Below the pieces are notes generated by a model, which saw only the letters and a program-made list of their open reading frames with translations, had not been told where the DNA came from and ran no database searches. From Phycisphaerales bacterium (lineage in GTDB: Bacteria > Planctomycetota > Phycisphaerae > Phycisphaerales > UBA1924): DNA of 64,000 bases. This document shows positions 1-64,000 of the stretch, piece after piece. The stretch lies in the NCBI GenBank assembly GCA_035627955.1, contig DASPKU010000013.1, positions 124,001-188,000 of the forward strand, given 5' to 3'. Both the position numbers and the translations under genes were made by a program. Position 1 is the stretch's first letter. Every line of letters starts with the position of its first letter.

Positions 1-309
1 GAGCACCACGTGCAGCGGCTGGCGGAGGACCACGCGAATGCCAGGCGCCTGGCCGAAGGCATCGCGAACATCAAGGGGCTCAGCCTGCACCCCGAGCAGG
101 CGAAGCACGGGGTTGAGAGCAACCTGGTGTTCTTCGACCTTTCGCCCAGCCTGCCGATGACGGCAGCGGACCTGTCGGCAAAGCTGCGTTCCAACGGCGT
201 GCTGATCATGGCGACGGCGGCCCGGCGGATGCGGGCGGTCACGCACCTGGACGCAAGCCGCGAACAGGTGGAGCAGGTGCTGAAGGTGCTGGCAGACGCG
301 GTGAGGTAA
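1..309 (+). CDS. ltaE: Low-specificity L-threonine aldolase, C-terminal part
   Basis: The window opens inside this gene; only the last 102 codons are present, in frame from base 1 (EHHVQRLAEDHANARRLAEG). Family members are PLP-dependent fold-type I enzymes that cleave L-threonine or L-allo-threonine to glycine and acetaldehyde in the cytoplasm. The fragment matches the small C-terminal domain: a helix beginning RLAEDH, the strand SNLVFFDL, and the closing helix REQVEQVLKVLADAV. The PLP lysine and active-site residues lie upstream of the window. No terminator is visible in the 17 bases before the convergent neighbour. The family call is fairly firm; the exact substrate preference is not visible. 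Confidence 0.8.
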   Translation, partial: EHHVQRLAEDHANARRLAEGIANIKGLSLHPEQAKHGVESNLVFFDLSPSLPMTAADLSAKLRSNGVLIMATAARRMRAVTHLDASREQVEQVLKVLADAVR

Positions 310-326
310 GAACACGGGAGGCGCGC

Positions 327-1127
327 TTACGACCCGATCACGGCCAGACTGCCGATTCGGGTAAGGGCGTCCGCCGCAGCAGGCGGGTGGGGCCGGGCCG
401 GGAGCAGCAGGTTGTAGCGTGCGAGCGCGATCCAGCGGCTGCGCTGGAGGTCGTGGAAGGAGAGGTCGAAAAGCCAGCGCCCTCCGCCTGTTCCGCTGTC
501 GGTCGGGACAGACCCGACTTCGGCCTCAACCCACGTGGCGAGGTCGTTGAGCACTTCGGGAGTCAGCGGCGGGTTGCGTCGCACGGCAAGGATGAGCACC
601 GCGAGCGCGTAATGCGGAGTCTCCTCGTCGCGCTGGCGATTGAGGGCGCGCCAGAGGACGAACTTCCACACAGCGTCCTCGGCTTCACATCCGACCGCTA
701 TGCAACTGTCAATGAGCTGGATCAGCGTCTCGTTCTCGGCATTGCAGTACGGGTTGTTGGAGCGGTCCGCAAGGCACTCGATGAGGTGGGCGCAGGCAAA
801 GGCACGCATGATGTGCCCGCGCTCACCAGTCGAGCCCGGCTTGCACCGGGGATCATCGGGCTCCGACCAGCGGATGAGTTCGAGAACCTCGCGGGGGTAC
901 CAGCTGCTCAGATCGAGACGCTGGGCCTGATCGCGAAGGCGACGGAGCGCGGCCAGGTGCTCGTCTGAGTCGTTGCCGTAGTCAGCGTTCGCGATCTCCA
1001 GGAGCATGGAGTCATCGATGGCGCGGCGGACGTAGGCCATGAGAGGCTTGGGGCCGCGGTCCAGGGTGCGGAGAAACGCCAGCGCCCGCCCGATGGCTGG
1101 CGGCAGGGATTCGGGGTCAGGAGGCAT
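327..1127 (-). CDS. Hypothetical protein, 266 residues
   Basis: I do not recognise this soluble protein. It has no signal peptide or membrane segment and is rich in Leu, Ala, Arg and acidic residues, with a mainly helical look. One Cys-containing stretch (NPYCNAENETLIQLIDSCIA) lies near the middle. The start is supported by a TACGCT box six bases before the ATG and the lack of a Shine-Dalgarno site, so it is probably translated from a leaderless mRNA. It converges on the threonine aldolase gene with a 17-base gap. No function can be assigned from sequence or context. Confidence 0.7.
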   Translation of the reverse strand: MPPDPESLPPAIGRALAFLRTLDRGPKPLMAYVRRAIDDSMLLEIANADYGNDSDEHLAALRRLRDQAQRLDLSSWYPREVLELIRWSEPDDPRCKPGSTGERGHIMRAFACAHLIECLADRSNNPYCNAENETLIQLIDSCIAVGCEAEDAVWKFVLWRALNRQRDEETPHYALAVLILAVRRNPPLTPEVLNDLATWVEAEVGSVPTDSGTGGGRWLFDLSFHDLQRSRWIALARYNLLLPARPHPPAAADALTRIGSLAVIGS

Positions 1128-1133
1128 GGCGAG

Positions 1134-1139
1134 AGCGTA
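1134..1139 (-). promoter_or_regulatory. Leaderless -10 box TACGCT
   Basis: TACGCT on the minus strand, six bases before the ATG at 1127. No Shine-Dalgarno sequence lies between, so transcription probably starts at or next to the start codon. Confidence 0.5.
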
Positions 1140-1213
1140 GAAAGGGCCGAGTCAAGCGCGGCACTTCATAGCGACGAAGACGTCGCCATGGCACGCAAAG
1201 GCGCCCGGAGCGA

Positions 1214-2167
1214 TCACCGGCCGGTGCGGACGCGGTTCACCTTCACGTCCATCGTCTCGGTCGTGGTCGTCATCTGCCCCGTCTTGGTGTCTCGCTTCTC
1301 CAGCATCACCTTCTGCTTCATGTTCATCGACTCGATCATGTGGTCGGCGGTGTTCCACTTGGTCTCTCCCTCGAGCTTGCCCTCGCGGAGGCGGACGCCC
1401 TGGGAGCTGGAGGTGGGGTCGAGCGAGAACGTGCCCTTGGTGGCGATGGTCGCCATCGACTGGCCCGCCGACTTAAGCGTGTTGTCGGTGCGGATCTTGA
1501 CCGTGCCCAGCCCCGCCTGCATGGTGTCGTCGTTGGTCCACTTGTCGCCGACGCGGGCCTCGCCGGTGTTGCTGGTGCGGGTGGTGAGGGGACCGAAGAG
1601 GCCTTTGAACATGTCGCCGCCGCTGAGCTTGCCGCCCATGGCGCCGGTCACGCCCCCGCCCACATCGCTGATGTTTCCGTTCTTGTCCATCGTCACCGGG
1701 ATGTCAACGTCGAGGATGCTGCTGAACATCGCGTCGAGCACCTCGTCCTTGCCCTGCTTCTTGCTGTCCCACGTGATCTGCTCGCCCTGCATCTCACCAC
1801 TGAAGCGCATCGACTCGATCGACAGCTGCAGCGAGTAGCCCTCCTCGGGGTCGGCGCTGGTGCACTTGAGCACCACGGTCATGCTGACGTCGACGTCGCC
1901 CTGCTCCTTGGTGTCGGGCGCGGCCGGGCCGGTGGCCGTGCTCTTGCGGTTCATGTCCATGTTGAGCTTCACCTGCTGGCCGACAGTGAAGCGCGGCCGC
2001 AGGTCCACCACACGCCCGCCCGGATGGCCCCCGGGCTGACGAGGCGGCGGGGTGGGCGCGGGCGTGCGCGGCGTCTCGGTGGGCGCCCGGTCGGGCTGGG
2101 TCTGCGCGAGCGCGGGTGCGGCGAGAAGGGTAGACAGGGTGAGAACGGTGAGGGCGCGCGAAATCAT
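1214..2167 (-). CDS. Secreted protein of unknown function (DUF6263-like)
   Basis: A 317-residue exported protein. The start chosen (MISRALTVLTLSTLLAAPALAQ) gives a clean signal peptide with an AxA-type cleavage site near residue 21 and has GGGAGC about nine bases upstream; an open upstream extension to 2275 lacks this logic. A Pro/Thr-rich linker (residues about 22-50) is followed by a beta-rich domain with alternating hydrophobic strands and many Lys/Thr/Met, of the kind seen in planctomycete DUF6263-type proteins. That family link is a resemblance only. It probably acts in the periplasm or cell envelope. Confidence 0.75.
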   Translation of the reverse strand: MISRALTVLTLSTLLAAPALAQTQPDRAPTETPRTPAPTPPPRQPGGHPGGRVVDLRPRFTVGQQVKLNMDMNRKSTATGPAAPDTKEQGDVDVSMTVVLKCTSADPEEGYSLQLSIESMRFSGEMQGEQITWDSKKQGKDEVLDAMFSSILDVDIPVTMDKNGNISDVGGGVTGAMGGKLSGGDMFKGLFGPLTTRTSNTGEARVGDKWTNDDTMQAGLGTVKIRTDNTLKSAGQSMATIATKGTFSLDPTSSSQGVRLREGKLEGETKWNTADHMIESMNMKQKVMLEKRDTKTGQMTTTTETMDVKVNRVRTGR

Positions 2168-2367
2168 GGGTGTGCTCCCGCTGGTGGGGGGTGTACCGGG
2201 AGGGGTATCGGCGGGTTGCAGGGAAGCGGGAGAGTTTCGGCAGCCGTGTGGTGCTGGAGCCTGAAGGCCGGGCACCGCCGCGGCTCATCCTTGAGTACAT
2301 GGTGCACAGCCAGTCTGACTCCGTGGGTTGCCCATGGAAGCCGCCGCGGAGCGGCGGGGTACCCAGA

Positions 2368-4599
2368 TCAGCAGCCCCCGCCTCCCAGCACACGGAAGAA
2401 CGCTTCGATGTCCTGGTCGGTGGCCGTATCGCCATCCCCGTTGAAGTCCGCGGTCGCGCAGGTGGGGCAGCACTGGCCCCCAATGCACGCGAAGAAGGCC
2501 TCTATGTCCTGGTCGGTGCCGGTGTCGCCGTCGCGGTTGAAGTCGGCGCTGATGCCGTAGTAGCGGGCGAAGTAGGCGCTGGGCTGACCGCCGGCGGTGA
2601 AGAAGTGGCCACCGATGGCGAAGTCGTTGCCGCCCAAGTGCTCGATGTCACGCACCAGGCCGCCGGCCTCGAGACCCGGCGTTATTGGTGACCAGACCCC
2701 CCCGCGGTAGCGGGCCAGGCTGCTGGCCGCTACGCCGCCCATCTGCTGGAAGATGCCACCGGCGATCACGTCGCTGTTGGCAAGCACGACGAGGTCATAG
2801 ACCACCCCGGACGTCTGGCCGAGCGTGGTGAGGGTGGCTCCATCCCAATGCAGAACGCCTCCCTGGTAGCTGGGGAACTCGCCTGACACGCCCAGCAGCA
2901 CGCCGCCGTGCGGGCCGGCCGCAAGCGCCTCGACCCCTCCGCTGGCGATCGTGACGAGCACGAACGACGAGCCGTCCCATCGATAGAGGCCACGGCCCGA
3001 CCCGATATAGAGGTCGCCCGCGGGGAGCACCACCGCGCACTGCCCTGCCCACGGCAACCCATCGCCCATCGACGACCATTGTCCATTCCATCGCGCCACG
3101 TGGGCAACGGTTGCACTGCCCGCGCGCGTAAAGTGACCCGTGACCACGAGGTCACCGTTGGGCATCTTCACGGCCCCCATCACCCGCGGGGGCGAAGCCT
3201 CAGGGGAGGGCAGGATGCCCCCGTCCATCGGCGCCCATTCACCGGCCCACCGCGCGATGCAACTGGCAGCCACACTCCCGACGAAGCCGAACTCGCCCGC
3301 ATAGATGAGCGAGCCGTCGTCCAACTGCACAATCGAGGTCACGGTGGTGGTGCAGCAGGTTCCGGGCGGACTGCCGGATGGGCCGAGTGGGAGCGGGGAC
3401 CAGGTGCCGTTCCAGATCGCGGCGCTGCTGTGTGCGCCCTCAGGAGCAAACGAGAAATCTCCGCCAACAGCGATGTTGCCGTCTGCCAAGAGCTTGACTG
3501 CTTCCACGTTGTTGTTGAAACCGTCTCCGTACGTGTTCAGCTGGCCATCCCGCAGGGAAGCGATCGCGGAACCGTTCGCGTCTGCAATGGGCCCGAACCG
3601 ACCCCCGAGATGAATCTCGAGCGGCTCCTCTCCGACCCCGCCGCTGAAGGACAGTGCCCGGATATCGATCACCGGCGGCGTGGAAACCAGCGTGGTCCAC
3701 CCCGTGCCATTCCACCGCTCGACAGTTCTGCCCGCGGCGATAATGTCGCCACCTGGAACAATCTCGATTCTGCCGCTGTGGTTTCCGGTCCCGATGGCGG
3801 ACCATGTCGAACCGTTCCAGCGAGCGATGCCGTCGACCTGCGCTGTTCCTGCGGTAGACATCGTGCCGGAGACAATGATGTCGCCGTCAGCAGTGACCTC
3901 AATGTCCTCTATGGACGCTCCGTATTGGTGGTAGATGTTGTCCCCCACCTGAGTCCAGCCGCTCCCGTTCCAGAGCGCAAGCTTGTTGATCGCCCACGGC
4001 TCGCCGAAGTCGCCCCCCGCGAGAATGTGCCCATTGGACAACCTCTTTAGTACGTGCACGGCCCCACGGGAGATCTGCGGGTTGTGCATGTGTTCCCAGA
4101 AGCCCCCGGTTGAACGCCGCACCAAGCCCTCGATGCCCCCGCCTACAACCACCGACCCATCAGGCAGGGGCAGGATGGCGTTCACGGTCGCCGGCGAGTT
4201 TGGACCGCGGGGCTCGAACGTCCAGCCGAACTGCGTCCACTGCGTCCCGGTCCGTGCCCACACCCGCGCCGTCCGGTCCAGCTCCGACACGCTGATCATC
4301 AGCGTGCCATCGCCCTTCACGGCAGCCGCGTCGAGGTAGCCGGCAGGCGTGGCCACCGGCCTGAACCGCGAGCCATCCCAATACGCAATCCCAACCGCCT
4401 CGCCGTCAACCCACAACAGGCCGCCGATCGTTACGCACTGTGGCAAAGGCCCCGTTCCATCGGGGTCCCATCGCAGAATGTGCTCTACCGTCCCTCGAAC
4501 ACCTGGCGCCTGCACCCCCGGCATGAACTGTCCCTCGCAGGGCTGCGCCTGGAGCGCTGGCGTGAGGGCGAGCAGGCACAGCGCGAGGAGGGTCCGCAT
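2368..4599 (-). CDS. Exported propeller-like protein with doubled EF-hand C-terminal tag
   Basis: A 743-residue secreted protein. The signal peptide is MRTLLALCLLALTPALQAQ. The body (residues about 30-670) is a chain of repeated units with a W-x-G/N-x-x-W pattern such as RWNGTGWTTL and LWNGSGWTQV, alternating with GGxF turns, typical of beta-propeller or Kelch-like surface proteins. The C-terminus carries two copies of DFNxDGDxGTDQDIEAFF, each a calcium-loop-like segment, ending LGGGGC at the stop. The ATG at 4599 has CATAAT six bases upstream, which rejects a long N-terminal extension. It probably sits outside the cell or on its surface. Ligand unknown. Confidence 0.8.
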   Translation of the reverse strand: MRTLLALCLLALTPALQAQPCEGQFMPGVQAPGVRGTVEHILRWDPDGTGPLPQCVTIGGLLWVDGEAVGIAYWDGSRFRPVATPAGYLDAAAVKGDGTLMISVSELDRTARVWARTGTQWTQFGWTFEPRGPNSPATVNAILPLPDGSVVVGGGIEGLVRRSTGGFWEHMHNPQISRGAVHVLKRLSNGHILAGGDFGEPWAINKLALWNGSGWTQVGDNIYHQYGASIEDIEVTADGDIIVSGTMSTAGTAQVDGIARWNGSTWSAIGTGNHSGRIEIVPGGDIIAAGRTVERWNGTGWTTLVSTPPVIDIRALSFSGGVGEEPLEIHLGGRFGPIADANGSAIASLRDGQLNTYGDGFNNNVEAVKLLADGNIAVGGDFSFAPEGAHSSAAIWNGTWSPLPLGPSGSPPGTCCTTTVTSIVQLDDGSLIYAGEFGFVGSVAASCIARWAGEWAPMDGGILPSPEASPPRVMGAVKMPNGDLVVTGHFTRAGSATVAHVARWNGQWSSMGDGLPWAGQCAVVLPAGDLYIGSGRGLYRWDGSSFVLVTIASGGVEALAAGPHGGVLLGVSGEFPSYQGGVLHWDGATLTTLGQTSGVVYDLVVLANSDVIAGGIFQQMGGVAASSLARYRGGVWSPITPGLEAGGLVRDIEHLGGNDFAIGGHFFTAGGQPSAYFARYYGISADFNRDGDTGTDQDIEAFFACIGGQCCPTCATADFNGDGDTATDQDIEAFFRVLGGGGC

Positions 4600-4605
4600 G
4601 CCCCC

Positions 4606-4611
4606 ATTATG
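4606..4611 (-). promoter_or_regulatory. Leaderless -10 box CATAAT
   Basis: CATAAT on the minus strand, six bases before the ATG at 4599, with no ribosome-binding site between. It helps choose this start over a much longer open frame. Confidence 0.5.
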
Positions 4612-4745
4612 CCGGCGGGGTGAACACCCACAATGAAAAACGCTCAATCGGTGAGCGGCGAGTGGTGCTTGGGTGCTAACGGTCGAGCTGTGTGCCCGCG
4701 AAACGCGGCCATCAGCACTCCCGGAACGAGTGCTCCACCCGTTGC

Positions 4746-5681
4746 TTAGAACCGCAGCGTCGCCGTCACCGGGAAGTGGTCCGACACGTTGTGGCCGTGG
4801 TGAGTAGTGCGGACGATGTCGGCCTTGAGGACCTGCAGGCCGGGGGTGGCGAGGATGTAGTCGATCTTCTCGCCGTCGGTCTTGTTCTTGAAGCCGTTGA
4901 AGGTGCCGACGCCGTGGTAGTGGGGGTGGGTGCTGGCGTGGTGGGGGTCGGCGGAGGACGGGTGCAGGGTGCGGAAGGTGTCGATGAGCTCGCGGGCGGC
5001 GAGCCTGACGGTGTCGCTGCGCTCGCCGTCGTTGAAGTCCCCGGTGAGCAGGGCGGGGGCGGCGCGGTCTGGGCGGGCGGCGATGCGGTCGAGCACGAGG
5101 CGGATGCCCTTCTCGCGGGCGTCCTCGTTCATGTGGTCGAGGTGGGTGTTGTAGAAGTAGAACGCCCGGCCAGTCGCGGTGTCGCGAAGGTGGGCCCACG
5201 TGCAGATCCGCAGGCACGCGGCGTTCCAGGTGTTGCTGACGACGTCGGGGGTGTCGCTGAGCCAGAAGGTGGCGTGGGAGTCCAGGGTGAAGCGGCGGCG
5301 GTCGTAGAGGATGGCGCACGCCTCGCCGCGGGCCTCGCCGTCGTCGCGCCCGGCGAAGACCGCGCCGTAGTGGGGCATGGCCGCGAGCATCTCATCAACC
5401 TGGAACTTGAGGGCCTCCTGCAGGCCGATGAGGTCGGGGGCCTCGTGGGCGAGGAGGGCGAACAGGCCCTCGCGCCGGCGGGTCCAGTGGTTGTCGCCGT
5501 CCTGGGCGGTGCCGTAGCGGATGTTGAATGACATCACGTGGAGGTCGGTGGTCCTGGTGGTGGGCGGAGTCGGCGTGGGGGTGGGGCCAGCGCCAGTGGA
5601 GGTCGAGGGAACGACGCACGCGGCCAGCAGCAGGCAACCCAGGCACGCAAAGAGCAGAGCAAGACTTATCACCAACCGCAC
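4746..5681 (-). CDS. Endonuclease/exonuclease/phosphatase-family lipoprotein
   Basis: A 311-residue member of the EEP metal-dependent phosphohydrolase superfamily (DNase I-like fold). Visible motifs in order: MSFNIRYG, the metal-binding Glu in LIGLQE, YNTHLDH, the GDFND active-site loop, and the terminal SDHFPV with its catalytic His. The N-terminus has a hydrophobic run ending LLLAAC (Cys22), a lipoprotein signal, followed by a Pro/Thr-rich tether. The GTG start at 5681 has a purine-rich GGGAGG upstream; the open frame extends to 5762 but would bury the signal peptide. Likely a periplasmic or surface-anchored phosphodiesterase; the substrate (nucleic acid, sugar phosphate or phospholipid) cannot be told. 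Confidence 0.85.
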   Translation of the reverse strand: MRLVISLALLFACLGCLLLAACVVPSTSTGAGPTPTPTPPTTRTTDLHVMSFNIRYGTAQDGDNHWTRRREGLFALLAHEAPDLIGLQEALKFQVDEMLAAMPHYGAVFAGRDDGEARGEACAILYDRRRFTLDSHATFWLSDTPDVVSNTWNAACLRICTWAHLRDTATGRAFYFYNTHLDHMNEDAREKGIRLVLDRIAARPDRAAPALLTGDFNDGERSDTVRLAARELIDTFRTLHPSSADPHHASTHPHYHGVGTFNGFKNKTDGEKIDYILATPGLQVLKADIVRTTHHGHNVSDHFPVTATLRF

Positions 5682-5871
5682 GCCTCCGGCCTCCCTCTCA
5701 CCCTTGCCTCCCCATTGTTGCAAGTCCGGCCTCGGGGCGGACCTGCGGACTCGACGCGGCAAACCGGCTGAATGGGGGAACCGGTGTGGAGGATCAAGGG
5801 TAACCTCTGTTACGCGGCCGTGGAACCTCCATCAGCTGGAGCAGTACGGGCCCTACCCGGGAGAAGTGAAG

Positions 5872-6375
5872 ATGAAGAGCGTCTTGCTTGGCGTGCTGGG
5901 TGCGGTGATCGGCGCGGCGCTGGTGATGGGCGGTTCGCCGGTGGTGGCGCAGGCCGCGGGCGAGCCGGTGGTCGAGGCGGGCGTCAGGCTCGGGAGCCGG
6001 ACGGTCTCCATCGCGGGCAAGCGGGTGATGGTGGAGGTCTCGGCACGCCGCAACTTCGGGTTCCTGGCCAACCCGCAGGGGCGGCTGCAGACCAGCGTGT
6101 TCCTGGCGACGGCGGACAACACGCCGCTGCCGGGGATCACCAGCGTGAAGGTGAGCCTGCGGCGGGGCACGGCGCGGTGGTCGCCGGTGCTCGCCAAGGT
6201 GATGACCAGCATCGACTCGAACGCGTACTACGTGGCCAACAACGGGCCCCTCTGGCCGGCAAACTCGATCGTGACGGCGACGGTGGAGATCAGGACCAAC
6301 GGGAGCGTGGCGCGGTTCGATGTGCCGGTGAAGATCTCGGTGAACCGGCAGCTGGTGCCGCAGCCTGGGGTGTAA
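5872..6375 (+). CDS. Secreted protein of unknown function, 167 residues
   Basis: A small exported protein with a signal peptide or anchor (MKSVLLGVLGAVIGAALVMG) and an Ala-rich junction near residues 25-30. The mature part is beta-rich with basic residues (RTVSIAGKRVMVEVSARR) and contains SVKVSLRRGTARWSPV. The ATG is preceded by GGGAGAAG at good spacing. It is divergent from the phosphohydrolase lipoprotein. I do not recognise a family, and no enzyme motif is visible. Confidence 0.7.
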   Translation: MKSVLLGVLGAVIGAALVMGGSPVVAQAAGEPVVEAGVRLGSRTVSIAGKRVMVEVSARRNFGFLANPQGRLQTSVFLATADNTPLPGITSVKVSLRRGTARWSPVLAKVMTSIDSNAYYVANNGPLWPANSIVTATVEIRTNGSVARFDVPVKISVNRQLVPQPGV

Positions 6376-6383
6376 GGCAGAGT

Positions 6384-6515
6384 CTCTCGCGGAGACGCGG
6401 AGACGCGGAGGAGAGCCGGAACAGAGTCAAAAAAGAAAAACTCTCGCGGGAACGCGAGTGCGGGAGAGGCCCGGTCGTGGGTCTTTATCTCCGCGCCCCC
6501 GCGTCTCCGCGAGAG
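6384..6515. repeat. Inverted pair of CTCGCGGAG-type repeats
   Basis: A 27-base arm at 6384-6410 (begins CTCTCGCGGAGACGCGG) and its reverse complement at 6489-6515 differ at two positions and enclose 78 bases. The pair lies between two convergent genes and could fold into a stem in either transcript. The same family recurs at 12202-12414. Confidence 0.75.
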
Positions 6516-6549
6516 ATTGTGTTTCTTCAGCGTGAGTGCGACTCAGTGC

Positions 6550-7791
6550 TTAGAACAGCACCTGCAACTGCAGGCGCAGGCCGATCTGCCCGCCCTCGGG
6601 ATCCGTGAGCAGGTTGGCGCCGGTGTTCTGGCCCGTGAGCGGGTTGTCGGTGGTGGGGTCGATGTAGTAGCACACGTCGCCGGTGAGCTTCACGGCGTGG
6701 CTCTTGGGGCTGATGTAGTAGTTCACGCCGCCGGTGACGGTGTTGAAGTTGTCGCCGGTATCGGGGATGACGACGTCGTAGCGGGCGAAGAGCTCGACCT
6801 GGCTGGTGACGAACACGCCGCCCTGCACCACCACGCCGAAGTCGTCGGTCTCGCCGCCGGGGGCGTCGATGTTGCGCCACACGCCCTGGGCGAAGGCGTT
6901 CCAGCCGTCGCCCTCGACGCTCACGTCGAGCGTGGCCTGGGTCACGTCGCGGTCGGTGGTGCCGCCGGTCTCGCCGCCGGTCTCAAAGTGCACGGCCCCG
7001 CCGACCATGCCCGCGTAGCCGCTCTCCTGCCAGCTGGTGTTGTCGTCGAACCGCTTGAAGTCGTCGCCCGCGAACATGAACTCGGCGCGCCCCGTGAGGC
7101 CGATGTCGGCCCGCTCCGCAGTGAAGTCGGTGTTGAGGGAGTTGATGCCGTCGGAGAGGGCGCCCTGCACGCGGAACTGCTTGCCGGTGTACTGGACCTC
7201 GATCAGCTGGCTGCGGTTCTGGGTGAACACGGTGTTCACCGTCGACCGCTCGACGGTGAGCTGCAGGGTGTCGCTGACGAGCTCCTCACGGAGCAGCGGC
7301 ACCTTGGCCTGGCCCCACCGGACGGCGAAGCCGTTGTCCCACTGGTAGCGGCCCCAGGCGTCCAGCAGCGTGAACACGCCGGAGCTGCGGGAGAAGTCGC
7401 CGGTGATGTTGAAGGTCAGGTTCTTGTCCCACACGTTGCCGCTGGCGATGATGCGGGAGCGCCGCATCTGGAACCCGTGCGTGATCTCCTCGGAATCGGG
7501 CTGCTCGTCGCGGCTGTTGAGCAGGTAGCGGGTCTGGAAGAAGCCGCCGATGTTGAGCACGTTGTCGCCGGTGCCCCCCCCACTCAGGAAGAACTTGCCC
7601 TTGTTCCAGCCCGAGCCGGGGCTGGGGTTGTTGGCCGGGGCCTGCATGTCCTGCAGGAAGCTCGCGCGGGCCTCGGCGTCCGCCAGCAGCTCGGCCTTGT
7701 GGGCGCTCTCGAGGTTGGTCTGGCCGCCCGTCTGGGCAACGGCGACGCCGGCGAGGGCGGTGCCAGCGATGAGAGAGAGAAGACGGTGCAT
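6550..7791 (-). CDS. Phosphate-selective porin O/P-type outer-membrane protein
   Basis: A 413-residue outer-membrane beta-barrel of the OprP/OprO family, expected to form a pore for phosphate or polyphosphate. Features: signal peptide (MHRLLSLIAGTALAGVAVAQ), a short helical linker, then the family pattern GGFFQTRYLLNSRD, FQMRRSRIIASGNVWDK, and repeated amphipathic strands to a C-terminal strand ending in Phe (LQLQVLF). The SD AGGAG lies before the ATG. It lies downstream of pstS on the same strand, which supports a phosphate role, although a terminator separates the two. A run of G5T units lies just upstream of the SD. Confidence 0.85.
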   Translation of the reverse strand: MHRLLSLIAGTALAGVAVAQTGGQTNLESAHKAELLADAEARASFLQDMQAPANNPSPGSGWNKGKFFLSGGGTGDNVLNIGGFFQTRYLLNSRDEQPDSEEITHGFQMRRSRIIASGNVWDKNLTFNITGDFSRSSGVFTLLDAWGRYQWDNGFAVRWGQAKVPLLREELVSDTLQLTVERSTVNTVFTQNRSQLIEVQYTGKQFRVQGALSDGINSLNTDFTAERADIGLTGRAEFMFAGDDFKRFDDNTSWQESGYAGMVGGAVHFETGGETGGTTDRDVTQATLDVSVEGDGWNAFAQGVWRNIDAPGGETDDFGVVVQGGVFVTSQVELFARYDVVIPDTGDNFNTVTGGVNYYISPKSHAVKLTGDVCYYIDPTTDNPLTGQNTGANLLTDPEGGQIGLRLQLQVLF

Positions 7792-7809
7792 CGGATCAAT
7801 CTCCTGGGA

Positions 7810-7844
7810 GTGGGGGTGGGGGTGGGGGTCGGGGTGGGGGTGTG
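7810..7844. repeat. Hexameric TGGGGG tract in the porin leader
   Basis: Four GGGGG runs and one GGGG run separated mainly by T, on the plus strand. This is the template strand of the porin gene, so the mRNA carries CCCCCA repeats about five bases upstream of its SD. Such tracts can slip in length and can form G-quadruplexes. Confidence 0.8.
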
Positions 7845-7966
7845 CCGCTACGCGCGGCGTGTGGAAGCGGCGATTGCTCAGAGGCGGGAGTATCTACGAA
7901 CACCAGCGCGCTTTCATCATGCCGCGCGCTAAGGGTTGGCCAAGATCGCGGTGTGGATCGCGTGTG

Positions 7967-7999
7967 CAAAAACAACACCGCCGGTCGGCGTGACCGGCG
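7967..7999 (-). terminator. Terminator downstream of pstS
   Basis: The minus strand has CGCCGGTC, a five-base loop and GACCGGCG (7979-7999), followed by GTGTTGTTTTTG. It lies 59 bases after the pstS stop. Confidence 0.65.
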
Positions 8000-8057
8000 T
8001 TGCGTGTGCGCTGCAGGGACGAAACCCTTGCTGGTGCGTCGGGCTCGCGCGATGTCC

Positions 8058-9110
8058 TTAGTTGCTGGTCAGGCCCAGCTTCTTGAGGTCCTCCGCGATC
8101 GTCTTGGCGGGCACCGGGAAGTAACCGTCCTTGATCACCGTCTCCTGGCCCTGCCTGCTGAGCATGAGCTTGATGAACTCGGCCCGCAGCGGGTCAAGGC
8201 TCTCGCCCGGGGCCTTGTTGACGTACACCGACAGGTAGCGGGCGATCGGGTACTGCCCGTTCAGCGCGGTCTCCACCGTCGGCGCCACCGCCTTGCTCTT
8301 GGGCGTCGCCCTCACCTTCAGCACCTTCACGTCCGCCGTGAGGTAGCCCACGCCCGAGTAGCCGATGCCCGCGGCGTCGGTGCCCACCGCCTGCACCACC
8401 GCGGAGCTGCCCGGCTGCTCCTTCACGCTGTTCTTGAAGTCCGACTTGCTCAGGGCCCGCTCCTTGAAGTACCCGTAGGTGCCGCTGGCGGAGTTGCGCC
8501 CGTACAGCGCGATCGGCTGGCCCGCGAGGTCACCGGTCACGCCCAGGTCGCCCCACGTCATGTCCGGCCCCTTCACCGAGTACACCTTGGCGATCTGCTC
8601 CAGGCTGATCTCCTCGAGCGGGTTGTCCTTGTGCACGAACACCGCGAGCGTGTCCACCGCGGTCCTGATCTCGGTTGGCTTGTAGCCGAACTTGTCCTCG
8701 AACTTCTTGATCTCGTCGGCCTTCATCGGGCGGCTCATGGGGCCGAACTGCGCCTGGTTCTCGATCAGCGCGGGCGGGGCCGTGCCCGAGCCCTTGCCCT
8801 CGATCTCGGTCTGCACGCTGGGGTAGAACTTCTTGAAGTCCTCGCTCCACGCGGTCATCAGGTTGATCATGGAGTCGCTGCCGATGCTCTTGACCGTGCC
8901 GGTGATGCCCTCGACCGGCTTGTAGTCGGCGATAGCGGCGTCGACCTTCACGCCCTGCTTGCCGCCGGGCTTGCCGTTCGAGGTGGCCGGCTGCTTGCTG
9001 TCTTTCGCGGGGTTGGTGGGGGTGGCAGGGGACGTGGTGGTGGCCGGCTGGGCGAAGGCCGCGGCGGCGAGGCCGGCGAGGGCGGCGAGCTGGAGGACGG
9101 TCCGGTGCAT
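8058..9110 (-). CDS. pstS: Phosphate ABC transporter substrate-binding protein PstS
   Basis: A 350-residue periplasmic phosphate-binding protein. After a signal peptide (MHRTVLQLAALAGLAAAAFAQ) and a Pro/Thr/Lys linker comes the PBP-like fold: GTVKSIGSDSMINLMTAW (phosphate-binding loop), KGSGTAPPALIENQAQFGPMSR, VFVHKDNPLEEIS, the conserved ligand loop YGRNSASGTYGYFKE, and GYSGVGYL. The usual PstCAB permease and PhoU genes are not adjacent, so it must serve a transporter encoded elsewhere. SD AAGGAG precedes the ATG. Its 3' neighbour is a phosphate-type porin. Confidence 0.92.
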   Translation of the reverse strand: MHRTVLQLAALAGLAAAAFAQPATTTSPATPTNPAKDSKQPATSNGKPGGKQGVKVDAAIADYKPVEGITGTVKSIGSDSMINLMTAWSEDFKKFYPSVQTEIEGKGSGTAPPALIENQAQFGPMSRPMKADEIKKFEDKFGYKPTEIRTAVDTLAVFVHKDNPLEEISLEQIAKVYSVKGPDMTWGDLGVTGDLAGQPIALYGRNSASGTYGYFKERALSKSDFKNSVKEQPGSSAVVQAVGTDAAGIGYSGVGYLTADVKVLKVRATPKSKAVAPTVETALNGQYPIARYLSVYVNKAPGESLDPLRAEFIKLMLSRQGQETVIKDGYFPVPAKTIAEDLKKLGLTSN

Positions 9111-9230
9111 GCGGTCTCCTTGGTTGGTGCAAAAGGCTACGGGCCGCGGGCCCTGGCGGGGGCGGGGCCGGCGCTAAGGGTCGGCTAAACCCGTGCTGGT
9201 GCGCCGCCGTGTGTGGCCTGGTGATGATGC

Positions 9231-9426
9231 GGGGCTGGCGCAGGGTGTGGGGTCCGCGTGGCGGCCGCATCAAGGGCGCCCCTCGACCCCACACCCACGA
9301 GGGCCCCCGCATCAACGCGCAGGCGTGCATCGTGTCTGCCCGTTGATGCCGGGAGCTTGTGGGTGTGGGGTCGGCGCACTCAGTTTATGCGGCGCCCGCA
9401 CCCACCCCACACCCTGCGCCAGCCCC
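9231..9426. repeat. 196-bp imperfect palindrome
   Basis: The outer arms 9231-9253 and 9404-9426 are perfect 23-base inverted repeats (begin GGGGCTGGCGCAGGG). Further perfect inner arms are 13 bases (9285-9297 with 9360-9372) and 9 bases (9309-9317 with 9341-9349), all in register. The rest of each arm is only partly complementary. The gene-free interval 9111-9448 holds this element and nothing else I can name. Confidence 0.8.
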
Positions 9427-9448
9427 AAGAAGAAATCCCACGACGTTC

Positions 9449-10078
9449 TCAACGCCCCCCACCCGCCCCGCACTCCGGGCACGCCGCCGCGTCACCACCC
9501 GCCAGCCCGCGCCGGTCGTACCCGCACGCGGGGCACCGCCCCCTCCGCCGCCGCCCCCGCCGCCGCGCCCACGCGAAGGTCTCAACCACTCCCATCAAGA
9601 CGCCCGCCGCGAGGAGGGTGTTGAGGGCGAAGCCGAGGGGGAGGACTTCTGTCGGGAGACCCGGACAATCCGGCCCGGGCCCCATCCAGGAGGGTGCCGC
9701 GAGGTACGTATCCAGCACGATCTGATCGCCATAGTCCAGCTTCGTACGGCCCAACATTCCGCGCGCCGGCCAGCCGAACTCCTGTAGGTCATACGCCTCC
9801 GTCGCCGGCAGCACGTCATCATCGAGCGCTGTGATGATGAGCGTCTTGGTCCGGACCCGTGTGCGACCCCCGATCCACCCCTGATCCTCGGGGTATGCTG
9901 GCACAAACGCACTCACGCGCGGCTCGACCGGACGCAAGTTGAACTCCAACCGCGGCCCCTCGCCCCACAGCGCACACCCCCACGCCACCGCCCACGTGAC
10001 CACCGCGCCCGCGAGCAGGCACACCCCCACGCGGACAATCCTCACGCTCCAGGCTCTCCGGCGCGGCGGCCTCTGCAT
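9449..10078 (-). CDS. Two-TM protein with C-terminal zinc ribbon
   Basis: A 209-residue membrane protein of unknown function. One membrane helix lies near the N-terminus (VRIVRVGVCLLAGAVVTWAV), then an extracytoplasmic loop of about 100 residues, then a second helix (FALNTLLAAGVLMGVVETF), and a basic cytoplasmic tail with a zinc ribbon CPACGYDRRGL...CPECG. The same layout recurs at 62431-63201. The chosen ATG has TACGCT six bases upstream and no SD; the longer open frame to 10315 would include a repeat element and is rejected. Function unknown. Confidence 0.72.
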   Translation of the reverse strand: MQRPPRRRAWSVRIVRVGVCLLAGAVVTWAVAWGCALWGEGPRLEFNLRPVEPRVSAFVPAYPEDQGWIGGRTRVRTKTLIITALDDDVLPATEAYDLQEFGWPARGMLGRTKLDYGDQIVLDTYLAAPSWMGPGPDCPGLPTEVLPLGFALNTLLAAGVLMGVVETFAWARRRGRRRRGRCPACGYDRRGLAGGDAAACPECGAGGGR

Positions 10079-10084
10079 CAACGC

Positions 10085-10090
10085 AGCGTA
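10085..10090 (-). promoter_or_regulatory. Leaderless -10 box TACGCT
   Basis: TACGCT on the minus strand, six bases before the ATG at 10078; no SD between. Confidence 0.5.
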
Positions 10091-10112
10091 CTGCGCTTTC
10101 GGAGTCGCTTGT

Positions 10113-10133
10113 GGCAGGGCTCGCCGCCCTGCC
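10113..10133. repeat. Perfect 8-bp-arm hairpin
   Basis: GGCAGGGC, loop TCGCC, GCCCTGCC. It is part of a cluster of hairpins filling the gap between two divergent genes. Confidence 0.6.
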
Positions 10134-10218
10134 CGACCCGCCCGGACGCAAGCGTTCAATGGAGCCGCAGCGGCCTCCGCCGCTCGCCGCGTGGCTGCGC
10201 CCCCAACAACCGAGCACC

Positions 10219-10281
10219 TGAGAACGGCCCGGGAGAGCCCGAGAGGCCCGGCCTGAGGGCCTCTCGGATGAGCGGCGCCGA
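10219..10281 (+). repeat. 63-bp interspersed repeat, copy 1
   Basis: Identical at 62 of 63 positions to 62330-62392. It contains a perfect hairpin with arms GAGAGGCCC (10241-10249) and GGGCCTCTC (10257-10265) around a seven-base loop. Both copies sit in the upstream region of a membrane zinc-ribbon gene. A decayed relative of the hairpin family at 63672-63703 follows at about 10312-10343. Confidence 0.85.
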
Positions 10282-10371
10282 ACCCGCGGCGGGCATCGGT
10301 GCCTCGCCGAACCATTACTTTCGCAACAGGCCCGAGGTGATGGCACGCTCCTGAAGGCGATGGCGTGCGAT

Positions 10372-10377
10372 TACACT
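10372..10377 (+). promoter_or_regulatory. Leaderless -10 box TACACT
   Basis: TACACT, six bases before the ATG at 10384; no SD between. Confidence 0.5.
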
Positions 10378-10383
10378 GCGCCC

Positions 10384-10971
10384 ATGGACTCGCCGAAAGA
10401 GCCCCGGCGGAAGTGGCTGCTGTGGGCCTTCGCGCTCCCGCTGGCGCCGCTCTACCTTGTGTACGCCCTCGTCATGGGCGGGCTGATGCTGTGCCTCGTT
10501 GCGTATGCGAGGCCCGAACGGCGCGTGGGATCGGCGCGCCTGCGTCGGCGGCTCACGCGAGAGGGACGGGTCGTTTCATGGGCCGAGGTTGACGCCGCGC
10601 TCGCGGCCGCACCCGCGACCATCGTCATCGAAGAGCCGTCCACGGGCTGGAACGACGGGCTGTTCTGGCTTGTCCCCGGTCGCGTCCGCGGCGACGCGCC
10701 GCCGGTCGTCGAGTGCCCGCCCCAGCCCGACGAGGGTGCGTGGCTGGATCATCTCGAAAGTCAGCTCGCCCTCTCCGCCTGGTTCGCTCCCCATGTGAAG
10801 GACCGCCCCGACACCCGGCTCATCGCGGTCGTGCACTCGCACCGCGGGCTCAAGCGCTGCCGCGCTGAGGTCGAGCGGCTCACGCGGCTCCACCCGACGA
10901 ACGCCGATTTAATCGAGGTGAACACCTCGGAGCTCTTCGATCATCTCGCGGCGCGCGAGCAGCGCGGGTGA
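10384..10971 (+). CDS. Hypothetical membrane-anchored protein, 195 residues
   Basis: One strong membrane segment near the N-terminus (WLLWAFALPLAPLYLVYALV, running into GGLMLCLVAYA) follows a basic start (MDSPKEPRRK). A soluble, probably cytoplasmic domain follows, with TIVIEEPSTGWNDGLFWLVP, LSAWFAPHVKDRPDTRLIAV and HSHRGLKRCRAEVERLTRL. I recognise no family. The ATG at 10384 is favoured over one at 10360 because TACACT lies six bases before it. It is divergent from the zinc-ribbon gene and followed by a tandem repeat array. Confidence 0.65.
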   Translation: MDSPKEPRRKWLLWAFALPLAPLYLVYALVMGGLMLCLVAYARPERRVGSARLRRRLTREGRVVSWAEVDAALAAAPATIVIEEPSTGWNDGLFWLVPGRVRGDAPPVVECPPQPDEGAWLDHLESQLALSAWFAPHVKDRPDTRLIAVVHSHRGLKRCRAEVERLTRLHPTNADLIEVNTSELFDHLAAREQRG

Positions 10972-11011
10972 TACCTCGGCTTGGGTCGAGCCGCCAACTG
11001 CGATCGTTCAG

Positions 11012-11179
11012 CCTTCCACAACAATTGTGCAGGCTTCTACAACCGTTGTTCAGCCTTCCACTGCCGTTGTGCGGCCTTCCACAGCGGTTGTTCAGGCTTC
11101 CACGGCCGTTGTGGAACCTTCCACAGCCGTAGTTCAGGCTTCCACAACGGTTGTTCAGCCTTCCACAACCGTTGTGGAA
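11012..11179. repeat. Eight tandem 21-bp repeats
   Basis: Eight units of exactly 21 bases begin at 11012, 11033, 11054, 11075, 11096, 11117, 11138 and 11159. The consensus starts CCTTCCACAACCGTTGT, with a variable six-base centre and constant flanks. The last unit plus two bases is a 23-base palindrome with one central mismatch. Because 21 is divisible by three, frames stay open on both strands (for example F-H-N-x-C-x-x and L-W-K-A-E-Q-P heptads), but I see no convincing gene. The rest of the gap, 11180-11502, shows nothing I can name. Confidence 0.9.
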
Positions 11180-11502
11180 GGCCCCCCGCGCCGCGGGAAG
11201 TCGCGCGGAAGTGGTGAAGGGGCGTGGGGTTGGGGTGATAACGGCGGGCGGACGCTGCGGGTGCGGGTCGTGGCGCGTGGACGGCCTGCGACGATTTTTC
11301 GGGATTTGCCTCCTGTGACGAAAGCGGCCCTCCAAACACGCCGAGGTAAAGGGTGCTGACGGCGGCCTGCCCCGCGGCCCGCATGTGCGGGACCCGCAGA
11401 AGGGTGTGTTGGGTCTACGCGGGTCAGCGTGCGGCGTCGGGGTCACCCATGACCTTCGCCGCACCGATGACCACTCGCGGCCAACGCGCCAAGGAGGGAA
11501 CC

Positions 11503-12192
11503 ATGGGCAGCAACGGAGTCGTGCCGAACGATCGGCGCCAGAAGGTCGTGTTCTACAACGCGCACACCAACGCGTGGTCAGCCAACGCGACCGCCATCGG
11601 CATCACGTCCACGAGGGCCACGGCCTTCGCGGCCCTGGTGCAGGACGCGATCCAGGCGATGAACGAGGCCGACGAGCTGCGCGAGGCGAGCAAGGTGGCC
11701 ACCGCCAACTTCTACAAGGCGGTGTCCACCATGGGCAGCGAGGGGGCGGCCATCATCGCCACCATCCGCGCCTTCGCCGAGAGCACCAACAACGAGGCGG
11801 TGTACGGGATGGCCATGCTGCCTGTTCCCGGCCCCGGCACGCCCGTGCCGCCCCCCGGCACGCCCAGCGATTACCGCGTGGAGCTGCTGCAGGACGGGTC
11901 CATCGTGCTCAAGTGGAAGTGCCAGAACCCCGCGGGGGCGAGCGGCACGATCTACGAGGTGCGGCGGCGGCCCATCGCTGGCGGACCGTGGACCTTCATC
12001 GGGGCCACCGGCACCAAGAGCTTCAGCGACGACACCCTGCCCAGCGGCAGCGGCGGCGTGACCTACCAGATCACCGCGGTGCGGAGCACCCGGCGCGGCA
12101 ACCCCGGGCAGTTCAACGTGAACTTCGGGGTGGGCGGCGGCGGGGGCATCGTGGCCACGGTGACGGAGACCACCGCGAAGCTGGCGGCCTGA
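11503..12192 (+). CDS. Hypothetical protein with C-terminal fibronectin III-like domain
   Basis: A 229-residue protein without a signal peptide. Residues 1 to about 105 are helical and Ala-rich (AFAALVQDAIQAMNEADELR). A Pro/Gly linker (VPGPGTPVPPPGTPS) leads to a beta domain at about 125-215 with fibronectin III-like features (LLQDGSIVLKWKCQNP, IYEVRRRPI, YQITAVRS), then a Gly-rich end. The start is set by a strong AAGGAGG eight bases before the ATG. A hairpin terminator follows. Planctomycetes have similar proteins of unknown role; cellular location is not clear. Confidence 0.72.
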   Translation: MGSNGVVPNDRRQKVVFYNAHTNAWSANATAIGITSTRATAFAALVQDAIQAMNEADELREASKVATANFYKAVSTMGSEGAAIIATIRAFAESTNNEAVYGMAMLPVPGPGTPVPPPGTPSDYRVELLQDGSIVLKWKCQNPAGASGTIYEVRRRPIAGGPWTFIGATGTKSFSDDTLPSGSGGVTYQITAVRSTRRGNPGQFNVNFGVGGGGGIVATVTETTAKLAA

Positions 12193-12268
12193 GAGCCGGG
12201 CCTCTCGCGGAGGTCGCGGGGGCGCGGAGGAAGATGGGAGGCAGAGAGAGTGGTACAGAGAGAGTGCA

Positions 12269-12305
12269 GGCCCGGCGCTGGAGAGCGCCGGGCCTTTTCT
12301 GTTTT
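12269..12305 (+). terminator. Intrinsic terminator after the fibronectin-like gene
   Basis: GGCCCGGCGCT, loop GGAG, AGCGCCGGGCC (12269-12294), then TTTTCTGTTTTT. Confidence 0.85.
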
Positions 12306-12331
12306 TGAGCTTTGAGGTTTGAGCTTTGAGC
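12304..12331. repeat. Heptamer tandem repeat TTTGAGC
   Basis: Four units: TTTGAGC, TTTGAGG, TTTGAGC, TTTGAGC, directly after a terminator. Low-complexity CCCA/ACAT text follows up to 12380. Confidence 0.75.
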
Positions 12332-12417
12332 TTCCTTCCCCACCTCCCAAACTCCCCATCCCACATCCAACATCCCAAGTGCCTCCCTCCGCGCCCCCGC
12401 GTCCTCCGCGAGAGACC

Positions 12418-12461
12418 TGTTTTCAAAACAACACAGGCCCGGCGCTCGCGCGCCGGGCCTG
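12418..12461 (-). terminator. Intrinsic terminator for the 12505 gene
   Basis: On the minus strand, CAGGCCCGGCGC, loop GCGA, GCGCCGGGCCTG (12434-12461) is followed by TGTTGTTTTGAAAA. The stem resembles the plus-strand terminator at 12269. Confidence 0.8.
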
Positions 12462-12504
12462 CATCACCGCGTCCAAGCTCAGGGGGCAGAGCCCATGTGG
12501 GAGC

Positions 12505-14115
12505 TCAGCACTCACCCCCGCCCAGCACGCGGAAGAAGCTCTCGATGTCGGCGTCGGTGCCGATGTCGCCGTCGCAGTTGAAGTCGGCGTCGGGCGGGCA
12601 GTCGGGGCAGCAGTTGCCGCCCAGGCAGGCGAAGAAGGACTCGATGTCGGCGTCGGTGCCGATGTCGCCGTCCTTGTTGAAGTCCACGTCGCAGCAGATG
12701 AGGGGCAGGCAGGCGTTGACGGTGCGGAGGTCCTCGGGGATGAGGGGGAGCTCGACGCCGCGGAGGTGCTGCACGAAGGTGCTGGTGAACTGCGCCCCCA
12801 GCCGCACGGCCCCGTTCGTCGGCGGCACCGCGGGCTCCTCGCAGCCGCCGCTGAGGCCGGTGAGGATGGAGGCCCGCACGTGGTAGCCGCCCAGGGTGGG
12901 GGCGGTGGCGGTGGTGCGGTTGCCGACGATCACCGCGGCCTGCGGGCTGCCGGTCGTGCCCGGGGCGGCGATGGTCACGCCGTTGCCGCGCTCATTGCCG
13001 CGCCCGTAGTTCCAGGCCCAGATGGGCGTGCCCGCGGTGTCGAGCAGCTCGCCCCACACGTCGGTGGCGATCCCCTGCCGCACCCGCGTGCCGGCGACAA
13101 GGGTGTTGGTGCCGCTGGTGCGGACGCAGGCGTGGCAGGGCTCGAACTCGCGGATGGTGCGGCCCCAGACCACGTTGAGGGCGAGGTCGACCTTGACGAT
13201 CTGGTTGGAGACCATCCCGCCGCTGCCCGCGGCCACCGGCGTGCTGCGGCCGTCGAAGACAAAGCCGCTCAGGCCCCCGGCGGCGCTCATGGCGGCGGCG
13301 AGGCCGTCGCCGTGCACCTTGAGCGAGGGGTCGCCGTTGTTGTAGAAGAAGGCCTGAACGACGGCGCCGTTGAGCTTGTTGACGCGGAGCAGGAAGGGGA
13401 CGCCGCCGCCGTTGCTCAGCGCGGCCGTGCCCACCGCGAGCAGGAACTCGGGCTCCTCGACGACGTCGGTGATCTCGCAGGAGCCGGTCAGGCCCTCGAC
13501 GCCGGCGGTGGGGGTGTACACCCGCGACCACATCACCGCGCCGCAGCCGGCGCTGAACCGCGTGAGGCGCCCGAAGGTGGGCGCGGTGGACGCCGCCTGC
13601 GAGCGGCCGGTGACGACGTAGGACTGGTCGGCCAGGGGCTTGACCGCGACGGGCGAGCGGCTGGCCGGGCTGTTGGGGCCGACGCCGTTGATCTCCCGCA
13701 TGGGGCAGGTGACGTTGCCGTTGAGGTCGATGGTCATGACCCACGTCCCCCACGGGAAGGCGTCGGCCATCTCGCCGGCGATGATGTAGCGGGCGTTGGC
13801 CCCGGCGCCGACCTGGTTGATGCTGGTGCAGCTCGCGTCCCAGTTGGTGGGGCTGAACTTGGACCAGATCACGTTGCCCGCCGCGTCGTAGCGGGCCATG
13901 TGCAGCATGTTGAACCCCTCGCGGCCCACCGCGATGTGCCCGCCGTCGGGCGTGCCCGCGACCGCCTGCAGGTTGGTGGCCGGGTTCGCCCCGCCGCCGG
14001 GCGACAGCGGCGTGGTGTCGGCCCGCTGGTAGACCTGGGCCTGGACCGTCACGGCCGGGAGGCTGGTGAGCAGGGCGGCGGCGAAGAGGGCGGCGGCGGT
14101 GATGCGAGTCGTCAT
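12505..14115 (-). CDS. Exported repeat protein with doubled EF-hand C-terminal tag
   Basis: A 536-residue secreted protein. A signal peptide (ALFAAALLTSLPAVTVQAQ) is followed by propeller-like strands built on G-x-x-V-W-S-K/R patterns (AGNVIWSKFSP, CGAVMWSRVY, LNVVWGRTI). Such repeats occur in secreted proteins of the SBBP/delta-60 kind. The C-terminus carries two calcium-loop segments (DFNKDGDIGTDADIESFF and DFNCDGDIGTDADIESFF) separated by a Cys cluster, ending LGGGEC at the stop. The ATG at 14115 has AAGGAG nine bases upstream; a longer open frame to 14943 is a shadow. It probably functions at the cell surface; ligand unknown. Confidence 0.8.
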   Translation of the reverse strand: MTTRITAAALFAAALLTSLPAVTVQAQVYQRADTTPLSPGGGANPATNLQAVAGTPDGGHIAVGREGFNMLHMARYDAAGNVIWSKFSPTNWDASCTSINQVGAGANARYIIAGEMADAFPWGTWVMTIDLNGNVTCPMREINGVGPNSPASRSPVAVKPLADQSYVVTGRSQAASTAPTFGRLTRFSAGCGAVMWSRVYTPTAGVEGLTGSCEITDVVEEPEFLLAVGTAALSNGGGVPFLLRVNKLNGAVVQAFFYNNGDPSLKVHGDGLAAAMSAAGGLSGFVFDGRSTPVAAGSGGMVSNQIVKVDLALNVVWGRTIREFEPCHACVRTSGTNTLVAGTRVRQGIATDVWGELLDTAGTPIWAWNYGRGNERGNGVTIAAPGTTGSPQAAVIVGNRTTATAPTLGGYHVRASILTGLSGGCEEPAVPPTNGAVRLGAQFTSTFVQHLRGVELPLIPEDLRTVNACLPLICCDVDFNKDGDIGTDADIESFFACLGGNCCPDCPPDADFNCDGDIGTDADIESFFRVLGGGEC

Positions 14116-14280
14116 GGCTGATCTCCTTGGTGAGCGTGGTCTTTGAGGCTCGTGTGTGTGTGGTGGCCTCACCCTCGGAATCGCCGCCCGCCCGCGCCGC
14201 TTACGCCCTGGGGACGGTTTTTTTCGTCTCTGGCTGCAAGGTCGGCCCCCGCGGGGGCAACCGGGGCCCGCAGATTGCCA

Positions 14281-14310
14281 TTGACAAGCCAGCCAAGTGG
14301 CCACGACAAT
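14281..14310 (+). promoter_or_regulatory. Sigma-70-like promoter
   Basis: TTGACA (14281-14286), an 18-base spacer, and GACAAT (14305-14310), about 40 bases before the ATG at 14351. The -35 is perfect; the -10 matches at four of six positions. Confidence 0.5.
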
Positions 14311-14350
14311 GGGGCTTACACGCCCGACAGGGCGGAGAGAGAGGAAGACC

Positions 14351-15013
14351 ATGGGTTGCCGGTCCGTTGTCGGGCTTTCGTGCGCCATTGCCGGCGCGGC
14401 GTTGTGCGGTGAGTCCCGCGCCTTCGAGGGGTCGGTCAACGGCCTGGGCCAGGGCAGCGTCCACGCCTCTATCTGGGCGTACCCCAACCAGCCGCCCGCG
14501 ACGCCCACCTTCCACGAGCACACCGAGGTGCCCAACCTCGTCATGGGCCCCAACCTTCCCGGCGCCGACCCGCGGACCGGCTTCCGCTTCATCACCGGCC
14601 AGGCGTGGCGGACCACCGTGAACATCCGCGCGGCGCAGGGCGACACGGTGGACTGGCACAGCATGCTCCCGCACGTCACCGCCAGCTCCGCCGACGCCGC
14701 GGGCTTCGTCGAGGTCCTCTCCGCCGAGCCTTTCGGCGGCGGGGCGAGGCTGTTCACGGTGCAGTGGGGCGCGAGCGACCCGGGCGTGGCGTTCCACATC
14801 GGGTGGTTCATGGGCCAAGAGCCCATCGTGCAGACGCCGATCATGGTCGGCCCGTTCAACCGCACCGACACCTTCCTGGTGCAGGTCCCCAGTGGCGACC
14901 TCAACCAGCTCCGCATGGAGGTCAGCGGCGCGGCGGTGAGCATCGTGCCGGCGCCCGGCGTGCTGGGGCTGATGGGCGCGGCGGGTCTGGTCGCCCTGCG
15001 CCGCCGCCGCTAG
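14351..15013 (+). CDS. PEP-CTERM-like secreted protein
   Basis: A 220-residue exported protein. N-terminal signal: MGCRSVVGLSCAIAGAALCG. The middle is beta-rich with conserved aromatic and His residues (VDWHSMLPHVTA, VAFHIGWFMGQEPI). The C-terminus has the tripartite sorting pattern: a VPAPG motif, a hydrophobic helix (VLGLMGAAGLVAL) and RRRR at the stop, close to PEP-CTERM substrates processed by exosortases, but with Ala-Pro-Gly in place of Pro-Glu-Pro. A GAGAGAGGAAG purine run precedes the ATG. Its stop overlaps the stop of the convergent kinase gene. Confidence 0.75.
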   Translation: MGCRSVVGLSCAIAGAALCGESRAFEGSVNGLGQGSVHASIWAYPNQPPATPTFHEHTEVPNLVMGPNLPGADPRTGFRFITGQAWRTTVNIRAAQGDTVDWHSMLPHVTASSADAAGFVEVLSAEPFGGGARLFTVQWGASDPGVAFHIGWFMGQEPIVQTPIMVGPFNRTDTFLVQVPSGDLNQLRMEVSGAAVSIVPAPGVLGLMGAAGLVALRRRR

Positions 15014-17169
15014 CGGAACTCCGCGGCCCTGGGGCTCGAGCGTGACTCGTAGAACGCGCGGACGCGGGACTTCGCGATGTCGCGCGGCTCGGGCGGGGTG
15101 CGCGGGTTCTCCTTGAGCGCCGTGTACGACGCCAGCAGGTGGCTCTCCGCCGCGGCGTCGCTGTCGCGCGAGCACGCGCCCAGCGACTCGCCGAGCAGGC
15201 TCTGCGTCCACCCGCGGTGCCAGTCGTCCTCCTGGAGCACGAACTCGCGGATCTTCAGCGACTGCTCCAGGTGCGTCACCGCCTCGCACGGCCGCCCCTG
15301 CCGCACCAGGTTCCACCCGTAGGACGTGAGCACGAACGCCAGCCGCGGGTCGTGCCCGCCCTTGGCCAGGGCCGCGTAGATGTCCCGCGACTCGCGGTAG
15401 TACGCCTCCGCCTCCCTGAGCTTGCCCTGATCATCCAGCAGCACGGCGGTGTTGCACAGCACGCTGGCCAGCATCGGCTGGTCCTGTCCGCCCCGCAGGA
15501 TCGCGATCACCCGCTCGAACAGCGCCTGGGCGTCCTCGAACCGCCCCACGTGCTGCCGCAGAATCCCGACGTCGTTGAGCGTCTGCGCCAGCGCCTTGTC
15601 CGAGGCCTCCAGCTTCTTCTCCTGCACCTCCAGCGCAGCTGTCAGGTGCGTCTCTGCCTCGGTGAACCGCCCCTGCTCGATCAGGGCCCGCCCCAACCAC
15701 GAGCGCACCTGCGCCGTCCGCAGGTCGCGCGGGCCAAAGTGCTCCTCCTCCAGCGCCAACGCCTGCCGCAGGTGGCTCTCGCCCGCCTGCGCATCGCCGT
15801 TGTTCAGGAACGTCGTGCCCATCCACGCGTGGGCCGCGGCCTTCACCCGAGGCTGCTGCTCCAGCTCCTTCGCCAGCGGCCCAGAGCTCAGCTCCGCTGC
15901 CACGTCCCGCAGCATCTCGCGCACCGTCAGGTCGCGGTTGCGGGCGAGGTTGGGGTCGGCCCCGCGCAAGGCCCGCTCCAGCACCCGGTTGAGCGCATCG
16001 GCGTCCGCACGCTCCGCCTCCGCCTGCCGCCACATCACCGCCGACGTCACCCCGCCCACCGCCGCCGCCACGATAAAGGGCAGAATCATCGCCGCCGCCA
16101 GCTTGTGCCGCCGCAGGTGCATCCGCGCCACGTACGTAAACGAGTCCCGACGCGCCTCGATCGGCTCGCCGGCGAGGAAGTGCTGCAGGTCCCGCACCAG
16201 CTCCGCCGCGGACTGGTACCGCCGCTCCCGCTCCTTCGCGAGGCACTTGAGCACGATCACTTCCACATCCTGCGGGATGTCGCGCCGCAGCTTCCGGGGC
16301 GCCGCGGGCGGCTCGCTGATGATCGTGTCCATCACCTCGCGCATGTTCCCCACCACCGTGTACGGGAAGTGCCCCGTCAGCACCTGGTACAGGATCACGC
16401 CCAGCGCGTACACGTCCGTGCGCACATCGATCTTCTCGCTCCGCCCCTCCGCCTGCTCCGGGCTCGCCCACGGCATCGAACCCAGGAACTGCCCCGTGAT
16501 CGTCATGAGCTGCAGCTTGTCGTCCACGCCGCCGGTGGTGTCGCCGCCCGCCACCTTCGCGAGGCCGAAGTCCAGGATGTGGGGCCGCCCCTCGCCGTCC
16601 ACCATGATGTTGCCGGGCTTGAGGTCGCGGTGGATGATGCCCTTGAGGTGCGCCGCGCTCACCGCCTCGCACACCGGCACCAGCAGCGCCACCGCGTCAC
16701 GGGCCGACGCCTTCACGCTCGCGGCGTACGTGTCCAGCGGCGTGCCGCTGATGTAGTCCATCACGAAGTACGACAGCCCCTGCTGCGTCACCCCCGAGTC
16801 GTGGATCGCCACAATCCCCGGGTGGTTGAGCTGAGCGAGGATCTGCGCCTCGCGCTCGAACCGCGCGTGCTCGCGCTGGCTGGCGAACGGCCCGTCCCGC
16901 ATGACCTTGATCGCGACCTTGCGGCGCGTGGTCTTCTGGATCGCCTGGTACACCACGCCCTGCCCACCCCGGTGCAGCTCGCGGAGCAGGTCGTACCCCG
17001 GGAAGGTCCCCGCCGGCGGCAGCACGAACGGCCCGCCCCCCAGGCGCGCCCGCACGCTGGGATTTGAGCCCGCCGCCACCGGCGCCATCTCCGCCGCGGC
17101 CTCGCGCAGCGCCGCCTCGACGAGGTTGCGCTCGCTGCTCTCAGCAGGCGTGGAGGGGCCGTCGTTCAC
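15010..17169 (-). CDS. Membrane Ser/Thr protein kinase with TPR tail
   Basis: A 719-residue PknB-type (Hanks) kinase. Kinase domain at about residues 58-330: glycine loop HRGGQGVVY (66-74), Lys88 in VAIKV, HRDLKPGN (180-187), DFG (200-202), and a GSMPWASPEQAEG activation-segment end. A membrane helix follows (LAAAMILPFIVAAAVGGVTS, about 357-376). The C-terminal 300 residues carry tetratricopeptide units (LRQALALEEEHFGPRDL, LTAALEVQEKKLEAS). This layout is common in planctomycetes, where the tail probably senses or docks partners outside the membrane. The GTG start has TAGACT six bases upstream. Confidence 0.92.
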   Translation of the reverse strand: MNDGPSTPAESSERNLVEAALREAAAEMAPVAAGSNPSVRARLGGGPFVLPPAGTFPGYDLLRELHRGGQGVVYQAIQKTTRRKVAIKVMRDGPFASQREHARFEREAQILAQLNHPGIVAIHDSGVTQQGLSYFVMDYISGTPLDTYAASVKASARDAVALLVPVCEAVSAAHLKGIIHRDLKPGNIMVDGEGRPHILDFGLAKVAGGDTTGGVDDKLQLMTITGQFLGSMPWASPEQAEGRSEKIDVRTDVYALGVILYQVLTGHFPYTVVGNMREVMDTIISEPPAAPRKLRRDIPQDVEVIVLKCLAKERERRYQSAAELVRDLQHFLAGEPIEARRDSFTYVARMHLRRHKLAAAMILPFIVAAAVGGVTSAVMWRQAEAERADADALNRVLERALRGADPNLARNRDLTVREMLRDVAAELSSGPLAKELEQQPRVKAAAHAWMGTTFLNNGDAQAGESHLRQALALEEEHFGPRDLRTAQVRSWLGRALIEQGRFTEAETHLTAALEVQEKKLEASDKALAQTLNDVGILRQHVGRFEDAQALFERVIAILRGGQDQPMLASVLCNTAVLLDDQGKLREAEAYYRESRDIYAALAKGGHDPRLAFVLTSYGWNLVRQGRPCEAVTHLEQSLKIREFVLQEDDWHRGWTQSLLGESLGACSRDSDAAAESHLLASYTALKENPRTPPEPRDIAKSRVRAFYESRSSPRAAEFR

Positions 17170-17175
17170 GCGCCC

Positions 17176-17181
17176 AGTCTA
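17176..17181 (-). promoter_or_regulatory. Leaderless -10 box TAGACT
   Basis: TAGACT on the minus strand, six bases before the GTG at 17169. The divergent gene has its own such box at 17239. Confidence 0.5.
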
Positions 17182-17238
17182 CCGCGTTGCGGTGAGACGT
17201 CCTCATCCCGTACGCCGCTTCTCGCGGGCTGAAAACGC

Positions 17239-17244
17239 TACAGT
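17239..17244 (+). promoter_or_regulatory. Leaderless -10 box TACAGT
   Basis: TACAGT, eight bases before the GTG at 17253; no SD between. Confidence 0.4.
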
Positions 17245-17252
17245 CCCCGCCA

Positions 17253-17822
17253 GTGCCCGAACCCACCCGCCAGTCCGCCGACCGCCCGAGCGCCAATACG
17301 CCCTCGCTTGTCACCGTGCGCCTGCTCCGCGAGAGCGACCCGATCCCCGAGATCACCAGCCTCCTGCACCGCGCGTACGCCAAGCAGGTGAGCATGGGCC
17401 TGAAACCCCTCGCCGGCCGGCAGGACGACGCCACCACCCACAAACGCGTGCACAGCGGCGAGTGCTACCTCGCCGTCATGCCCGACCCCGCGTCCCCGCG
17501 CGGCGAGAAAATCGTCGGCACCATCCTCTTCCACGAAGTGGAGGACGCCAAAGGCCCGCCGTGGTTCGGCAATGCTTTCGTCGACAGCTTCTCGCAGTTC
17601 GCCGTCGACCCCGACATCCAGGGGCAGGGCCTCGGCGGGCTTATGCTCGACAAGGTCGAGGCCCGCGCCAAGGAGTGCGGCGCGACCGAGATGGCCTGCT
17701 CCATGGCCGAGCCCGACACCGACCTCATGAAGTGGTACCTCAAGCGCGGGTATCGCTTTGTCGAGCACTGGCAGTGGCCCTACACCAACTACCGCAGCGC
17801 CATTCTGAGCAAGACGCTGTAA
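17253..17822 (+). CDS. GNAT-family N-acetyltransferase
   Basis: A 189-residue acetyl-CoA-dependent acyltransferase. The fold-defining motif A is visible as FAVDPDIQGQGLGGLMLDKV (the Q/R-x-x-G-x-G/A loop that binds acetyl-CoA), preceded by strands EKIVGTILFHEVED and followed by a motif B region with MKWYLKRGYRFVEHW. N-terminal substrate part: EITSLLHRAYAKQVSMGLKP. The GTG start is supported by an upstream TACAGT box. It is divergent from the kinase; the acceptor substrate cannot be predicted. Confidence 0.85.
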   Translation: MPEPTRQSADRPSANTPSLVTVRLLRESDPIPEITSLLHRAYAKQVSMGLKPLAGRQDDATTHKRVHSGECYLAVMPDPASPRGEKIVGTILFHEVEDAKGPPWFGNAFVDSFSQFAVDPDIQGQGLGGLMLDKVEARAKECGATEMACSMAEPDTDLMKWYLKRGYRFVEHWQWPYTNYRSAILSKTL

Positions 17823-17882
17823 CGAGGGTCTGACGGCGCCAACGGACTTAGCGCCGGTATACTGCGCGCAAGGAGCACCAAT

Positions 17883-18905
17883 ATGCAGCAACGCCGCGGT
17901 TTCACGCTGGTCGAGGGTGGGTTCGCAGCCGCGGCGGTGTCGCTGCTGGTGTGCCTGGGGCTGGTGCCCATGCAGCCCGAGCCGAGCAAGCAGGACAAAC
18001 CCGCCGCCCGGCCCGAGCAGGACGGCAAACAGGAGCGGCCCCGCCGCTACAAGCCGGGGCAGCCAGAGAAGACCGATGAGCCCCGGGAGACGGGTGAGAA
18101 CGGGGCCCTCCTGGTGGCCCCCACGGTTTCGGCGCTCAGCAAGGCGCGGGCGAGCGCCCGCCAGATCAAGTGCGCAACGATGGTCCGCGGCATCAGCCAG
18201 GGCCTGATCATGTTCGCCCAAGGGAACGAGGATTCCTACCCGCGCCCCTCGCGGCTCGACAAGGAAAATACCACCATCAACGCCGCCGCGCACGAGAAGG
18301 ACACGACCGACAACATCATCTCGGTCATGATCTACAACGGCTTCTTCGGCCCCGAGCTGTGTGTCACACCCGCCGAAGTGAACAAGAACATCAAGATGAT
18401 GAAGGACTACGCGTACGCCAGCCCTGCTTCCGCGGCCACGCCGCAGCAGGCGCTGTGGGACCCTGCCTTCAATGCCGACTTCACCAGCCCCGACGGCGGG
18501 CACCTCTCCTACGCGCACCTCATGCCCAGCAGGTCACGCCGGCATATCTGGACCAACTCCTTCAGCTCCACGGAGGCCGCGGTCGGTAACCGGGGCCCGC
18601 GCATCGAAGCCCTCGAACGCCGCGCGGAGCGCGATGTGCCAGTCCTGCCCGAAAAGAGCCACACCTACCGCATCCACGGTGCCAACTCCACCTGGGAGGG
18701 CAATGTCGCGTTCAACGACAACCACGTCGAGTTCATGACGACGATGTATGCGCCCGGTGCCGAGTACCTCGACCCCGAGAGGGTCAAGAAACCCGACAAC
18801 TTCTTCTACGACGAGAACGACGACCCCGCCGACTCGAACCTGGTGCTCGGCATCTACACCCGCGCGGGCATCACGACCGACCACTTCAAGGGCATTTGGG
18901 ACTAA
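17883..18905 (+). CDS. Pseudopilin-like protein, paralogue 1
   Basis: A 340-residue protein with a type IV prepilin-like N-terminus (MQQRRGFTLVE followed by a hydrophobic segment) and a Pro/Lys/Glu-rich linker (about 30-75). The main domain includes TTDNIISVMIYNGFFGPELC and ends with a WEGNVAFNDNHVEF motif similar to the C-terminal H-x-DG region of planctomycete DUF1559 pseudopilins. The hydrophobic helix is shorter and less canonical than in true pilins. TATACT at 17859-17864 and AAGGAG at 17871-17876 precede the ATG, giving a very short leader. A tandem paralogue follows. Confidence 0.78.
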   Translation: MQQRRGFTLVEGGFAAAAVSLLVCLGLVPMQPEPSKQDKPAARPEQDGKQERPRRYKPGQPEKTDEPRETGENGALLVAPTVSALSKARASARQIKCATMVRGISQGLIMFAQGNEDSYPRPSRLDKENTTINAAAHEKDTTDNIISVMIYNGFFGPELCVTPAEVNKNIKMMKDYAYASPASAATPQQALWDPAFNADFTSPDGGHLSYAHLMPSRSRRHIWTNSFSSTEAAVGNRGPRIEALERRAERDVPVLPEKSHTYRIHGANSTWEGNVAFNDNHVEFMTTMYAPGAEYLDPERVKKPDNFFYDENDDPADSNLVLGIYTRAGITTDHFKGIWD

Positions 18906-18953
18906 ACGTGTAGGAACCCAGACCGGCAGAATCCCGACCGTCAGGGAGGGACT

Positions 18954-18971
18954 CGGCCCGCCGGCGGGCCG
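18954..18971. repeat. Perfect 18-bp palindrome
   Basis: CGGCCCGCCGGCGGGCCG between the two pseudopilin-like genes. There is no T-run, so it is a stem or operator candidate rather than a clear terminator. Confidence 0.5.
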
Positions 18972-19042
18972 ACCGGCTACGCCACGCGCGCCACACGAAC
19001 CGCCCACAGCGGTGTCGTACTGGTACCACAGGAGCGCCCCGC

Positions 19043-19990
19043 ATGCCCACCCCTCGCGCGTTCACCCTCACCGAACTGACCGCCACCTTGGCCGTGCTCG
19101 CCGCGGGCGCTTGCCTCACGGCCGTGTGCGTGGGCCAACAGCCCGAGGACGAACCCAAGAAGCCCTCACCCAAGGTCTCCGGCGACCCCGAGGTCATCAA
19201 GGCAGAGAAGCAGAAGAAGGCCAAGGAGGATCAGATCAAGGACTCCACGCACGTGCGCGGCATTCACCAGGGCCTCGTCATGTTCGCCCAGAACAACAAG
19301 GACAAGTTCCCGCTGCCCAGCGTGATCGACAAGGGCGACCACACCGTGAAGGCCGGGCAGGCGACCGAGAAGGACACGACCGCCAACATCATGTCGATGC
19401 TGGTCTTCAACGGCTTCTTCGGGCCTGAGTTGTGCGTCTCGCCCGCCGAGAGCAACGACAAGATCAAGGCAGATGAGGATTACGAGTACGCCAGCCCCAG
19501 GAGGGCCGTGAAGCCCGAGGCGGCCCTGTGGGACCCCGCGTTCAGCGCCGACTTCTCCGACGGGAACACCGGCAACTTCAGCTACGCCCACCTCATGCCC
19601 AGCAAGTCGCGACTGGAGCAGTGGGGCAATACGTTCAAGGCAACCGAGCCCGCCATCGGCAACCGCGGCCCAAAGGTCGTCGCCGTCACCTACCAGGGCG
19701 AGGCCGACAAGCTCAGGGCGGTGCCCGAGGTGAACGGGAAGAGCAAGACCTACGCGATCCACGGGCCCGCCGACAGCTGGGAGGGCAACATCGCGTTCAA
19801 CGACAACCACGTCGAGTACATGAGCGAAATGACGCACCCAAAGCGCACCTTCAAGGACGCGAAGGAGATCGCCCGCCCCGACGTGCTGTTCTTCAACGAG
19901 GACAACGACCCCAGCGACAGCAACACCATATTGGGCATCTTCACCCACGCCGGCCCGAGCACGAAGAACTTCAAGGCGATCTGGGACTGA
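19043..19990 (+). CDS. Pseudopilin-like protein, paralogue 2
   Basis: A 315-residue tandem paralogue of the preceding gene. Shared blocks include HxGLVMFAQxNxD, TTANIMSMLVFNGFFGPELC, SYAHLMPSKSR, IGNRGP, WEGNIAFNDNHVEY and the end FKAIWD. The N-terminus MPTPRAFTLTEL is a weaker prepilin motif, with Ala instead of Gly before the Phe, so cleavage by a prepilin peptidase is uncertain. AGGAG precedes the ATG, and a hairpin terminator follows. Duplication with divergence of the leader and linker suggests two versions of one envelope component. Role unknown. Confidence 0.75.
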   Translation: MPTPRAFTLTELTATLAVLAAGACLTAVCVGQQPEDEPKKPSPKVSGDPEVIKAEKQKKAKEDQIKDSTHVRGIHQGLVMFAQNNKDKFPLPSVIDKGDHTVKAGQATEKDTTANIMSMLVFNGFFGPELCVSPAESNDKIKADEDYEYASPRRAVKPEAALWDPAFSADFSDGNTGNFSYAHLMPSKSRLEQWGNTFKATEPAIGNRGPKVVAVTYQGEADKLRAVPEVNGKSKTYAIHGPADSWEGNIAFNDNHVEYMSEMTHPKRTFKDAKEIARPDVLFFNEDNDPSDSNTILGIFTHAGPSTKNFKAIWD

Positions 19991-20040
19991 GCGTCCGTCG
20001 GGCATCGCTCCCAGCCTCACACATGACCCCAAACGCGAAG

Positions 20041-20072
20041 ACCGGCCGCGGCCCTCCAGCACGGCCGGTTTT
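20041..20072 (+). terminator. Intrinsic terminator after the pseudopilin pair
   Basis: ACCGGCCG (20041-20048) pairs with CGGCCGGT (20062-20069) around a 13-base loop, followed by TTTCG. The next gene's -10 box begins three bases later. Confidence 0.6.
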
Positions 20073-20074
20073 CG

Positions 20075-20080
20075 TATGCT
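20075..20080 (+). promoter_or_regulatory. Leaderless -10 box TATGCT
   Basis: TATGCT, seven bases before the ATG at 20088; no SD between. It favours that start over the ATG at 20076, which overlaps the box. Confidence 0.5.
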
Positions 20081-20087
20081 CTGCCCC

Positions 20088-20531
20088 ATGCGGGCCGTGG
20101 TGCAGCGAGTGTCGAGTGCGTCGGTGACAGTAAACGGGGGCGTCGTCGGCGGGATCGGCCGCGGCCTGCTGGTGCTGGTCGGCATCGAGCAGGCTGATTC
20201 CGACTCGCAGGTCGTGTGGCTCGCCGACAAGTGCGCCAACCTGCGGATCTTCGAGGACGTACAGGGCAAAATGAACCTTTCGGTGAAGGACGTCGCCGGC
20301 GCAATCCTGCTTGTTCCCAACTTCACGATCGCGGGCGAGGCGCGCAAAGGACGACGGCCCAGCTTCGACAACGCGATGCGTCCGGAGCAGTCCGAGCCGA
20401 TGTTTCAGCGAGTCGTCGCCGCGGTGCAGGCACAGGGCGTGCCGGTGCAGACCGGGGTGTTCCGGGCGGAGATGCAGGTGGCGCTTGTGAACGACGGCCC
20501 AATCACGATCTGGCTCGACTCGAACGGCTAA
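20088..20531 (+). CDS. dtd: D-aminoacyl-tRNA deacylase
   Basis: A 147-residue cytoplasmic homodimeric editing enzyme that hydrolyses D-aminoacyl (and glycyl) esters on tRNA. The family start MRAVVQRVSSASVTV is intact. The catalytic region reads PNFTIAGEARKGRRPSF, with the catalytic Thr at position 80, where most bacteria have SQFTL, so the two residues before FT are substituted. The Gly-cisPro chirality motif is present in NDGPIT (135-140). Length is normal. A hairpin separates it from the next gene by 35 bases. Confidence 0.93.
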   Translation: MRAVVQRVSSASVTVNGGVVGGIGRGLLVLVGIEQADSDSQVVWLADKCANLRIFEDVQGKMNLSVKDVAGAILLVPNFTIAGEARKGRRPSFDNAMRPEQSEPMFQRVVAAVQAQGVPVQTGVFRAEMQVALVNDGPITIWLDSNG

Positions 20532-20534
20532 GTG

Positions 20535-20560
20535 CCGCCGAGATGTCTTCATCTCGGTGG
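20535..20560 (+). terminator. Hairpin between dtd and the kinase-like gene
   Basis: An 11-base stem (CCGCCGAGATG, loop TCTT, CATCTCGGTGG) with one G-U pair, followed by only TTTCC. It overlaps an alternative ATG at 20543 of the next gene and may act as an attenuator. Confidence 0.5.
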
Positions 20561-20566
20561 TTTCCG

Positions 20567-21448
20567 ATGGGATCGCTGCTGGATCAATACCATCCGAGCG
20601 TGCCCGACCTCGACGCACTCCTCCAGCAACTCAACCTCACCTGCACCCGCCGCACCTTCATCGGTTCGGGCGCCAGCGGCTCCGTGCTCCGCCTGACCCT
20701 CATCGATGGCTCCACGCTAATCGCCAAGCTCTCCACCTCCACCGACCTCACCCTCGAAGCCCGCGGCCTTGAACTCCTGGCCAACCACTCGCGCCTGCCC
20801 GTGCCCAAGCCGATCCATGCCACTCGGGCCGTCCTCCTCATGCAGGACATGCCCGGCGCCAGCGGCGCCTCGGGCGAAGCCGAGGAGCACGCGGCCGCGC
20901 TGCTCGCAGACCTGCACGCGGTCACCGAGCCCCAGGCACGCTACGGCCTGGACTTCGACAATCTCATCGGCCCGCTGCCGCAGCGGAACACGTGGGCACC
21001 CTCCTGGCCCGCGTTTTTCCGCGACCACCGCCTCCTGCCGATGACGCACGCCGCCGCGCGCGAGGGCGCGATCTCTGCCGCGCTCGCCACGCGACTCGAG
21101 CGCCTGGCATCCATCCTTGACGAGCGCCTGCCCGGGAACCCACCCGCCACCCTCATCCATGGCGACATCTGGTCCGGCAACGTCCTGTCGCACGATGGCC
21201 GCATCACCGCCCTGCTCGACCCCTCGCCCTACTACGCCCACGCCGAGGTCGAGCTCGCGTTCATCACGCTCTTCTCCACCTTCGGCCAGCGGTTCTTCGG
21301 CCGCTACGGGGAGCGACGCCCAATCGATCCGGACTTCTGGACCACCCGCCGGCACCTCTACAACATCTACCCGCTGCTCGTGCACGCCCGCCTCTTCGGC
21401 GAGAGCTACGCGGCCCAGATCGACCGCACCCTTGACCTCCTGCTCTAG
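20567..21448 (+). CDS. Fructosamine kinase / ketosamine-3-kinase family protein
   Basis: A 293-residue APH-like kinase. Visible family motifs: the nucleotide-loop region IGSGASGSVLRL, the Lys in LIAKLS, the catalytic loop HGDIWSGNVL, and the metal site DPSPYYAHAEVELAF. Members phosphorylate ketosamines on glycated proteins or small amines, leading to deglycation. The ATG at 20567 is chosen because the upstream ATG at 20543 falls inside a stable hairpin. It lies between dtd and a DUF885 gene on the same strand, so both dtd and this gene are repair-type functions. Substrate not proven. Confidence 0.82.
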   Translation: MGSLLDQYHPSVPDLDALLQQLNLTCTRRTFIGSGASGSVLRLTLIDGSTLIAKLSTSTDLTLEARGLELLANHSRLPVPKPIHATRAVLLMQDMPGASGASGEAEEHAAALLADLHAVTEPQARYGLDFDNLIGPLPQRNTWAPSWPAFFRDHRLLPMTHAAAREGAISAALATRLERLASILDERLPGNPPATLIHGDIWSGNVLSHDGRITALLDPSPYYAHAEVELAFITLFSTFGQRFFGRYGERRPIDPDFWTTRRHLYNIYPLLVHARLFGESYAAQIDRTLDLLL

Positions 21449-21480
21449 CTCAAACGCTGGCAGCGACACCGGCGGCGCGG

Positions 21481-21486
21481 TAGAAC
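21481..21486 (+). promoter_or_regulatory. Leaderless -10-like box TAGAAC
   Basis: TAGAAC, six bases before the ATG at 21493. A weaker match, with C at the last position. Confidence 0.35.
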
Positions 21487-21492
21487 ATCCCC

Positions 21493-23286
21493 ATGATCCG
21501 CCCGCTCTCTGTTGCTGCGGTTGCCATCCTCACTGCTGCGCCCGTGAACGCACAGCCTGCGCCCATCGCCCCGCCCGCGCAGGCAATCACGCAAGTCGCA
21601 AGCACGCCCACTCTCCCGGACCTCATCCGCCGCTACAGCGAGGACGAGTCCTACATCAGCCGCTTCCACCGCATGGAGTACTCGGAGAACCGGCGCGAGC
21701 GCTTCGAGCAGTACTACATAGAGTGGCTGGAACGCCTCGACACCCTCGCTTACGACGAGCTCGCCCCCACCGACCGCATCGACTTCCACCTGCTCCGCAC
21801 CAGCGCCCGCTGGAGCCTCGACCAACTCGCGGCCGAGCGCCGCCGCCTCGACGCCATGGCCGAGGTCCTCCCCTTCCGCGAGGCGATCCAGACGCTCGAG
21901 CTCGCCCGCGTCCGCATGGACGCCTGCGACCCGCCCGCCGCGGCCCAGACGCTTGCCGACATCAGCGACAAGGTCAAGAGGACCCTCGATCGCGTGAAGG
22001 ACGGCCGCAAGAAGGAGGGCGAGCGCACCGACACCGCAATCGTCCTCACCCCCGCCGTCGCCCAGCGGGCCGCGGGCGCCGTCGATGAACTGAGCGGCAC
22101 CCTGGACCGCTGGGCCAGCAGCTACGAAGAGTTCGTTCCCGACTTTGATTGGTGGACCCGCAAACCACGCGAGGAGGCACAGAAGCAGCTGCGCGAACTC
22201 TCCAAGGAGCTCCGCGAAGAGGTCGCCGGCCTCAAGGGCAAGGACGAGGACCCGCTCGTCGGCGACCCCATCGGGCGCGAGGCCCTGCTCGCCGACATCC
22301 GCGGCGAGATGCTCGCCTACACGCCCGAGGAGCTCATCGCCATCGGCGAGCGCGAGCTCGCCTGGTGCGAAGAGCAGGCCCGCAAGGCCGCGGCCTCGAT
22401 GGGCTACGAAGACTGGAAGCTCGCGCTCGCGAAGGTCAAAGGCGCCCACGTCCCACCCGGCGAGCAGGCGGCGTTCGTGCGCGACGAAGGCCGCGCGATG
22501 GTCAAGTTCCTCAAGGACCGCGACCTCATCACCATCCCCGAGCTGTGCGAGCAGTCGTGGCGGCTCGAAATGCACTCGCCCGAGACGCAGAAGACGCTGC
22601 CGTACGCCGTGTACGGCGGGCAGTACATGGGGGTGTCCTACGCCGCGGGTTCAATGCCGCACGACGTGAAGCTCATGGCGATGCGCGGCAACAACCGCCA
22701 CTTCACTCACATCGTCACCCCGCACGAGCTCATCCCCGGCCACCACCTCCAGGGGTTCTTCGCCCAGCGCGAGCGCGAGTACCGCCGCCCCTTCCGCACG
22801 CCGTTCCTGGTTGAGGGCTGGGCGCTCTACTGGGAGTTCCGGCTGTGGGACCTGGGCTGGGCGGGCGCGACCGGGCACGACGCCGACATGGACCGCATCG
22901 GCATGCTCTTCTGGCGCATGCACCGGGCCGCGCGAATCATCGTGAGCCTCAAGTACCACCTCGGCGACATGACCCCGCAGCAGATGGTTGACTTCCTGGT
23001 CGAGCGCGTCGGTCACGAGAAGAGCGGGGCCACCGCCGAGGTCCGCCGCTACATCGGCGGCCATTACTCACCCCTGTACCAGTGCGGCTACATGATCGGC
23101 GGCCTCCAGCTGCGGTCGCTCTACCGCGAGCTGGTCGAGTCGGGCCAGCTGACGGACAAGCAGTTCAACGACGCGGTGCTGCTGGAGAACTCCATCCCAA
23201 TCGAGTTGATCCGCGCGAGCCTCAAGGGCGAGAGCCTGCCGAAGGATTGGACGCCCGCGTGGAGGTTCGCGGAGAGTGGTCAGTAG
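21493..23286 (+). CDS. DUF885 family secreted metallopeptidase-like protein
   Basis: A 597-residue exported protein with a signal peptide (SVAAVAILTAAPVNAQ). It belongs to the DUF885 family, all-helical proteins thought to be zinc peptidases related to M32-like folds. The metal site HELIPGHH (411-418) is intact, and the downstream conserved WALYWEFRLWDLGW and a final substrate-binding region (YQCGYMIGGLQLRSLYREL) are visible. Length is typical. It lies 44 bases after the kinase-like gene but has its own leaderless-type box. Its last seven bases overlap the convergent vapC-like gene. Peptidase activity is inferred. Confidence 0.85.
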   Translation: MIRPLSVAAVAILTAAPVNAQPAPIAPPAQAITQVASTPTLPDLIRRYSEDESYISRFHRMEYSENRRERFEQYYIEWLERLDTLAYDELAPTDRIDFHLLRTSARWSLDQLAAERRRLDAMAEVLPFREAIQTLELARVRMDACDPPAAAQTLADISDKVKRTLDRVKDGRKKEGERTDTAIVLTPAVAQRAAGAVDELSGTLDRWASSYEEFVPDFDWWTRKPREEAQKQLRELSKELREEVAGLKGKDEDPLVGDPIGREALLADIRGEMLAYTPEELIAIGERELAWCEEQARKAAASMGYEDWKLALAKVKGAHVPPGEQAAFVRDEGRAMVKFLKDRDLITIPELCEQSWRLEMHSPETQKTLPYAVYGGQYMGVSYAAGSMPHDVKLMAMRGNNRHFTHIVTPHELIPGHHLQGFFAQREREYRRPFRTPFLVEGWALYWEFRLWDLGWAGATGHDADMDRIGMLFWRMHRAARIIVSLKYHLGDMTPQQMVDFLVERVGHEKSGATAEVRRYIGGHYSPLYQCGYMIGGLQLRSLYRELVESGQLTDKQFNDAVLLENSIPIELIRASLKGESLPKDWTPAWRFAESGQ

Positions 23287-23669
23287 GGGCGGATGACCTT
23301 GAGCCTGGGAACAGTGGCGAAGTGCCGATCATTGAGGGTGGCCACTGGCAGTCGCAGTCGGAGCGCCGTCGCTGCAATCAGGCAATCCGCCCAGCCGATG
23401 CCGGCACGCCGCTGGTGAGTGGTGAAAAGTGAGAGTGCGACCGTGAAGTCCGCATCCCGAACTGCGAGCCGGCGCAGAGTTGTGATCATCCGTTGAGTCA
23501 GCAGAATATCAGCGGGGGATTTCACTCCGTCGTAGAGCTCAAAGCTCACACCGGGGTGGATGGCAGCACGTGCGGAGGATGCCAGCGGAGAAGTGAACGC
23601 GCTCGCTGCCCCGAGCCCGCGTCTGAGGTCCACGAGGACGCTGGTGTCGAAGATGATCAGCTCAGCCAC
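23280..23669 (-). CDS. vapC: VapC-like PIN-domain toxin
   Basis: A 129-residue PIN-domain ribonuclease, probably the toxin of a type II toxin-antitoxin pair. The acidic metal-binding residues are visible: Asp in IIFDTSVLVDL, Glu in VSFELYDGV, Asp in GWADCLIAA, and Asp in TLNDRHF. VapC proteins usually cut tRNA or rRNA. The GTG start is chosen because it overlaps the stop of the upstream gene (GTGGCTGA), a typical toxin-antitoxin coupling; the open frame extends to 23705. The target is unknown. Confidence 0.8.
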   Translation of the reverse strand: MAELIIFDTSVLVDLRRGLGAASAFTSPLASSARAAIHPGVSFELYDGVKSPADILLTQRMITTLRRLAVRDADFTVALSLFTTHQRRAGIGWADCLIAATALRLRLPVATLNDRHFATVPRLKVIRPY

Positions 23670-23997
23670 GCGGCGTCCCGCGTGAGGCCCGGCTTCGGAT
23701 TTCACGAGCGATATCGGCCGAGGAGCGGCCTTTCCACTCCGGCTTGTCCTTCCACATCCCGAAGGACTGCAGGAACAGCTCGAGCCGCTGCTTCCCCGTC
23801 ATGCGCTTGCTGGCGTTGAGTTTTTTCGCGGCCTTTGACGTTCGGCACTTTCTAGGACCCCCCAACCCGCTGCGAGCCTTCTTTGGTGTCGTTGCTCGAC
23901 GGCTCCGAACCTGGATCTCGACAGTGTCACCCTCCTGGAGCGTGGCCCCCTCCTCCGGGATAATGACCCCGTTCCGGTATGTGCCCCTGAAGGTCAT
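23662..23997 (-). CDS. Antitoxin of the VapC-like pair (DUF104-like)
   Basis: A 111-residue protein upstream of, and overlapping by eight bases, the PIN toxin. The N-terminal 35 residues (MTFRGTYRNGVIIPEEGATL then a TVEIQVR strand) resemble the short AF2212/DUF104 antitoxin beta domain that starts with a YxNGVxxPxE pattern. The middle is Lys/Arg-rich and the C-terminus helical (SADIAREIRSR), a likely toxin-binding tail. TACAAT lies seven bases before the ATG at 23997, favouring that start over the ATG at 24006. DUF104 assignment is by resemblance; the pairing is from context. Confidence 0.72.
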   Translation of the reverse strand: MTFRGTYRNGVIIPEEGATLQEGDTVEIQVRSRRATTPKKARSGLGGPRKCRTSKAAKKLNASKRMTGKQRLELFLQSFGMWKDKPEWKGRSSADIAREIRSRASRGTPRG

Positions 23998-24004
23998 GCT
24001 CGCC

Positions 24005-24010
24005 ATTGTA
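24005..24010 (-). promoter_or_regulatory. Leaderless -10 box TACAAT
   Basis: TACAAT on the minus strand, seven bases before the antitoxin ATG at 23997. It overlaps the alternative ATG at 24006. Confidence 0.5.
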
Positions 24011-24020
24011 GCGATCCCGC

Positions 24021-24057
24021 CAAAAACAGGGCCGCCGGGGCTTGTGTCCCCGGCGGC
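24021..24057 (-). terminator. Intrinsic terminator of prkA
   Basis: On the minus strand, GCCGCCGGGG, a seven-base loop and CCCCGGCGGC (24031-24057) precede CCTGTTTTT. It lies 20 bases after the prkA stop and just upstream of the antitoxin promoter. Confidence 0.85.
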
Positions 24058-24077
24058 TCGTGTACCTTCCTGGAGCC

Positions 24078-26270
<2,193 letters not shown>

Positions 26271-26617
26271 GGCCTTGCCCTCCGCTGCCTGCGGTCCAGC
26301 ACTTCCAACAGGCCGGGGCAGCCTGCCCGCGGCCCGATCTCGTCTCTCGCTCCACGCCGCGTGTCGAGGGCTGTCACCCTCATCAGCAGCTATCGGCCGT
26401 CCGCCCCGCCCCGGTGAGCCAAGTCGGCCACTTTCCGGACATTCACTTATACGTCCTAAGCGGGCTCACGGATGATTAATCGGGGTGGAACACCTCACAG
26501 GCGGCGACCGGTCTCGCGCAGCGCTCCGCCGGCGCGCCCGCACCGGCGCGCAGGGGCTTGCATCAGTCGCACCTGCGCGCTCCGCCCTGCGGGTGCACGC
26601 GGCACTAAACTCCGCTC
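26271..26617. other. Divergent intergenic region prkA/trmB
   Basis: 347 bases without a credible gene. It must hold the prkA promoter (a TATAAG on the minus strand near 26446-26456 is a weak candidate) and carries the trmB leaderless box at 26606. I see no repeat or riboswitch. Confidence 0.4.
26606..26611 (+). promoter_or_regulatory. Leaderless -10 box TAAACT
   Basis: TAAACT, six bases before the ATG at 26618; no SD between. Confidence 0.5.
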
Positions 26618-27313
26618 ATGTCGTTCGGCCTTGGCCATGGTCGTGAACTCGATGACGCACCGGGGGTGATCGGCGTCTCCGCGCAGGAGCTGCCCACGCT
26701 CCCTGACGAGGCGCTCACCAACCCCGAAGCCGGGCGCCTCGACCCGCGCCGGTGGTTCCCCGATCCCTCCCGCCGCTTCGAGCTTGAAATCGGCAGCGGC
26801 AAGGGCACGTTTATCCTGGAGAGCGGGCGCGCGCACCCCGAGGTCAACTTCCTCGGGATCGAGTGGGCACGCGAGTTCTACCTCTATGCCGCCGACCGCG
26901 TCCGCCGCGCGGCCCTCGCCAACGTGCGCATGCTCCGCACCGACGCCAGCGAGTTCCTCCGCTGGCGCTGCCCCTCGAGCATCGTCTCCGTCATCCACCT
27001 CTACTTCTCCGACCCCTGGCCCAAGAAGAAGCACCACAAGAACCGCGTCATCCAGGACCGCTTCCTCACGGAGGTTCACCGCGTCCTCGCCCCCGGTGGC
27101 GAGCTCCGCGTCGTCACCGACCACGACGAGCTCTGGGCCTGGGACCTCGAGCACTTCGCCCGCTTCACGGCGCCCACCGCCCCCGCGCGCTTCGAGCAGC
27201 TCCCCTTCACCCCGCCCGACTGGGTCGGCGAGGGCGAGCTCATCGGCACCAACTACGAACGCAAGATGTGCACCGACAAGACCGCCCACGCCGCCGTGCT
27301 GCGCAAGTTGTGA
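26618..27313 (+). CDS. trmB: tRNA (guanine(46)-N7)-methyltransferase
   Basis: A 231-residue SAM-dependent methyltransferase that forms m7G46 in the variable loop of tRNA. SAM-binding motif I reads ELEIGSGKGTF, followed by NFLGIEW (motif II). The TrmB signature YFSDPWPKKKHHKNR is complete, with the C-terminal GTNYERKM. Length is typical; the N-terminal 45 residues form a short extension. The start has a TAAACT box six bases upstream instead of an SD. It is divergent from prkA and followed by a repeat-containing gap before the protease gene. Confidence 0.95.
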   Translation: MSFGLGHGRELDDAPGVIGVSAQELPTLPDEALTNPEAGRLDPRRWFPDPSRRFELEIGSGKGTFILESGRAHPEVNFLGIEWAREFYLYAADRVRRAALANVRMLRTDASEFLRWRCPSSIVSVIHLYFSDPWPKKKHHKNRVIQDRFLTEVHRVLAPGGELRVVTDHDELWAWDLEHFARFTAPTAPARFEQLPFTPPDWVGEGELIGTNYERKMCTDKTAHAAVLRKL

Positions 27314-27354
27314 GTTGCACTGCGACGCCTTGACTGAGCCGCTGCCTCCAGGAC

Positions 27355-27404
27355 GCCGGGACCGAGCCGCTCTGGGCGAAGTCCCGGATTGGCGGCGGCT
27401 CCCC
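27355..27404 (+). repeat. REP-like element, copy A
   Basis: A 50-base element beginning GCCGGGACCGAG and containing GCGAAGTCCCGGATTGG. It is identical at 43 of 50 positions to 29037-29086, on the other side of the protease gene. Internal CCGGGAC and GTCCCGG can pair. Confidence 0.75.
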
Positions 27405-27568
27405 CTGCTCGCCTGTCAAACTGACACCCAAACACTCGCAACACACCCCACCCCTGACGGTTAAGCCCCTCGGCACCGTCCTTGCATGCAGCTTGCCACC
27501 CCCTGGCGAACAATCGCCAGCTGAACTCCCAAGAACAGATCGCGGGCCACCGCCCGTAGGAACTCCCC

Positions 27569-29023
<1,455 letters not shown>

Positions 29024-29036
29024 GCGATCCCACGCC

Positions 29037-29086
29037 GCCGGGACCGAGGCGCCCTCGCCGAAGTCCCGGATTGGCAGTTGCTCCCC
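29037..29086 (+). repeat. REP-like element, copy B
   Basis: A direct copy (43 of 50) of the element at 27355, starting 13 bases after the protease stop. Confidence 0.75.
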
Positions 29087-29106
29087 GCGCACCCGAGGCC
29101 ATCCCC

Positions 29107-29139
29107 CAATCCGGGACTTCGCCAGAGGGGCCCAGCCCC
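29107..29139 (-). repeat. REP-like element, inverted partial copy C
   Basis: The reverse complement contains CTCTGGCGAAGTCCCGGATT, matching copies A and B. With copy B it forms an inverted pair that could fold as a terminator-like stem. Confidence 0.65.
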
Positions 29140-29425
29140 GCTCCCCACCCTCTCGAGACCCTCCCGCCCGGTGGTACGCCCGCTGTCCGGGGGCTATTCT
29201 TATGACCCAGGGTGGTGGCCCTGGGGCCGTGACTCTCCGCGTTCGCGGGGACGGTGGACAACAACCCGACAACAGCCCCCGAGGGGCAGGGCCTTTCACA
29301 GGGCCCGGCGCTGCAGTGCCCGCGTGCCACCCGCACGGCCCCGCAGCCCGAACCCGCTTCCAACCGAGCCGTTTGGCGAAGCCTTACCGGCACATTGGGC
29401 CGCGGGTACCAAGGAAAGTGTCTCC
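29140..29425 (+). promoter_or_regulatory. Long upstream region of rpsA
   Basis: About 286 bases without a gene, rich in G/C stems. TATTCT at 29195-29200 is a possible -10, which would give a leader of roughly 220 bases. Ribosomal protein S1 often represses its own mRNA, so an autoregulatory leader is plausible, but this is inference only. Confidence 0.3.
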
Positions 29426-31213
29426 ATGATCGATGAAACTCTGATTGCTTCCCTGGGTCTGGCGGACGACGAGGCCAATGCACTCCTCCGCGACGCGTAC
29501 GGGCCCGCCATGGCCAAGGGCGCGTCCGGCCAGTACATGGACTCGCTCCTCAAGGACCAGATCGCTGATCTGATCCCCGGGAAGCTGATCAAGGGCAAGG
29601 TGATCGGCTACGCCGGCGATGACGTCGTCATCGAGGTCGGCCTCAAGTCCGAGGGCCTCATCCCCAAGGAAGAGTTCGAAGGCACCGAGATCAAGCCCGG
29701 CGACATGGTCGACGTGCTGCTCGAGGGCCTCGAGGGCGACGGCGGCCTCATCCAGCTCTCCAAGCGCAAGGCCGACCGCATGCTCTCCTGGCAGCGGATC
29801 GTGGACACCACCAAGGAGGGCGATGTCGTCGAGGGCCTGGTCACCCGCAAAATCAAGGGCGGCCTGCTCGTTGACATCGGCGTCCCCGTGTTCCTGCCCG
29901 CCTCGCAGGTCGACATCCGCCGCCCCGGCGAAATCGGCGAGTTCATGGGCCGCAAGATCCGCGCCGAGATCCTCAAGATCGACCTCGAGCGCCGCAACAT
30001 CGTCATCTCCCGCCGCAAGCTCATCGAGAACGAGCGCGACGCCGCCAAGAAGCGCCTCCTCGAAACCCTCAAGGAGGGCGAGATCGTCATCGGCACGGTC
30101 AAGAACATCGCCGACTTCGGCGCGTTCGTCGACCTGGGCGGTATCGACGGCCTGCTCCACATCACCGACATGTCCTGGAGCCGCATCAACCACCCCAGCG
30201 AGCTCCTCAAGATCGACCAGAAGGTCGAGGTCAAGGTCCTCAACATCGACCGCGAGAAGGAGAAGATCGCGCTGGGCATGAAGCAGCGCGAGGCCTCCCC
30301 GTGGGAGGAGATCGAGAAGAAGTTCCCGGTTGGCTCCCGCGTCCGCGGCGCGGTGGTCAACATCATGTCCTACGGCGCCTTCGTGCGGCTTGACGAGGGC
30401 ATCGAGGGCCTGGTCCACATCTCCGAGATGTCCTGGACCCGCCGGGTCAACCACCCCAGCGAAATGGTCCAGCCCGGTCAGGAGGTCGACGTCGTCGTCC
30501 TCGAGATCAACAAGGACAAGCAGGAAATCAGCCTCGGCATGAAGCAGACCGAGGTCAACCCTTGGGAGCTGGTGGGCGAGAAGTACCCGCCCGGCACCAT
30601 GATCGAGGGCAAGGTCCGCAACCTCGCCAACTACGGCGCCTTCGTCGAGATCGAGCCCGGCATCGACGGCCTGCTCCACATCTCCGACATGTCCTGGACC
30701 AAGAAGGTCACGCACCCCAACGAGCTCCTCAAGAAGGGCGACTCGGTCAAGTGCGTCGTCCTCGAGGTCGACCGCGACAAGCAGCGCATCAGCCTCGGCC
30801 AGAAGCAGCTCACCGAGGACCCGTGGCTCAACGCCATCCCCGAGCACTACAAGCCCGGCATGGTCGTCCGCGGCGCTGTCACCAAGATCACCAACTTCGG
30901 CGTCTTCGTCGAGCTCGAGCAGGAGCTCGAGGGCCTGCTCCACATCTCCGAGCTGGCCGACCACAAGGTCGAGAACCCGCAGGACGTGGTCAAGCCCGGG
31001 GACGAGATCGACGTCAAGATCCTCCGCGTCGACCGCGCCGACCGCAAGATCGGCCTGTCCCTCAAGCGCGCCCAGTGGGGCGACACCAGCGGCGCCGACG
31101 CGGCCGCCGGCGGCGGCGACAAGCCCGAGCGGGCCGACCGCAAGGACCGTCCCACCCGCGGCGGCATGGACGCCCACGACGCCATGGGCACCGACAAGAT
31201 CCGCTTCCAGTGA
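29426..31213 (+). CDS. rpsA: 30S ribosomal protein S1
   Basis: A 595-residue S1 protein that helps load structured mRNAs on the 30S subunit. Six S1 (OB-fold) domains can be counted: GKVIGYAGDDVVIEVG, GLVTRKIKGGLLVDIG, GTVKNIADFGAFVDLG, GAVVNIMSYGAFVRL, GKVRNLANYGAFVEI and GAVTKITNFGVFVEL. Domains 3-6 carry the GLLHI/VHIS motif. The end is a charged Gly/Asp/Lys tail. AAGGAAAG lies upstream of the ATG at 29426, while the open frame reaches further up with no start signal. A very strong terminator follows. Confidence 0.96.
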   Translation: MIDETLIASLGLADDEANALLRDAYGPAMAKGASGQYMDSLLKDQIADLIPGKLIKGKVIGYAGDDVVIEVGLKSEGLIPKEEFEGTEIKPGDMVDVLLEGLEGDGGLIQLSKRKADRMLSWQRIVDTTKEGDVVEGLVTRKIKGGLLVDIGVPVFLPASQVDIRRPGEIGEFMGRKIRAEILKIDLERRNIVISRRKLIENERDAAKKRLLETLKEGEIVIGTVKNIADFGAFVDLGGIDGLLHITDMSWSRINHPSELLKIDQKVEVKVLNIDREKEKIALGMKQREASPWEEIEKKFPVGSRVRGAVVNIMSYGAFVRLDEGIEGLVHISEMSWTRRVNHPSEMVQPGQEVDVVVLEINKDKQEISLGMKQTEVNPWELVGEKYPPGTMIEGKVRNLANYGAFVEIEPGIDGLLHISDMSWTKKVTHPNELLKKGDSVKCVVLEVDRDKQRISLGQKQLTEDPWLNAIPEHYKPGMVVRGAVTKITNFGVFVELEQELEGLLHISELADHKVENPQDVVKPGDEIDVKILRVDRADRKIGLSLKRAQWGDTSGADAAAGGGDKPERADRKDRPTRGGMDAHDAMGTDKIRFQ

Positions 31214-31248
31214 TGGACGGGCCCGTCGGCAGGTAGCCTGAAATGACC

Positions 31249-31283
31249 AAGGGCCCCGGTGTTCGACACCGGGGCCCTTTTCG
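31249..31283 (+). terminator. rpsA: Strong intrinsic terminator of rpsA
   Basis: Perfect 14-base arms AAGGGCCCCGGTGT (31249-31262) and ACACCGGGGCCCTT (31266-31279) around TCG, then TTTCG. Confidence 0.9.
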
Positions 31284-31296
31284 TTGGTGACTGGGT

Positions 31297-31330
31297 TCGT
31301 CCTATACGACCTATCCGACGTATAAGACCT
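31297..31330. repeat. Decamer repeat of CCTAT type
   Basis: CCTATACGA, CCTATCCGA and GTATAAGAC spaced at ten bases, partly self-complementary. A second tract of the same type lies at 37837-37873. Confidence 0.5.
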
Positions 31331-31356
31331 GCTCCGCCTCAGCCTCTACCGAGCCT

Positions 31357-31446
31357 CTAGCACAGAGCCAGGAAGCTCAGCAGGCACAGGAGGGCGACCT
31401 TCTTGCGGTTATCAGTGACAGCGGCGATTGTGATGAGAGCCTGCAT
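31357..31446 (-). CDS. Candidate 29-residue hydrophobic peptide
   Basis: ATG at 31446 to TAG at 31357-31359. The peptide is MQALITIAAVTDNRKKVALL followed by nine residues ending LALC: two hydrophobic stretches around a DNRKK turn, so a possible membrane peptide. GGGAG lies about nine bases before the ATG. A promoter TTGAGC, 18-base spacer, TACAAC (31469-31498) lies upstream, and its spacer holds a palindrome. The peptide is antisense to nothing coding and sits alone between rpsA and the next gene. Short ORFs arise by chance, so this is a candidate only. Confidence 0.45.
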   Translation of the reverse strand: MQALITIAAVTDNRKKVALLCLLSFLALC

Positions 31447-31468
31447 CTCTGTTTCTCCCGTGTCTTTG

Positions 31469-31498
31469 GTTGTACCACACGCTGCGGTGTGGGCTCAA
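31469..31498 (-). promoter_or_regulatory. Promoter with palindromic spacer
   Basis: Minus strand: TTGAGC (31493-31498), 18 bases, TACAAC (31469-31474). CCACAC, GCTGCG, GTGTGG (31475-31492) fills the spacer as an inverted repeat with perfect six-base arms, a possible operator. Confidence 0.4.
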
Positions 31499-31597
31499 TA
31501 CCAGCATGCCCCAGCTTCAGTAAAAGGCAAGACACGACGCGCGGAACTGCACAATCGCCCGTTTTACAGGACCCTGTGGACAACGCGGAGAGCGCTT

Positions 31598-33523
31598 ATG
31601 ACGGTCATCGCACGTGCGCGTGCAGTTATCGCGACAGTGGCCCTCGCCACGCTCATGGGCGCAGCCCTTGCGCAGCCACAGCCCGCCATCAACCCCGCCC
31701 CGCCCCAGCCCGCCCGCACGCCCTCATCCCTCCCGCCCGGCCCCATCGAGACCATGGACGCCTTCAGCGTCGTCGAAGGCTGGGTCCGCGCCTGGGAGGT
31801 GGGGAACACCTCTGCCCTCCCGAAAGCGCTCGAGACCACCGGCGGCTGCGCGATCACCCTCCGCCTCGACCACCGCGTCGTCGGGCGCGGTATCAGCTTC
31901 GAGACCGGGCTCGCCGCCATTGCGAGCGCCACCCGCGCCGCCATGGACGACGCCGCGACGCGCACCCACGTGGTACGCGACGCCACCGAGCTCGACCAGC
32001 GCCGCGCCCACGCCAAGCGCATGGCCATCAGCCTCGAGCTCGCAGGCACGCGCACCCCGCTCGACGCCGCGACGTTCGCGGAGATCGACGCGCTCCTCCA
32101 GCCCGGCCTCGACGGCGTCGCGGTGCGCGTGGGCGACACGCACGCGGGCATGTTCCCCTCCGAGATGCTGATCACCAACCTCCCGCCCTCGGACGCCACC
32201 ATCGCCGCCGTCGCCCAGGCCAGCGGGGACCCCGCCCTCGCCGTGAAGATCGACCCCAAGGGCCAGCCCGCCGAGCTCCGCAAGGACGGGCGCGTCGTCT
32301 TCCAGAAGTTCCGCGTCACCCACGTAGCCCAGAGCGACGAGAGCGGCGCCGCAACCGTCCTCGTCCGCGGCGGCCGCATCGTGCAGCCGCTCGAAGTCAC
32401 CACCCCCGCCCTCACCTCCTTCGCCGACACCCTCGCCCGCCACCTGCGGGCCCGCGTTGACTGGAAGAGCCCCGACCTCACCATGACCGGTTCCGTCATG
32501 CCCTTCCAGGGCCGCACGCTCGCCCAGGCCAGCACTGTCGAGAAGCTCATCACCACCGCCGCCCTCGCCCGCCACGCCCGGCGCCACAAGGGCATGACCA
32601 AGCCCTTCAACCTCGAGCTGCTCGATATCCACCGCCTCCGCGCCTCCGCCAGCAACGACGCGCTCCGCGGCCCCGTCGAGAGCGCCGCGTGGATCATCGC
32701 CTCGCGCGAGATCGACCGCGCCCCGCAGCCCTACGAGCCCACCGCAGTGCTCGACCCGAGCGGCAACTTCGTCGACAAAGGCAACAACACGCCCGACCTC
32801 GAGAAGGTCCGCATCGACCCTGTGCTGCGCGCACAGATCGGCGCCCGCGTCGTGGCCGCGTACGACCCGGAAACCGGCTGGACCGCCGAAGTCCCCGACG
32901 GCGCCAAAGGCTTCGTCGCCTACGCCCTCGCGATCGAATCAACAGCTGAAAACCTCGACGCCGCCGAGCGCACCGCCCGGCGCGCCAGGGCCGACCAGGC
33001 CATCCGCAGCATCTTCACAGACACCCCGCCCGCCAAGCTCGTCGGCCAGATGCCCTGGCTCGGCATGGCCGAGCTCCTGCTCGCCGAGAACGACGTCCCC
33101 GCGGCCCCCGCCCTCGAGAGCGTCCGCGAGCTCGTGTGGAAGCACCAGCTCACCAGCGAAGACTCCGCCGGCGAAGCCGACGACCTCATCGGCGGCATCG
33201 TCTTCACCTCCTCCGCCAACCCGCTCCCCACCGCCCAATCCGTCCGCCCCGTCCTGCTGCTCGCCATCATGGCCCGCGACCGCCGCCTCACCACCGACGA
33301 CCAGGCCTGGCGCGAACTCTCGCGGCTCCTCAGCGCCTCCCGCTTCCTCCGCCAGCTCTCGATCGACCACTGGTCCGCCTACGCGGCCGTCGACCCCGTC
33401 GCCGCCGACGGCGGCGTCCGCAGCAGCCTCTGGGACCAGCGCCAACCCGTCGAGGCTACCGCACTCACGCTCTGGGCGGTGTGCGAGGTGCTTGAAACAA
33501 CAGAAGAACTCGGCAAGCGCTAG
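31598..33523 (+). CDS. Secreted protein of unknown function, 641 residues
   Basis: An exported protein (signal peptide MTVIARARAVIATVALATLM then GAALAQ, followed by a Pro-rich linker). The first domain (about 50-200) contains GCAITLRLDHRVVGRG and AASATR/FPSEML segments that loosely recall AMMECR1-type proteins, but the match is too weak to name. A long C-terminal half with AAWIIASREID, YDPETGWTAEVP and EPVEATALTLWAV looks like a helical alpha/alpha repeat. GGAGAG precedes the ATG at 31598; the open frame upstream overlaps the small-peptide promoter and is rejected. Probably periplasmic. Confidence 0.7.
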   Translation: MTVIARARAVIATVALATLMGAALAQPQPAINPAPPQPARTPSSLPPGPIETMDAFSVVEGWVRAWEVGNTSALPKALETTGGCAITLRLDHRVVGRGISFETGLAAIASATRAAMDDAATRTHVVRDATELDQRRAHAKRMAISLELAGTRTPLDAATFAEIDALLQPGLDGVAVRVGDTHAGMFPSEMLITNLPPSDATIAAVAQASGDPALAVKIDPKGQPAELRKDGRVVFQKFRVTHVAQSDESGAATVLVRGGRIVQPLEVTTPALTSFADTLARHLRARVDWKSPDLTMTGSVMPFQGRTLAQASTVEKLITTAALARHARRHKGMTKPFNLELLDIHRLRASASNDALRGPVESAAWIIASREIDRAPQPYEPTAVLDPSGNFVDKGNNTPDLEKVRIDPVLRAQIGARVVAAYDPETGWTAEVPDGAKGFVAYALAIESTAENLDAAERTARRARADQAIRSIFTDTPPAKLVGQMPWLGMAELLLAENDVPAAPALESVRELVWKHQLTSEDSAGEADDLIGGIVFTSSANPLPTAQSVRPVLLLAIMARDRRLTTDDQAWRELSRLLSASRFLRQLSIDHWSAYAAVDPVAADGGVRSSLWDQRQPVEATALTLWAVCEVLETTEELGKR

Positions 33524-33547
33524 CCGCGCTGGCCCGCTCGCGCCCGA

Positions 33548-34375
33548 TCACCCCGTCACCAGCCGGCAGTGATCGCACCGGTGCCGGAACCGCGTGAACA
33601 CATTGCGCCGTGTGAGCCACTCACGCCCGCAACTCGGGCAAGGCCGCTCCTCCGGCAGCTCATCGCCGTCGATCGTGCTCGACCACAGGTAGTAGTACAC
33701 CGGGGGACCAAGCTGGTCTTCCAGGCTCTCCCGCAGCGACAGCCCGTTCTTGTTGAACTCGCTCGAGAGCTGCGACAGCGCCCGGAACGCCGCCCGTTCA
33801 CCCGCCCCGCTGTTGAACCAGATCGTGTCGTACATGCGGAAGTGGGTCTGCCACGTCAGCAGCCATCGCAACTGCCACTCTTCCAGCCCCTTCGCCGGGC
33901 CGTTCGCCTGAGCCGTAAGCCGGTAAAGAGGAACAGGCCGGAAACACCTGCTGCAGCGAAGCGCACTCAAAAGCGTGTACGCGTGCGTGAACATGACCAG
34001 CGGCCGCCGGGATGTGCAAGGGTCCGCATTGAGCGCATCCGTGGTCCCCTCGGGCAGGCTGGCCGCGAGCGACCGGCCGAATAGCGGCCGCCCCAGGACC
34101 TGCACCGCCGGTCCCTTGCCTGTGATCTCCCGAACCCGCCGCACGAGCTTTCGCCCCTTAACCCCCGCGTTCGCCACCGACAACGAACTCCGCTCCAGCG
34201 CCGGCACCTCCGCCGTGGTGATCCGATGCCGTCCGTCCAGAACCCAAGCCACGTCGGGCGAGAGCGACTGCCCACACAGCCACCACGCGTGAGCGAGGTG
34301 CTGCAGGCAATCGTCCAGCTCATCGCCATCTCGCCGCGACAACGGCGGTCCAACGGTGACCTTGAGGTGGTACAT
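33548..34375 (-). CDS. DUF2310-like Zn-ribbon protein
   Basis: A 275-residue cytoplasmic protein. The C-terminus carries a two-knuckle zinc site, ERPCPSCGREW...HRCDHCRLVTG, and a preceding SLEDQLGPPVYYYLW segment, both resembling the DUF2310 family of Zn-ribbon proteins suspected to bind nucleic acids. A further CxxC (LRCSRCF) lies in the middle. The ATG at 34375 has TAAACT six bases upstream and no SD. It converges on the secreted-protein gene. Family assignment by pattern; role unknown. Confidence 0.7.
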   Translation of the reverse strand: MYHLKVTVGPPLSRRDGDELDDCLQHLAHAWWLCGQSLSPDVAWVLDGRHRITTAEVPALERSSLSVANAGVKGRKLVRRVREITGKGPAVQVLGRPLFGRSLAASLPEGTTDALNADPCTSRRPLVMFTHAYTLLSALRCSRCFRPVPLYRLTAQANGPAKGLEEWQLRWLLTWQTHFRMYDTIWFNSGAGERAAFRALSQLSSEFNKNGLSLRESLEDQLGPPVYYYLWSSTIDGDELPEERPCPSCGREWLTRRNVFTRFRHRCDHCRLVTG

Positions 34376-34381
34376 CGCCCC

Positions 34382-34387
34382 AGTTTA
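34382..34387 (-). promoter_or_regulatory. Leaderless -10 box TAAACT
   Basis: TAAACT on the minus strand, six bases before the ATG at 34375; no SD between. Confidence 0.5.
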
Positions 34388-34563
34388 GAGCTATTCCGAG
34401 GGTCACCCGACAGCCCAAACAAAGAACCATCGCAGGCCCTTGGAAACACCACAAAAACTTGAGCAAAACAAACCGACTTGCCGTCCCGAATTCGCCCTCG
34501 AAACCGGGCTCCTGACGGGCTTCCCGCCTATCATTTCTGCCCTGATTTTCCGGAGCTTTTTGG

Positions 34564-37368
34564 ATGCCTGAACACCCCGGTCCGGAACGCACTCCTGACG
34601 CCGAAAACCCCTCCGGCGGAGCCCCTGATTCCGGCTCCCCCGCGGGCAACGGGGGCGCCGTCGACGAGCACGGCAAGATCGTCGAGCTCGACATCCAGCG
34701 CGAGCTCAAGGACAGCTACCTCACCTACGCCATGAGCACCATCATGGACCGGGCCCTGCCCGACGTCCGTGACGGCCTCAAGCCCTCCCAGCGACGCATC
34801 CTCGTCGCCATGAACGACCTCAACCTCCGCCCCGGCCGCAAGCACATCAAGTGCGCCAAGATCGCCGGCGACACCTCGGGCAACTACCACCCGCACGGCG
34901 AGGGCGTCATCTACCCAACCCTCGTCAACATGGCCCAGAAGTGGCGCATGCGCGTCCAGCTCGTGGACCCCCAGGGCAACTTCGGCTCCATCGAGGGCGA
35001 CCCGCCCGCCGCCATGCGGTACACCGAGGCCCGCATGACCGCCGCGACCGTCGACATGCTCGCCGACCTCAAGCTCGGCACCGTCGACTTCCAGCCCAAC
35101 TACGACGACCGCCTCATGGAGCCACTGGTGCTCCCGGGCAAGTTCCCCAACCTCCTGATCAACGGCGGCGTCGGCATCGCCGTGGGCATGGCCACCAGCC
35201 TCCCCCCGCAGAACCCCACCGAAGTCCTCGACTCCATCATCCGCGTCATCGAGGACGAGACCATCACCCTCGAGATGCTGATGCAGGACGTCCTTGATAG
35301 CGAGGGCAAGGTCGTCCGCCACGGCATCAAGGGCCCCGACTTCCCCACCGGCGGCATCCTCCACGGCCGGCGCGGCATCATCGAGGCCTACCACAGCGGG
35401 CGCGGCAAGGTCACCGTCCGCGGCACCATGCACACCGAGGACCTGGGCAAGGACCGCCAGCAGCTCGTCGTCGACCAGATCCCCTACATGCTCGCCCAGA
35501 ACGGCCTCGTCGAGAAGATCGTCGACGCCGTCAAGGAAGAGCACATTCAGGACGTCAGCGACGTCCGCAACGAGTCGGGCCGCGAGGCCCAGACCCGCAT
35601 CGTCATCGAGCTCAAGAAGGGCGCCGACCCGCGCGTGGTCGAGAAGCAGCTCTACGAGTTCACGCCACTCCAGCAGACCTTCTCGATCATCAACATCGCG
35701 CTGGTCAACCGCCAGCCGCGGACGCTCAGCCTCCGCGAGATGATCGACCTGTTCATCGGCCACCGTATCGAGGTCATCCGCCGCCGCACCGAGCACCTGC
35801 TCCGCGAGGCCAAGAAGCGGGCCCACGTGCTCGAGGGCATGATTTACGCCGTCTGCGACATCGACGAGGTGATCCGCGAGATCCGCGCCAGCAAGACCCG
35901 CGACGAGGCCATCGAGCGCCTCATGGCCCGCAAGTTCCAGATCCCCGCGTCCCACCCCTTCGCGCCCAAGATCCCCGCCCGGCTCATGGCCAAGGTCCGT
36001 GCCGGCGACGCCGCGGGCGGCATCGCCCTGACCCGCGTGCAGGCCGAAACGATCGGCGGCATGCGCCTCATCCAGCTCGTCGGCCTCGAGATCGAGCGCC
36101 TCGTCGGCGAGTACGCCCAGGTGCTCGGCGAGATCGAGGGCTACGAGCTCATCCTCTCCAGCCGACAGCGCGTCCTCGACATCATCAAGGAAGACTGCGA
36201 GGAGATGCGCACCCGCTACGCCTCCCCCCGCCTCACCCAGATCGACGACGCCGACACCGACATCCTCATCGCCGACCTCATCCCCGTCGAGGACGTGGCC
36301 CTCACCATCAGCCACCAGGGTTACGTGAAGCGCGTCCCCCTCGACACCTACCGCCAGCAAGGCCGCGGCGGCAAGGGCATCCGCGCCAGCGACGCCAAGG
36401 ACGATGACTTCGTCGAGCACCTCTTCGTCGCCAGCACGCACGACGACCTGCTCTGCTTCACCGACACCGGGCGCGTCTTCAAGATCAAGGTCTTCGAGAT
36501 CCCCGAGATGAGCCGCACCAGCGCCGGGCGCGCCATCGTCAACCTCATCGACCTCAAGCAGGGCGAGCGCACCTGCGCCTACCTCGCCGTCAAGAACTTC
36601 GAGAGCGGCAGCGACTTCCTCACCTTCGTCAGCCGCGGCGGCATCGTCAAGCGCACCGCCCTCAAGGCCTACGCCAACGTCGGCAAGGCCGGTCTCATCG
36701 CCGTGGGCCTCAAGGAAGGCGACGCCCTGCTCGATGTCACCCTCACCGACGGCAACGACGACCTGCTGCTCGCCACCGCCATGGGCCAGGCCATCCGCTT
36801 CAACGAGCAGGACGCCCGCGACATGGGTCGCGCCGCCGCCGGCGTCAAGGGCATCGAGCTCGCCGAGGGCGATGAGGTCATCGGCGTGGTCAAGGTCCCC
36901 ATGGTCCTCGACAAGGAGGACCCCGAGTACACCCTGACCGCCGACCCCTCCATCGCCCTCCTCACCATCACCGACAAGGGCTTCGGCAAGCGCACCGCCA
37001 TCGACGAGTACCGCGTCCAGCCCGAGACCGGCAAGGCCCGCAGCCAGTCCCGCGGCGGCAAGGGGCGCGTCGACATCAAGCTCACCGACAAGAACGGCAA
37101 GAGCGTCGCCGCCCTGGGCGTCATCCCCGGCGACGATGTCGTCGTCATCACCCGCGGCGGCCAGCTCGTCCGTACGCCCGTCGCCGAGATCCGCGAGTGC
37201 GGCCGCGGCAGCCAGGGCGTCAAGGTCGTCGGACTCCACGAGGGCGACGCCGTCATCGCCGCCGCCCGCGTCTCCCCCGAGGGCAAGGCCGAAGAAACCG
37301 CCCCGGTCGACAACCCGGAAAAGCCCGACCTGCCGCCGGGCGACACGGGTGCTCCGGACCAGGCCTGA
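34564..37368 (+). CDS. gyrA: DNA gyrase subunit A
   Basis: A 934-residue type IIA topoisomerase subunit that cleaves and rejoins DNA. The catalytic Tyr is Tyr153 (AAMRYTEAR). The N-terminal domain is complete. A GyrA-box-like QQGRGGKG lies near residue 600 in the C-terminal wrapping domain, and a second QSRGGKG follows near 835, supporting gyrase rather than topoisomerase IV. The quinolone-determining helix reads [12 protein letters not shown], so the positions of E. coli Ser83 and Asp87 are Gly114 and Pro118. The N-terminal 35 residues are a Pro/Gly-rich extension. CCGGAG precedes the ATG. gyrB is not in the window. Confidence 0.95.
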
Positions 37369-37440
37369 GTATGCACCGCGCCGGAAACGCCCACGGGAAC
37401 ACCGGGCGATCCCCGCTCGTACTGGTCACGCCGGCCTTGG

Positions 37441-37446
37441 TACTCT
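37441..37446 (+). promoter_or_regulatory. -10-like box TACTCT
   Basis: TACTCT 27 bases before the STAS gene ATG, giving a short leader with TGGAAG as SD. Confidence 0.35.
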
Positions 37447-37473
37447 GAGCGCCCCCGCACTGGAAGTCAGCCG

Positions 37474-37824
37474 ATGTCCACCGACTGGTCCGACAACATC
37501 GTCATCACCGAACTCTCCGACGAGCCCGCCCTCTCCGAGGAGCTCGCCGCCATCTCCCAGCGCATCAACGAGCACCAGGACCACGTCCCCCACGTCGTCC
37601 TCAACTTCGCGGCCGTGAGCTACGTCAACAGCTCCAACCTCGCGCAGCTGCTCCGTCTCCGCAAGCAGCTCGCCGAGCACAAGAAGCTGCTCAAGCTCTG
37701 CTCGGTCAAGGACGACCTCTGGTCCGTTTTCCTGATCACCGGCCTCGACAAGGTCTTCCGCTTCGCTCCAGACCCCATGACCGCCCTCGCCGGGATCCAG
37801 ATCGAAGAAGAAAAGGGCCGCTGA
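37474..37824 (+). CDS. STAS-domain anti-sigma-factor antagonist-like protein
   Basis: A 116-residue single STAS domain. The strand-loop-helix VLNFAAVSYVNSSNLAQLLRL carries the conserved Ser at the start of helix 2 (in VNSSNL), the phosphorylation site in SpoIIAA/RsbV-type partner-switch proteins; KLCSVKDDLWSVFLITGLDKVF is the typical second half. No anti-sigma kinase or sigma factor is adjacent, but a SpoIIE-type phosphatase lies about 4 kb downstream. It is separated from the convergent pterin dehydratase by a repeat tract. Confidence 0.85.
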   Translation: MSTDWSDNIVITELSDEPALSEELAAISQRINEHQDHVPHVVLNFAAVSYVNSSNLAQLLRLRKQLAEHKKLLKLCSVKDDLWSVFLITGLDKVFRFAPDPMTALAGIQIEEEKGR

Positions 37825-37836
37825 CGGCGCGCGCCC

Positions 37837-37873
37837 TCATATGAGTCCCATGACTCCTATGAGTCCTATTCCT
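37837..37873. repeat. Decamer repeat of TCCTATGAG type
   Basis: CATATGAGTC, CCATGACTCC, TATGAGTCCT at a ten-base period between convergent genes, with internal complementarity. Similar to 31297-31330. Confidence 0.55.
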
Positions 37874-37874
37874 C

Positions 37875-38162
37875 TCACAGCCTCCCCGCGAACCCATCCG
37901 CCTTCTTCGCCAGGGCAAAGTCCTTCTCTGTGATCCCGCCCGCGTCGTGCGTCGCCAGCGTCAGCGTCACGCGGTTGTAGCGGATCAGGATGTCGGGGTG
38001 GTGCTGGTCGTCCTCCGCCGCGTCGGCCACCGCCGTCACGAACCGGATGGACGCCTTGAAGTCCTTGAACTGGTACGTCCGCTGGATGGCCTCGCCCACC
38101 AGGGCCCACTCGGGCGTCTGCTTCAGGGCCTCGGTAATCTGTCCGTCGGTGAGCTTGTCCAT
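37875..38162 (-). CDS. phhB: 4a-hydroxytetrahydrobiopterin dehydratase
   Basis: A 95-residue pterin-4a-carbinolamine dehydratase that recycles the oxidised pterin cofactor after aromatic amino-acid hydroxylation, or supports other pterin chemistry. The active-site set is visible: FKDFKASIRFV, DDQHHPDILIRYNRVTLTLA (the HHP motif) and THDAGGIT. Full length. GAGGAC precedes the ATG. No hydroxylase gene is adjacent. Confidence 0.93.
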   Translation of the reverse strand: MDKLTDGQITEALKQTPEWALVGEAIQRTYQFKDFKASIRFVTAVADAAEDDQHHPDILIRYNRVTLTLATHDAGGITEKDFALAKKADGFAGRL

Positions 38163-38300
38163 GGGTGTCCTCGGGCCCGCGAGATGTGTGGGCGCGGCCT
38201 AATCGGCGTCCGAGTGTAGGGATCACGCCCATTCAGGGGCGGTTCACGCGTGCTGGGCCCGGGCGTGGCACCCTGATGGTGAATGCGCCAGGACGGCCCC

Positions 38301-39425
38301 ATGGTGGCGAACGCGCCCAAGCGCCAAACGCCGCGCAAGCGGCACCGGCTCCGCCGCGCCATCCTGCCCACGCTCGTCGTGCTCGTCGTTCTGCTCGTGG
38401 CCGCGCGCCTCGCCCTCCCCTGGTGGCTCCAGCGCTACGTCAACGACACCATCGACCGCAGCCCCGACTACGACGGGCGCGTCGGGGAGATCGACGTGCA
38501 CCTCCTCCGCGGTGCCTACTCCATCAACGACCTCAAGATCGTCAAGACCACCCACCGCGTCCCCGTCCCCTTCTTCGAGGGCGACCGCGTGGACTTCTCC
38601 CTCGACTACGAGGCCCTCTGGAAGCAGGGCGCCCTCCGCGGCGAGATCACGATGATCAAGCCCCGCCTCAACTTCGTCGACGGCGAGACCGAGGAGGACG
38701 ACCAGACCGGCGCCGGCCAGCCCTGGCTCGCCATCATCCAGGACCTCTACCCCTTCCGCATCGACAGCGCCAAGGTGGTCGACGGCACCGTCTCCTTCCA
38801 GGCCTTCCACAAAGAGCCCAACGTCGACGTCAACCTCACGAAGGTCCAGGCCGAGCTCAAGAACCTCACCAACATCGAGAACAAGACCGACCCGCTCATG
38901 GCCACGCTCAAGGCGAGCGCCGAGGCAATGGGCGGCACCTTCGAGCTCGACATGTCGATGGACCCCTCGTCCTACCGCCCCCACTTGGAAGTGGCCACCC
39001 GCGTCCTCAACGTGGACGTCAACCAGCTCAACGACCTGGCCCAGGCCTACGGCGAGTTCGACTTCGAGGGCGGCCGCTTCGACCTCGTCATCGAGTTCGC
39101 CACCAGGGACGGCTACATCGACGGCTACCTGAAGCCCCTCTTCCGCAACGTGCAGGTCATCAGCCTCAAGGACGCGAAGGAAGACAACCCCCTCGAGTTC
39201 TTCTGGGAGGCGCTGGTGGGAACAGTGGGGGAGCTGCTCACCAACCAGCCGCGTGACCAGTTCGGCACGCGAGTGACCATCGAGGGCGACATCGAAGACC
39301 CCAAGACCAGCGTGCTGGAAATCATCGGAAACGTGCTGAGGAACGCATTCGTGCGGGCCTACCTGCCCCGGATCGAGGGCAAGGTCGCGCCCAGCACCAG
39401 GAACACGGAAGGAGACAGCGAATGA
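38301..39425 (+). CDS. DUF748 (AsmA-like) membrane protein
   Basis: A 374-residue inner-membrane-anchored protein. A basic N-terminus and one helix (ILPTLVVLVVLLVAARLALP) are followed by a periplasmic domain of the DUF748/AsmA-like class: YVNDTIDRSPDYDGRVGEID, a family-typical start, then LRGAYSINDLKIV and YPFRIDSAKVVDGTVSF. AsmA-like proteins are implicated in outer-membrane lipid traffic and assembly. The ATG at 38301 has AGGAC upstream; an ATG at 38283 is also possible. Its stop overlaps the start of the globin gene by four bases, so the two are co-translated. Confidence 0.82.
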   Translation: MVANAPKRQTPRKRHRLRRAILPTLVVLVVLLVAARLALPWWLQRYVNDTIDRSPDYDGRVGEIDVHLLRGAYSINDLKIVKTTHRVPVPFFEGDRVDFSLDYEALWKQGALRGEITMIKPRLNFVDGETEEDDQTGAGQPWLAIIQDLYPFRIDSAKVVDGTVSFQAFHKEPNVDVNLTKVQAELKNLTNIENKTDPLMATLKASAEAMGGTFELDMSMDPSSYRPHLEVATRVLNVDVNQLNDLAQAYGEFDFEGGRFDLVIEFATRDGYIDGYLKPLFRNVQVISLKDAKEDNPLEFFWEALVGTVGELLTNQPRDQFGTRVTIEGDIEDPKTSVLEIIGNVLRNAFVRAYLPRIEGKVAPSTRNTEGDSE

Positions 39426-40039
39426 AGACCCACTGGATGAACCTGTGCGCCGCCGGCCTGCTCGCCCTCACCCTCGGCGGCTGCGGCTGGGGCCAGAGCA
39501 CCGAGGGCGACGAGCCCGCGGGGTCGGGCGACCCCGAGGCCGATCAGCGCGCCGAGATGCGCGTGGGCAGCACCGACAACGACCGTGACGACAAGAAGAA
39601 GAACGGCAAGGACGGCGAGAAGCGCAACGCCACCCTGTTTGAGCGCCTCGGGGGCCAGGCCGGCATCCGCCGCCTCGTCGACGACATGACCACCCGCGTC
39701 GTCAACGACCCGCGCGTCAACTTCTCCCGCCAGAACGTCGACGGTGGCCTGCTCAAGGGCGACATCGACCCCTGGGACCCCAATGCCCAGAACGTGCAGC
39801 ACTTCAAGGACCGCATGGTCGAGTTCATCTCCCTCGCTGCGGGCGGCCCCGCCACCTACCAGGGCCGCGACATGGGCACCGTGCACGACGGCATGAAGAT
39901 CACCAACAGCGAGTTCGACGCCATGATCGGCGACATCAAGACCTCCATGGAGCGCCTCGGCATCGCCCGTCAGGAGCAGAAGGAGCTCATCGCCATCTTC
40001 GAGACCACCCGCAAGGAGATCGTCGGGGAGAACGACTGA
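39422..40039 (+). CDS. Lipoprotein with group 1 truncated haemoglobin domain
   Basis: A 205-residue protein. A lipoprotein signal (LLALTLGGCG, lipid Cys21) is followed by a charged low-complexity linker rich in Asp and Lys (about 25-68), then a truncated globin from TLFERLGGQAGIRRLVDDM to the end. The proximal haem His is His155 in MGTVHDGMKIT. An insert of about 15 residues (GGLLKGDIDPWDPNAQ) lies in the loop before helix E. Truncated globins bind O2 or NO; a lipid-anchored one would act at the envelope. Overlapping ATGA couples it to the DUF748 gene. Confidence 0.85.
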   Translation: MKTHWMNLCAAGLLALTLGGCGWGQSTEGDEPAGSGDPEADQRAEMRVGSTDNDRDDKKKNGKDGEKRNATLFERLGGQAGIRRLVDDMTTRVVNDPRVNFSRQNVDGGLLKGDIDPWDPNAQNVQHFKDRMVEFISLAAGGPATYQGRDMGTVHDGMKITNSEFDAMIGDIKTSMERLGIARQEQKELIAIFETTRKEIVGEND

Positions 40040-40040
40040 G

Positions 40041-40075
40041 CGGAACCGGAAACCGGAAAGCGGAAACCGGAAAGC
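40041..40075. repeat. Heptamer tandem repeat CGGAAAC/CGGAAAG
   Basis: Five adjacent units based on CGGAAAS immediately after the globin stop codon. Confidence 0.75.
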
Positions 40076-40118
40076 AGTCGCAGCACCGACGCGTTAGCGA
40101 ACCTCCCGACGACGCGCT

Positions 40119-40124
40119 TACGCT
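40119..40124 (+). promoter_or_regulatory. Leaderless -10 box TACGCT
   Basis: TACGCT, six bases before the GTG at 40131; no SD between. Confidence 0.5.
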
Positions 40125-40130
40125 CCGCCC

Positions 40131-41099
40131 GTGACCGCGCCCCGCTCACAACCAGAGACCACCCGCCTCGCCCCCTCGCCCACCGGCGCCCTCCACCTCG
40201 GCAACGCCCGCACCTTCCTCGTGAACTGGGCCGTTGCGCGCCAGCAGGGCTGGCGCATCGTCCTCCGCGTCGAGGACCTCGACACGCCGCGCATCAAGCC
40301 CGGCGTCATCGACCTCACCATCGACCTCCTCCGCTGGCTTGGCATCGACTGGGACGCCGGCCCCCTCATCCAGTCCGCCGACCTCGCCCCCTACCACGCC
40401 GCCATGCACACCCTCGCCCGCGAGGGGCTCATCTACCCCAGCGACCTCACCCGACGCGAGATCGAAACCGCGGCCTCCGCCCCGCAGGAAGGTTCGCACG
40501 AGCTCGTCTTCCCCGCCTCCCTCCGACCCGCTACCCGCCCGCGCCTGTTCACCGACGACGCCTCCAGCTGGCGCTTCGTCACCCCTGAGCTCAACGTCAC
40601 CTACCAAGACAGCTTCGCCGGCCCGCAGTCCTTCGACCCCTCGCGCACCATCGGCGACTTCGTCGTCTGGACCCGCCGCGAACCGGACAAGCCCGGCCAG
40701 CCCAGCTACCAACTCGCTGTCGTTGTCGACGATGCCCGTCAGGGCATCACCCACATCATCCGCGGCGACGACCTCCTCGAATCTGCCGCCCGCCAGCTCC
40801 TCCTCTACCGCGCCCTCGGCCTCGCCCCCGAGCCCACCTACACCCACCTCCCCCTCGTCAAAGGCCCCGACGGCCGCCGCCTCGCCAAGCGCCACGGCGA
40901 CACGCGCCTCGACACCTACCGCGCCCGGGGGGTCACGCCCGAGCGGGTGGTCGGCCTCATCGCCTCCTGGTGCGGCCTGCCGCTCAAGGAGACCACCGCC
41001 GCGGAGTTCCGCGACCGGCTCGACCTTCGTACCATTCCCCGGGAACCCGTCACCTTCCTACCGGAGCACGAGGCATGGCTACTTGGACGCGCACGCTGA
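40131..41099 (+). CDS. gluQ: Glutamyl-Q tRNA(Asp) synthetase-like protein
   Basis: A 322-residue truncated class I glutamyl-tRNA synthetase paralogue lacking the anticodon-binding domain, as in GluQRS, which attaches glutamate to queuosine in tRNA(Asp). Motifs: HIGH-like LHLGN (21-25) in APSPTGALHLGNART, LRVEDLDTPR, YQLAVVVDDA, IIRGDDLLESAARQLLLYRA, and a KMSKS-like RLAKRHGD. The zinc-ligand Cys of the usual CxC motif are absent (YPSDLTRREI). The GTG start has TACGCT six bases upstream. The 3' end overlaps the next gene by 25 bases. Confidence 0.85.
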   Translation: MTAPRSQPETTRLAPSPTGALHLGNARTFLVNWAVARQQGWRIVLRVEDLDTPRIKPGVIDLTIDLLRWLGIDWDAGPLIQSADLAPYHAAMHTLAREGLIYPSDLTRREIETAASAPQEGSHELVFPASLRPATRPRLFTDDASSWRFVTPELNVTYQDSFAGPQSFDPSRTIGDFVVWTRREPDKPGQPSYQLAVVVDDARQGITHIIRGDDLLESAARQLLLYRALGLAPEPTYTHLPLVKGPDGRRLAKRHGDTRLDTYRARGVTPERVVGLIASWCGLPLKETTAAEFRDRLDLRTIPREPVTFLPEHEAWLLGRAR

Positions 41100-41647
41100 T
41101 CACCGCCGGCCTCCTGACCGCCGCGGCCGCCCTGCCCCTCGCCGGCTGCGATGACCACGCCAAGGCCAACGCCACGGGCGGCGACAAGAAGACCGAAGTG
41201 CCCAAGACCCAGGAAGTCACCATCAAGGGCAAGACCTTCAAGCTCGACCTGGTCGCCGACGACGCCAGCCGCTTCAAGGGTCTCAGCGGCCGCACCGAGA
41301 TCCCCCCCGACGGCGGCATGCTCTTCGTCTTCCCCCGCCCGATCACCACGTCCTTCGTGATGCGCGACTGCCTCGTCCCCATCGACATCATCTACCTCGA
41401 CGCCCGCGGCAGCGTCGTCAACACCTACAAGATGACCGTCGAGGACGCCCGCGGCGAGGGCGAAAAAGAGAACGACCCTAAGACCGGCGTCAACGAGAAG
41501 TACGAGGCCCGCCTCAAGAAGTACCCCAGCGAGTTCGACACCCAGTTCGTCATCGAGCTCAAGGGCAACACCCTTGACGAGCTCAAGCTCGAGAAGGGCG
41601 ACAAGATCAAGCTCGAGATCGACAAGCTCAAGAAGCTCGCCAAGTAA
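41075..41647 (+). CDS. DUF192 family lipoprotein
   Basis: A 190-residue exported lipoprotein (signal ending ALPLAGC, Cys25). The DUF192 domain is clear: RFKGLSGRTEIPPDGGMLFV, PRPITTSFVMRDCLVPIDII and YLDARGSVVNTYKM. DUF192 proteins are small beta-barrel proteins of unknown biochemical role. The usual C-terminal strand is replaced by an extended Lys/Glu-rich region ending KIKLEIDKLKKLAK. A GGAGCACGAGG site upstream of the ATG lies inside gluQ, so the genes are probably translationally linked. Confidence 0.88.
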   Translation: MATWTRTLITAGLLTAAAALPLAGCDDHAKANATGGDKKTEVPKTQEVTIKGKTFKLDLVADDASRFKGLSGRTEIPPDGGMLFVFPRPITTSFVMRDCLVPIDIIYLDARGSVVNTYKMTVEDARGEGEKENDPKTGVNEKYEARLKKYPSEFDTQFVIELKGNTLDELKLEKGDKIKLEIDKLKKLAK

Positions 41648-41707
41648 TCCGCCCGCTCCCGCCGACCCCGCGTTCAGTCGCCCCCACGACCGGCCGATAC
41701 AGACCGC

Positions 41708-42940
41708 ATGGGTCGCCACGCCGTCTGCTTCGCTACGTCCGGAAACACCGCGGGAGCCCGCCAGCGGTGGGTCGCGCCCGTCGAAGCCGCCTGGCCCGGC
41801 GAGGCCCCCGACTTCCGCGCGGTCGGCTCCGACGCCCTCGTGGACATGCTTGAAAAGAACGGCAACACCGCCGGCTTCGGCTGCGTGCTCGCCGTGTTCG
41901 GCCCCTCCGAGTCCGCCCGCACGATCGACCGCTTCTTCGAGGCGCTCGGCGCCGCCCACCTCCCCGGCATCTGCCTCGTCCCCGACCCCGCGGTGTGGCG
42001 TTCCTTCCAGCGCCACGGCATCATCTTCGACAGCCACGACGCCGACCCCCGCGCCCTCGCCTCCATGCTCTACGCCCTCTGCGAGCGCCAAGGCGCCGTC
42101 GACGCCCTCGCCCGCGAGGTCGCCATCGCCCAGCGCTGCCAGGGCGGCATCCGCTCGCAGATGGACCGCATCCACGAGGAGCTCCACCTCGCCGCGGCCG
42201 TGCAGCGCGAGTTCACCTCCGCGCCCCTCCCGCGCGTCGATGGTCTGGAGTTCGGCGTGCTCTTCCGCCCGGTTAACTTCGTCAGTGGCGATATCTACAA
42301 CGTCCGCAGCCTCGGCGATGGCATGGCCGCGTTCTTCATGGCCGACGCCGTAGGGCACGGCGTGCCCGCCGCGCTCCTCACCATGGTCCTCACCAGCAGC
42401 CTCAACACCACCGAAGCCGGCAAGGTCCTCGAGCCCGCCGAGGTGCTGCGGCAACTCAACGAGCGCCTCTGCGCCAGCTGCCTGGGCTCCGGCCGCTTCG
42501 CCACCGCCCTCTACGGCGTCGTCAACGGCCACACCGGCGAGGTCCGCGTCGCCGGCGCCGGCCACCCCTGGCCCGTCCGCGTCTCCCGCTCGGGCGCGAT
42601 GGAGGTCAAGACCGAGGGCCCGCTCCTCGGGGTCTTCCCCGGCGCCGAGTTCACCCAGGCCCGCTTCGAGCTCGGCGAGGGCGACACCCTCCTCCTCTAC
42701 ACCGACGGCTTCGAGGCCATGTTCCCCGAGCGCGACGAGGAAGAAGTGGAATGGGCCGGCCGAACCTACCTCCGCGAGCTCACACGCCTCATCGGCGGAG
42801 ACCGCGACCTCAACCAGTGTGTTGCCGAGCTCGACGGCCTGCTCGACGAGCAGTCCGGCTCCCTGCACCAGGCCGACGACATCACCGCCCTCGTCATCAG
42901 CGCCCGCGCCGCCGCGGCCCAGAAGCGCCTCGCCGCCTAG
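41708..42940 (+). CDS. SpoIIE-type PP2C phosphatase with receiver-like N-terminus
   Basis: A 410-residue protein Ser/Thr phosphatase of the RsbU/SpoIIE group. The N-terminal 130 residues (VLAVFGPSESARTIDRFFEA, GICLVPDPAVWRSF, GIIFDSHD) look like a degenerate response-receiver domain. A coiled helix (SQMDRIHEELHLAAAVQREF) leads to the PP2C domain: VNFVSGDIYNV, MADAVGHGVPAALLTM, GAGHPWPVR, LLLYTDGFEAM, DDITALVI. The metal-binding Asp residues are in place. It could dephosphorylate STAS antagonists such as the one at 37474. GATACA just before the ATG is a weak leaderless-type box. Confidence 0.9.
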   Translation: MGRHAVCFATSGNTAGARQRWVAPVEAAWPGEAPDFRAVGSDALVDMLEKNGNTAGFGCVLAVFGPSESARTIDRFFEALGAAHLPGICLVPDPAVWRSFQRHGIIFDSHDADPRALASMLYALCERQGAVDALAREVAIAQRCQGGIRSQMDRIHEELHLAAAVQREFTSAPLPRVDGLEFGVLFRPVNFVSGDIYNVRSLGDGMAAFFMADAVGHGVPAALLTMVLTSSLNTTEAGKVLEPAEVLRQLNERLCASCLGSGRFATALYGVVNGHTGEVRVAGAGHPWPVRVSRSGAMEVKTEGPLLGVFPGAEFTQARFELGEGDTLLLYTDGFEAMFPERDEEEVEWAGRTYLRELTRLIGGDRDLNQCVAELDGLLDEQSGSLHQADDITALVISARAAAAQKRLAA

Positions 42941-42963
42941 CACTCGCGTCACTCGGCATCGGG

Positions 42964-42969
42964 TACCCT
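42964..42969 (+). promoter_or_regulatory. Leaderless -10 box TACCCT
   Basis: TACCCT, seven bases before the ATG at 42977; no SD between. Confidence 0.45.
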
Positions 42970-42976
42970 GTCCCCC

Positions 42977-45388
42977 ATGCTCACGCTGCTGCTCTCCTGC
43001 GCGCTCGCCCTCTCCCCCGAGCTCAACGCCGACCTCACCATCACCGAAGTCCTCGTCCTCCCGCCAACATCCGCGGGCGGGCGCGCCCCCTTCCGCGCCG
43101 ACGCCGTGCAGGGCGCTCTCGTCCGCGGTGACTTCCGCGCCCCCAGCGCCGGAGACTCCTTCGCCGGCAAGGAGTGGAAGGCCCTCACCGCCCTCGACGG
43201 CCAGTTCCAGGACCGCGCCCTCATTGGCGGCTACGCATTCGCCACCGTCGACAGTTCCGCCGAGAAGGTCATGATCCTCGAGGCCCCCGGCAGCGGCATG
43301 GTCTACTTCAACTCCGAGCCCCGCGCCGGCGACCCCTACGAGCACGCCTTCACCCGCATCCCCGTCCTGGTGCACAAGGGCCGCAACGAAATCCTCGCCC
43401 ACAGCGGGCGCGGCCGCCTCAGCCTCCGCCTCGCCGAGCCCGCCGCGCCCGTCTTCATCGACCTGGGCGACCCCACGCTCTCCGACCTCGTGCAGGGCTC
43501 GGGCGACCCCGTCATCGGCGGCCTCGTCATCATTAACGCGACCGGCGCGTGGCAGCGCAACCTCACCGCCGGCGTCGCCTGCGAGGGCGCCGCCACCAGC
43601 ACCGCCCTCCCGCCCATCCCGCCCATGAGCACCCGCAAGGTGCCGGTCTCCTTCACGCCCGCGCCCCTCGCGCAGCCCGGCGAGGTTGAGTACCGCATCT
43701 CCCTCACCGGCCCCAACCTCCCCGCCGGCAGCACGCCCGAGACCCGCGTCAAGCTCCGCGTGCGCACGCCCGCGCAGGTCCGCAAGGTCACCTTCATCAG
43801 CGGCATCGACGGCAGCGTGCAGTACTACTGCATCAACCCCGCCACCGAAAAAGACGCCCCCAACGGCCTCGTCCTCTCCCTCCACGGCGCCAGCGTGCAG
43901 GCCACCAACCAGGCAGAGGCCTACCGCAGCAAGCCCGACCTCGACATCGTCGCCCCCACCAACCGCCGCCCCTTCGGCTTTGACTGGGAAGACTGGGGCC
44001 GCGCCGACGGCCTTGAGGTCCTCGAGCACGCCACCCGCGCGCTCAAGCCCGACCCCTCCCGCATCTACCTCACCGGCCACTCCATGGGCGGTCACGGCAC
44101 ATGGCAGTTTGGCGCCCTCTTCCCCGACCGCTTCGCCGCCATCGCCCCCAGCGCCGGCTGGATCTCCTTCTGGTCCTACGCGGGCGCCCGCGAAAGCGAC
44201 AACCCCACGCCCCTCGAATCGCTCTTCCGCCGCTCCATGAACACCAGCGACACCCTCAAGCTCAGCCGCAACTACCTGATGCAGGGCATCTACATCCTCC
44301 ACGGCGATGCCGACGACAACGTCCCCGTCACCCAGGCCCGCACCATGCGCGAGCACCTGGCCAAGTACCACGCCGACTTCGCCTACTACGAGCGTCCCGG
44401 CGCGGGCCACTGGTGGGGCAACGAGTGCGTCGACTGGGACCCCATCTTCGAGTTCTTCAGGCACCACCGCCTCAAGACCAACGAGCAGACCGACCGCATC
44501 GAGTTCACCACCGCCAACCCCGCCGTCTCCGCCTCCTGCCGCTGGGCCACCATCCAGCAGCAGGAAGTCATGGGCGACTTCTCGACCATCCTCATCGACC
44601 TCGACCGCTCGCGCCGCACCTTCGAGCTCAAGAAGTCCGACAACGTCGCCCGCCTCCGCCTCGACCTCGCCCACCTCGCGAGCATCGCCGGCGGCAAGGG
44701 CTCGGTCTACTTCAAGCACCCCGGCGGCGAGCTCGACATCACCCCCGACGCCGACACCACCGCCGTCGAGCTCGCCAAGTCCGGCGACACCTGGAAGCTC
44801 GCGACCCCGCTCCGCGCTGCCGACAAGAACCCCCGTCGCAGCAGCGGCTGGAAGCAGGCGATCGGCAACCGCGTCGTCCTCGTCTACGCCACCCGCGGCG
44901 ACGACGCCGAGAAAACCTGGGCCCTGAGCAAGGCCCGCTACGACGCCGAGACCTGGCAGTACCGCGCCAACGGCGCCTTCGACATCATCCCCGACACCGA
45001 CTTCGACCCCGCCGCCTACCGCGACCGCAACGTGCTCCTCTACGGCAACATGGAAACCAACGCCGCATGGTCGCGCCTGCTCCCCGACTCACCCATCCGA
45101 GTCTCACGCGAAGGGATCGTGGTCGGCAACCGCGACTTCGCCGCCGACGACCTCGTCGCCATGTTCATCCGCCCGCGTGCAGACTCCGACACCGCCGTCG
45201 TCGGCGTCGTCGCGCCCACGGGCATCAAGGGCTGCCGCGCCGCCGACCGCATCGGCTACTTCGGCTCCGGCGTCGGCTACCCCGACTGGACCGTCTTCTC
45301 AAGCGACGTCTTCGACAAGGGCCTCGGCGGCGTCAAAGCCGCGGGCTTCTTCACCAACGACTGGCAAGTCGGCGAGATCGTCGAGTAA
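42977..45388 (+). CDS. Secreted alpha/beta hydrolase (prolyl-oligopeptidase-like)
   Basis: An 803-residue exported hydrolase. A short signal (MLTLLLSCALALSPELNA) is followed by N-terminal beta domains (about 20-275, with VYFNSEPRAGDPYEHAFTRI). The alpha/beta hydrolase core carries the nucleophile GHSMGG (Ser369), then the acid in LHGDADDNVPVTQ and the His in GAGHWWG. The remaining 300 residues form a further beta-rich region (VVLVYATRGDDAEKTWALSK). The layout matches large planctomycete S9-like or esterase proteins; substrate (peptide or ester) unknown. A TACCCT box precedes the ATG. Confidence 0.85.
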   Translation: MLTLLLSCALALSPELNADLTITEVLVLPPTSAGGRAPFRADAVQGALVRGDFRAPSAGDSFAGKEWKALTALDGQFQDRALIGGYAFATVDSSAEKVMILEAPGSGMVYFNSEPRAGDPYEHAFTRIPVLVHKGRNEILAHSGRGRLSLRLAEPAAPVFIDLGDPTLSDLVQGSGDPVIGGLVIINATGAWQRNLTAGVACEGAATSTALPPIPPMSTRKVPVSFTPAPLAQPGEVEYRISLTGPNLPAGSTPETRVKLRVRTPAQVRKVTFISGIDGSVQYYCINPATEKDAPNGLVLSLHGASVQATNQAEAYRSKPDLDIVAPTNRRPFGFDWEDWGRADGLEVLEHATRALKPDPSRIYLTGHSMGGHGTWQFGALFPDRFAAIAPSAGWISFWSYAGARESDNPTPLESLFRRSMNTSDTLKLSRNYLMQGIYILHGDADDNVPVTQARTMREHLAKYHADFAYYERPGAGHWWGNECVDWDPIFEFFRHHRLKTNEQTDRIEFTTANPAVSASCRWATIQQQEVMGDFSTILIDLDRSRRTFELKKSDNVARLRLDLAHLASIAGGKGSVYFKHPGGELDITPDADTTAVELAKSGDTWKLATPLRAADKNPRRSSGWKQAIGNRVVLVYATRGDDAEKTWALSKARYDAETWQYRANGAFDIIPDTDFDPAAYRDRNVLLYGNMETNAAWSRLLPDSPIRVSREGIVVGNRDFAADDLVAMFIRPRADSDTAVVGVVAPTGIKGCRAADRIGYFGSGVGYPDWTVFSSDVFDKGLGGVKAAGFFTNDWQVGEIVE

Positions 45389-45397
45389 GCCAAAATC

Positions 45398-45475
45398 GCA
45401 AAGGTGCAAATGGCAAAGGGCAAATCAGAGCACCGCTCCAATTTGCCCTTTGCTATTTGCCCTTTGCCCTTTGCC
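45398..45475. repeat. Inverted heptamer tandem repeats (GGCAAAN)
   Basis: Four heptamers GCAAAGG, TGCAAAT, GGCAAAG, GGCAAAT (45398-45425) face five heptamers of the NTTTGCC type (45441-45475). The two arrays can pair into a long stem between two convergent genes and may end both transcripts. Confidence 0.85.
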
Positions 45476-45477
45476 TT

Positions 45478-45996
45478 TCAGAGCTTCGGCTGCTTCTTGA
45501 TGTCCTCATCCTCATCAAGGAAGTCGAAGTCCGCCACCGACGAATCCCCCGGGTCCACGAGCGGCCGCTTCGCGGGCTGCGCCGCCGTCCCCTGCTTCGC
45601 CGGTGCGGCAGGCGCCGCCGGCTTCGCAGCCGCCGGCTTCGTCGCCGCGGAGGCGATCGGCACCGCACCCTCGTCCCACGCCTCCTCGGCGTCAATCACC
45701 GCCGGCGAGCCGTCGATCTTCACCACGAACACCAGGTTCCCGATCGAGATCAGGTCCCCGGCCCCCAGCTCCGCCTGCGTCACCTTCACGCGGTTCACGT
45801 ACGTCCCGTTGGACGACCCCAAGTCCCGCAGCATCACCTTGCCGTCGCCCAGCGTCAGCTCGCAGTGGTGGCGCGAGATGCCCGAATCGGGGATGCGGAT
45901 CGTGCAGTCCGTCTGCCGCCCGACAATGGCCTGACGCTTCAGCGGGACCTCCTGCTGCTTGCCATCTTCACGGACCAGCACGAGTGATGCGTTCAT
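45478..45996 (-). CDS. FHA-domain protein
   Basis: A 172-residue protein with an N-terminal forkhead-associated domain (about 5-90) that recognises phosphothreonine: VGRQTDCTIRIPDSGISRHH, a GDGKVMLRDLGSSNGTYVN core with the key Arg, Ser, His and Asn residues, and ISIGNLVFVV. An Ala/Pro/Lys-rich linker (AAAKPAAPAAPAKQ) and an acidic tail (DFDFLDEDEDIKKQ) follow. FHA proteins read the output of Hanks kinases such as the one at 15010. AGGAG lies upstream of the ATG at 45996. It is divergent from hemW. Confidence 0.9.
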   Translation of the reverse strand: MNASLVLVREDGKQQEVPLKRQAIVGRQTDCTIRIPDSGISRHHCELTLGDGKVMLRDLGSSNGTYVNRVKVTQAELGAGDLISIGNLVFVVKIDGSPAVIDAEEAWDEGAVPIASAATKPAAAKPAAPAAPAKQGTAAQPAKRPLVDPGDSSVADFDFLDEDEDIKKQPKL

Positions 45997-46052
45997 ATCC
46001 GCGCGCTCCTGTACCCCACTGACCCGTAGGCCGCGGTAACCCATTCTACCAT

Positions 46053-47333
46053 GTGGAGTTGAGCGGCCATACCCGGATTCCCGTCCTTCAGCAGCGTTTC
46101 GGCACCCCCGGGGGGGATGCCGGGGGCGTCCTGCGCCGGGCTTCCCCGGCCGCAGGCGAGGGCCACGCCCCCACCTCCCCCGCCACTTCCTTGTACATCC
46201 ATGTGCCCTTTTGTTTCCACAAGTGCCACTACTGCGACTTTTACAGCATCGTGGACACCCAGGACCGCCAGGCCCCCTTCGTCGACCGCCTGACCCGCGA
46301 GCTCGCCGCCCTCGCCCCCTTCGCCGGCCCCCTCGGCACCATCTTCATCGGCGGCGGCACCCCCACCCTGCTCCGCCCCGACCTGTGGGTCAAGCTGCTG
46401 GGTGCGATCCGCAGCACCTTCGCCCTTACACCCCATCTCGAGTTCACCGTCGAGTGCAACCCCGAGACCGCCACCCCCGAGCTCTTCGCCATCCTGGCCG
46501 ATGGGGGTAGCAGTGGGGGGGTCAACCGCGTCTCCATCGGCGCCCAAAGCTTCGAGTCACGCCACCTCAAAACGCTTGAGCGCTGGCACGACCCCGAAAA
46601 GGTCTTCCGAGCCATCGAGCTCGCCCGCGAGGCGGGCATCCCACGCCAGTCCCTCGACCTCATCTGGGGCGTCCCCGGCCAGACCCTCCCCGAGTGGGAG
46701 CATGACCTCACCACCGCCCTCTCCGCCGCCACCACCCACCTCTCCTGCTACTCCCTCACCTACGAGCCCGGCACCGCCATGACCGCCCGCCTCTCCCGCG
46801 GCGAGTTCGCCCGCACCGACGAAGACCTCGACGCCGACATGTTCATCCGCACCCTCGAGATGCTCCGGGCCGCGGGCCTCGAGCGCTACGAGGTCTCAAA
46901 CTTCGCCAAGCCCGGCGACGAGTGCCGCCACAACCTCGCCTACTGGCGTCAGCACAACTGGCTCGCCGCCGGCCCCTCCGCCAGCGGCCACATGAACGGC
47001 TACCGCTGGAAGAACCTCCCGCGCCTGGACGACTACCTCAACTCCGACACGAGCGGCTTCGCCCCCGTCATGGACGTCGAAGACGCCGACCCCCGCCGCA
47101 ACCTCCGCGAGCGGATCATGACGGGCCTCCGCACCGCCGAGGGCCTCGACACCGCCCGCACCCTCCGCGACGCCGCGCACATTTCACCCACCACCCCCGA
47201 CGCCCTCACCCGCGCCGCCGCCCGCCAGATCGCACAGGGCAACCTCACCGACACCGCCAACCGCTGGCGTCTCACCGACGACGGCTTCCTCATCGCCGAC
47301 ACCATCGCCGCGGAACTCATGCGCTCCATATAG
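46053..47333 (+). CDS. hemW: HemW-type radical SAM protein
   Basis: A 426-residue radical SAM protein of the HemW family (haem chaperone related to oxygen-independent coproporphyrinogen oxidase). The 4Fe-4S motif is CFHKCHYCDF (C-x3-C-x2-C). Other family blocks: YIHVPFC, IFIGGGTPTLL, VECNPET, VSIGAQSF, SLDLIWGVPGQT, YEVSNFAKPG and CRHNLAYWR. The N-terminal 45 residues are a non-conserved Gly/Pro-rich extension and the GTG start is uncertain. HemW proteins pass haem to respiratory enzymes rather than oxidise coproporphyrinogen. A hairpin lies just after the stop. Confidence 0.9.
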   Translation: MELSGHTRIPVLQQRFGTPGGDAGGVLRRASPAAGEGHAPTSPATSLYIHVPFCFHKCHYCDFYSIVDTQDRQAPFVDRLTRELAALAPFAGPLGTIFIGGGTPTLLRPDLWVKLLGAIRSTFALTPHLEFTVECNPETATPELFAILADGGSSGGVNRVSIGAQSFESRHLKTLERWHDPEKVFRAIELAREAGIPRQSLDLIWGVPGQTLPEWEHDLTTALSAATTHLSCYSLTYEPGTAMTARLSRGEFARTDEDLDADMFIRTLEMLRAAGLERYEVSNFAKPGDECRHNLAYWRQHNWLAAGPSASGHMNGYRWKNLPRLDDYLNSDTSGFAPVMDVEDADPRRNLRERIMTGLRTAEGLDTARTLRDAAHISPTTPDALTRAAARQIAQGNLTDTANRWRLTDDGFLIADTIAAELMRSI

Positions 47334-47356
47334 GTCCTCGACGACTTCGAGGACCT
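47332..47356. terminator. Hairpin between convergent hemW and rluA-like genes
   Basis: AGGTCCTCGA, loop CGACT, TCGAGGACCT: perfect ten-base arms. There is no T-run on the plus strand. It lies at the hemW stop codon and 8 bases beyond the stop of the opposite gene. Confidence 0.55.
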
Positions 47357-47363
47357 CGAAGAC

Positions 47364-48155
47364 CTACTCCTCAGGCACGGGCGCGTCCTCTTTCCCGGGT
47401 GCGGGCTCCAGATCCGGCCTCTTCAGCCGCATCATCTTCAACAGCCCCTTCAGGTCCTGCGGCCAACTCGTCTTCACATCCACCTTCTCCCCGGTCACCG
47501 GGTGCGGGAACGTGATCCGGTGCGCGTGCAGCGCCAGCCGCGTCGACACATGCCGCAGGTTCGCAGGCCCATAGAACTCATCTCCCAGGATCGGGCAGTT
47601 GATCGAGTCCAGGTGCACGCGCAGCTGGTGCAGCCGCCCCGTCACCGCGCGGCATTCCAGCAGCGTCGCCGCGTGCGACGAATCGATCACCCGCCACGCC
47701 GTCACCGCCGGCTTCCCCGCGCTCGACACCCGCGCCAGCTTCTTCAGCCGCGAGTCGCCCTTCACCCTGCCCTCGTACTCCACGATCGGCTTACGGATCA
47801 CGCCCATGTCGCCGTTGGGCCGGTTTTTCGTTACTGCCCAGTAGTACTTCGCCACCTCACGCTGCTCGAACACCGCCCGCAGCCGGTCGTACGCGTCCTT
47901 CGTCAGCGCGATCATCACCAGCCCGCTGGTGTCCTTGTCCAGCCGGTGCAGCAGCCCGAAGTCCCGGTCCTTCCCCAGCGACTGCAGCTGCTGCCCGTGC
48001 AACGCGAACATCGCGTTGAGCAGCGAGTCCGTCTCGTGCCCCAGCCCCGGCGCCGTCACCACCCGCGCGGGCTTGAGCACCACCACGACGTGCTCGTCCT
48101 GGTACCGCACCTTGAAGGTCACGTCGGGGTTGGGCTGGATCGAATAGCTCGGCAT
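47364..48155 (-). CDS. RluA-family pseudouridine synthase
   Basis: A 263-residue rRNA/tRNA pseudouridine synthase. The catalytic motif HRLDKDTSGLVM carries the nucleophile Asp. Other family blocks are VVLKPARVVTAPG, AKYYWAV, VTGRLHQLRVHL, GDEFYG and ALHAHRITFPHP. No N-terminal S4 domain is present, as in RluA and TruC. The target uridine cannot be predicted. GGGAG precedes the ATG at 48155; the open frame extends to 48191. It lies 20 bases after the 6-phosphogluconolactonase-like gene, probably in one operon. Confidence 0.9.
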   Translation of the reverse strand: MPSYSIQPNPDVTFKVRYQDEHVVVVLKPARVVTAPGLGHETDSLLNAMFALHGQQLQSLGKDRDFGLLHRLDKDTSGLVMIALTKDAYDRLRAVFEQREVAKYYWAVTKNRPNGDMGVIRKPIVEYEGRVKGDSRLKKLARVSSAGKPAVTAWRVIDSSHAATLLECRAVTGRLHQLRVHLDSINCPILGDEFYGPANLRHVSTRLALHAHRITFPHPVTGEKVDVKTSWPQDLKGLLKMMRLKRPDLEPAPGKEDAPVPEE

Positions 48156-48175
48156 GCGCTCCCTATCAGCAGATA

Positions 48176-49048
48176 TCAGGGCGTCGGGCACGCCGCGTTG
48201 TCAAGGTAAAACCGAAGCTCCCCCGCCATCGGCGAAAGGTACAGCGCCGGCGCCGCCAGCTCGCGCCGTCGCCGCCGCACCGCCTCCGCCATTCGCGCCA
48301 CCGCCGCGCGGCGCGACTCCCCCGCCGCGATCACCGCGATCATCCGCGACGCGTTCAGGAACGCCATCGACATCGACACGCACGGCACCGGCCGCCGGGG
48401 CACACTCCCATCATCCCCGCAAGCCGACGCCTGCTGATTGACCTCGTGCACCAGGCGCGTGTCGTCCGCCGGCGGCGCCTCCTCCAGCCACTCAAACCCC
48501 GCCACGCCCCCCGTCGGGCTCAGCGTCAGCAGCGCGAAGTCCAGCCGGTCGTGCCCCTTCTCCCGCCACCCCAGGTGCTGCCGCAGTTCCGCCTCGTACG
48601 CCGCGATCCCCTCGCTCACCGGCGCGGTCAGCCGCAGCGCATGAAACTGCTCCGGCGGCAGCCCCGACTGGTCCAGGATCAGCCCCCGCAGCCGCGCCGC
48701 CCGCGTGTCCTCCTCGTCCGACGCCAGCACCTCATCCACGCTCCACACCCGCGTCCGCGCCCACGGAAACTCGCGGTGGTTGAGGTCGTACATCAGCCGC
48801 CGCAGGAACGGCTCCACCTCCTCCGTCGCCGACACCGCGAACTGGAAGTCCCCGAATGCCCGGATGCAGTTCCGCGCATGAATCGACAGCTCCGCCAGCA
48901 GCGCGTCGATCAGGGTGTCGTGGTCCGGCCGGTGCACCACCCCCCCCGTCAGCCGGGGCAGCGTCGCACTGGCCGAGGGCACCAGGTCGTAGAAGTCGCC
49001 CTGTTCAGCATCGGGGCTCACCGCCTCATTGTGGGCGCGCGTCCGCAT
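48176..49048 (-). CDS. 6-phosphogluconolactonase-like protein with degenerate active site
   Basis: A 290-residue protein with the layout of the glucosamine-6-phosphate isomerase/6-phosphogluconolactonase family: a helix, FQFAVSATEEVEPFLRRLMY in place of the usual SGGSTP phosphate loop, then FPWARTRVWSVDEVLASDEE, matching the W-x-x-V-x-V-F-x-x-DER strand with the final Arg replaced, and FALLTLSPTGGVAGFEWLEE where the family has LGxDGHTASLF. The catalytic His and phosphate loop appear lost, so it may be inactive or have another role. The start is uncertain (ATG 49048 or GTG 49063). Confidence 0.65.
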   Translation of the reverse strand: MRTRAHNEAVSPDAEQGDFYDLVPSASATLPRLTGGVVHRPDHDTLIDALLAELSIHARNCIRAFGDFQFAVSATEEVEPFLRRLMYDLNHREFPWARTRVWSVDEVLASDEEDTRAARLRGLILDQSGLPPEQFHALRLTAPVSEGIAAYEAELRQHLGWREKGHDRLDFALLTLSPTGGVAGFEWLEEAPPADDTRLVHEVNQQASACGDDGSVPRRPVPCVSMSMAFLNASRMIAVIAAGESRRAAVARMAEAVRRRRRELAAPALYLSPMAGELRFYLDNAACPTP

Positions 49049-49201
49049 GAAAGCGAGCCGCACCAGCTGGCCAGCGAAGCCCGCATCCCCTCACATGCAC
49101 CCAGCATCCTCATCCACCGCGAAACTCCGCCCCCTCCGCGTCACCCCGCAGTAGAAGCCTTCGCGCCTTCGCTCCCTTTCGCGTCCTTCGCGTTCAAACC
49201 C

Positions 49202-50704
49202 TCACGGCTTCGCCCTCAACTCCGCCAGGTCCTTCTTCGTCCGCTCGATCTCCGAAGCCAGGTGCTCCGGTTGATACGCCGTCGCCCACCCCCACGTCAG
49301 GGCCGCTCCTCTCGCCTCAGCCTCGTGCATGGTGCTGCGCACGACCATGTACTCTTCGCCCGGCGGCGCATGCACGTACACGTGCGCCGGCCCCTCCCGC
49401 CGCCGCACCTGAGCGTGCTTCATCCCCGCCGGGATCAGGCTCACATAGCTCGCATGCTTCCGCACCCACTCCGGCGCATCCGCCTCCGCCAGGTCAGCCG
49501 GCGGCGCCGTCACCCGCTCCACCCGCGGCGACACGAACACCCGCGCCCGCTCCGCCGCAGTCGCCCCCGCCTCCTCCGGCAGGTACTCCAGCAGCGCCCC
49601 AAGGTCCGCCGGGTACTCCCCCTGCCGCGCCTGCACACACGCCTCCAGCGCCATCCCGATGAACTTGAGGTCCCGCAGCGCATGCGCCAGGTCCGGCCAC
49701 GGCCCCTTCCCCCGCGCCGCGTCCATCACCTGCTTCGTGTACGGCACCGCCCACGCGACGCACTCGGTGGTGGCCTTCTCCACCCCCCGCGCCCGCGCCA
49801 GCACCGCCCACGCCTCCGCACTCCCCGGCGGCGTCACGCTGTCCTCCGGGCGCGTCATCGCCAGCACAGGCCCCTCGAAAAAGTCGATCTGCGACAGCTT
49901 CACCCCCGCCGCGCCCAGGTACACGTACCCCGCGTGCCGGTTCACCCACTCCGCCGTCGGCTCCTCCGGAACATGCAGATTCCGCTCAACCCGCGGCGGC
50001 AGAAACGCCCCCGCCTTCTGCCGCAACGTCTTGCTCCGCTTGGTTTCGGGCACGTACGTCAGCAGCGCTCCCAGGTCGCCCGGCAGCTCATCCCCGTTCG
50101 CCTTCGCGTACGCGTGCGCGGCGTCATGGATCATCCGCATATCCGCCATTACCTCGAAGTACTCCGGCAGCGGCCCCCCCGTCGCCACCGCCTCGACGAC
50201 CTGCCGCGACCGTTCGATCAGCGCCTCCGCGTCACGCCTGCTGGTGATCATCGACACCGACCCGTCCAGCATGACCACCGTGAACAACTCATTGCCCTCG
50301 GCATCGCGGTGCGGGTGGTCCAGCTTCAGGTGGGCAATGGCCAGGTCATGCCACCACGGCAGATCATCCAGCTTCAGGTCCCCGCGCCCCAGGTACCGGT
50401 ACGACGAGTTCTGATTGATCCACGCCGGCGTGACACCCTCCGGCACCTCCGGCACGGGCACCCCGGGCGCGAGGAACCGCTTCCGCACCGTCTCGCCGAA
50501 CTCCTCCCCCGCCGGCGCGATCACCGTCGCCAGCGCAGCCAGGTCCGGCGGCATCTGCCCGCCGTTTTTTTCCGCGTAATCATGGACCGCCCACCCCATC
50601 CGCCGCAGCCGTGAGCCGTCCTGGTACACCGGGGCATTGGTGTCCACCTGCGCCTGCACCGCCGAGGCGAGCGCCACCACGCTGAGAACCACCGCCCGCA
50701 GCAT
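49202..50704 (-). CDS. Secreted protein with three pseudopilin-like repeats
   Basis: A 500-residue exported protein (signal MLRAVVLSVVALASAVQA). It contains three related segments of about 100-150 residues, each starting with a helix like LRRMGWAVHDYAEKNGGQMP, then PPDLAAL or PGDLGALL, and later a WINQNSSYRYLGRGDLKL, WVNRHAGYVYLGAAGVKL or WVRKHASYVSLIPAGMKH block. The unit resembles the globular domain of planctomycete pseudopilins but without a pilin helix in each copy. GGAG precedes the ATG. A CTTCGCG repeat tract (49160-49196) follows its 3' end. Function unknown. Confidence 0.75.
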   Translation of the reverse strand: MLRAVVLSVVALASAVQAQVDTNAPVYQDGSRLRRMGWAVHDYAEKNGGQMPPDLAALATVIAPAGEEFGETVRKRFLAPGVPVPEVPEGVTPAWINQNSSYRYLGRGDLKLDDLPWWHDLAIAHLKLDHPHRDAEGNELFTVVMLDGSVSMITSRRDAEALIERSRQVVEAVATGGPLPEYFEVMADMRMIHDAAHAYAKANGDELPGDLGALLTYVPETKRSKTLRQKAGAFLPPRVERNLHVPEEPTAEWVNRHAGYVYLGAAGVKLSQIDFFEGPVLAMTRPEDSVTPPGSAEAWAVLARARGVEKATTECVAWAVPYTKQVMDAARGKGPWPDLAHALRDLKFIGMALEACVQARQGEYPADLGALLEYLPEEAGATAAERARVFVSPRVERVTAPPADLAEADAPEWVRKHASYVSLIPAGMKHAQVRRREGPAHVYVHAPPGEEYMVVRSTMHEAEARGAALTWGWATAYQPEHLASEIERTKKDLAELRAKP

Positions 50705-50810
50705 GGGAGGATCTCCAGAGGGGAGCCCGCGCGCCCCCCAGCCGCGCGGGCTCTCACAACGTGAGACACCGCCCGGCCCAGCTCATACGCCCGTGCCGAT
50801 CAAATCCCGG

Positions 50811-53800
50811 TCAGCACGCCCCCCCGCCCAGCACCCGGAAGAAGCTCTCGATATCCGCATCCGTCCCGGTGTCCCCGTCAGCGTTGAAGTCCGCCCCGCC
50901 CTCGAAGCACTCGGCGCAGCAACTCCCGCCCAGACACGAGAAGAACGCCTCGATGTCCGCGTCCGTGCCGATGTCACCGTCGCCGTTGAAGTCGGCCGTG
51001 CCGCACCCGTTCTCATCCACCGCCAGCGTCGCCGCGTTGCTCGGGGCGCTCCCGCACCCGTTGCTCACAATGCAGTCGTACGACCCCGCTACGCCCGCCG
51101 CGGCCGGGTCGATCGTCAGCGTCGCCGTATCCACCCCGCTGTACGGCGGCGTATTGCTGATCGCCCCGCCGTTGTACCGCCACTGGTACGACAGCACCCC
51201 GCTACCCGACGCCGCCACCGTGAAGCTCGCCTGCGACCCCTCGTCAACCGTCACGTCCGAAGGATGCCCCGTCACCACCGGCGCGGTGTTCACGGCCAGC
51301 GTGGCCGCGGCACTGGGCACGCTCGTGCACCCGTTGGTCGCCACGCAGTCGTACGACCCCTGGCTCCCCGGTGTGATCGGGCTGACAGTCAGCGTCGTCC
51401 CTGTCTCGCCCGTCAGCTCGCTGCCGTTGAACCGCCACTGCAGCGTCGGCACCGGCGAGCCGCTCACGCTCACGCTGAACACCGCCGACGCCCCCACGCA
51501 CCCTTCCTGGCTCACCGGCCCGGAGATGAACTGCGGCGCGGAGTTCACCGTGACGAACACGCTCTGGCTGGTCGTGCTGTCGCACGCGTTCGTCAGCACG
51601 CAGTCGTAACTGCCCTGATCCCCCGCGCTCACGCTCGGGATGCTCAACGTCGCCGAGGTCTGCCCGCTCAGGTTGTTCCCGCCCTTGCGCCACTGGTACG
51701 TCGGGCTGGGCGACCCCGCACCGAGCACCGACACCGTCAGCGGCTGCCCCACGCACACCGTCTGCGGCGAGGGCTGGTTCACCACGCTCGGCGGCAGCTG
51801 CACCGTCAGTGTCGCCCCGTCGCTGGTCACGCTCCCGCAGCTGTTGCTCACGATGCAGGAGTACGTCGCCGCCGACGACTGCTGCACCGGATCAATGGTC
51901 AGGCTCGGCCCCGTGGCTCCCGCGATGTTCCCCTGCCCCTTCCGCCACTGATAGCTCGGCGAGGGCGAACCGCCCGCCACCACCGTGAACGTCACCGACC
52001 CGCCGAAGCACGCCGTCTGCGACGCCGGCTGGCTGGTGATCGCCACCGGCGTGCTGATCGACAGCGTCGCCGCCTGCGAGGTCGCCGGGCTGCCGCAGGC
52101 CCCCGACACCACGCAGTCGTACGCCCCCGCGTCGTTCCCGCTCACCGCTGGGATCGTGTACACCGACCCCGTCGCCCCGCCGATGTTCCCGCCGTTCTTC
52201 CGCCACTGGTACGTCAGCCCCGTCCCCGCCGCCCCCACCGAGAAGCTCGCCGGCGCCCCCGGGCACGCGCTGGTGTTCCCGGGCTGCCCCACGATCACCG
52301 GCCCGCTGCAACCCGTGATCGAGAAGTTCGCGTTGCTGATGTCGAAGTAGATGTTGTTCACCGCCTCGACCTTGATCCGCGCCTGGGTGGTGCTCACCCC
52401 CGGCACCGTGACCACCTCGCTCCCGTCATTGGGCGTTGAGGCCAGCACCACCGTCGGGAAGGTGTTGCCACCATCGGTCGACAGCAGGATCCGCACGCTG
52501 GCCGTGCTCACCGGCGCGGCGTTCGTCCCATTCACCGCCCACGTCACCGTCTGCTGGCTGCCCCCCGTCCAGCTCACGTTGGTGTTCGGGCTCGTTACCT
52601 GGAACGGCCCCGCGCTCGCCACCGTGACCACCATGTCGTCGCTGCCGAACCCGCCCGCCCCCGCGCGGTTGTCCCGCGTCGTCAGCCGGAAGTTCAGGGT
52701 CCGCGCCGCGTCCGGCAGGATCTCGCCCGGCGCGAACGTGTTCGCGATCAGGTTCGACACCCGAGGAATCGTTCGGGACGGGACCACCACCGGCGACCAC
52801 GACCGCATGATCGCCCCCGCCCCCGGATCACCGCTCGCCAGCGTGAACCCCGTGCTCCGCGTGTCCCGCTGCTCCCAGCAGTATGTGATCGCGTCGTTGT
52901 TCGCGTCCGCCCCCGTCCCCGTCAGCGTGAACGGCGTGCCGAACGGAATCGTGAAGTCCGCCCCCGCATTGGCGGTGGGGGCCGTGTTCCCCGTGCTCGT
53001 CGTCGCGTCGCAGCTCGAGCCCCCGCCGCTCGTCGTGAACGTCGTGATCTCCTGCATCGAGATGAACGAGAAGTACGCGTTGGAGTTCGCCTGCAGGTTG
53101 TCGCTCCCGCAGATCCCCGCGTACGCCATGATCGTCGACCCCGACCCCGGCTCATAGGCCGTGGACGCGCTGCGGTTCCCGCTGCAGCTCCCGCCCGAGC
53201 CGTTGAACGTGTGGTTCCCGCCGAACTGATGCCCCATCTCGTGGGCGACGTAATCGATCCAGAACGGGTCGCCATTGGGGGACGGCTGCCCCGTCACCCC
53301 CCGCGCCTTGTTCGTCGACGAGCACACCACCCCCAGCCCCGCGATCCCCCCGCCCGCCGTCGAGAACACGTGCCCGATGTCGTAGTTCGCGTTGCCGATA
53401 ACGTTCGTGCACGTGGTCTGGTTCTGCCCCAGCATCGTGCTTCCGTTGTTGTTCGTGTACGGGTCGCTGTTCGCGTTCGTGTAGATGATCGAGCTGTTGT
53501 TCGCTACCAGCGTGAGCCGGATGCCCAGCTCCGTCTCGTACACCCCCGTCACGCGGTTGATCGCCGTGACCACCGCCGCCTGACCCAGTGCCACCGTCCC
53601 GCCATGGAACGCCGTGTACTCGCCCGTCGCGGCGCACGCCAGCCGGTACGTCCGCAGCGGGTTGGCGTTCCGCGCCGCGTACGGATTGAACACCGCCTCT
53701 TCAAGCACCGTGGGCGTCTCGCTCGAGGGCGTCCCGCACGTCCACTCGTGCTGCTTGGTGTAGTCCCGCTTGTAATAAACCGCGTACAGCCCCGTGTTCC

Positions 53801-54272
53801 CCTTCGAGAAGGGATCGATGAACACGTCGCCGAAGGGCGACCGCACCATCGCGTGAAAACCCTGCGGCGTGCAGTCCAGCCGCACCGTCGCGTACGTGTC
53901 GTGCAGCCCCTTCCCGCTGAACGTGCGGATCTCCGGGAACTGCGCCGCCAGCCCCTCCTCCATCACCGGCGACTCAACCACCGCGAACTGCTGCGTGGAC
54001 CCGTCGGGCATGGGCAGCGTGATCGTCAGCGGGTTCGCCTCGGCCTCCCGCGTGAACTCCCGCGGCGCCGTGCGCAGCACCGCGACCATCCCCGCCATGT
54101 CCAGGCGCGCCGCCTGGAATACCTCCGGCCGGATCCACGCCTCCTCCGCCCGGTCCGCCTCCGTCACGCCCTCCAGCAGCGTCCACAGGCGCGTGGTCGC
54201 GTCCTGCTGCGCCACCGCGGCGTTCGCCACTACGAACAGAACACAGGCAACGCACCAGCTCAGCATGCGCAT
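50811..54272 (-). CDS. Large secreted reprolysin-like metalloprotease with Ig-like repeats and EF-hand tag
   Basis: A 1153-residue exported protein. A signal peptide (LSWCVACVLFVVANAAVAQ) and a propeptide-like region (to about 190) precede the metzincin protease domain (about 205-425), whose zinc site is HEMGHQFGGNH (His344, His348, His354) with a downstream Met-turn STIMAYAGICG. A beta domain follows (about 440-650), then five Ig-like repeats with a C...W...YxC pattern (TYQWRKGGNNLSG, GSYDCVLTN). The end has two DFNxDGDxGTDADIE loops and LGGGAC. AGGGG lies before the ATG at 54272. It is likely active outside the cell. Confidence 0.88.
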   Translation of the reverse strand: MRMLSWCVACVLFVVANAAVAQQDATTRLWTLLEGVTEADRAEEAWIRPEVFQAARLDMAGMVAVLRTAPREFTREAEANPLTITLPMPDGSTQQFAVVESPVMEEGLAAQFPEIRTFSGKGLHDTYATVRLDCTPQGFHAMVRSPFGDVFIDPFSKGNTGLYAVYYKRDYTKQHEWTCGTPSSETPTVLEEAVFNPYAARNANPLRTYRLACAATGEYTAFHGGTVALGQAAVVTAINRVTGVYETELGIRLTLVANNSSIIYTNANSDPYTNNNGSTMLGQNQTTCTNVIGNANYDIGHVFSTAGGGIAGLGVVCSSTNKARGVTGQPSPNGDPFWIDYVAHEMGHQFGGNHTFNGSGGSCSGNRSASTAYEPGSGSTIMAYAGICGSDNLQANSNAYFSFISMQEITTFTTSGGGSSCDATTSTGNTAPTANAGADFTIPFGTPFTLTGTGADANNDAITYCWEQRDTRSTGFTLASGDPGAGAIMRSWSPVVVPSRTIPRVSNLIANTFAPGEILPDAARTLNFRLTTRDNRAGAGGFGSDDMVVTVASAGPFQVTSPNTNVSWTGGSQQTVTWAVNGTNAAPVSTASVRILLSTDGGNTFPTVVLASTPNDGSEVVTVPGVSTTQARIKVEAVNNIYFDISNANFSITGCSGPVIVGQPGNTSACPGAPASFSVGAAGTGLTYQWRKNGGNIGGATGSVYTIPAVSGNDAGAYDCVVSGACGSPATSQAATLSISTPVAITSQPASQTACFGGSVTFTVVAGGSPSPSYQWRKGQGNIAGATGPSLTIDPVQQSSAATYSCIVSNSCGSVTSDGATLTVQLPPSVVNQPSPQTVCVGQPLTVSVLGAGSPSPTYQWRKGGNNLSGQTSATLSIPSVSAGDQGSYDCVLTNACDSTTSQSVFVTVNSAPQFISGPVSQEGCVGASAVFSVSVSGSPVPTLQWRFNGSELTGETGTTLTVSPITPGSQGSYDCVATNGCTSVPSAAATLAVNTAPVVTGHPSDVTVDEGSQASFTVAASGSGVLSYQWRYNGGAISNTPPYSGVDTATLTIDPAAAGVAGSYDCIVSNGCGSAPSNAATLAVDENGCGTADFNGDGDIGTDADIEAFFSCLGGSCCAECFEGGADFNADGDTGTDADIESFFRVLGGGAC

Positions 54273-54440
54273 GAACAGCACCCCTGCACCCACAAGCCAC
54301 CGCGGCGAACGCCGCACCCCGCGAAGCTACCGCGCCCGCCTCATTCCCACAATGAAAACTCCACCCCGCCCCGACCATGGCCCTCCACACGGTGATCGGC
54401 CCCGGAGCACCCCCTCGCGCCCACAAGCAGGGGATGGGCC

Positions 54441-54446
54441 CATAAT
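54441..54446 (+). promoter_or_regulatory. Leaderless -10 box CATAAT
   Basis: CATAAT, five bases before the ATG at 54452; no SD between. Confidence 0.45.
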
Positions 54447-54451
54447 CCTCC

Positions 54452-55129
54452 ATGCCCACCTACCTCATCACCGGAGCCTCCCGCGGCATCGGCGCCGAGC
54501 TCGTCCGCCAGCTCGCCGCCCGCAACGACACCGTCCTCGCCGGCGTCCGCCGCCCCGGCGCCCTCCCGCGCCACCCCAACATCCGCGAGCTCCAGCTCGA
54601 CGTCGCCGACCCCGCGTCCGTCGCCGCCCTCCCCGCCGCCCTCGCCAACCAGCCCATCGACGTCCTCATCAACAACGCCGGCGTCACCAGCGATGTCAAG
54701 AGCGTCGCCGACCTCACCTATGAAGAGCTCGAGCGCGTCTTCCGCATCAACGCCGTCGCCCCCATGATCGTCACCCGCGCCCTCCTCCCCAACCTCCGCG
54801 CCGGCCGCGCCAGGAAGATCATCAACATCAGCTCCATCATGGGCAGCCTCACCGACGCCGCCAGCAAGCCCGACGCTAAGAGCTACGCCTACCGCGCCAG
54901 CAAGTCCTGCCTCAACATGCTCACGATCTGCCTCGCAAACGAGCTCCGCAAGGACGGCTTCGCCTGCGCCGCCCTCCACCCCGGCTGGGTCCAGACCGAC
55001 ATGGGCGGCCAAGGCGCCCACCTCTCCCCCGAAGAATCCGTCCGCGGCCTCCTCCGCGTCATCGACTCCCTCACCGTCGCCCACACCGGCGCCTACCTCG
55101 ACCACACCGGCCGCCGCATGGACTGGTGA
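54452..55129 (+). CDS. SDR-family oxidoreductase
   Basis: A 225-residue classical short-chain dehydrogenase. The cofactor loop is TGASRGIG (7-14), with NNAG at 74-77, and the catalytic set is Ser127/128, Tyr147 and Lys151 (YRASK). The CAALHPGWVQTDMGG block after the core is typical of C-factor-like SDRs. The Arg after TGAS hints at NADP(H). Substrate unknown. A CATAAT box replaces an SD. Its stop codon abuts the GTG of the following small zinc-ribbon gene, so the two are coupled. Confidence 0.9.
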   Translation: MPTYLITGASRGIGAELVRQLAARNDTVLAGVRRPGALPRHPNIRELQLDVADPASVAALPAALANQPIDVLINNAGVTSDVKSVADLTYEELERVFRINAVAPMIVTRALLPNLRAGRARKIINISSIMGSLTDAASKPDAKSYAYRASKSCLNMLTICLANELRKDGFACAALHPGWVQTDMGGQGAHLSPEESVRGLLRVIDSLTVAHTGAYLDHTGRRMDW

Positions 55130-55330
55130 GTGATCGACTTCATCCTCACAAGCGTCGTTCTCGTCGGCGGCGCATTCGCGCTCATCTACTTCCTGCGCAT
55201 GGAGCGCCCCGTCCCCACCTCCGGCATCTGCAAAGCCTGCGGCTACGACCTCCAGGGGCTCACCCCCACCGCCCCCTGCCCCGAGTGCGGCCCAACCAGA
55301 GCAGAACGAGATCCCGCCTCGATGACTTGA
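55130..55330 (+). CDS. Small membrane protein with zinc ribbon
   Basis: A 66-residue protein. One N-terminal membrane helix (FILTSVVLVGGAFALIYFLR) is followed by a zinc ribbon CKACGYDLQGL...CPECG and a short polar tail. It starts with GTG directly after the TGA of the SDR gene, so translation is probably coupled. The ribbon is the same type as in the proteins at 9449 and 62431. Planctomycete genomes carry many such proteins; their role is unknown. Confidence 0.75.
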   Translation: MIDFILTSVVLVGGAFALIYFLRMERPVPTSGICKACGYDLQGLTPTAPCPECGPTRAERDPASMT

Positions 55331-55401
55331 TGCCTCATGCCTTGATGCCTCTCTTCCATCCGCCTCTTCCACGCTCAACCAGAAACGCGCTCAAGCCGCC
55401 T

Positions 55402-55428
55402 CCCCTCCGCGCCACCGCGCTTCCGCGA
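55402..55428. repeat. Single arm of the CTCGCGGAG repeat family
   Basis: CTCCGCGCCACCGCGCTTCC followed by GCGAGA is a diverged, unpaired member of the family at 6384 and 12202. It follows TGATGCCT-type short repeats at 55321-55352. Confidence 0.45.
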
Positions 55429-55438
55429 GACCCATTCC

Positions 55439-55444
55439 TATACT
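55439..55444 (+). promoter_or_regulatory. -10 box TATACT of aspS
   Basis: TATACT 29 bases before the aspS ATG, giving a leader of about 20 bases with GAAAGG as SD. Confidence 0.4.
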
Positions 55445-55473
55445 CCGCCCCCTCTCCGAAAGGCCCACGCCCC

Positions 55474-57330
55474 ATGCTCCTCCGCTCCCACACCTGCGGC
55501 CAGCTCCGCGATGAACACGCCGGCCAGACCGTCACCCTCAACGGCTGGGTCCACGCCTACCGCGACCACGGCAACCTCGTCTTCATCGACCTCCGCGACC
55601 GCTTCGGCATCACGCAGGTCGTCTTCGAAAAAGAGTCCATGGCCCCCGCCGTGCTCGAGCTCGGCAGCAAGCTCCGCAACGAGGACGTCGTCGCCATCAA
55701 GGGCAGCGTCCGCAAGCGCGCCGGCACCCCCAACAACAAGATCCCAACCGGCACCATCGAGGTCGTCGCCAGCGAGCTCGAGCTCCTCAACAAGACCGAC
55801 AACCCGCCCTTCCTCCCTGACGAAGGCTCGGGCCAGAAGCTCGCCAACGAGGAGCTCCGCCTCACCTACCGCTACGTGGACCTCCGCCGCCCCCAGATGC
55901 AGAAGGTCCTCGCCACCCGCCACAAGCTCTACCAGGTCACCCGCAAGTACTTCGACGAGAACGGCTTCCTCGAGATCGAGACGCCCATCCTCTACAAGTC
56001 CACCCCCGAGGGCGCCCGCGAGTTCCTCGTGCCCTCCCGCCACGTCCCCGGCACCTTCTACGCCCTGCCCCAGTCCCCCCAGCTCTTCAAGCAGATCCTC
56101 ATGGTCAGCGGCTGCGACCGCTACATGCAGATCTGCCGCTGCTTCCGCGACGAGGACCCCCGCGCCGACCGCCAGGCCGAGTTCACGCAGATCGACCTGG
56201 AGATGTCCTTCGTCCGCCGCGAGCAGGTCATGCAGATGATGGAGGGCTTCATCCGCCGCCTCTGGAAGGAGATGGCCAACGTCGATGTGCCCCCCATGCA
56301 GCGCATGACCTACCGCGAGGCCATGGAGCGCTTCGGCATCGACCGCCCCGACACCCGCTACGGCCTCGAGATCCGCGACATCTCGACCATCGCCGCCAAG
56401 ATGGACCTGGGCTTTTTCAAGGAGACCCTCGCCAAGGGTCAGGACGCCCCCAAGTACTCAAGCCGCCGCGGCGTCGTCAAGGCCATCCTCGTCCCCGGCG
56501 GCGCCGAGAAGCTCTCCCGCAAGATGACCGACGGCTACACGCCCTTCGTCGCCGGCTTTGGCGCGGGCGGCGTCGCCGTCGTCAAGATGAACGCCGCCGG
56601 AGCCTTCGAGACCGGTATCGCCAAGTTCGCCGAGCCAGTGAAAGCCGAGCTCGTCGAAGCCCTCGGCATCAAGCCCGGCGACGCCGTGCTCTTCGTCGCC
56701 GATACCTACAACGTCGCCACCAAGGCACTCGGCGAGCTCCGCCAGAAGGTCGCCCGCGACATGGGCCTCGTGCCCAAGCCCGGCGCCGAGGGCGGCCCGT
56801 GGAACTTCCTCTGGGTCGTTGACTTCCCCATGTTCGAGCGCGACAAGCAAACCGGCCGCTGGGTCGCCATGCACCACCCCTTCACCAGCCCCAACGACGA
56901 TCAGCTCGAGGCCTTCGTCAAGGCGGACGTCAACGACGAGGACACCATCGCCTCCATCGTCTCCGCCGGCTACGACATCGTCCTCAACGGCCAGGAAATC
57001 GCCGGCGGCTCCATCCGCATCCACAACCAGGAAGTCCAGTCCAAGGTCTTCCAGCTCCTGGGCCTCACCCCCGAGTCCGCCCGCGAGAAGTTCTCCTTCC
57101 TCCTCGAGGCCCTCCGCTACGGCGCTCCCCCGCACGGCGGCGTCGCCTTCGGCCTCGACCGCCTCGTCATGAACTTCGTCGGCACCGACAACATCCGCGA
57201 CGTCATCGCCTTCCCCAAGACCCAGACCGGCGCCGACCTCATGACCAAGGCCCCCAGCTTCGTCCCCCCCGACCAGCTGAGGGAGGTCCACGTCGCCAGC
57301 ATCGCAACCGCCCCCGCGAACAAGGCGTAA
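55474..57330 (+). CDS. aspS: Aspartyl-tRNA synthetase
   Basis: A 618-residue bacterial-type class IIb synthetase. The N-terminal OB fold is TVTLNGWVHAYRDHGNLVFI. Motif 2 is CFRDEDPRADRQAEFTQIDL, the GAD insertion domain lies at about 300-410, and motif 3 is FGLDRLVM. The residue after RD in the anticodon domain is His (YRDHG), which in characterised enzymes goes with relaxed, non-discriminating charging of tRNA(Asn); the presence of GatCAB cannot be checked here. Start at 55474; the open frame upstream contains a repeat. TATACT and GAAAGG precede it. Confidence 0.96.
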   Translation: MLLRSHTCGQLRDEHAGQTVTLNGWVHAYRDHGNLVFIDLRDRFGITQVVFEKESMAPAVLELGSKLRNEDVVAIKGSVRKRAGTPNNKIPTGTIEVVASELELLNKTDNPPFLPDEGSGQKLANEELRLTYRYVDLRRPQMQKVLATRHKLYQVTRKYFDENGFLEIETPILYKSTPEGAREFLVPSRHVPGTFYALPQSPQLFKQILMVSGCDRYMQICRCFRDEDPRADRQAEFTQIDLEMSFVRREQVMQMMEGFIRRLWKEMANVDVPPMQRMTYREAMERFGIDRPDTRYGLEIRDISTIAAKMDLGFFKETLAKGQDAPKYSSRRGVVKAILVPGGAEKLSRKMTDGYTPFVAGFGAGGVAVVKMNAAGAFETGIAKFAEPVKAELVEALGIKPGDAVLFVADTYNVATKALGELRQKVARDMGLVPKPGAEGGPWNFLWVVDFPMFERDKQTGRWVAMHHPFTSPNDDQLEAFVKADVNDEDTIASIVSAGYDIVLNGQEIAGGSIRIHNQEVQSKVFQLLGLTPESAREKFSFLLEALRYGAPPHGGVAFGLDRLVMNFVGTDNIRDVIAFPKTQTGADLMTKAPSFVPPDQLREVHVASIATAPANKA

Positions 57331-57384
57331 GCCGGTCAGCTACTGGTGATGGAGACGCGACGGACCGCTTCTGGGGAGCACCGG

Positions 57385-58200
57385 GTGACGAAGGCAGCGA
57401 CGGACCAGCCACGCACGGATGCAGTGGACCTTCTGAGCGAAGAGTCCCGCTTCGGCGACAGCCTCAAGCGCGACCACCCAGCCCTCTGGTGGACCACCCT
57501 CGTCGGCCCCTTCGCCCTCACCGGCGCCGCCCTCGTCGTCCTCGGCCTCCACCGGGGCTACGAGTGGATGCTCCAGCTCATCGGCACCGCCGCCGTCACC
57601 TTCTTCGGCCTGGGCCGCTTCGTCATCCTCCTTGGCAAGGACGGCGGCGGCATCCACCCCGAAGACGCCGCCGAGCAGGCCGAGCGCGCCCGCTTCTCCT
57701 TCTTCACCGCCATGGAGCTCTTCGGCCTCGTCACATGGATGGACGTCTGCGCGGGCGTCCTCCTGGTCTGCCACGCCGGCTTCCTTTTCAAGATTCCCAA
57801 GCTCGGCCCCGCCCTGCTCAAAGTCCGCGGCGAGGGCGAGTTCTTCATGCGCTACCAGCCCTGGATCCGCCGCTTCACCTTCGCCGGCCTCACCCTCTTC
57901 GTCATGATCCCCGTCGCCGCCACCGGCTCCGTCGGCGCCGCCATCATCGGCCGCCTCCTGGGCATGACCCGCAAGGCCACCCTCCTCGCCATCCTCGCCG
58001 GCACCCTCATCGGCAACGGCCTTATCTACCTCCTCGGCCGTCACCTCGTCCGACACATCCCCTTCTTTGACCCCAGCAACCCGCTCAACCTCCTTGCGGG
58101 CGTCGGCGTCATCCTCCTCATCGTGCTGCTGCTCGGCTGGCGCTACAAGAAGCTCAAGGCCCGCTACACCGCCTCCGGCGACCTCCGCAAGGCCGCGTAA
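57385..58200 (+). CDS. Small multidrug-export (COG2426) family membrane protein
   Basis: A 271-residue integral membrane protein with at least five hydrophobic helices (TLVGPFALTGAALVVLGL, LIGTAAVTFFGLGRFVILLG, WMDVCAGVLLVCHAGFLF, AGLTLFVMIPVAATGSVG, LLAGVGVILLIVLLLGW). The block MIPVAATGSVGAAIIGRLLG followed by TLIGNGLIYLLG is characteristic of the Sm_multidrug_ex family, whose transport activity has little proof. The GTG at 57385 is preferred because GGGGAG lies eight bases upstream; an ATG at 57349 is also in frame. It follows aspS by about 50 bases on the same strand. Confidence 0.78.
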   Translation: MTKAATDQPRTDAVDLLSEESRFGDSLKRDHPALWWTTLVGPFALTGAALVVLGLHRGYEWMLQLIGTAAVTFFGLGRFVILLGKDGGGIHPEDAAEQAERARFSFFTAMELFGLVTWMDVCAGVLLVCHAGFLFKIPKLGPALLKVRGEGEFFMRYQPWIRRFTFAGLTLFVMIPVAATGSVGAAIIGRLLGMTRKATLLAILAGTLIGNGLIYLLGRHLVRHIPFFDPSNPLNLLAGVGVILLIVLLLGWRYKKLKARYTASGDLRKAA

Positions 58201-58403
58201 GCGCGCTCCTCTTCATTCCTCTGCCCTCCTCTGCGGTCCCCCCCGCTCGGGCCGCAGCCGCGCGCCCATTGCACAAATCCACCAACTCCATCAAATTGAG
58301 CACTTCACCAAGTGCCGCTCCCGTAGCTACTTGCGCCATGGCCCCGCGCCCACTTTCTCCTTGACGATTACTGGCATTTCTGGGAACCTGTGCCTGCCGC
58401 ATC

Positions 58404-58462
58404 GGGTTTCCGCCCCGCGCGGCAGAGAGAGCACAGCGCCCGCGACCGGGTTTCCGCCCCGC
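58404..58462 (+). repeat. Direct repeat GGGTTTCCGCCCCGC in a gene leader
   Basis: Two identical 15-base copies (58404-58418 and 58448-58462), 44 bases apart, upstream of the PEP-CTERM-like gene. Possible binding sites. The gap 58201-58400 also contains CTCCTCTGCGG-type repeat text. Confidence 0.5.
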
Positions 58463-58489
58463 TCGCGTGCCCCGGGAGAGAGGCAAGAC

Positions 58490-59227
58490 ATGCGCACCAC
58501 CACCCTGGCCACACTGGCCGCAATGACACTCGCCGCGGGCTCCGCCCTCGCCGACGTCGTCGGCAACCCCCTGACCATCACCGCCACCACCGCCAGCGGC
58601 CTTTCCGCCACCTGGACCCTCACGCCCGGCATGGGCGAGTGGTCCAACAACGGCCAGGACTGGTCCTTCACCAGCGGCAGCACCTGGCGCCGCGAGTTCT
58701 GGGCCGGGGGCCAGCTCCTGGGCGGCCTCAGCAGCCTCAGCATGAACCTGATCGGCGACCCGCAGGTGCACGTGAACTTCACCACCTTCGGCGGCAGCGT
58801 CCCCGCCACCTTCACCTTCTCCTCCGCCCTGCTCACCTTCGCCCCCATCACCGGCGGCACCGCCGACGCCTCCGCCGGCATCACCCTGGCCGACATCGAC
58901 GGCGACGCCCTCTCCTACGTGAACCCCACCAGCCCCGGCAACGGCATCTACCGCGCCACCTTCAACGGCATGGACCCTGCCGGCACCAACTACACCTCCT
59001 TCTTCAACTCCGGTTTCACCGCCTCGGGCCTGGGCGGCTCCACCTCCGACAGCTTCGGGCCCACCACCGTGCCCTACAGCGTCAGCAGCATGAGCGCCCA
59101 GTTCTCCTTCGTCCTGTCACCCAACGACCTCGCCAGCGGCACCAGCCAGTTCCGCCTCGTCCCCACCCCCGGCGCCGCCGGCGTGCTGGGCCTGGGGCTG
59201 CTGGCCGTCGCCCGCCGCCGCCGATAA
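58490..59227 (+). CDS. PEP-CTERM-like secreted protein
   Basis: A 245-residue exported protein. Signal peptide MRTTTLATLAAMTLAAGSALA, then a beta-rich mature part (LTITATTASGLSATWTLTPG). The C-terminal sorting signal is a VPTPG motif, helix AAGVLGLGLLAVA and RRRR at the stop. The segment before it, SPNDLASGTSQFRLVPTPG, is shared with the next gene (ANDSASGTSLLRAVPTPG). GGGAGAGAGG precedes the ATG. Proteins of this kind are processed by exosortase-type transpeptidases and exported, often with exopolysaccharide; no exosortase lies in the window. Confidence 0.78.
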   Translation: MRTTTLATLAAMTLAAGSALADVVGNPLTITATTASGLSATWTLTPGMGEWSNNGQDWSFTSGSTWRREFWAGGQLLGGLSSLSMNLIGDPQVHVNFTTFGGSVPATFTFSSALLTFAPITGGTADASAGITLADIDGDALSYVNPTSPGNGIYRATFNGMDPAGTNYTSFFNSGFTASGLGGSTSDSFGPTTVPYSVSSMSAQFSFVLSPNDLASGTSQFRLVPTPGAAGVLGLGLLAVARRRR

Positions 59228-59242
59228 GACCGCATCGCCACA

Positions 59243-59261
59243 CAGGCGGGGGCCTGTTTTT
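59243..59261 (+). terminator. Weak terminator/attenuator between PEP-CTERM-like genes
   Basis: CAGGC, loop GGGG, GCCTG, TTTTT. The short stem may allow read-through into the next gene. Confidence 0.5.
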
Positions 59262-59278
59262 CCGGGAGAGAGACCACC

Positions 59279-60007
59279 ATGACCACGACCCTCAAGCTGA
59301 CCACCCTCGCCGCGCTTATCACGCTCACCGCCTCTGCGGGTGCTGCCATCGTCGGCGAGCCCGTCACCGTCCGCGTGCAGAGTTCGCTCGGTCAGGCCAG
59401 CTTCACCGTCCTGCTCCCCCAGGGCACCTACAACCCCGCCGCGGGCACCTTCTCCTACTCCCTCCCCTCCAGCATCGACCTCATCGACACCAGCAATGGC
59501 CGCACCATCGCCATCCTCGACGGTCTCACCGTCGGCTTCCAGGAGGACGGTTTCGGTCAGATCCCCCGCACCGCCCTGGGCTTTGCCCTCCGCGCCGGCA
59601 ACGCCAACACCAGCATCAGCATCTTCTCCGCCCATAACACGCTCTCACCCCTCTCCCGCACCGCCGCGGGCATCGCCTCCATGACTCTCACCGACCTCGG
59701 CGGCGCCCCCGGCGCCTCGATGGTCGGCAACATGATGACCGAGTGGTGGTTCGAGGGCCGTCTGGGCGACCTCATCTTCGTGGGCTGGGACGGCCAGACC
59801 GCCGGCCCCGGCCTCACGTCCAACCAGACCATCACCTGCCCCGTTGTGCCCCCCTTCGGCATCTCCGAGCTCTTTAGCCAGTACGGCTTCGACCTCTCCG
59901 CCAACGACTCCGCCAGCGGCACCAGCCTCCTCCGCGCCGTCCCCACCCCCGGCGCCGTCTCCCTCCTCGCCCTCGCCGGCCTCGCCACCACGCGCCGCCG
60001 CCGCTGA
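59279..60007 (+). CDS. PEP-CTERM-like secreted protein
   Basis: A 242-residue exported protein, paralogous in tail to the preceding gene. Signal MTTTLKLTTLAALITLTASA then a beta-rich mature domain (FTVLLPQGTYNPAAGTFSYS, MMTEWWFEGRLGDLIFVGWD). The end has VPTPG, helix VSLLALAGLATT and RRRR. GGGAGAGAG precedes the ATG as in its neighbour. A strong terminator follows. Role unknown; probably surface or matrix. Confidence 0.77.
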   Translation: MTTTLKLTTLAALITLTASAGAAIVGEPVTVRVQSSLGQASFTVLLPQGTYNPAAGTFSYSLPSSIDLIDTSNGRTIAILDGLTVGFQEDGFGQIPRTALGFALRAGNANTSISIFSAHNTLSPLSRTAAGIASMTLTDLGGAPGASMVGNMMTEWWFEGRLGDLIFVGWDGQTAGPGLTSNQTITCPVVPPFGISELFSQYGFDLSANDSASGTSLLRAVPTPGAVSLLALAGLATTRRRR

Positions 60008-60038
60008 CCCCAAACGAACACAACAACTGACAGGGGTG

Positions 60039-60074
60039 AAACCGGACGGCTGTGGGGGCCGTCCGGTTTTTCGT
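60039..60074 (+). terminator. Intrinsic terminator after the PEP-CTERM-like pair
   Basis: AAACCGGACGGC pairs with GCCGTCCGGTTT (60039-60069), followed by TTCGTTTTG. Confidence 0.88.
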
Positions 60075-60443
60075 TTTGCTTCCCCTGGGTACTCCGCGGC
60101 GGCTCTTCGTTACGCCCGCGAACCTCATCCACCCCATCGACCGCGCACCGTGCTACAACCGTGTCCCGTGGCACGACCGTGCTCTGACGTCGTGGGCTCC
60201 GCGCCCGCACCACCGCCAACCTACGACCGTCAATGCACACCCGTGCCACAACAGTCAACGGCCGACCCACTGGTGTCGGGCAAGCACCGCCCGGTTAGCG
60301 GAGAGCTCTCACCGGACACCTTCGCGGAGCGTCCCAAATGGTTTTGCCCTTCCCCGCGCCACCGCCACCACACTCGGGCCAAATCACGGCGAGTGGAACC
60401 AGACCCAACGTCCGCGGAAATGGCCGTTCTCAGCATCACACGC
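60070..60443. other. Gene-free stretch with scattered ACCGT motifs
   Basis: No credible gene on either strand. Between 60142 and 60255 there are four loose copies of a CACRACCGT-like motif (for example CTACAACCGTG and GCACGACCGTG), recalling the core of the 21-bp array at 11012. I do not see a function. Confidence 0.3.
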
Positions 60444-61340
60444 TCATTGCTTGCTCGTCGCTCGCAGCGGCGCGCGGCTGTTGATGCCACTCGCAAAGTA
60501 GCTCTTAAAGTCGAAGTTGAAGTTCCCAAGGCGGATGAAGCCGTTGGCGCAATCCCAGCGGAGGCAGTCAGCAGATACGTTTTTCACCGCCAGGATCTGC
60601 TTCTCGACATCCCCGGCTCTGAGCACGAACTCCGGGTCGCCGCGCAAGCACACGTTGACGCGCTGGGGGCCCTGCCACCTGCTTCCCTCGCGTTCGTACA
60701 TGGGATGGCCGCGGAGGTGCGGTGGGATGTCCTCCGGCTTTGAGGCGTTCGTCGCGAGGAGGGCGTCTTTGAAGTACACGATCCGCAGAGGTTCCAGACC
60801 CGACGGGTAGGTGCGGATCTGCAGACGTCCGGGGGACTTCTCCCCGAGTTCCAACGCCACGGGCAACGCCGCGAGAAACTCAAACGTGCTGAGTGCCTGC
60901 AACGGCCCCGGCCGGACCGTTTCTGACCACGGGTTCGCAAGGTACACCGTGATATCCATGTCGAACCGAATGAGCTTGCGAAGGATCGGCTTCACCCATT
61001 GCCCGCTGGTGCTTACGAAGACGGCTGACGTGGGCGGATCCTGGAGTTCACGTGTCAGGGCGTCACGCAGGCTCTGCTTGAATGACCCGGCAACCTCTTC
61101 CGCGCGCGTCCGCAGGACGTCCTTGGGCCCTTGTTTAAGGATCTCTGCAAACCATGGACGCTGGGCAGAGGACAATCCCCGGCTGATCCTCAGATATGCC
61201 CGCGACTGCAGTTCGCGGCCTTCGATCGCGCGCAGAAGTGTCTTCATGGTTGCCCCGAGGAGTTCCTCTGCCTCCTTGGTGGGCTTCTCCTCAAGGATGG
61301 CCTTGAGCCGATCGAGTTCCTGTCCTTTGAAGCTTGGCAC
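60444..61340 (-). CDS. Hypothetical protein, 298 residues
   Basis: I do not recognise this protein. The GTG start is chosen because GGAGGGGGGA lies directly before it; the open frame extends to 61484 without a better signal. The N-terminal third is helical (ELDRLKAILEEKPTKEAEEL). The middle has VFVSTSGQWVKPILRKLIRF, DITVYLANPWSE and LRIVYFKDALLATN, alternating strands and helices as in a Rossmann-like or phospholipase D-like fold, but no HKD motif. No signal or membrane segment. It is divergent from another unknown gene, and its base composition looks less GC-extreme than its neighbours. Confidence 0.68.
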   Translation of the reverse strand: MPSFKGQELDRLKAILEEKPTKEAEELLGATMKTLLRAIEGRELQSRAYLRISRGLSSAQRPWFAEILKQGPKDVLRTRAEEVAGSFKQSLRDALTRELQDPPTSAVFVSTSGQWVKPILRKLIRFDMDITVYLANPWSETVRPGPLQALSTFEFLAALPVALELGEKSPGRLQIRTYPSGLEPLRIVYFKDALLATNASKPEDIPPHLRGHPMYEREGSRWQGPQRVNVCLRGDPEFVLRAGDVEKQILAVKNVSADCLRWDCANGFIRLGNFNFDFKSYFASGINSRAPLRATSKQ

Positions 61341-61510
61341 TCCCCCCTCCTTGGCAGCAGAGCAGCGTACCGACTCCCGATTCTCCTCGTCAAACGAGAA
61401 GAAGTGGGAGGTCGGCCGCTTTGCTTGAAAGTCCCGTGGCGTCCTGCGCGGACCCGTGGTGTTATTGGCGGATGAAGCGAGCATTTTTACGCTCGCAGAA
61501 AGGACCCGCC

Positions 61511-62065
61511 ATGCAGTTCGGCGATGTGACGTGCACTCTGTTGGCCCCCGATGGCAAGGACCCCAGCTGGGGTCAGGTCTACACCTCTGAGGTGACGGTC
61601 TCCGGCCGGACCCATGACCACGTCGGCAGCGTTGTCATCAAGCGCTTGATCGAACAGCAGTTTGCACAGCCCAGGAGAGGGATCCACCTGCTCGAAGTGA
61701 AGGACCTCCCCGCCACTCAGGCCGGTCAGCGCATCGCGCTCCGACTCGCATCCACGATGCCTCTGGCCGAAGTGGAATCCCAGCTCTCGATCCTGTGCGC
61801 GGAGACCTCCAGGCTCACCTTCCTGGACAGCAGCACGGACTGGGAGGGCTTCAAGGTGGTCTCGGGCGAACTCGTTGCAACGGACCGGGACTCGACGGTT
61901 CCGCGGTGGGTGCTCTGGGCCCAGGGGTCAACGCTCAAGGAGCTCGACGCACAGTTGGAATCCGGCCGGAATCCAACCACGTTCCGCCACTGGGAAGTGC
62001 TCCGGGCCCGCAACCTCGCGGCCCTGAAGATCTCGCACCTCAAGTACCTCCTCGGGCTCGACTGA
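61511..62065 (+). CDS. Hypothetical protein, 184 residues
   Basis: An unrecognised cytoplasmic protein. A beta-rich start (MQFGDVTCTLLAPDGKDPSW, VYTSEVTVSG) is followed by mixed alpha/beta with LRLASTMPLAEVESQLSILC and a helical end (EVLRARNLAALKISHLKYLL). AAAGGA lies before the ATG at 61511; earlier in-frame ATGs lack support. It shares a 170-base divergent promoter region with the 298-residue unknown gene, so the two may be co-regulated. Confidence 0.65.
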   Translation: MQFGDVTCTLLAPDGKDPSWGQVYTSEVTVSGRTHDHVGSVVIKRLIEQQFAQPRRGIHLLEVKDLPATQAGQRIALRLASTMPLAEVESQLSILCAETSRLTFLDSSTDWEGFKVVSGELVATDRDSTVPRWVLWAQGSTLKELDAQLESGRNPTTFRHWEVLRARNLAALKISHLKYLLGLD

Positions 62066-62170
62066 CGCCCCCGCCGCACGTCCCCCGCCGCCGCGAAGCT
62101 CTCCCCCTCCCCGCCGCCGCCCCCTCCACGCACCCGCACGCGCCCGGCAGGTAGCACCACCAAGACCGTG

Positions 62171-62202
62171 CCACCCCCTTTCTGCTCTGAGAAAGGTGCT
62201 GG
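62171..62202. repeat. Palindromic hairpin with GCTCTG loop, copy 1
   Basis: CCACCCCCTTTCT, loop GCTCTG, AGAAAGGTGCTGG: 11 of 13 arm bases pair. Confidence 0.65.
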
Positions 62203-62226
62203 GGGGACCTGCGTCGCTGCGAAGGA

Positions 62227-62256
62227 CCATCGCCTTCGCCGAGCCGAAGGTGATGG
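62227..62256. repeat. Palindromic hairpin, copy 2
   Basis: CCATCGCCTTCG, loop CCGAGC, CGAAGGTGATGG: 11 of 12 arm bases pair. Confidence 0.7.
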
Positions 62257-62329
62257 CACGCCGAGAGGGTGATGCCACCTGCCGTCTTCCGGCGCCAGCC
62301 GCCGCACCATGCCGCACCCTTACCACCGC

Positions 62330-62392
62330 TGAGAACGGCCCGGGAGAGCCCGAGAGGCCCGGCCTGAGGGCCTCTCGGATGCGCGGCGCCGA
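62330..62392 (+). repeat. 63-bp interspersed repeat, copy 2
   Basis: Identical at 62 of 63 bases to 10219-10281, with the same internal hairpin (62352-62376). It ends 38 bases before the GTG of a membrane zinc-ribbon gene. Confidence 0.85.
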
Positions 62393-62418
62393 TCACGCGG
62401 CGGCGACAGACATCCGGG

Positions 62419-62424
62419 TAAGCT
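62419..62424 (+). promoter_or_regulatory. Leaderless -10 box TAAGCT
   Basis: TAAGCT, six bases before the GTG at 62431; no SD between. Confidence 0.5.
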
Positions 62425-62430
62425 CCCCCG

Positions 62431-63201
62431 GTGCTGTCGGGATCACCAAGGCGGGGCTGGTTCGGTCGGTTGGTCCGGCTCCGGTGGCCCCGTGTCGCGC
62501 GGTGGTCTGTCTACCTCGCGCTCGCGCTGTACACCTTCCTGTGGACCAACTACTACCCGCCGCGGCATCTCGCGTGGCTCGGGGTGTGCGCCTACCTCAC
62601 CGGTCCCACGTACACCCCCATCATCCCGCACGTTATGGTGGTGGAGGAGGCGGGCACAACTCGCTTTGTTCCCTACTACAGCGACGAGGGCGCGCGCATC
62701 CAACGAGCCCGCCGCCCGGGAGAGGTCGTGCGCGGCAGCCTGATGACGCACCCGTGGCCCAGGAGCGAGGGCCTGCTCGCGCCGGTGCACGAGACGTTCC
62801 ACGTCAAGCTCTATGTTCAGGACGATCCCTACGGGGGCGGCCCCCTGCTGCGCCCCGCCGAAGTCGCCGCCCTGCGCCCGCTCTACGCCGACTTCATCGA
62901 GAAAGAGTGGAATGGCCCGTACTCGCCCACCTACCTGCGCTTCTTCCGCGAGGGCGATGGGACGCGCTCCATCGTCCACCCGGGGTGGCTGGCGCACGAC
63001 GCTCTCATCGCCGTGCTACTCGCTGCCACCCTCGCGTCAACCGTGCGGCACGGGGCGCGGCAACGAAGGGCGGGCCGCTACCGGAAGCGGCGCCGCCTGC
63101 TGGCGGGAGGCTCCTGCCCGAGCTGCCGGTACACCATCAGCACCCTGCGCGACCGCGGGGTTGCCAACTGCCCCGAGTGCGGGCGCGTTCTCCGGGCGTA
63201 G
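62431..63201 (+). CDS. Two-TM protein with C-terminal zinc ribbon
   Basis: A 256-residue protein with the same architecture as the one at 9449: an N-terminal membrane helix (WSVYLALALYTFLWTNYYPP), an extracytoplasmic loop of about 140 residues (with VVEEAGTTRFVPYYSDEGAR and FREGDGTRSIVHPG), a second helix (ALIAVLLAATLASTV), a very basic stretch, and a zinc ribbon CPSCRYTISTL...NCPECG at the end. The GTG start has TAAGCT six bases upstream. A 63-bp repeat shared with the 9449 locus lies just before it. Function unknown. Confidence 0.72.
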   Translation: MLSGSPRRGWFGRLVRLRWPRVARWSVYLALALYTFLWTNYYPPRHLAWLGVCAYLTGPTYTPIIPHVMVVEEAGTTRFVPYYSDEGARIQRARRPGEVVRGSLMTHPWPRSEGLLAPVHETFHVKLYVQDDPYGGGPLLRPAEVAALRPLYADFIEKEWNGPYSPTYLRFFREGDGTRSIVHPGWLAHDALIAVLLAATLASTVRHGARQRRAGRYRKRRRLLAGGSCPSCRYTISTLRDRGVANCPECGRVLRA

Positions 63202-63219
63202 GACTGGAAGTGGTGTACC

Positions 63220-63594
63220 TCACGGCCCAATGAACCGCCACCTGCCGTCCGCGCGGCACTCGTACCGCCACCCAGGGCCGCGCTCGCGGCTCACGTCGAT
63301 GCTCAGCACGAAGTGGTTTGTACCGGGTTCATAGTGCCAGCTGAGCTCCCGCGGCGGAGGCGTCACCAGATAGTGCGGTGCCAGCGCGATGAGCGAGGGC
63401 GGGAACTGCCCATGGTCGAGGTGGTAGGCCCCCAGCGCCAGCACGATATTGTGCCCGTGCTGGTGCGCGGCGGTGCTGAACGCAAGCACCGCACCCGGAC
63501 GCGGCCCTCGTGCCAGAATGGCCGCGAGGACGGCGGTGATGATCAGCACCGTCACCATCGCGCCCGCAACGAGCCGCCGCCCGGGTGTGCTCAT
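63220..63594 (-). CDS. Small membrane-anchored pseudopilin-like protein
   Basis: A 124-residue protein. A basic start and one helix (LVAGAMVTVLIITAVLAAIL) are followed by HNIVLALGAYHLDHGQFPPS and LIALAPHYL, the pattern of the helix and P-P-S-L-x-x-L segment of planctomycete pseudopilin domains and of the repeats at 49202. The end (YECRADGRWRFIGP) is a short beta region. There is no prepilin cleavage motif. AATAAT lies five bases before the ATG. It converges on the zinc-ribbon gene with an 18-base gap. Confidence 0.65.
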   Translation of the reverse strand: MSTPGRRLVAGAMVTVLIITAVLAAILARGPRPGAVLAFSTAAHQHGHNIVLALGAYHLDHGQFPPSLIALAPHYLVTPPPRELSWHYEPGTNHFVLSIDVSRERGPGWRYECRADGRWRFIGP

Positions 63595-63599
63595 GCGGA

Positions 63600-63605
63600 A
63601 TTATT
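63600..63605 (-). promoter_or_regulatory. Leaderless -10 box AATAAT
   Basis: AATAAT on the minus strand, five bases before the ATG at 63594; no SD between. Confidence 0.35.
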
Positions 63606-63671
63606 GACGGTCGTGGGCACGCGTGTTCGGCCCCAGCGATTTCTTCCTCGGCAGGCGGCACTGCCTTCGTG

Positions 63672-63703
63672 CCATCACCTTTCGGCTCTGCGAAAGGTGA
63701 TGG
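63672..63703. repeat. Palindromic hairpin with GCTCTG loop, copy 3
   Basis: CCATCACCTTTCG, loop GCTCTG, CGAAAGGTGATGG: perfect 13-base arms. The best-preserved member of the family. Confidence 0.85.
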
Positions 63704-63714
63704 TTCGGCGCACT

Positions 63715-64000
63715 TCAATCTTCACCGTTCTGCTCACGCGTCAACCAGTCCGCGTGGATGGGCCACCCCTCAAGCGCGGCTCGCGCCCGATCAAGATGAG
63801 CCAGAGCGGGGGCGATGGTCCGCAGCGCCCATTGAACCGCGTCGGCGGTGAAGTCGCTCTCCGAGTCCCGCCCCGGCTGCGCGTGGTAGTGCCCGATCTC
63901 GACGCTTGCCGCGGGGCACCACATGAAGTCGTCAGTTGCGAGCACGGGAGGCGTGAGCTTTACGAAGGAGGCATCAAGGCAGTCGATCCCGTCGTATGAC
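63715..64000 (-). CDS. Hypothetical protein, C-terminal part
   Basis: The frame is open from the window edge to the stop at 63715-63717, giving 94 residues (begins SYDGIDCLDASFVKL on the minus strand). The start lies beyond the window; a GTG at 63945 exists but is internal to the open frame. The sequence is soluble and helical near the end (FTADAVQWALRTIAPALAHL). Trp- and Asp-rich; no family recognised. Confidence 0.5.
   Translation of the reverse strand, partial: SYDGIDCLDASFVKLTPPVLATDDFMWCPAASVEIGHYHAQPGRDSESDFTADAVQWALRTIAPALAHLDRARAALEGWPIHADWLTREQNGED

Follow-up and report, generated by a model that had tools for sequence, protein, structure and literature searches.

Intergenic tandem arrays with a 21-bp period in a family of Phycisphaerae, possibly rows of protein-binding sites

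The array in the window and its neighbours

The window analysed is the whole stretch of 64,000 nucleotides at G000:C13:124001-188000, where G000 is the label given to the Phycisphaerae genome that contains it. Using Tandem Repeats Finder and unit alignment, an array of eight 21-bp units (array 1, consensus CAGCCTTCCACAACSGTTGTK, no strand assigned, no indels) was placed at 11009..11176. The program reported 8.0 copies with 76% matches and 0% indels, with higher scores for periods 42 and 63. The mean pairwise identity of the units was 0.80, the array reached a robust z of 10.7 in an ungapped period scan, well beyond chance, and its GC fraction was 0.56 against 0.68 window-wide. A decayed ninth unit in the same register, also without an assigned strand, lies at 10988..11008, where the profile scan gave an in-phase match at 10988. 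At the end of the array, a perfect odd palindrome of 25 bases, read from the sequence at 11158..11182, is formed by the last unit together with its right edge.

An earlier note on this DNA had described eight perfect-length 21-bp tandem units, and the placement at 11009-11176, ungapped and with the decayed ninth unit, bears this out. It had also given the last unit as a 23-base palindrome, which needs correction to the 25 bases at 11158-11182. The unit flanks that it called constant hold for the consensus only, as CCTTCCAC was exact in five of the eight units and TTGTTCAG in three, and not every one of the centres that it called nearly self-complementary is symmetric: four units have A and four have G at one position, whose dyad partner is T throughout the eight. 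As an observation on array 1, the note was partly confirmed.

The array lies between two plus-strand genes, both without a Pfam match. The left gene (10360..10971, 203 aa) has its stop codon 37 bp before array 1, and the right gene (11503..12192, 229 aa) encodes a protein with 25 matches in the genome, itself included. The latter protein begins VVPNDRRQKV... and has an end that looks FN3-like by eye. A gene of this type adjoins both arrays 1 and 3. A link between arrays and the FN3-like neighbour was considered and judged weak because of the 25 genome matches and because the locus L031 of a relative (6.4 kb, apparently from G023) carries no 21-bp array. Further along the window, a long minus-strand frame at 12505-14943 ends in two DGDIGTDAD motifs, which resemble dockerin or calcium-binding repeats. 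Heptamer tandem repeats (GGCAAAT, TTTGAGC, AACCGGA, AAAGGGC) were seen at 12304-12333 and 40044-40073 of the window and at L035:502-561 and L030:6565-6609, and are a separate class of short repeats.

Known element types were compared with array 1. A CRISPR array was rejected, the units repeating over their whole length with no spacers and neither neighbour having a Pfam match. An Rfam search over 3 kb returned seven matches at E up to 1, none of them at gathering score. No intrinsic terminator or promoter was found within the array; one terminator-like site lies outside it at 11276-11290, where 0.9 were expected from shuffles. Searches of array 1 against plasmids and phages gave no match, and an origin from either was rejected.

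Further arrays in the same genome

The search for arrays elsewhere in the genome that the earlier note had suggested was carried out and was the decisive check. The core ACARCSGYTGT was sought in tandem throughout G000, and three more core-sharing arrays were found: one at C1:152728-152930, between a putative glutathione peroxidase gene (judged by eye) and a T2SSF gene; one on C11 near 56100-56330; and one on C19 near 199930-200150, after a tRNA-Leu. All four arrays (a1-a4) have in common the period of 21 and variants of an ACAACSGTTGT core, with differing spacers. Five further 21-bp arrays of other sequence were present in the 440 kb of G000 that was sampled. Two features by which satellite DNA is recognised were thus found here, namely several head-to-tail copies in non-coding DNA and the recurrence of related arrays at different places in one genome (a1-a4 of G000, and a6 with a9).

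Searches in relatives and survey of periods

The core array was not found in 391 other genomes of the phylum, none of which is a second species of the window's genus. A lone core pair with one mismatch occurred in one of the 391, and a reversed-pattern control matched in four; at three mismatches the core pattern gave fewer matches in the relatives than did the control. Twenty-two loci were fetched from relatives, nine by the core pattern and 13 by weak model matches, and five of them (L022, L025, L033, L035 and L038, from five genera of the window's family) were 21-bp arrays with different units. The genus of G022 has three further species in the phylum genome set, and G023 belongs to the window's family.

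A tandem query favours 21-bp arrays, and DNA was therefore sampled without looking for arrays first. The sample comprised 120 stretches (2.4 Mb) of ten genomes, mostly from contigs whose length was known from earlier matches, and did not include the window. Of the arrays already known, those of G000:C1 and G022:C1 lay outside the sampled stretches, and those of G006, G045 and G048 inside. The scan was ungapped and covered periods 8-60.

Among 21 intergenic places with a period of at least 17, ten were at 21, eight at 42, and one each at 19, 23 and 26, so that 18 of the 21 places of period 17-60 fell at 21 or 42. When the three places that had led to their contigs were set aside, the proportion was 15 of 18, which has a probability of about 5e-18 if periods 17-60 are equally likely. 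Coding places numbered 43; the period was at least 17 in 11 of these and 21 or 42 in none of the 11. After one local shuffle of all 120 stretches, no intergenic place with a period of 17-60 exceeded z 6.5. Intergenic arrays of shorter period were common, with 19 places at period 8 and six at period 14.

The genomes differed in their number of places at 21 or 42, with five in 440 kb of G000, five in 400 kb of G022, two in 300 kb of G023, three in 60 kb of G045 (one known before), two in 40 kb of G048 (one known before) and one, already known, in 300 kb of G006. None was called in G051 (360 kb), G012 (200 kb), G068 (100 kb) or G027 (200 kb), the last of which belongs to another family of the order.

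In a looser scan by conserved columns, which short periods pass easily, the places numbered 24 for period 13, 21 for period 14 and 17 for period 21; all 17 period-21 places fell in six genomes. It added the arrays L149 (G023), L107 and L116 (G022). In L149, ATCGAT is exact in seven of 11 units at 21-bp steps, and the other positions look near random by eye. Matched runs outside called arrays were also counted by lag. In the array-bearing genomes there were 20 at lag 21 against a mean of 5.8 per lag, and in the four array-less genomes six against a mean of 2.3, some of the lag-21 runs belonging to the L149 array or to heptamer repeats. Two side observations arose from these scans. Lag 66 gave 56 matched runs outside called arrays in the stretches of G000, G006, G022, G023, G045 and G048, perhaps from a CRISPR array, and L139:8118 (G048) is a two-copy tandem duplication of a 21-base unit, with a 22-base exact match at lag 21, possibly a newborn array.

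Unit sequence, symmetry and register

A catalogue of 26 arrays from seven genomes was assembled. Units from different genomes were about as similar as expected by chance (mean z 0.18 over 261 pairs). Units from one genome resembled each other more (mean z 1.01 over 64 pairs, p 0.014), a difference to which the collection of a1-a4 by similarity contributes. The G000 pair a6-a9 was found blind and has a similarity of z 6.8; many other arrays had no close partner in the unit comparison. A search of 24 consensus units yielded no motif shared by every array. GAA occurred in 18 of the 24, against 8.9 expected, and the most over-represented 5-mer, CCGAA, in seven, against 1.1 expected, the largest count in shuffles being eight at the 95% level.

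Dyad symmetry was tested on 24 arrays and was significant (p<0.05) in 15, with a combined p of 3.7e-19, and absent at that level in nine. Among the arrays not found through sequence similarity, nine of 15 passed. Column conservation was mirrored about the dyad, with a mean r of 0.18 compared with -0.01 at other centres (p 0.007). Within the 26 arrays there was no repair of symmetry (2335 paired cells against 2336.5 expected) and no excess of covarying or compensatory changes (covarying cells numbered 133, where 130.9 were expected with an sd of 7.9). Symmetry that is left unrepaired within arrays is more easily reconciled with selection acting position by position on a DNA site, or with simple inheritance from a symmetric seed, than with a selected stem.

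At 206 unit junctions there were 1,454 base differences and no gap, the latter by construction of the ungapped scan; the absence of gaps is partly ascertainment because the arrays were collected by ungapped scans. Register was also examined by scanning array profiles over the arrays plus 250 bp on either side, with the 232 profile-building units set aside. This gave 24 further in-phase matches, in the 250-bp flanks, and 72 off-phase matches over arrays and flanks, spread over 20 other phases; of the latter, 21 were at 10 or 11 bases and 10 were one base off. One array, G013a1, contains one likely one-base slip. Inside units, circular similarity at lag 10 was the largest of ten lags (z 2.9) and was raised also when bases were scored as A/T versus G/C. 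The half-period matches and the raised lag-10 match are a hint of 10.5-bp order inside the units.

Gene context of the arrays

None of the 26 arrays overlapped a gene called by our home-made gene caller. The intergenic status of the three G023 arrays is less sure, because the caller covers only 45% of G023 DNA; by eye, the frames over the G023 arrays had no coding-like base pattern. The flanking genes were divergent in 11 cases, in the same direction in nine and convergent in three, with one side unknown in three, and in a reference of 242 gaps of at least 250 bp the corresponding counts were 79 divergent, 130 same-direction and 33 convergent.

There were 49 flanking genes, of which 40 were scanned against Pfam and nine left out. 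Matches were obtained for 23 of the 40, to TruB, class II tRNA synthetase, MreB, ribosomal S2, KaiC, glycosyltransferases and others. No common theme was found among the scanned genes (40 of 49), and no rep or par family among the 23 with a match. T2SSF adjoins two arrays (G000a2 and G006a1), on opposite sides. The Y1 transposase family PF01797 was present in six of seven array-bearing genomes and in two of four sampled genomes without arrays; array-rich G022 had none, and G000 and G027 had nine each. The G022 arrays a4 (L110:15741) and a5 (L111:6650) end beside a shared stretch, CCGCGGGTCCRATCATGTT, which lies at the 3' ends of genes on the minus strand whose Pfam matches differ and may be a common gene-end element that anchors some arrays.

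Interpretation

The arrays constitute a class in this Phycisphaerae family, with units locked at 21 bp, a tendency to dyad symmetry and a nearly free sequence. As our tentative first choice, to which we give somewhat less than an even chance, they would be rows of sites recognised by a DNA-binding protein in dimeric or oligomeric form. What was observed is the period and how strictly the arrays found keep to it, their place outside called genes, the dyads in most of them, the mirrored conservation and the turnover of sequence; what we infer is the protein, that it binds, and any consequence for nearby genes or for the folding of the chromosome. Judged from the sequences, the 21-bp spacing rather than the sequence itself seems to be what is kept.

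A period of 21 bp corresponds to two turns of B-DNA, and there would be one dimer per two turns, all dimers on one face of the helix; with a two-turn period and dyads every 10.5 bp, like sites fall on one helix face. The simplest working model would be cooperative binding of a dimeric protein whose sequence preference changes, the protein being a candidate nucleoid-organising or local regulatory factor that acts as a dimer or oligomer. That most of the arrays share no motif counts against this reading, since it would be odd for one sequence-specific protein. Also weighing against it are the nine arrays without significant dyads, the partly ascertained lack of indels, the four sampled genomes without any array and G006 with its already known one alone, the larger number of places at periods 13 and 14 in the looser scan, and the absence of a theme among the flanking genes scanned. 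Because arrays within one genome sometimes share a unit family, our guess is that each genome has a few cognate proteins of changing specificity. The earlier note had favoured protein-binding sites or an RNA repeat over a decaying microsatellite. Its direction was right, given the fixed length in 26 arrays and the symmetry of 15 of 24, its RNA branch has been weakened, and the interpretation is partly supported.

The chief rival, which we hold to be rather unlikely, is that the arrays are a dispersed minisatellite or prokaryotic satellite DNA, generated by a copying process that fixes the length at 21 bp or descended from one ancestral array, after which they spread and diverged without function and owed their symmetry to palindromic seeds. 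Best periods of 42 and 63 mean that blocks of whole units were duplicated, which speaks for this explanation, and it accounts for the unit families common within a genome (a1-a4 of G000, and a6 with a9 at z 6.8), for a palindromy that is a property of the consensus and is not restored unit by unit, and for some excess of lag-21 matched runs outside arrays (20 against 5.8 and six against 2.3), although part of those runs is the L149 array or heptamer repeats. Variable intergenic tandem repeats have also been reported for lake Planctomycetota, in the available part of that paper (PMC9426551). Units are nevertheless mostly unrelated between arrays while the register is intact, and common descent would need very fast turnover because most arrays have unrelated units. 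The short core kept by L149 among random-looking spacers is likewise not what neutral divergence of whole units gives.

Intrinsic curvature was considered next and appears improbable as the function. In this explanation a two-turn period sums whatever bend the unit has, so that sequence is free and period fixed. Bending was estimated with a wedge model, against a background of 1240 intergenic windows. The predicted mean bend was 0.691 deg/bp at pitch 21 and fell to 0.328 and 0.319 when units were set at 20 or 22, and 16 of the 26 arrays were predicted to exceed the 95th percentile of the background windows; the mildly raised lag-10 similarity inside units (z 2.9) points the same way. However, modelled units were no more bent than column-permuted units (p 0.15), so that curvature may be a side effect of the 21-bp spacing; some arrays were predicted to be nearly straight (G000a3 0.05, G022a4 0.20, G023a1 0.22), and A/T content had no 10.5-bp harmonic (z about 0).

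Slightly less probable again is a structured RNA: a transcript of the array would form hairpins and might, for instance, serve the upstream gene as a 3' untranslated element. On either strand, the predicted folding of array 1 and its flanks was much stronger than that of shuffled sequences (z -8.2 and -6.5), but good folding of palindromic repeats is expected by construction. The position of array 1, starting 37 bp after a stop codon, would suit such an element, but arrays also sit between divergent and between convergent genes. Breaks of symmetry in array 1 are G-T rather than A-C by 26 to 2 on the plus strand, which base skew does not explain; over 24 arrays, however, G-T is not favoured (328 against 430 A-C) and the balance mostly follows base skew. 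Covariation is lacking within the 26 arrays (2335 pairs against 2336.5 expected), and no Rfam family reached its gathering score. Outside array 1 nothing was found in favour of either an RNA or a peptide role.

A repetitive peptide, in which 21 bp would be seven codons (QPSTTVV in array 1), is very improbable: the changes in array 1 do avoid codon position 2 (9, 1 and 12 at positions 1, 2 and 3) and the QPSTTVV frame is open from about 10922 to 11359, but no ATG, GTG or TTG precedes the array in that frame, the first start lying inside it, the codon-bias permutation gave p 0.086 for array 1 and p<0.05 in only one of 19 arrays, the matching frame of array 2 has stops, and none of the 26 arrays overlaps a called gene. 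The earlier note had left this peptide possible on the ground that all frames remain open; in fact three of the six frames have stops inside array 1 (one on the plus strand, four and one on the minus strand), and with no start before the array, no codon-phase bias and no gene overlap the peptide reading fails.

If the protein-site reading is extended, the arrays might represent a new class of chromosomal element in which helical spacing is conserved and sequence is not. There would be tens of intergenic arrays per genome (an extrapolation of the counts of five in the 440 kb of G000 and five in the 400 kb of G022), with two-turn phasing and dyads every 10.5 bp, loading a chromatin protein that reads a helix face and whose preference turns over between genera. 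We offer this wider proposal as speculative and doubtful. Tandem repeats between bacterial genes are usually taken to be noise from slippage, arbitrary in length. If a single length of two helical turns is kept across unrelated sequences, then either the geometry of the DNA is under selection or an enzyme duplicates DNA in 21-bp steps, and either would be new as far as we know. Selection predicts an array-binding protein, and duplication a mutational signature. Planctomycetes are known for condensed nucleoids, and the arrays would offer a handle on chromosome organisation in these bacteria.

Comparison with known systems

No description of a fixed 21-bp intergenic class was found in the open-licence literature, as judged by titles and the openings of abstracts. 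Plasmid iterons and parS-like arrays are tandem protein sites with a spacing near 20-22 bp, borne on replicons beside rep or par genes. They are the likely working analogue of the 21-bp arrays, many of which, unlike iterons and parS sites, adjoin unrelated genes, with no rep or parAB neighbour among the genes scanned.

Prokaryotic satellites (Subirana and Messeguer 2019, PMC6749651) are described, in the part of that paper available, as comprising unique satellites alongside families of assorted lengths, with the long ones mostly multiples of 3 and tied to coding. Among the satellite-rich species that the paper tabulates, Rhodopirellula baltica is the sole planctomycete. The present arrays resemble them as head-to-tail repeats, some of which are non-coding and lie between genes, with some related arrays at several loci per genome; they differ in the fixed 21-bp class and the dyad symmetry, neither of which is reported in that part of the paper. 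The repeats of lake Planctomycetota (PMC9426551) are intergenic tandem repeats from the same phylum and are tied to structural variants there, with no unit length, symmetry or sequence given for comparison in the available text.

REP and BIME elements (PMC3733652) are likewise intergenic palindromic units, of 20-40 bp, reported from Planctomycetes too in the part of that paper available. According to the same source, REPs keep a GTAG or CGTC tag and many are linked to RAYT transposases, whereas here the sequence changes and the register is fixed. A REP/RAYT element was rejected for array 1, the consensus of which has neither GTAG nor CGTC by eye; GTAG, on either strand, occurs in two of its eight units. 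In the available text of a REP survey (PMC12306157), neither 'Planctomyc' nor 'tandem' occurs.

Borg tandem repeats (PMC9879509, available part) also formed as independent arrays across the genome, about half of them between genes. They are perfect, with variable unit length and 43-65% in reading frames, in contrast to the diverged units of fixed length described here. Helically phased H-NS sites (PMC5418058, available part) offer a parallel in that a nucleoid protein nucleates there at sites in helical phase, the difference being that those are two high-affinity sites about ten turns apart and the arrays described here are tandem 21-bp symmetric units.
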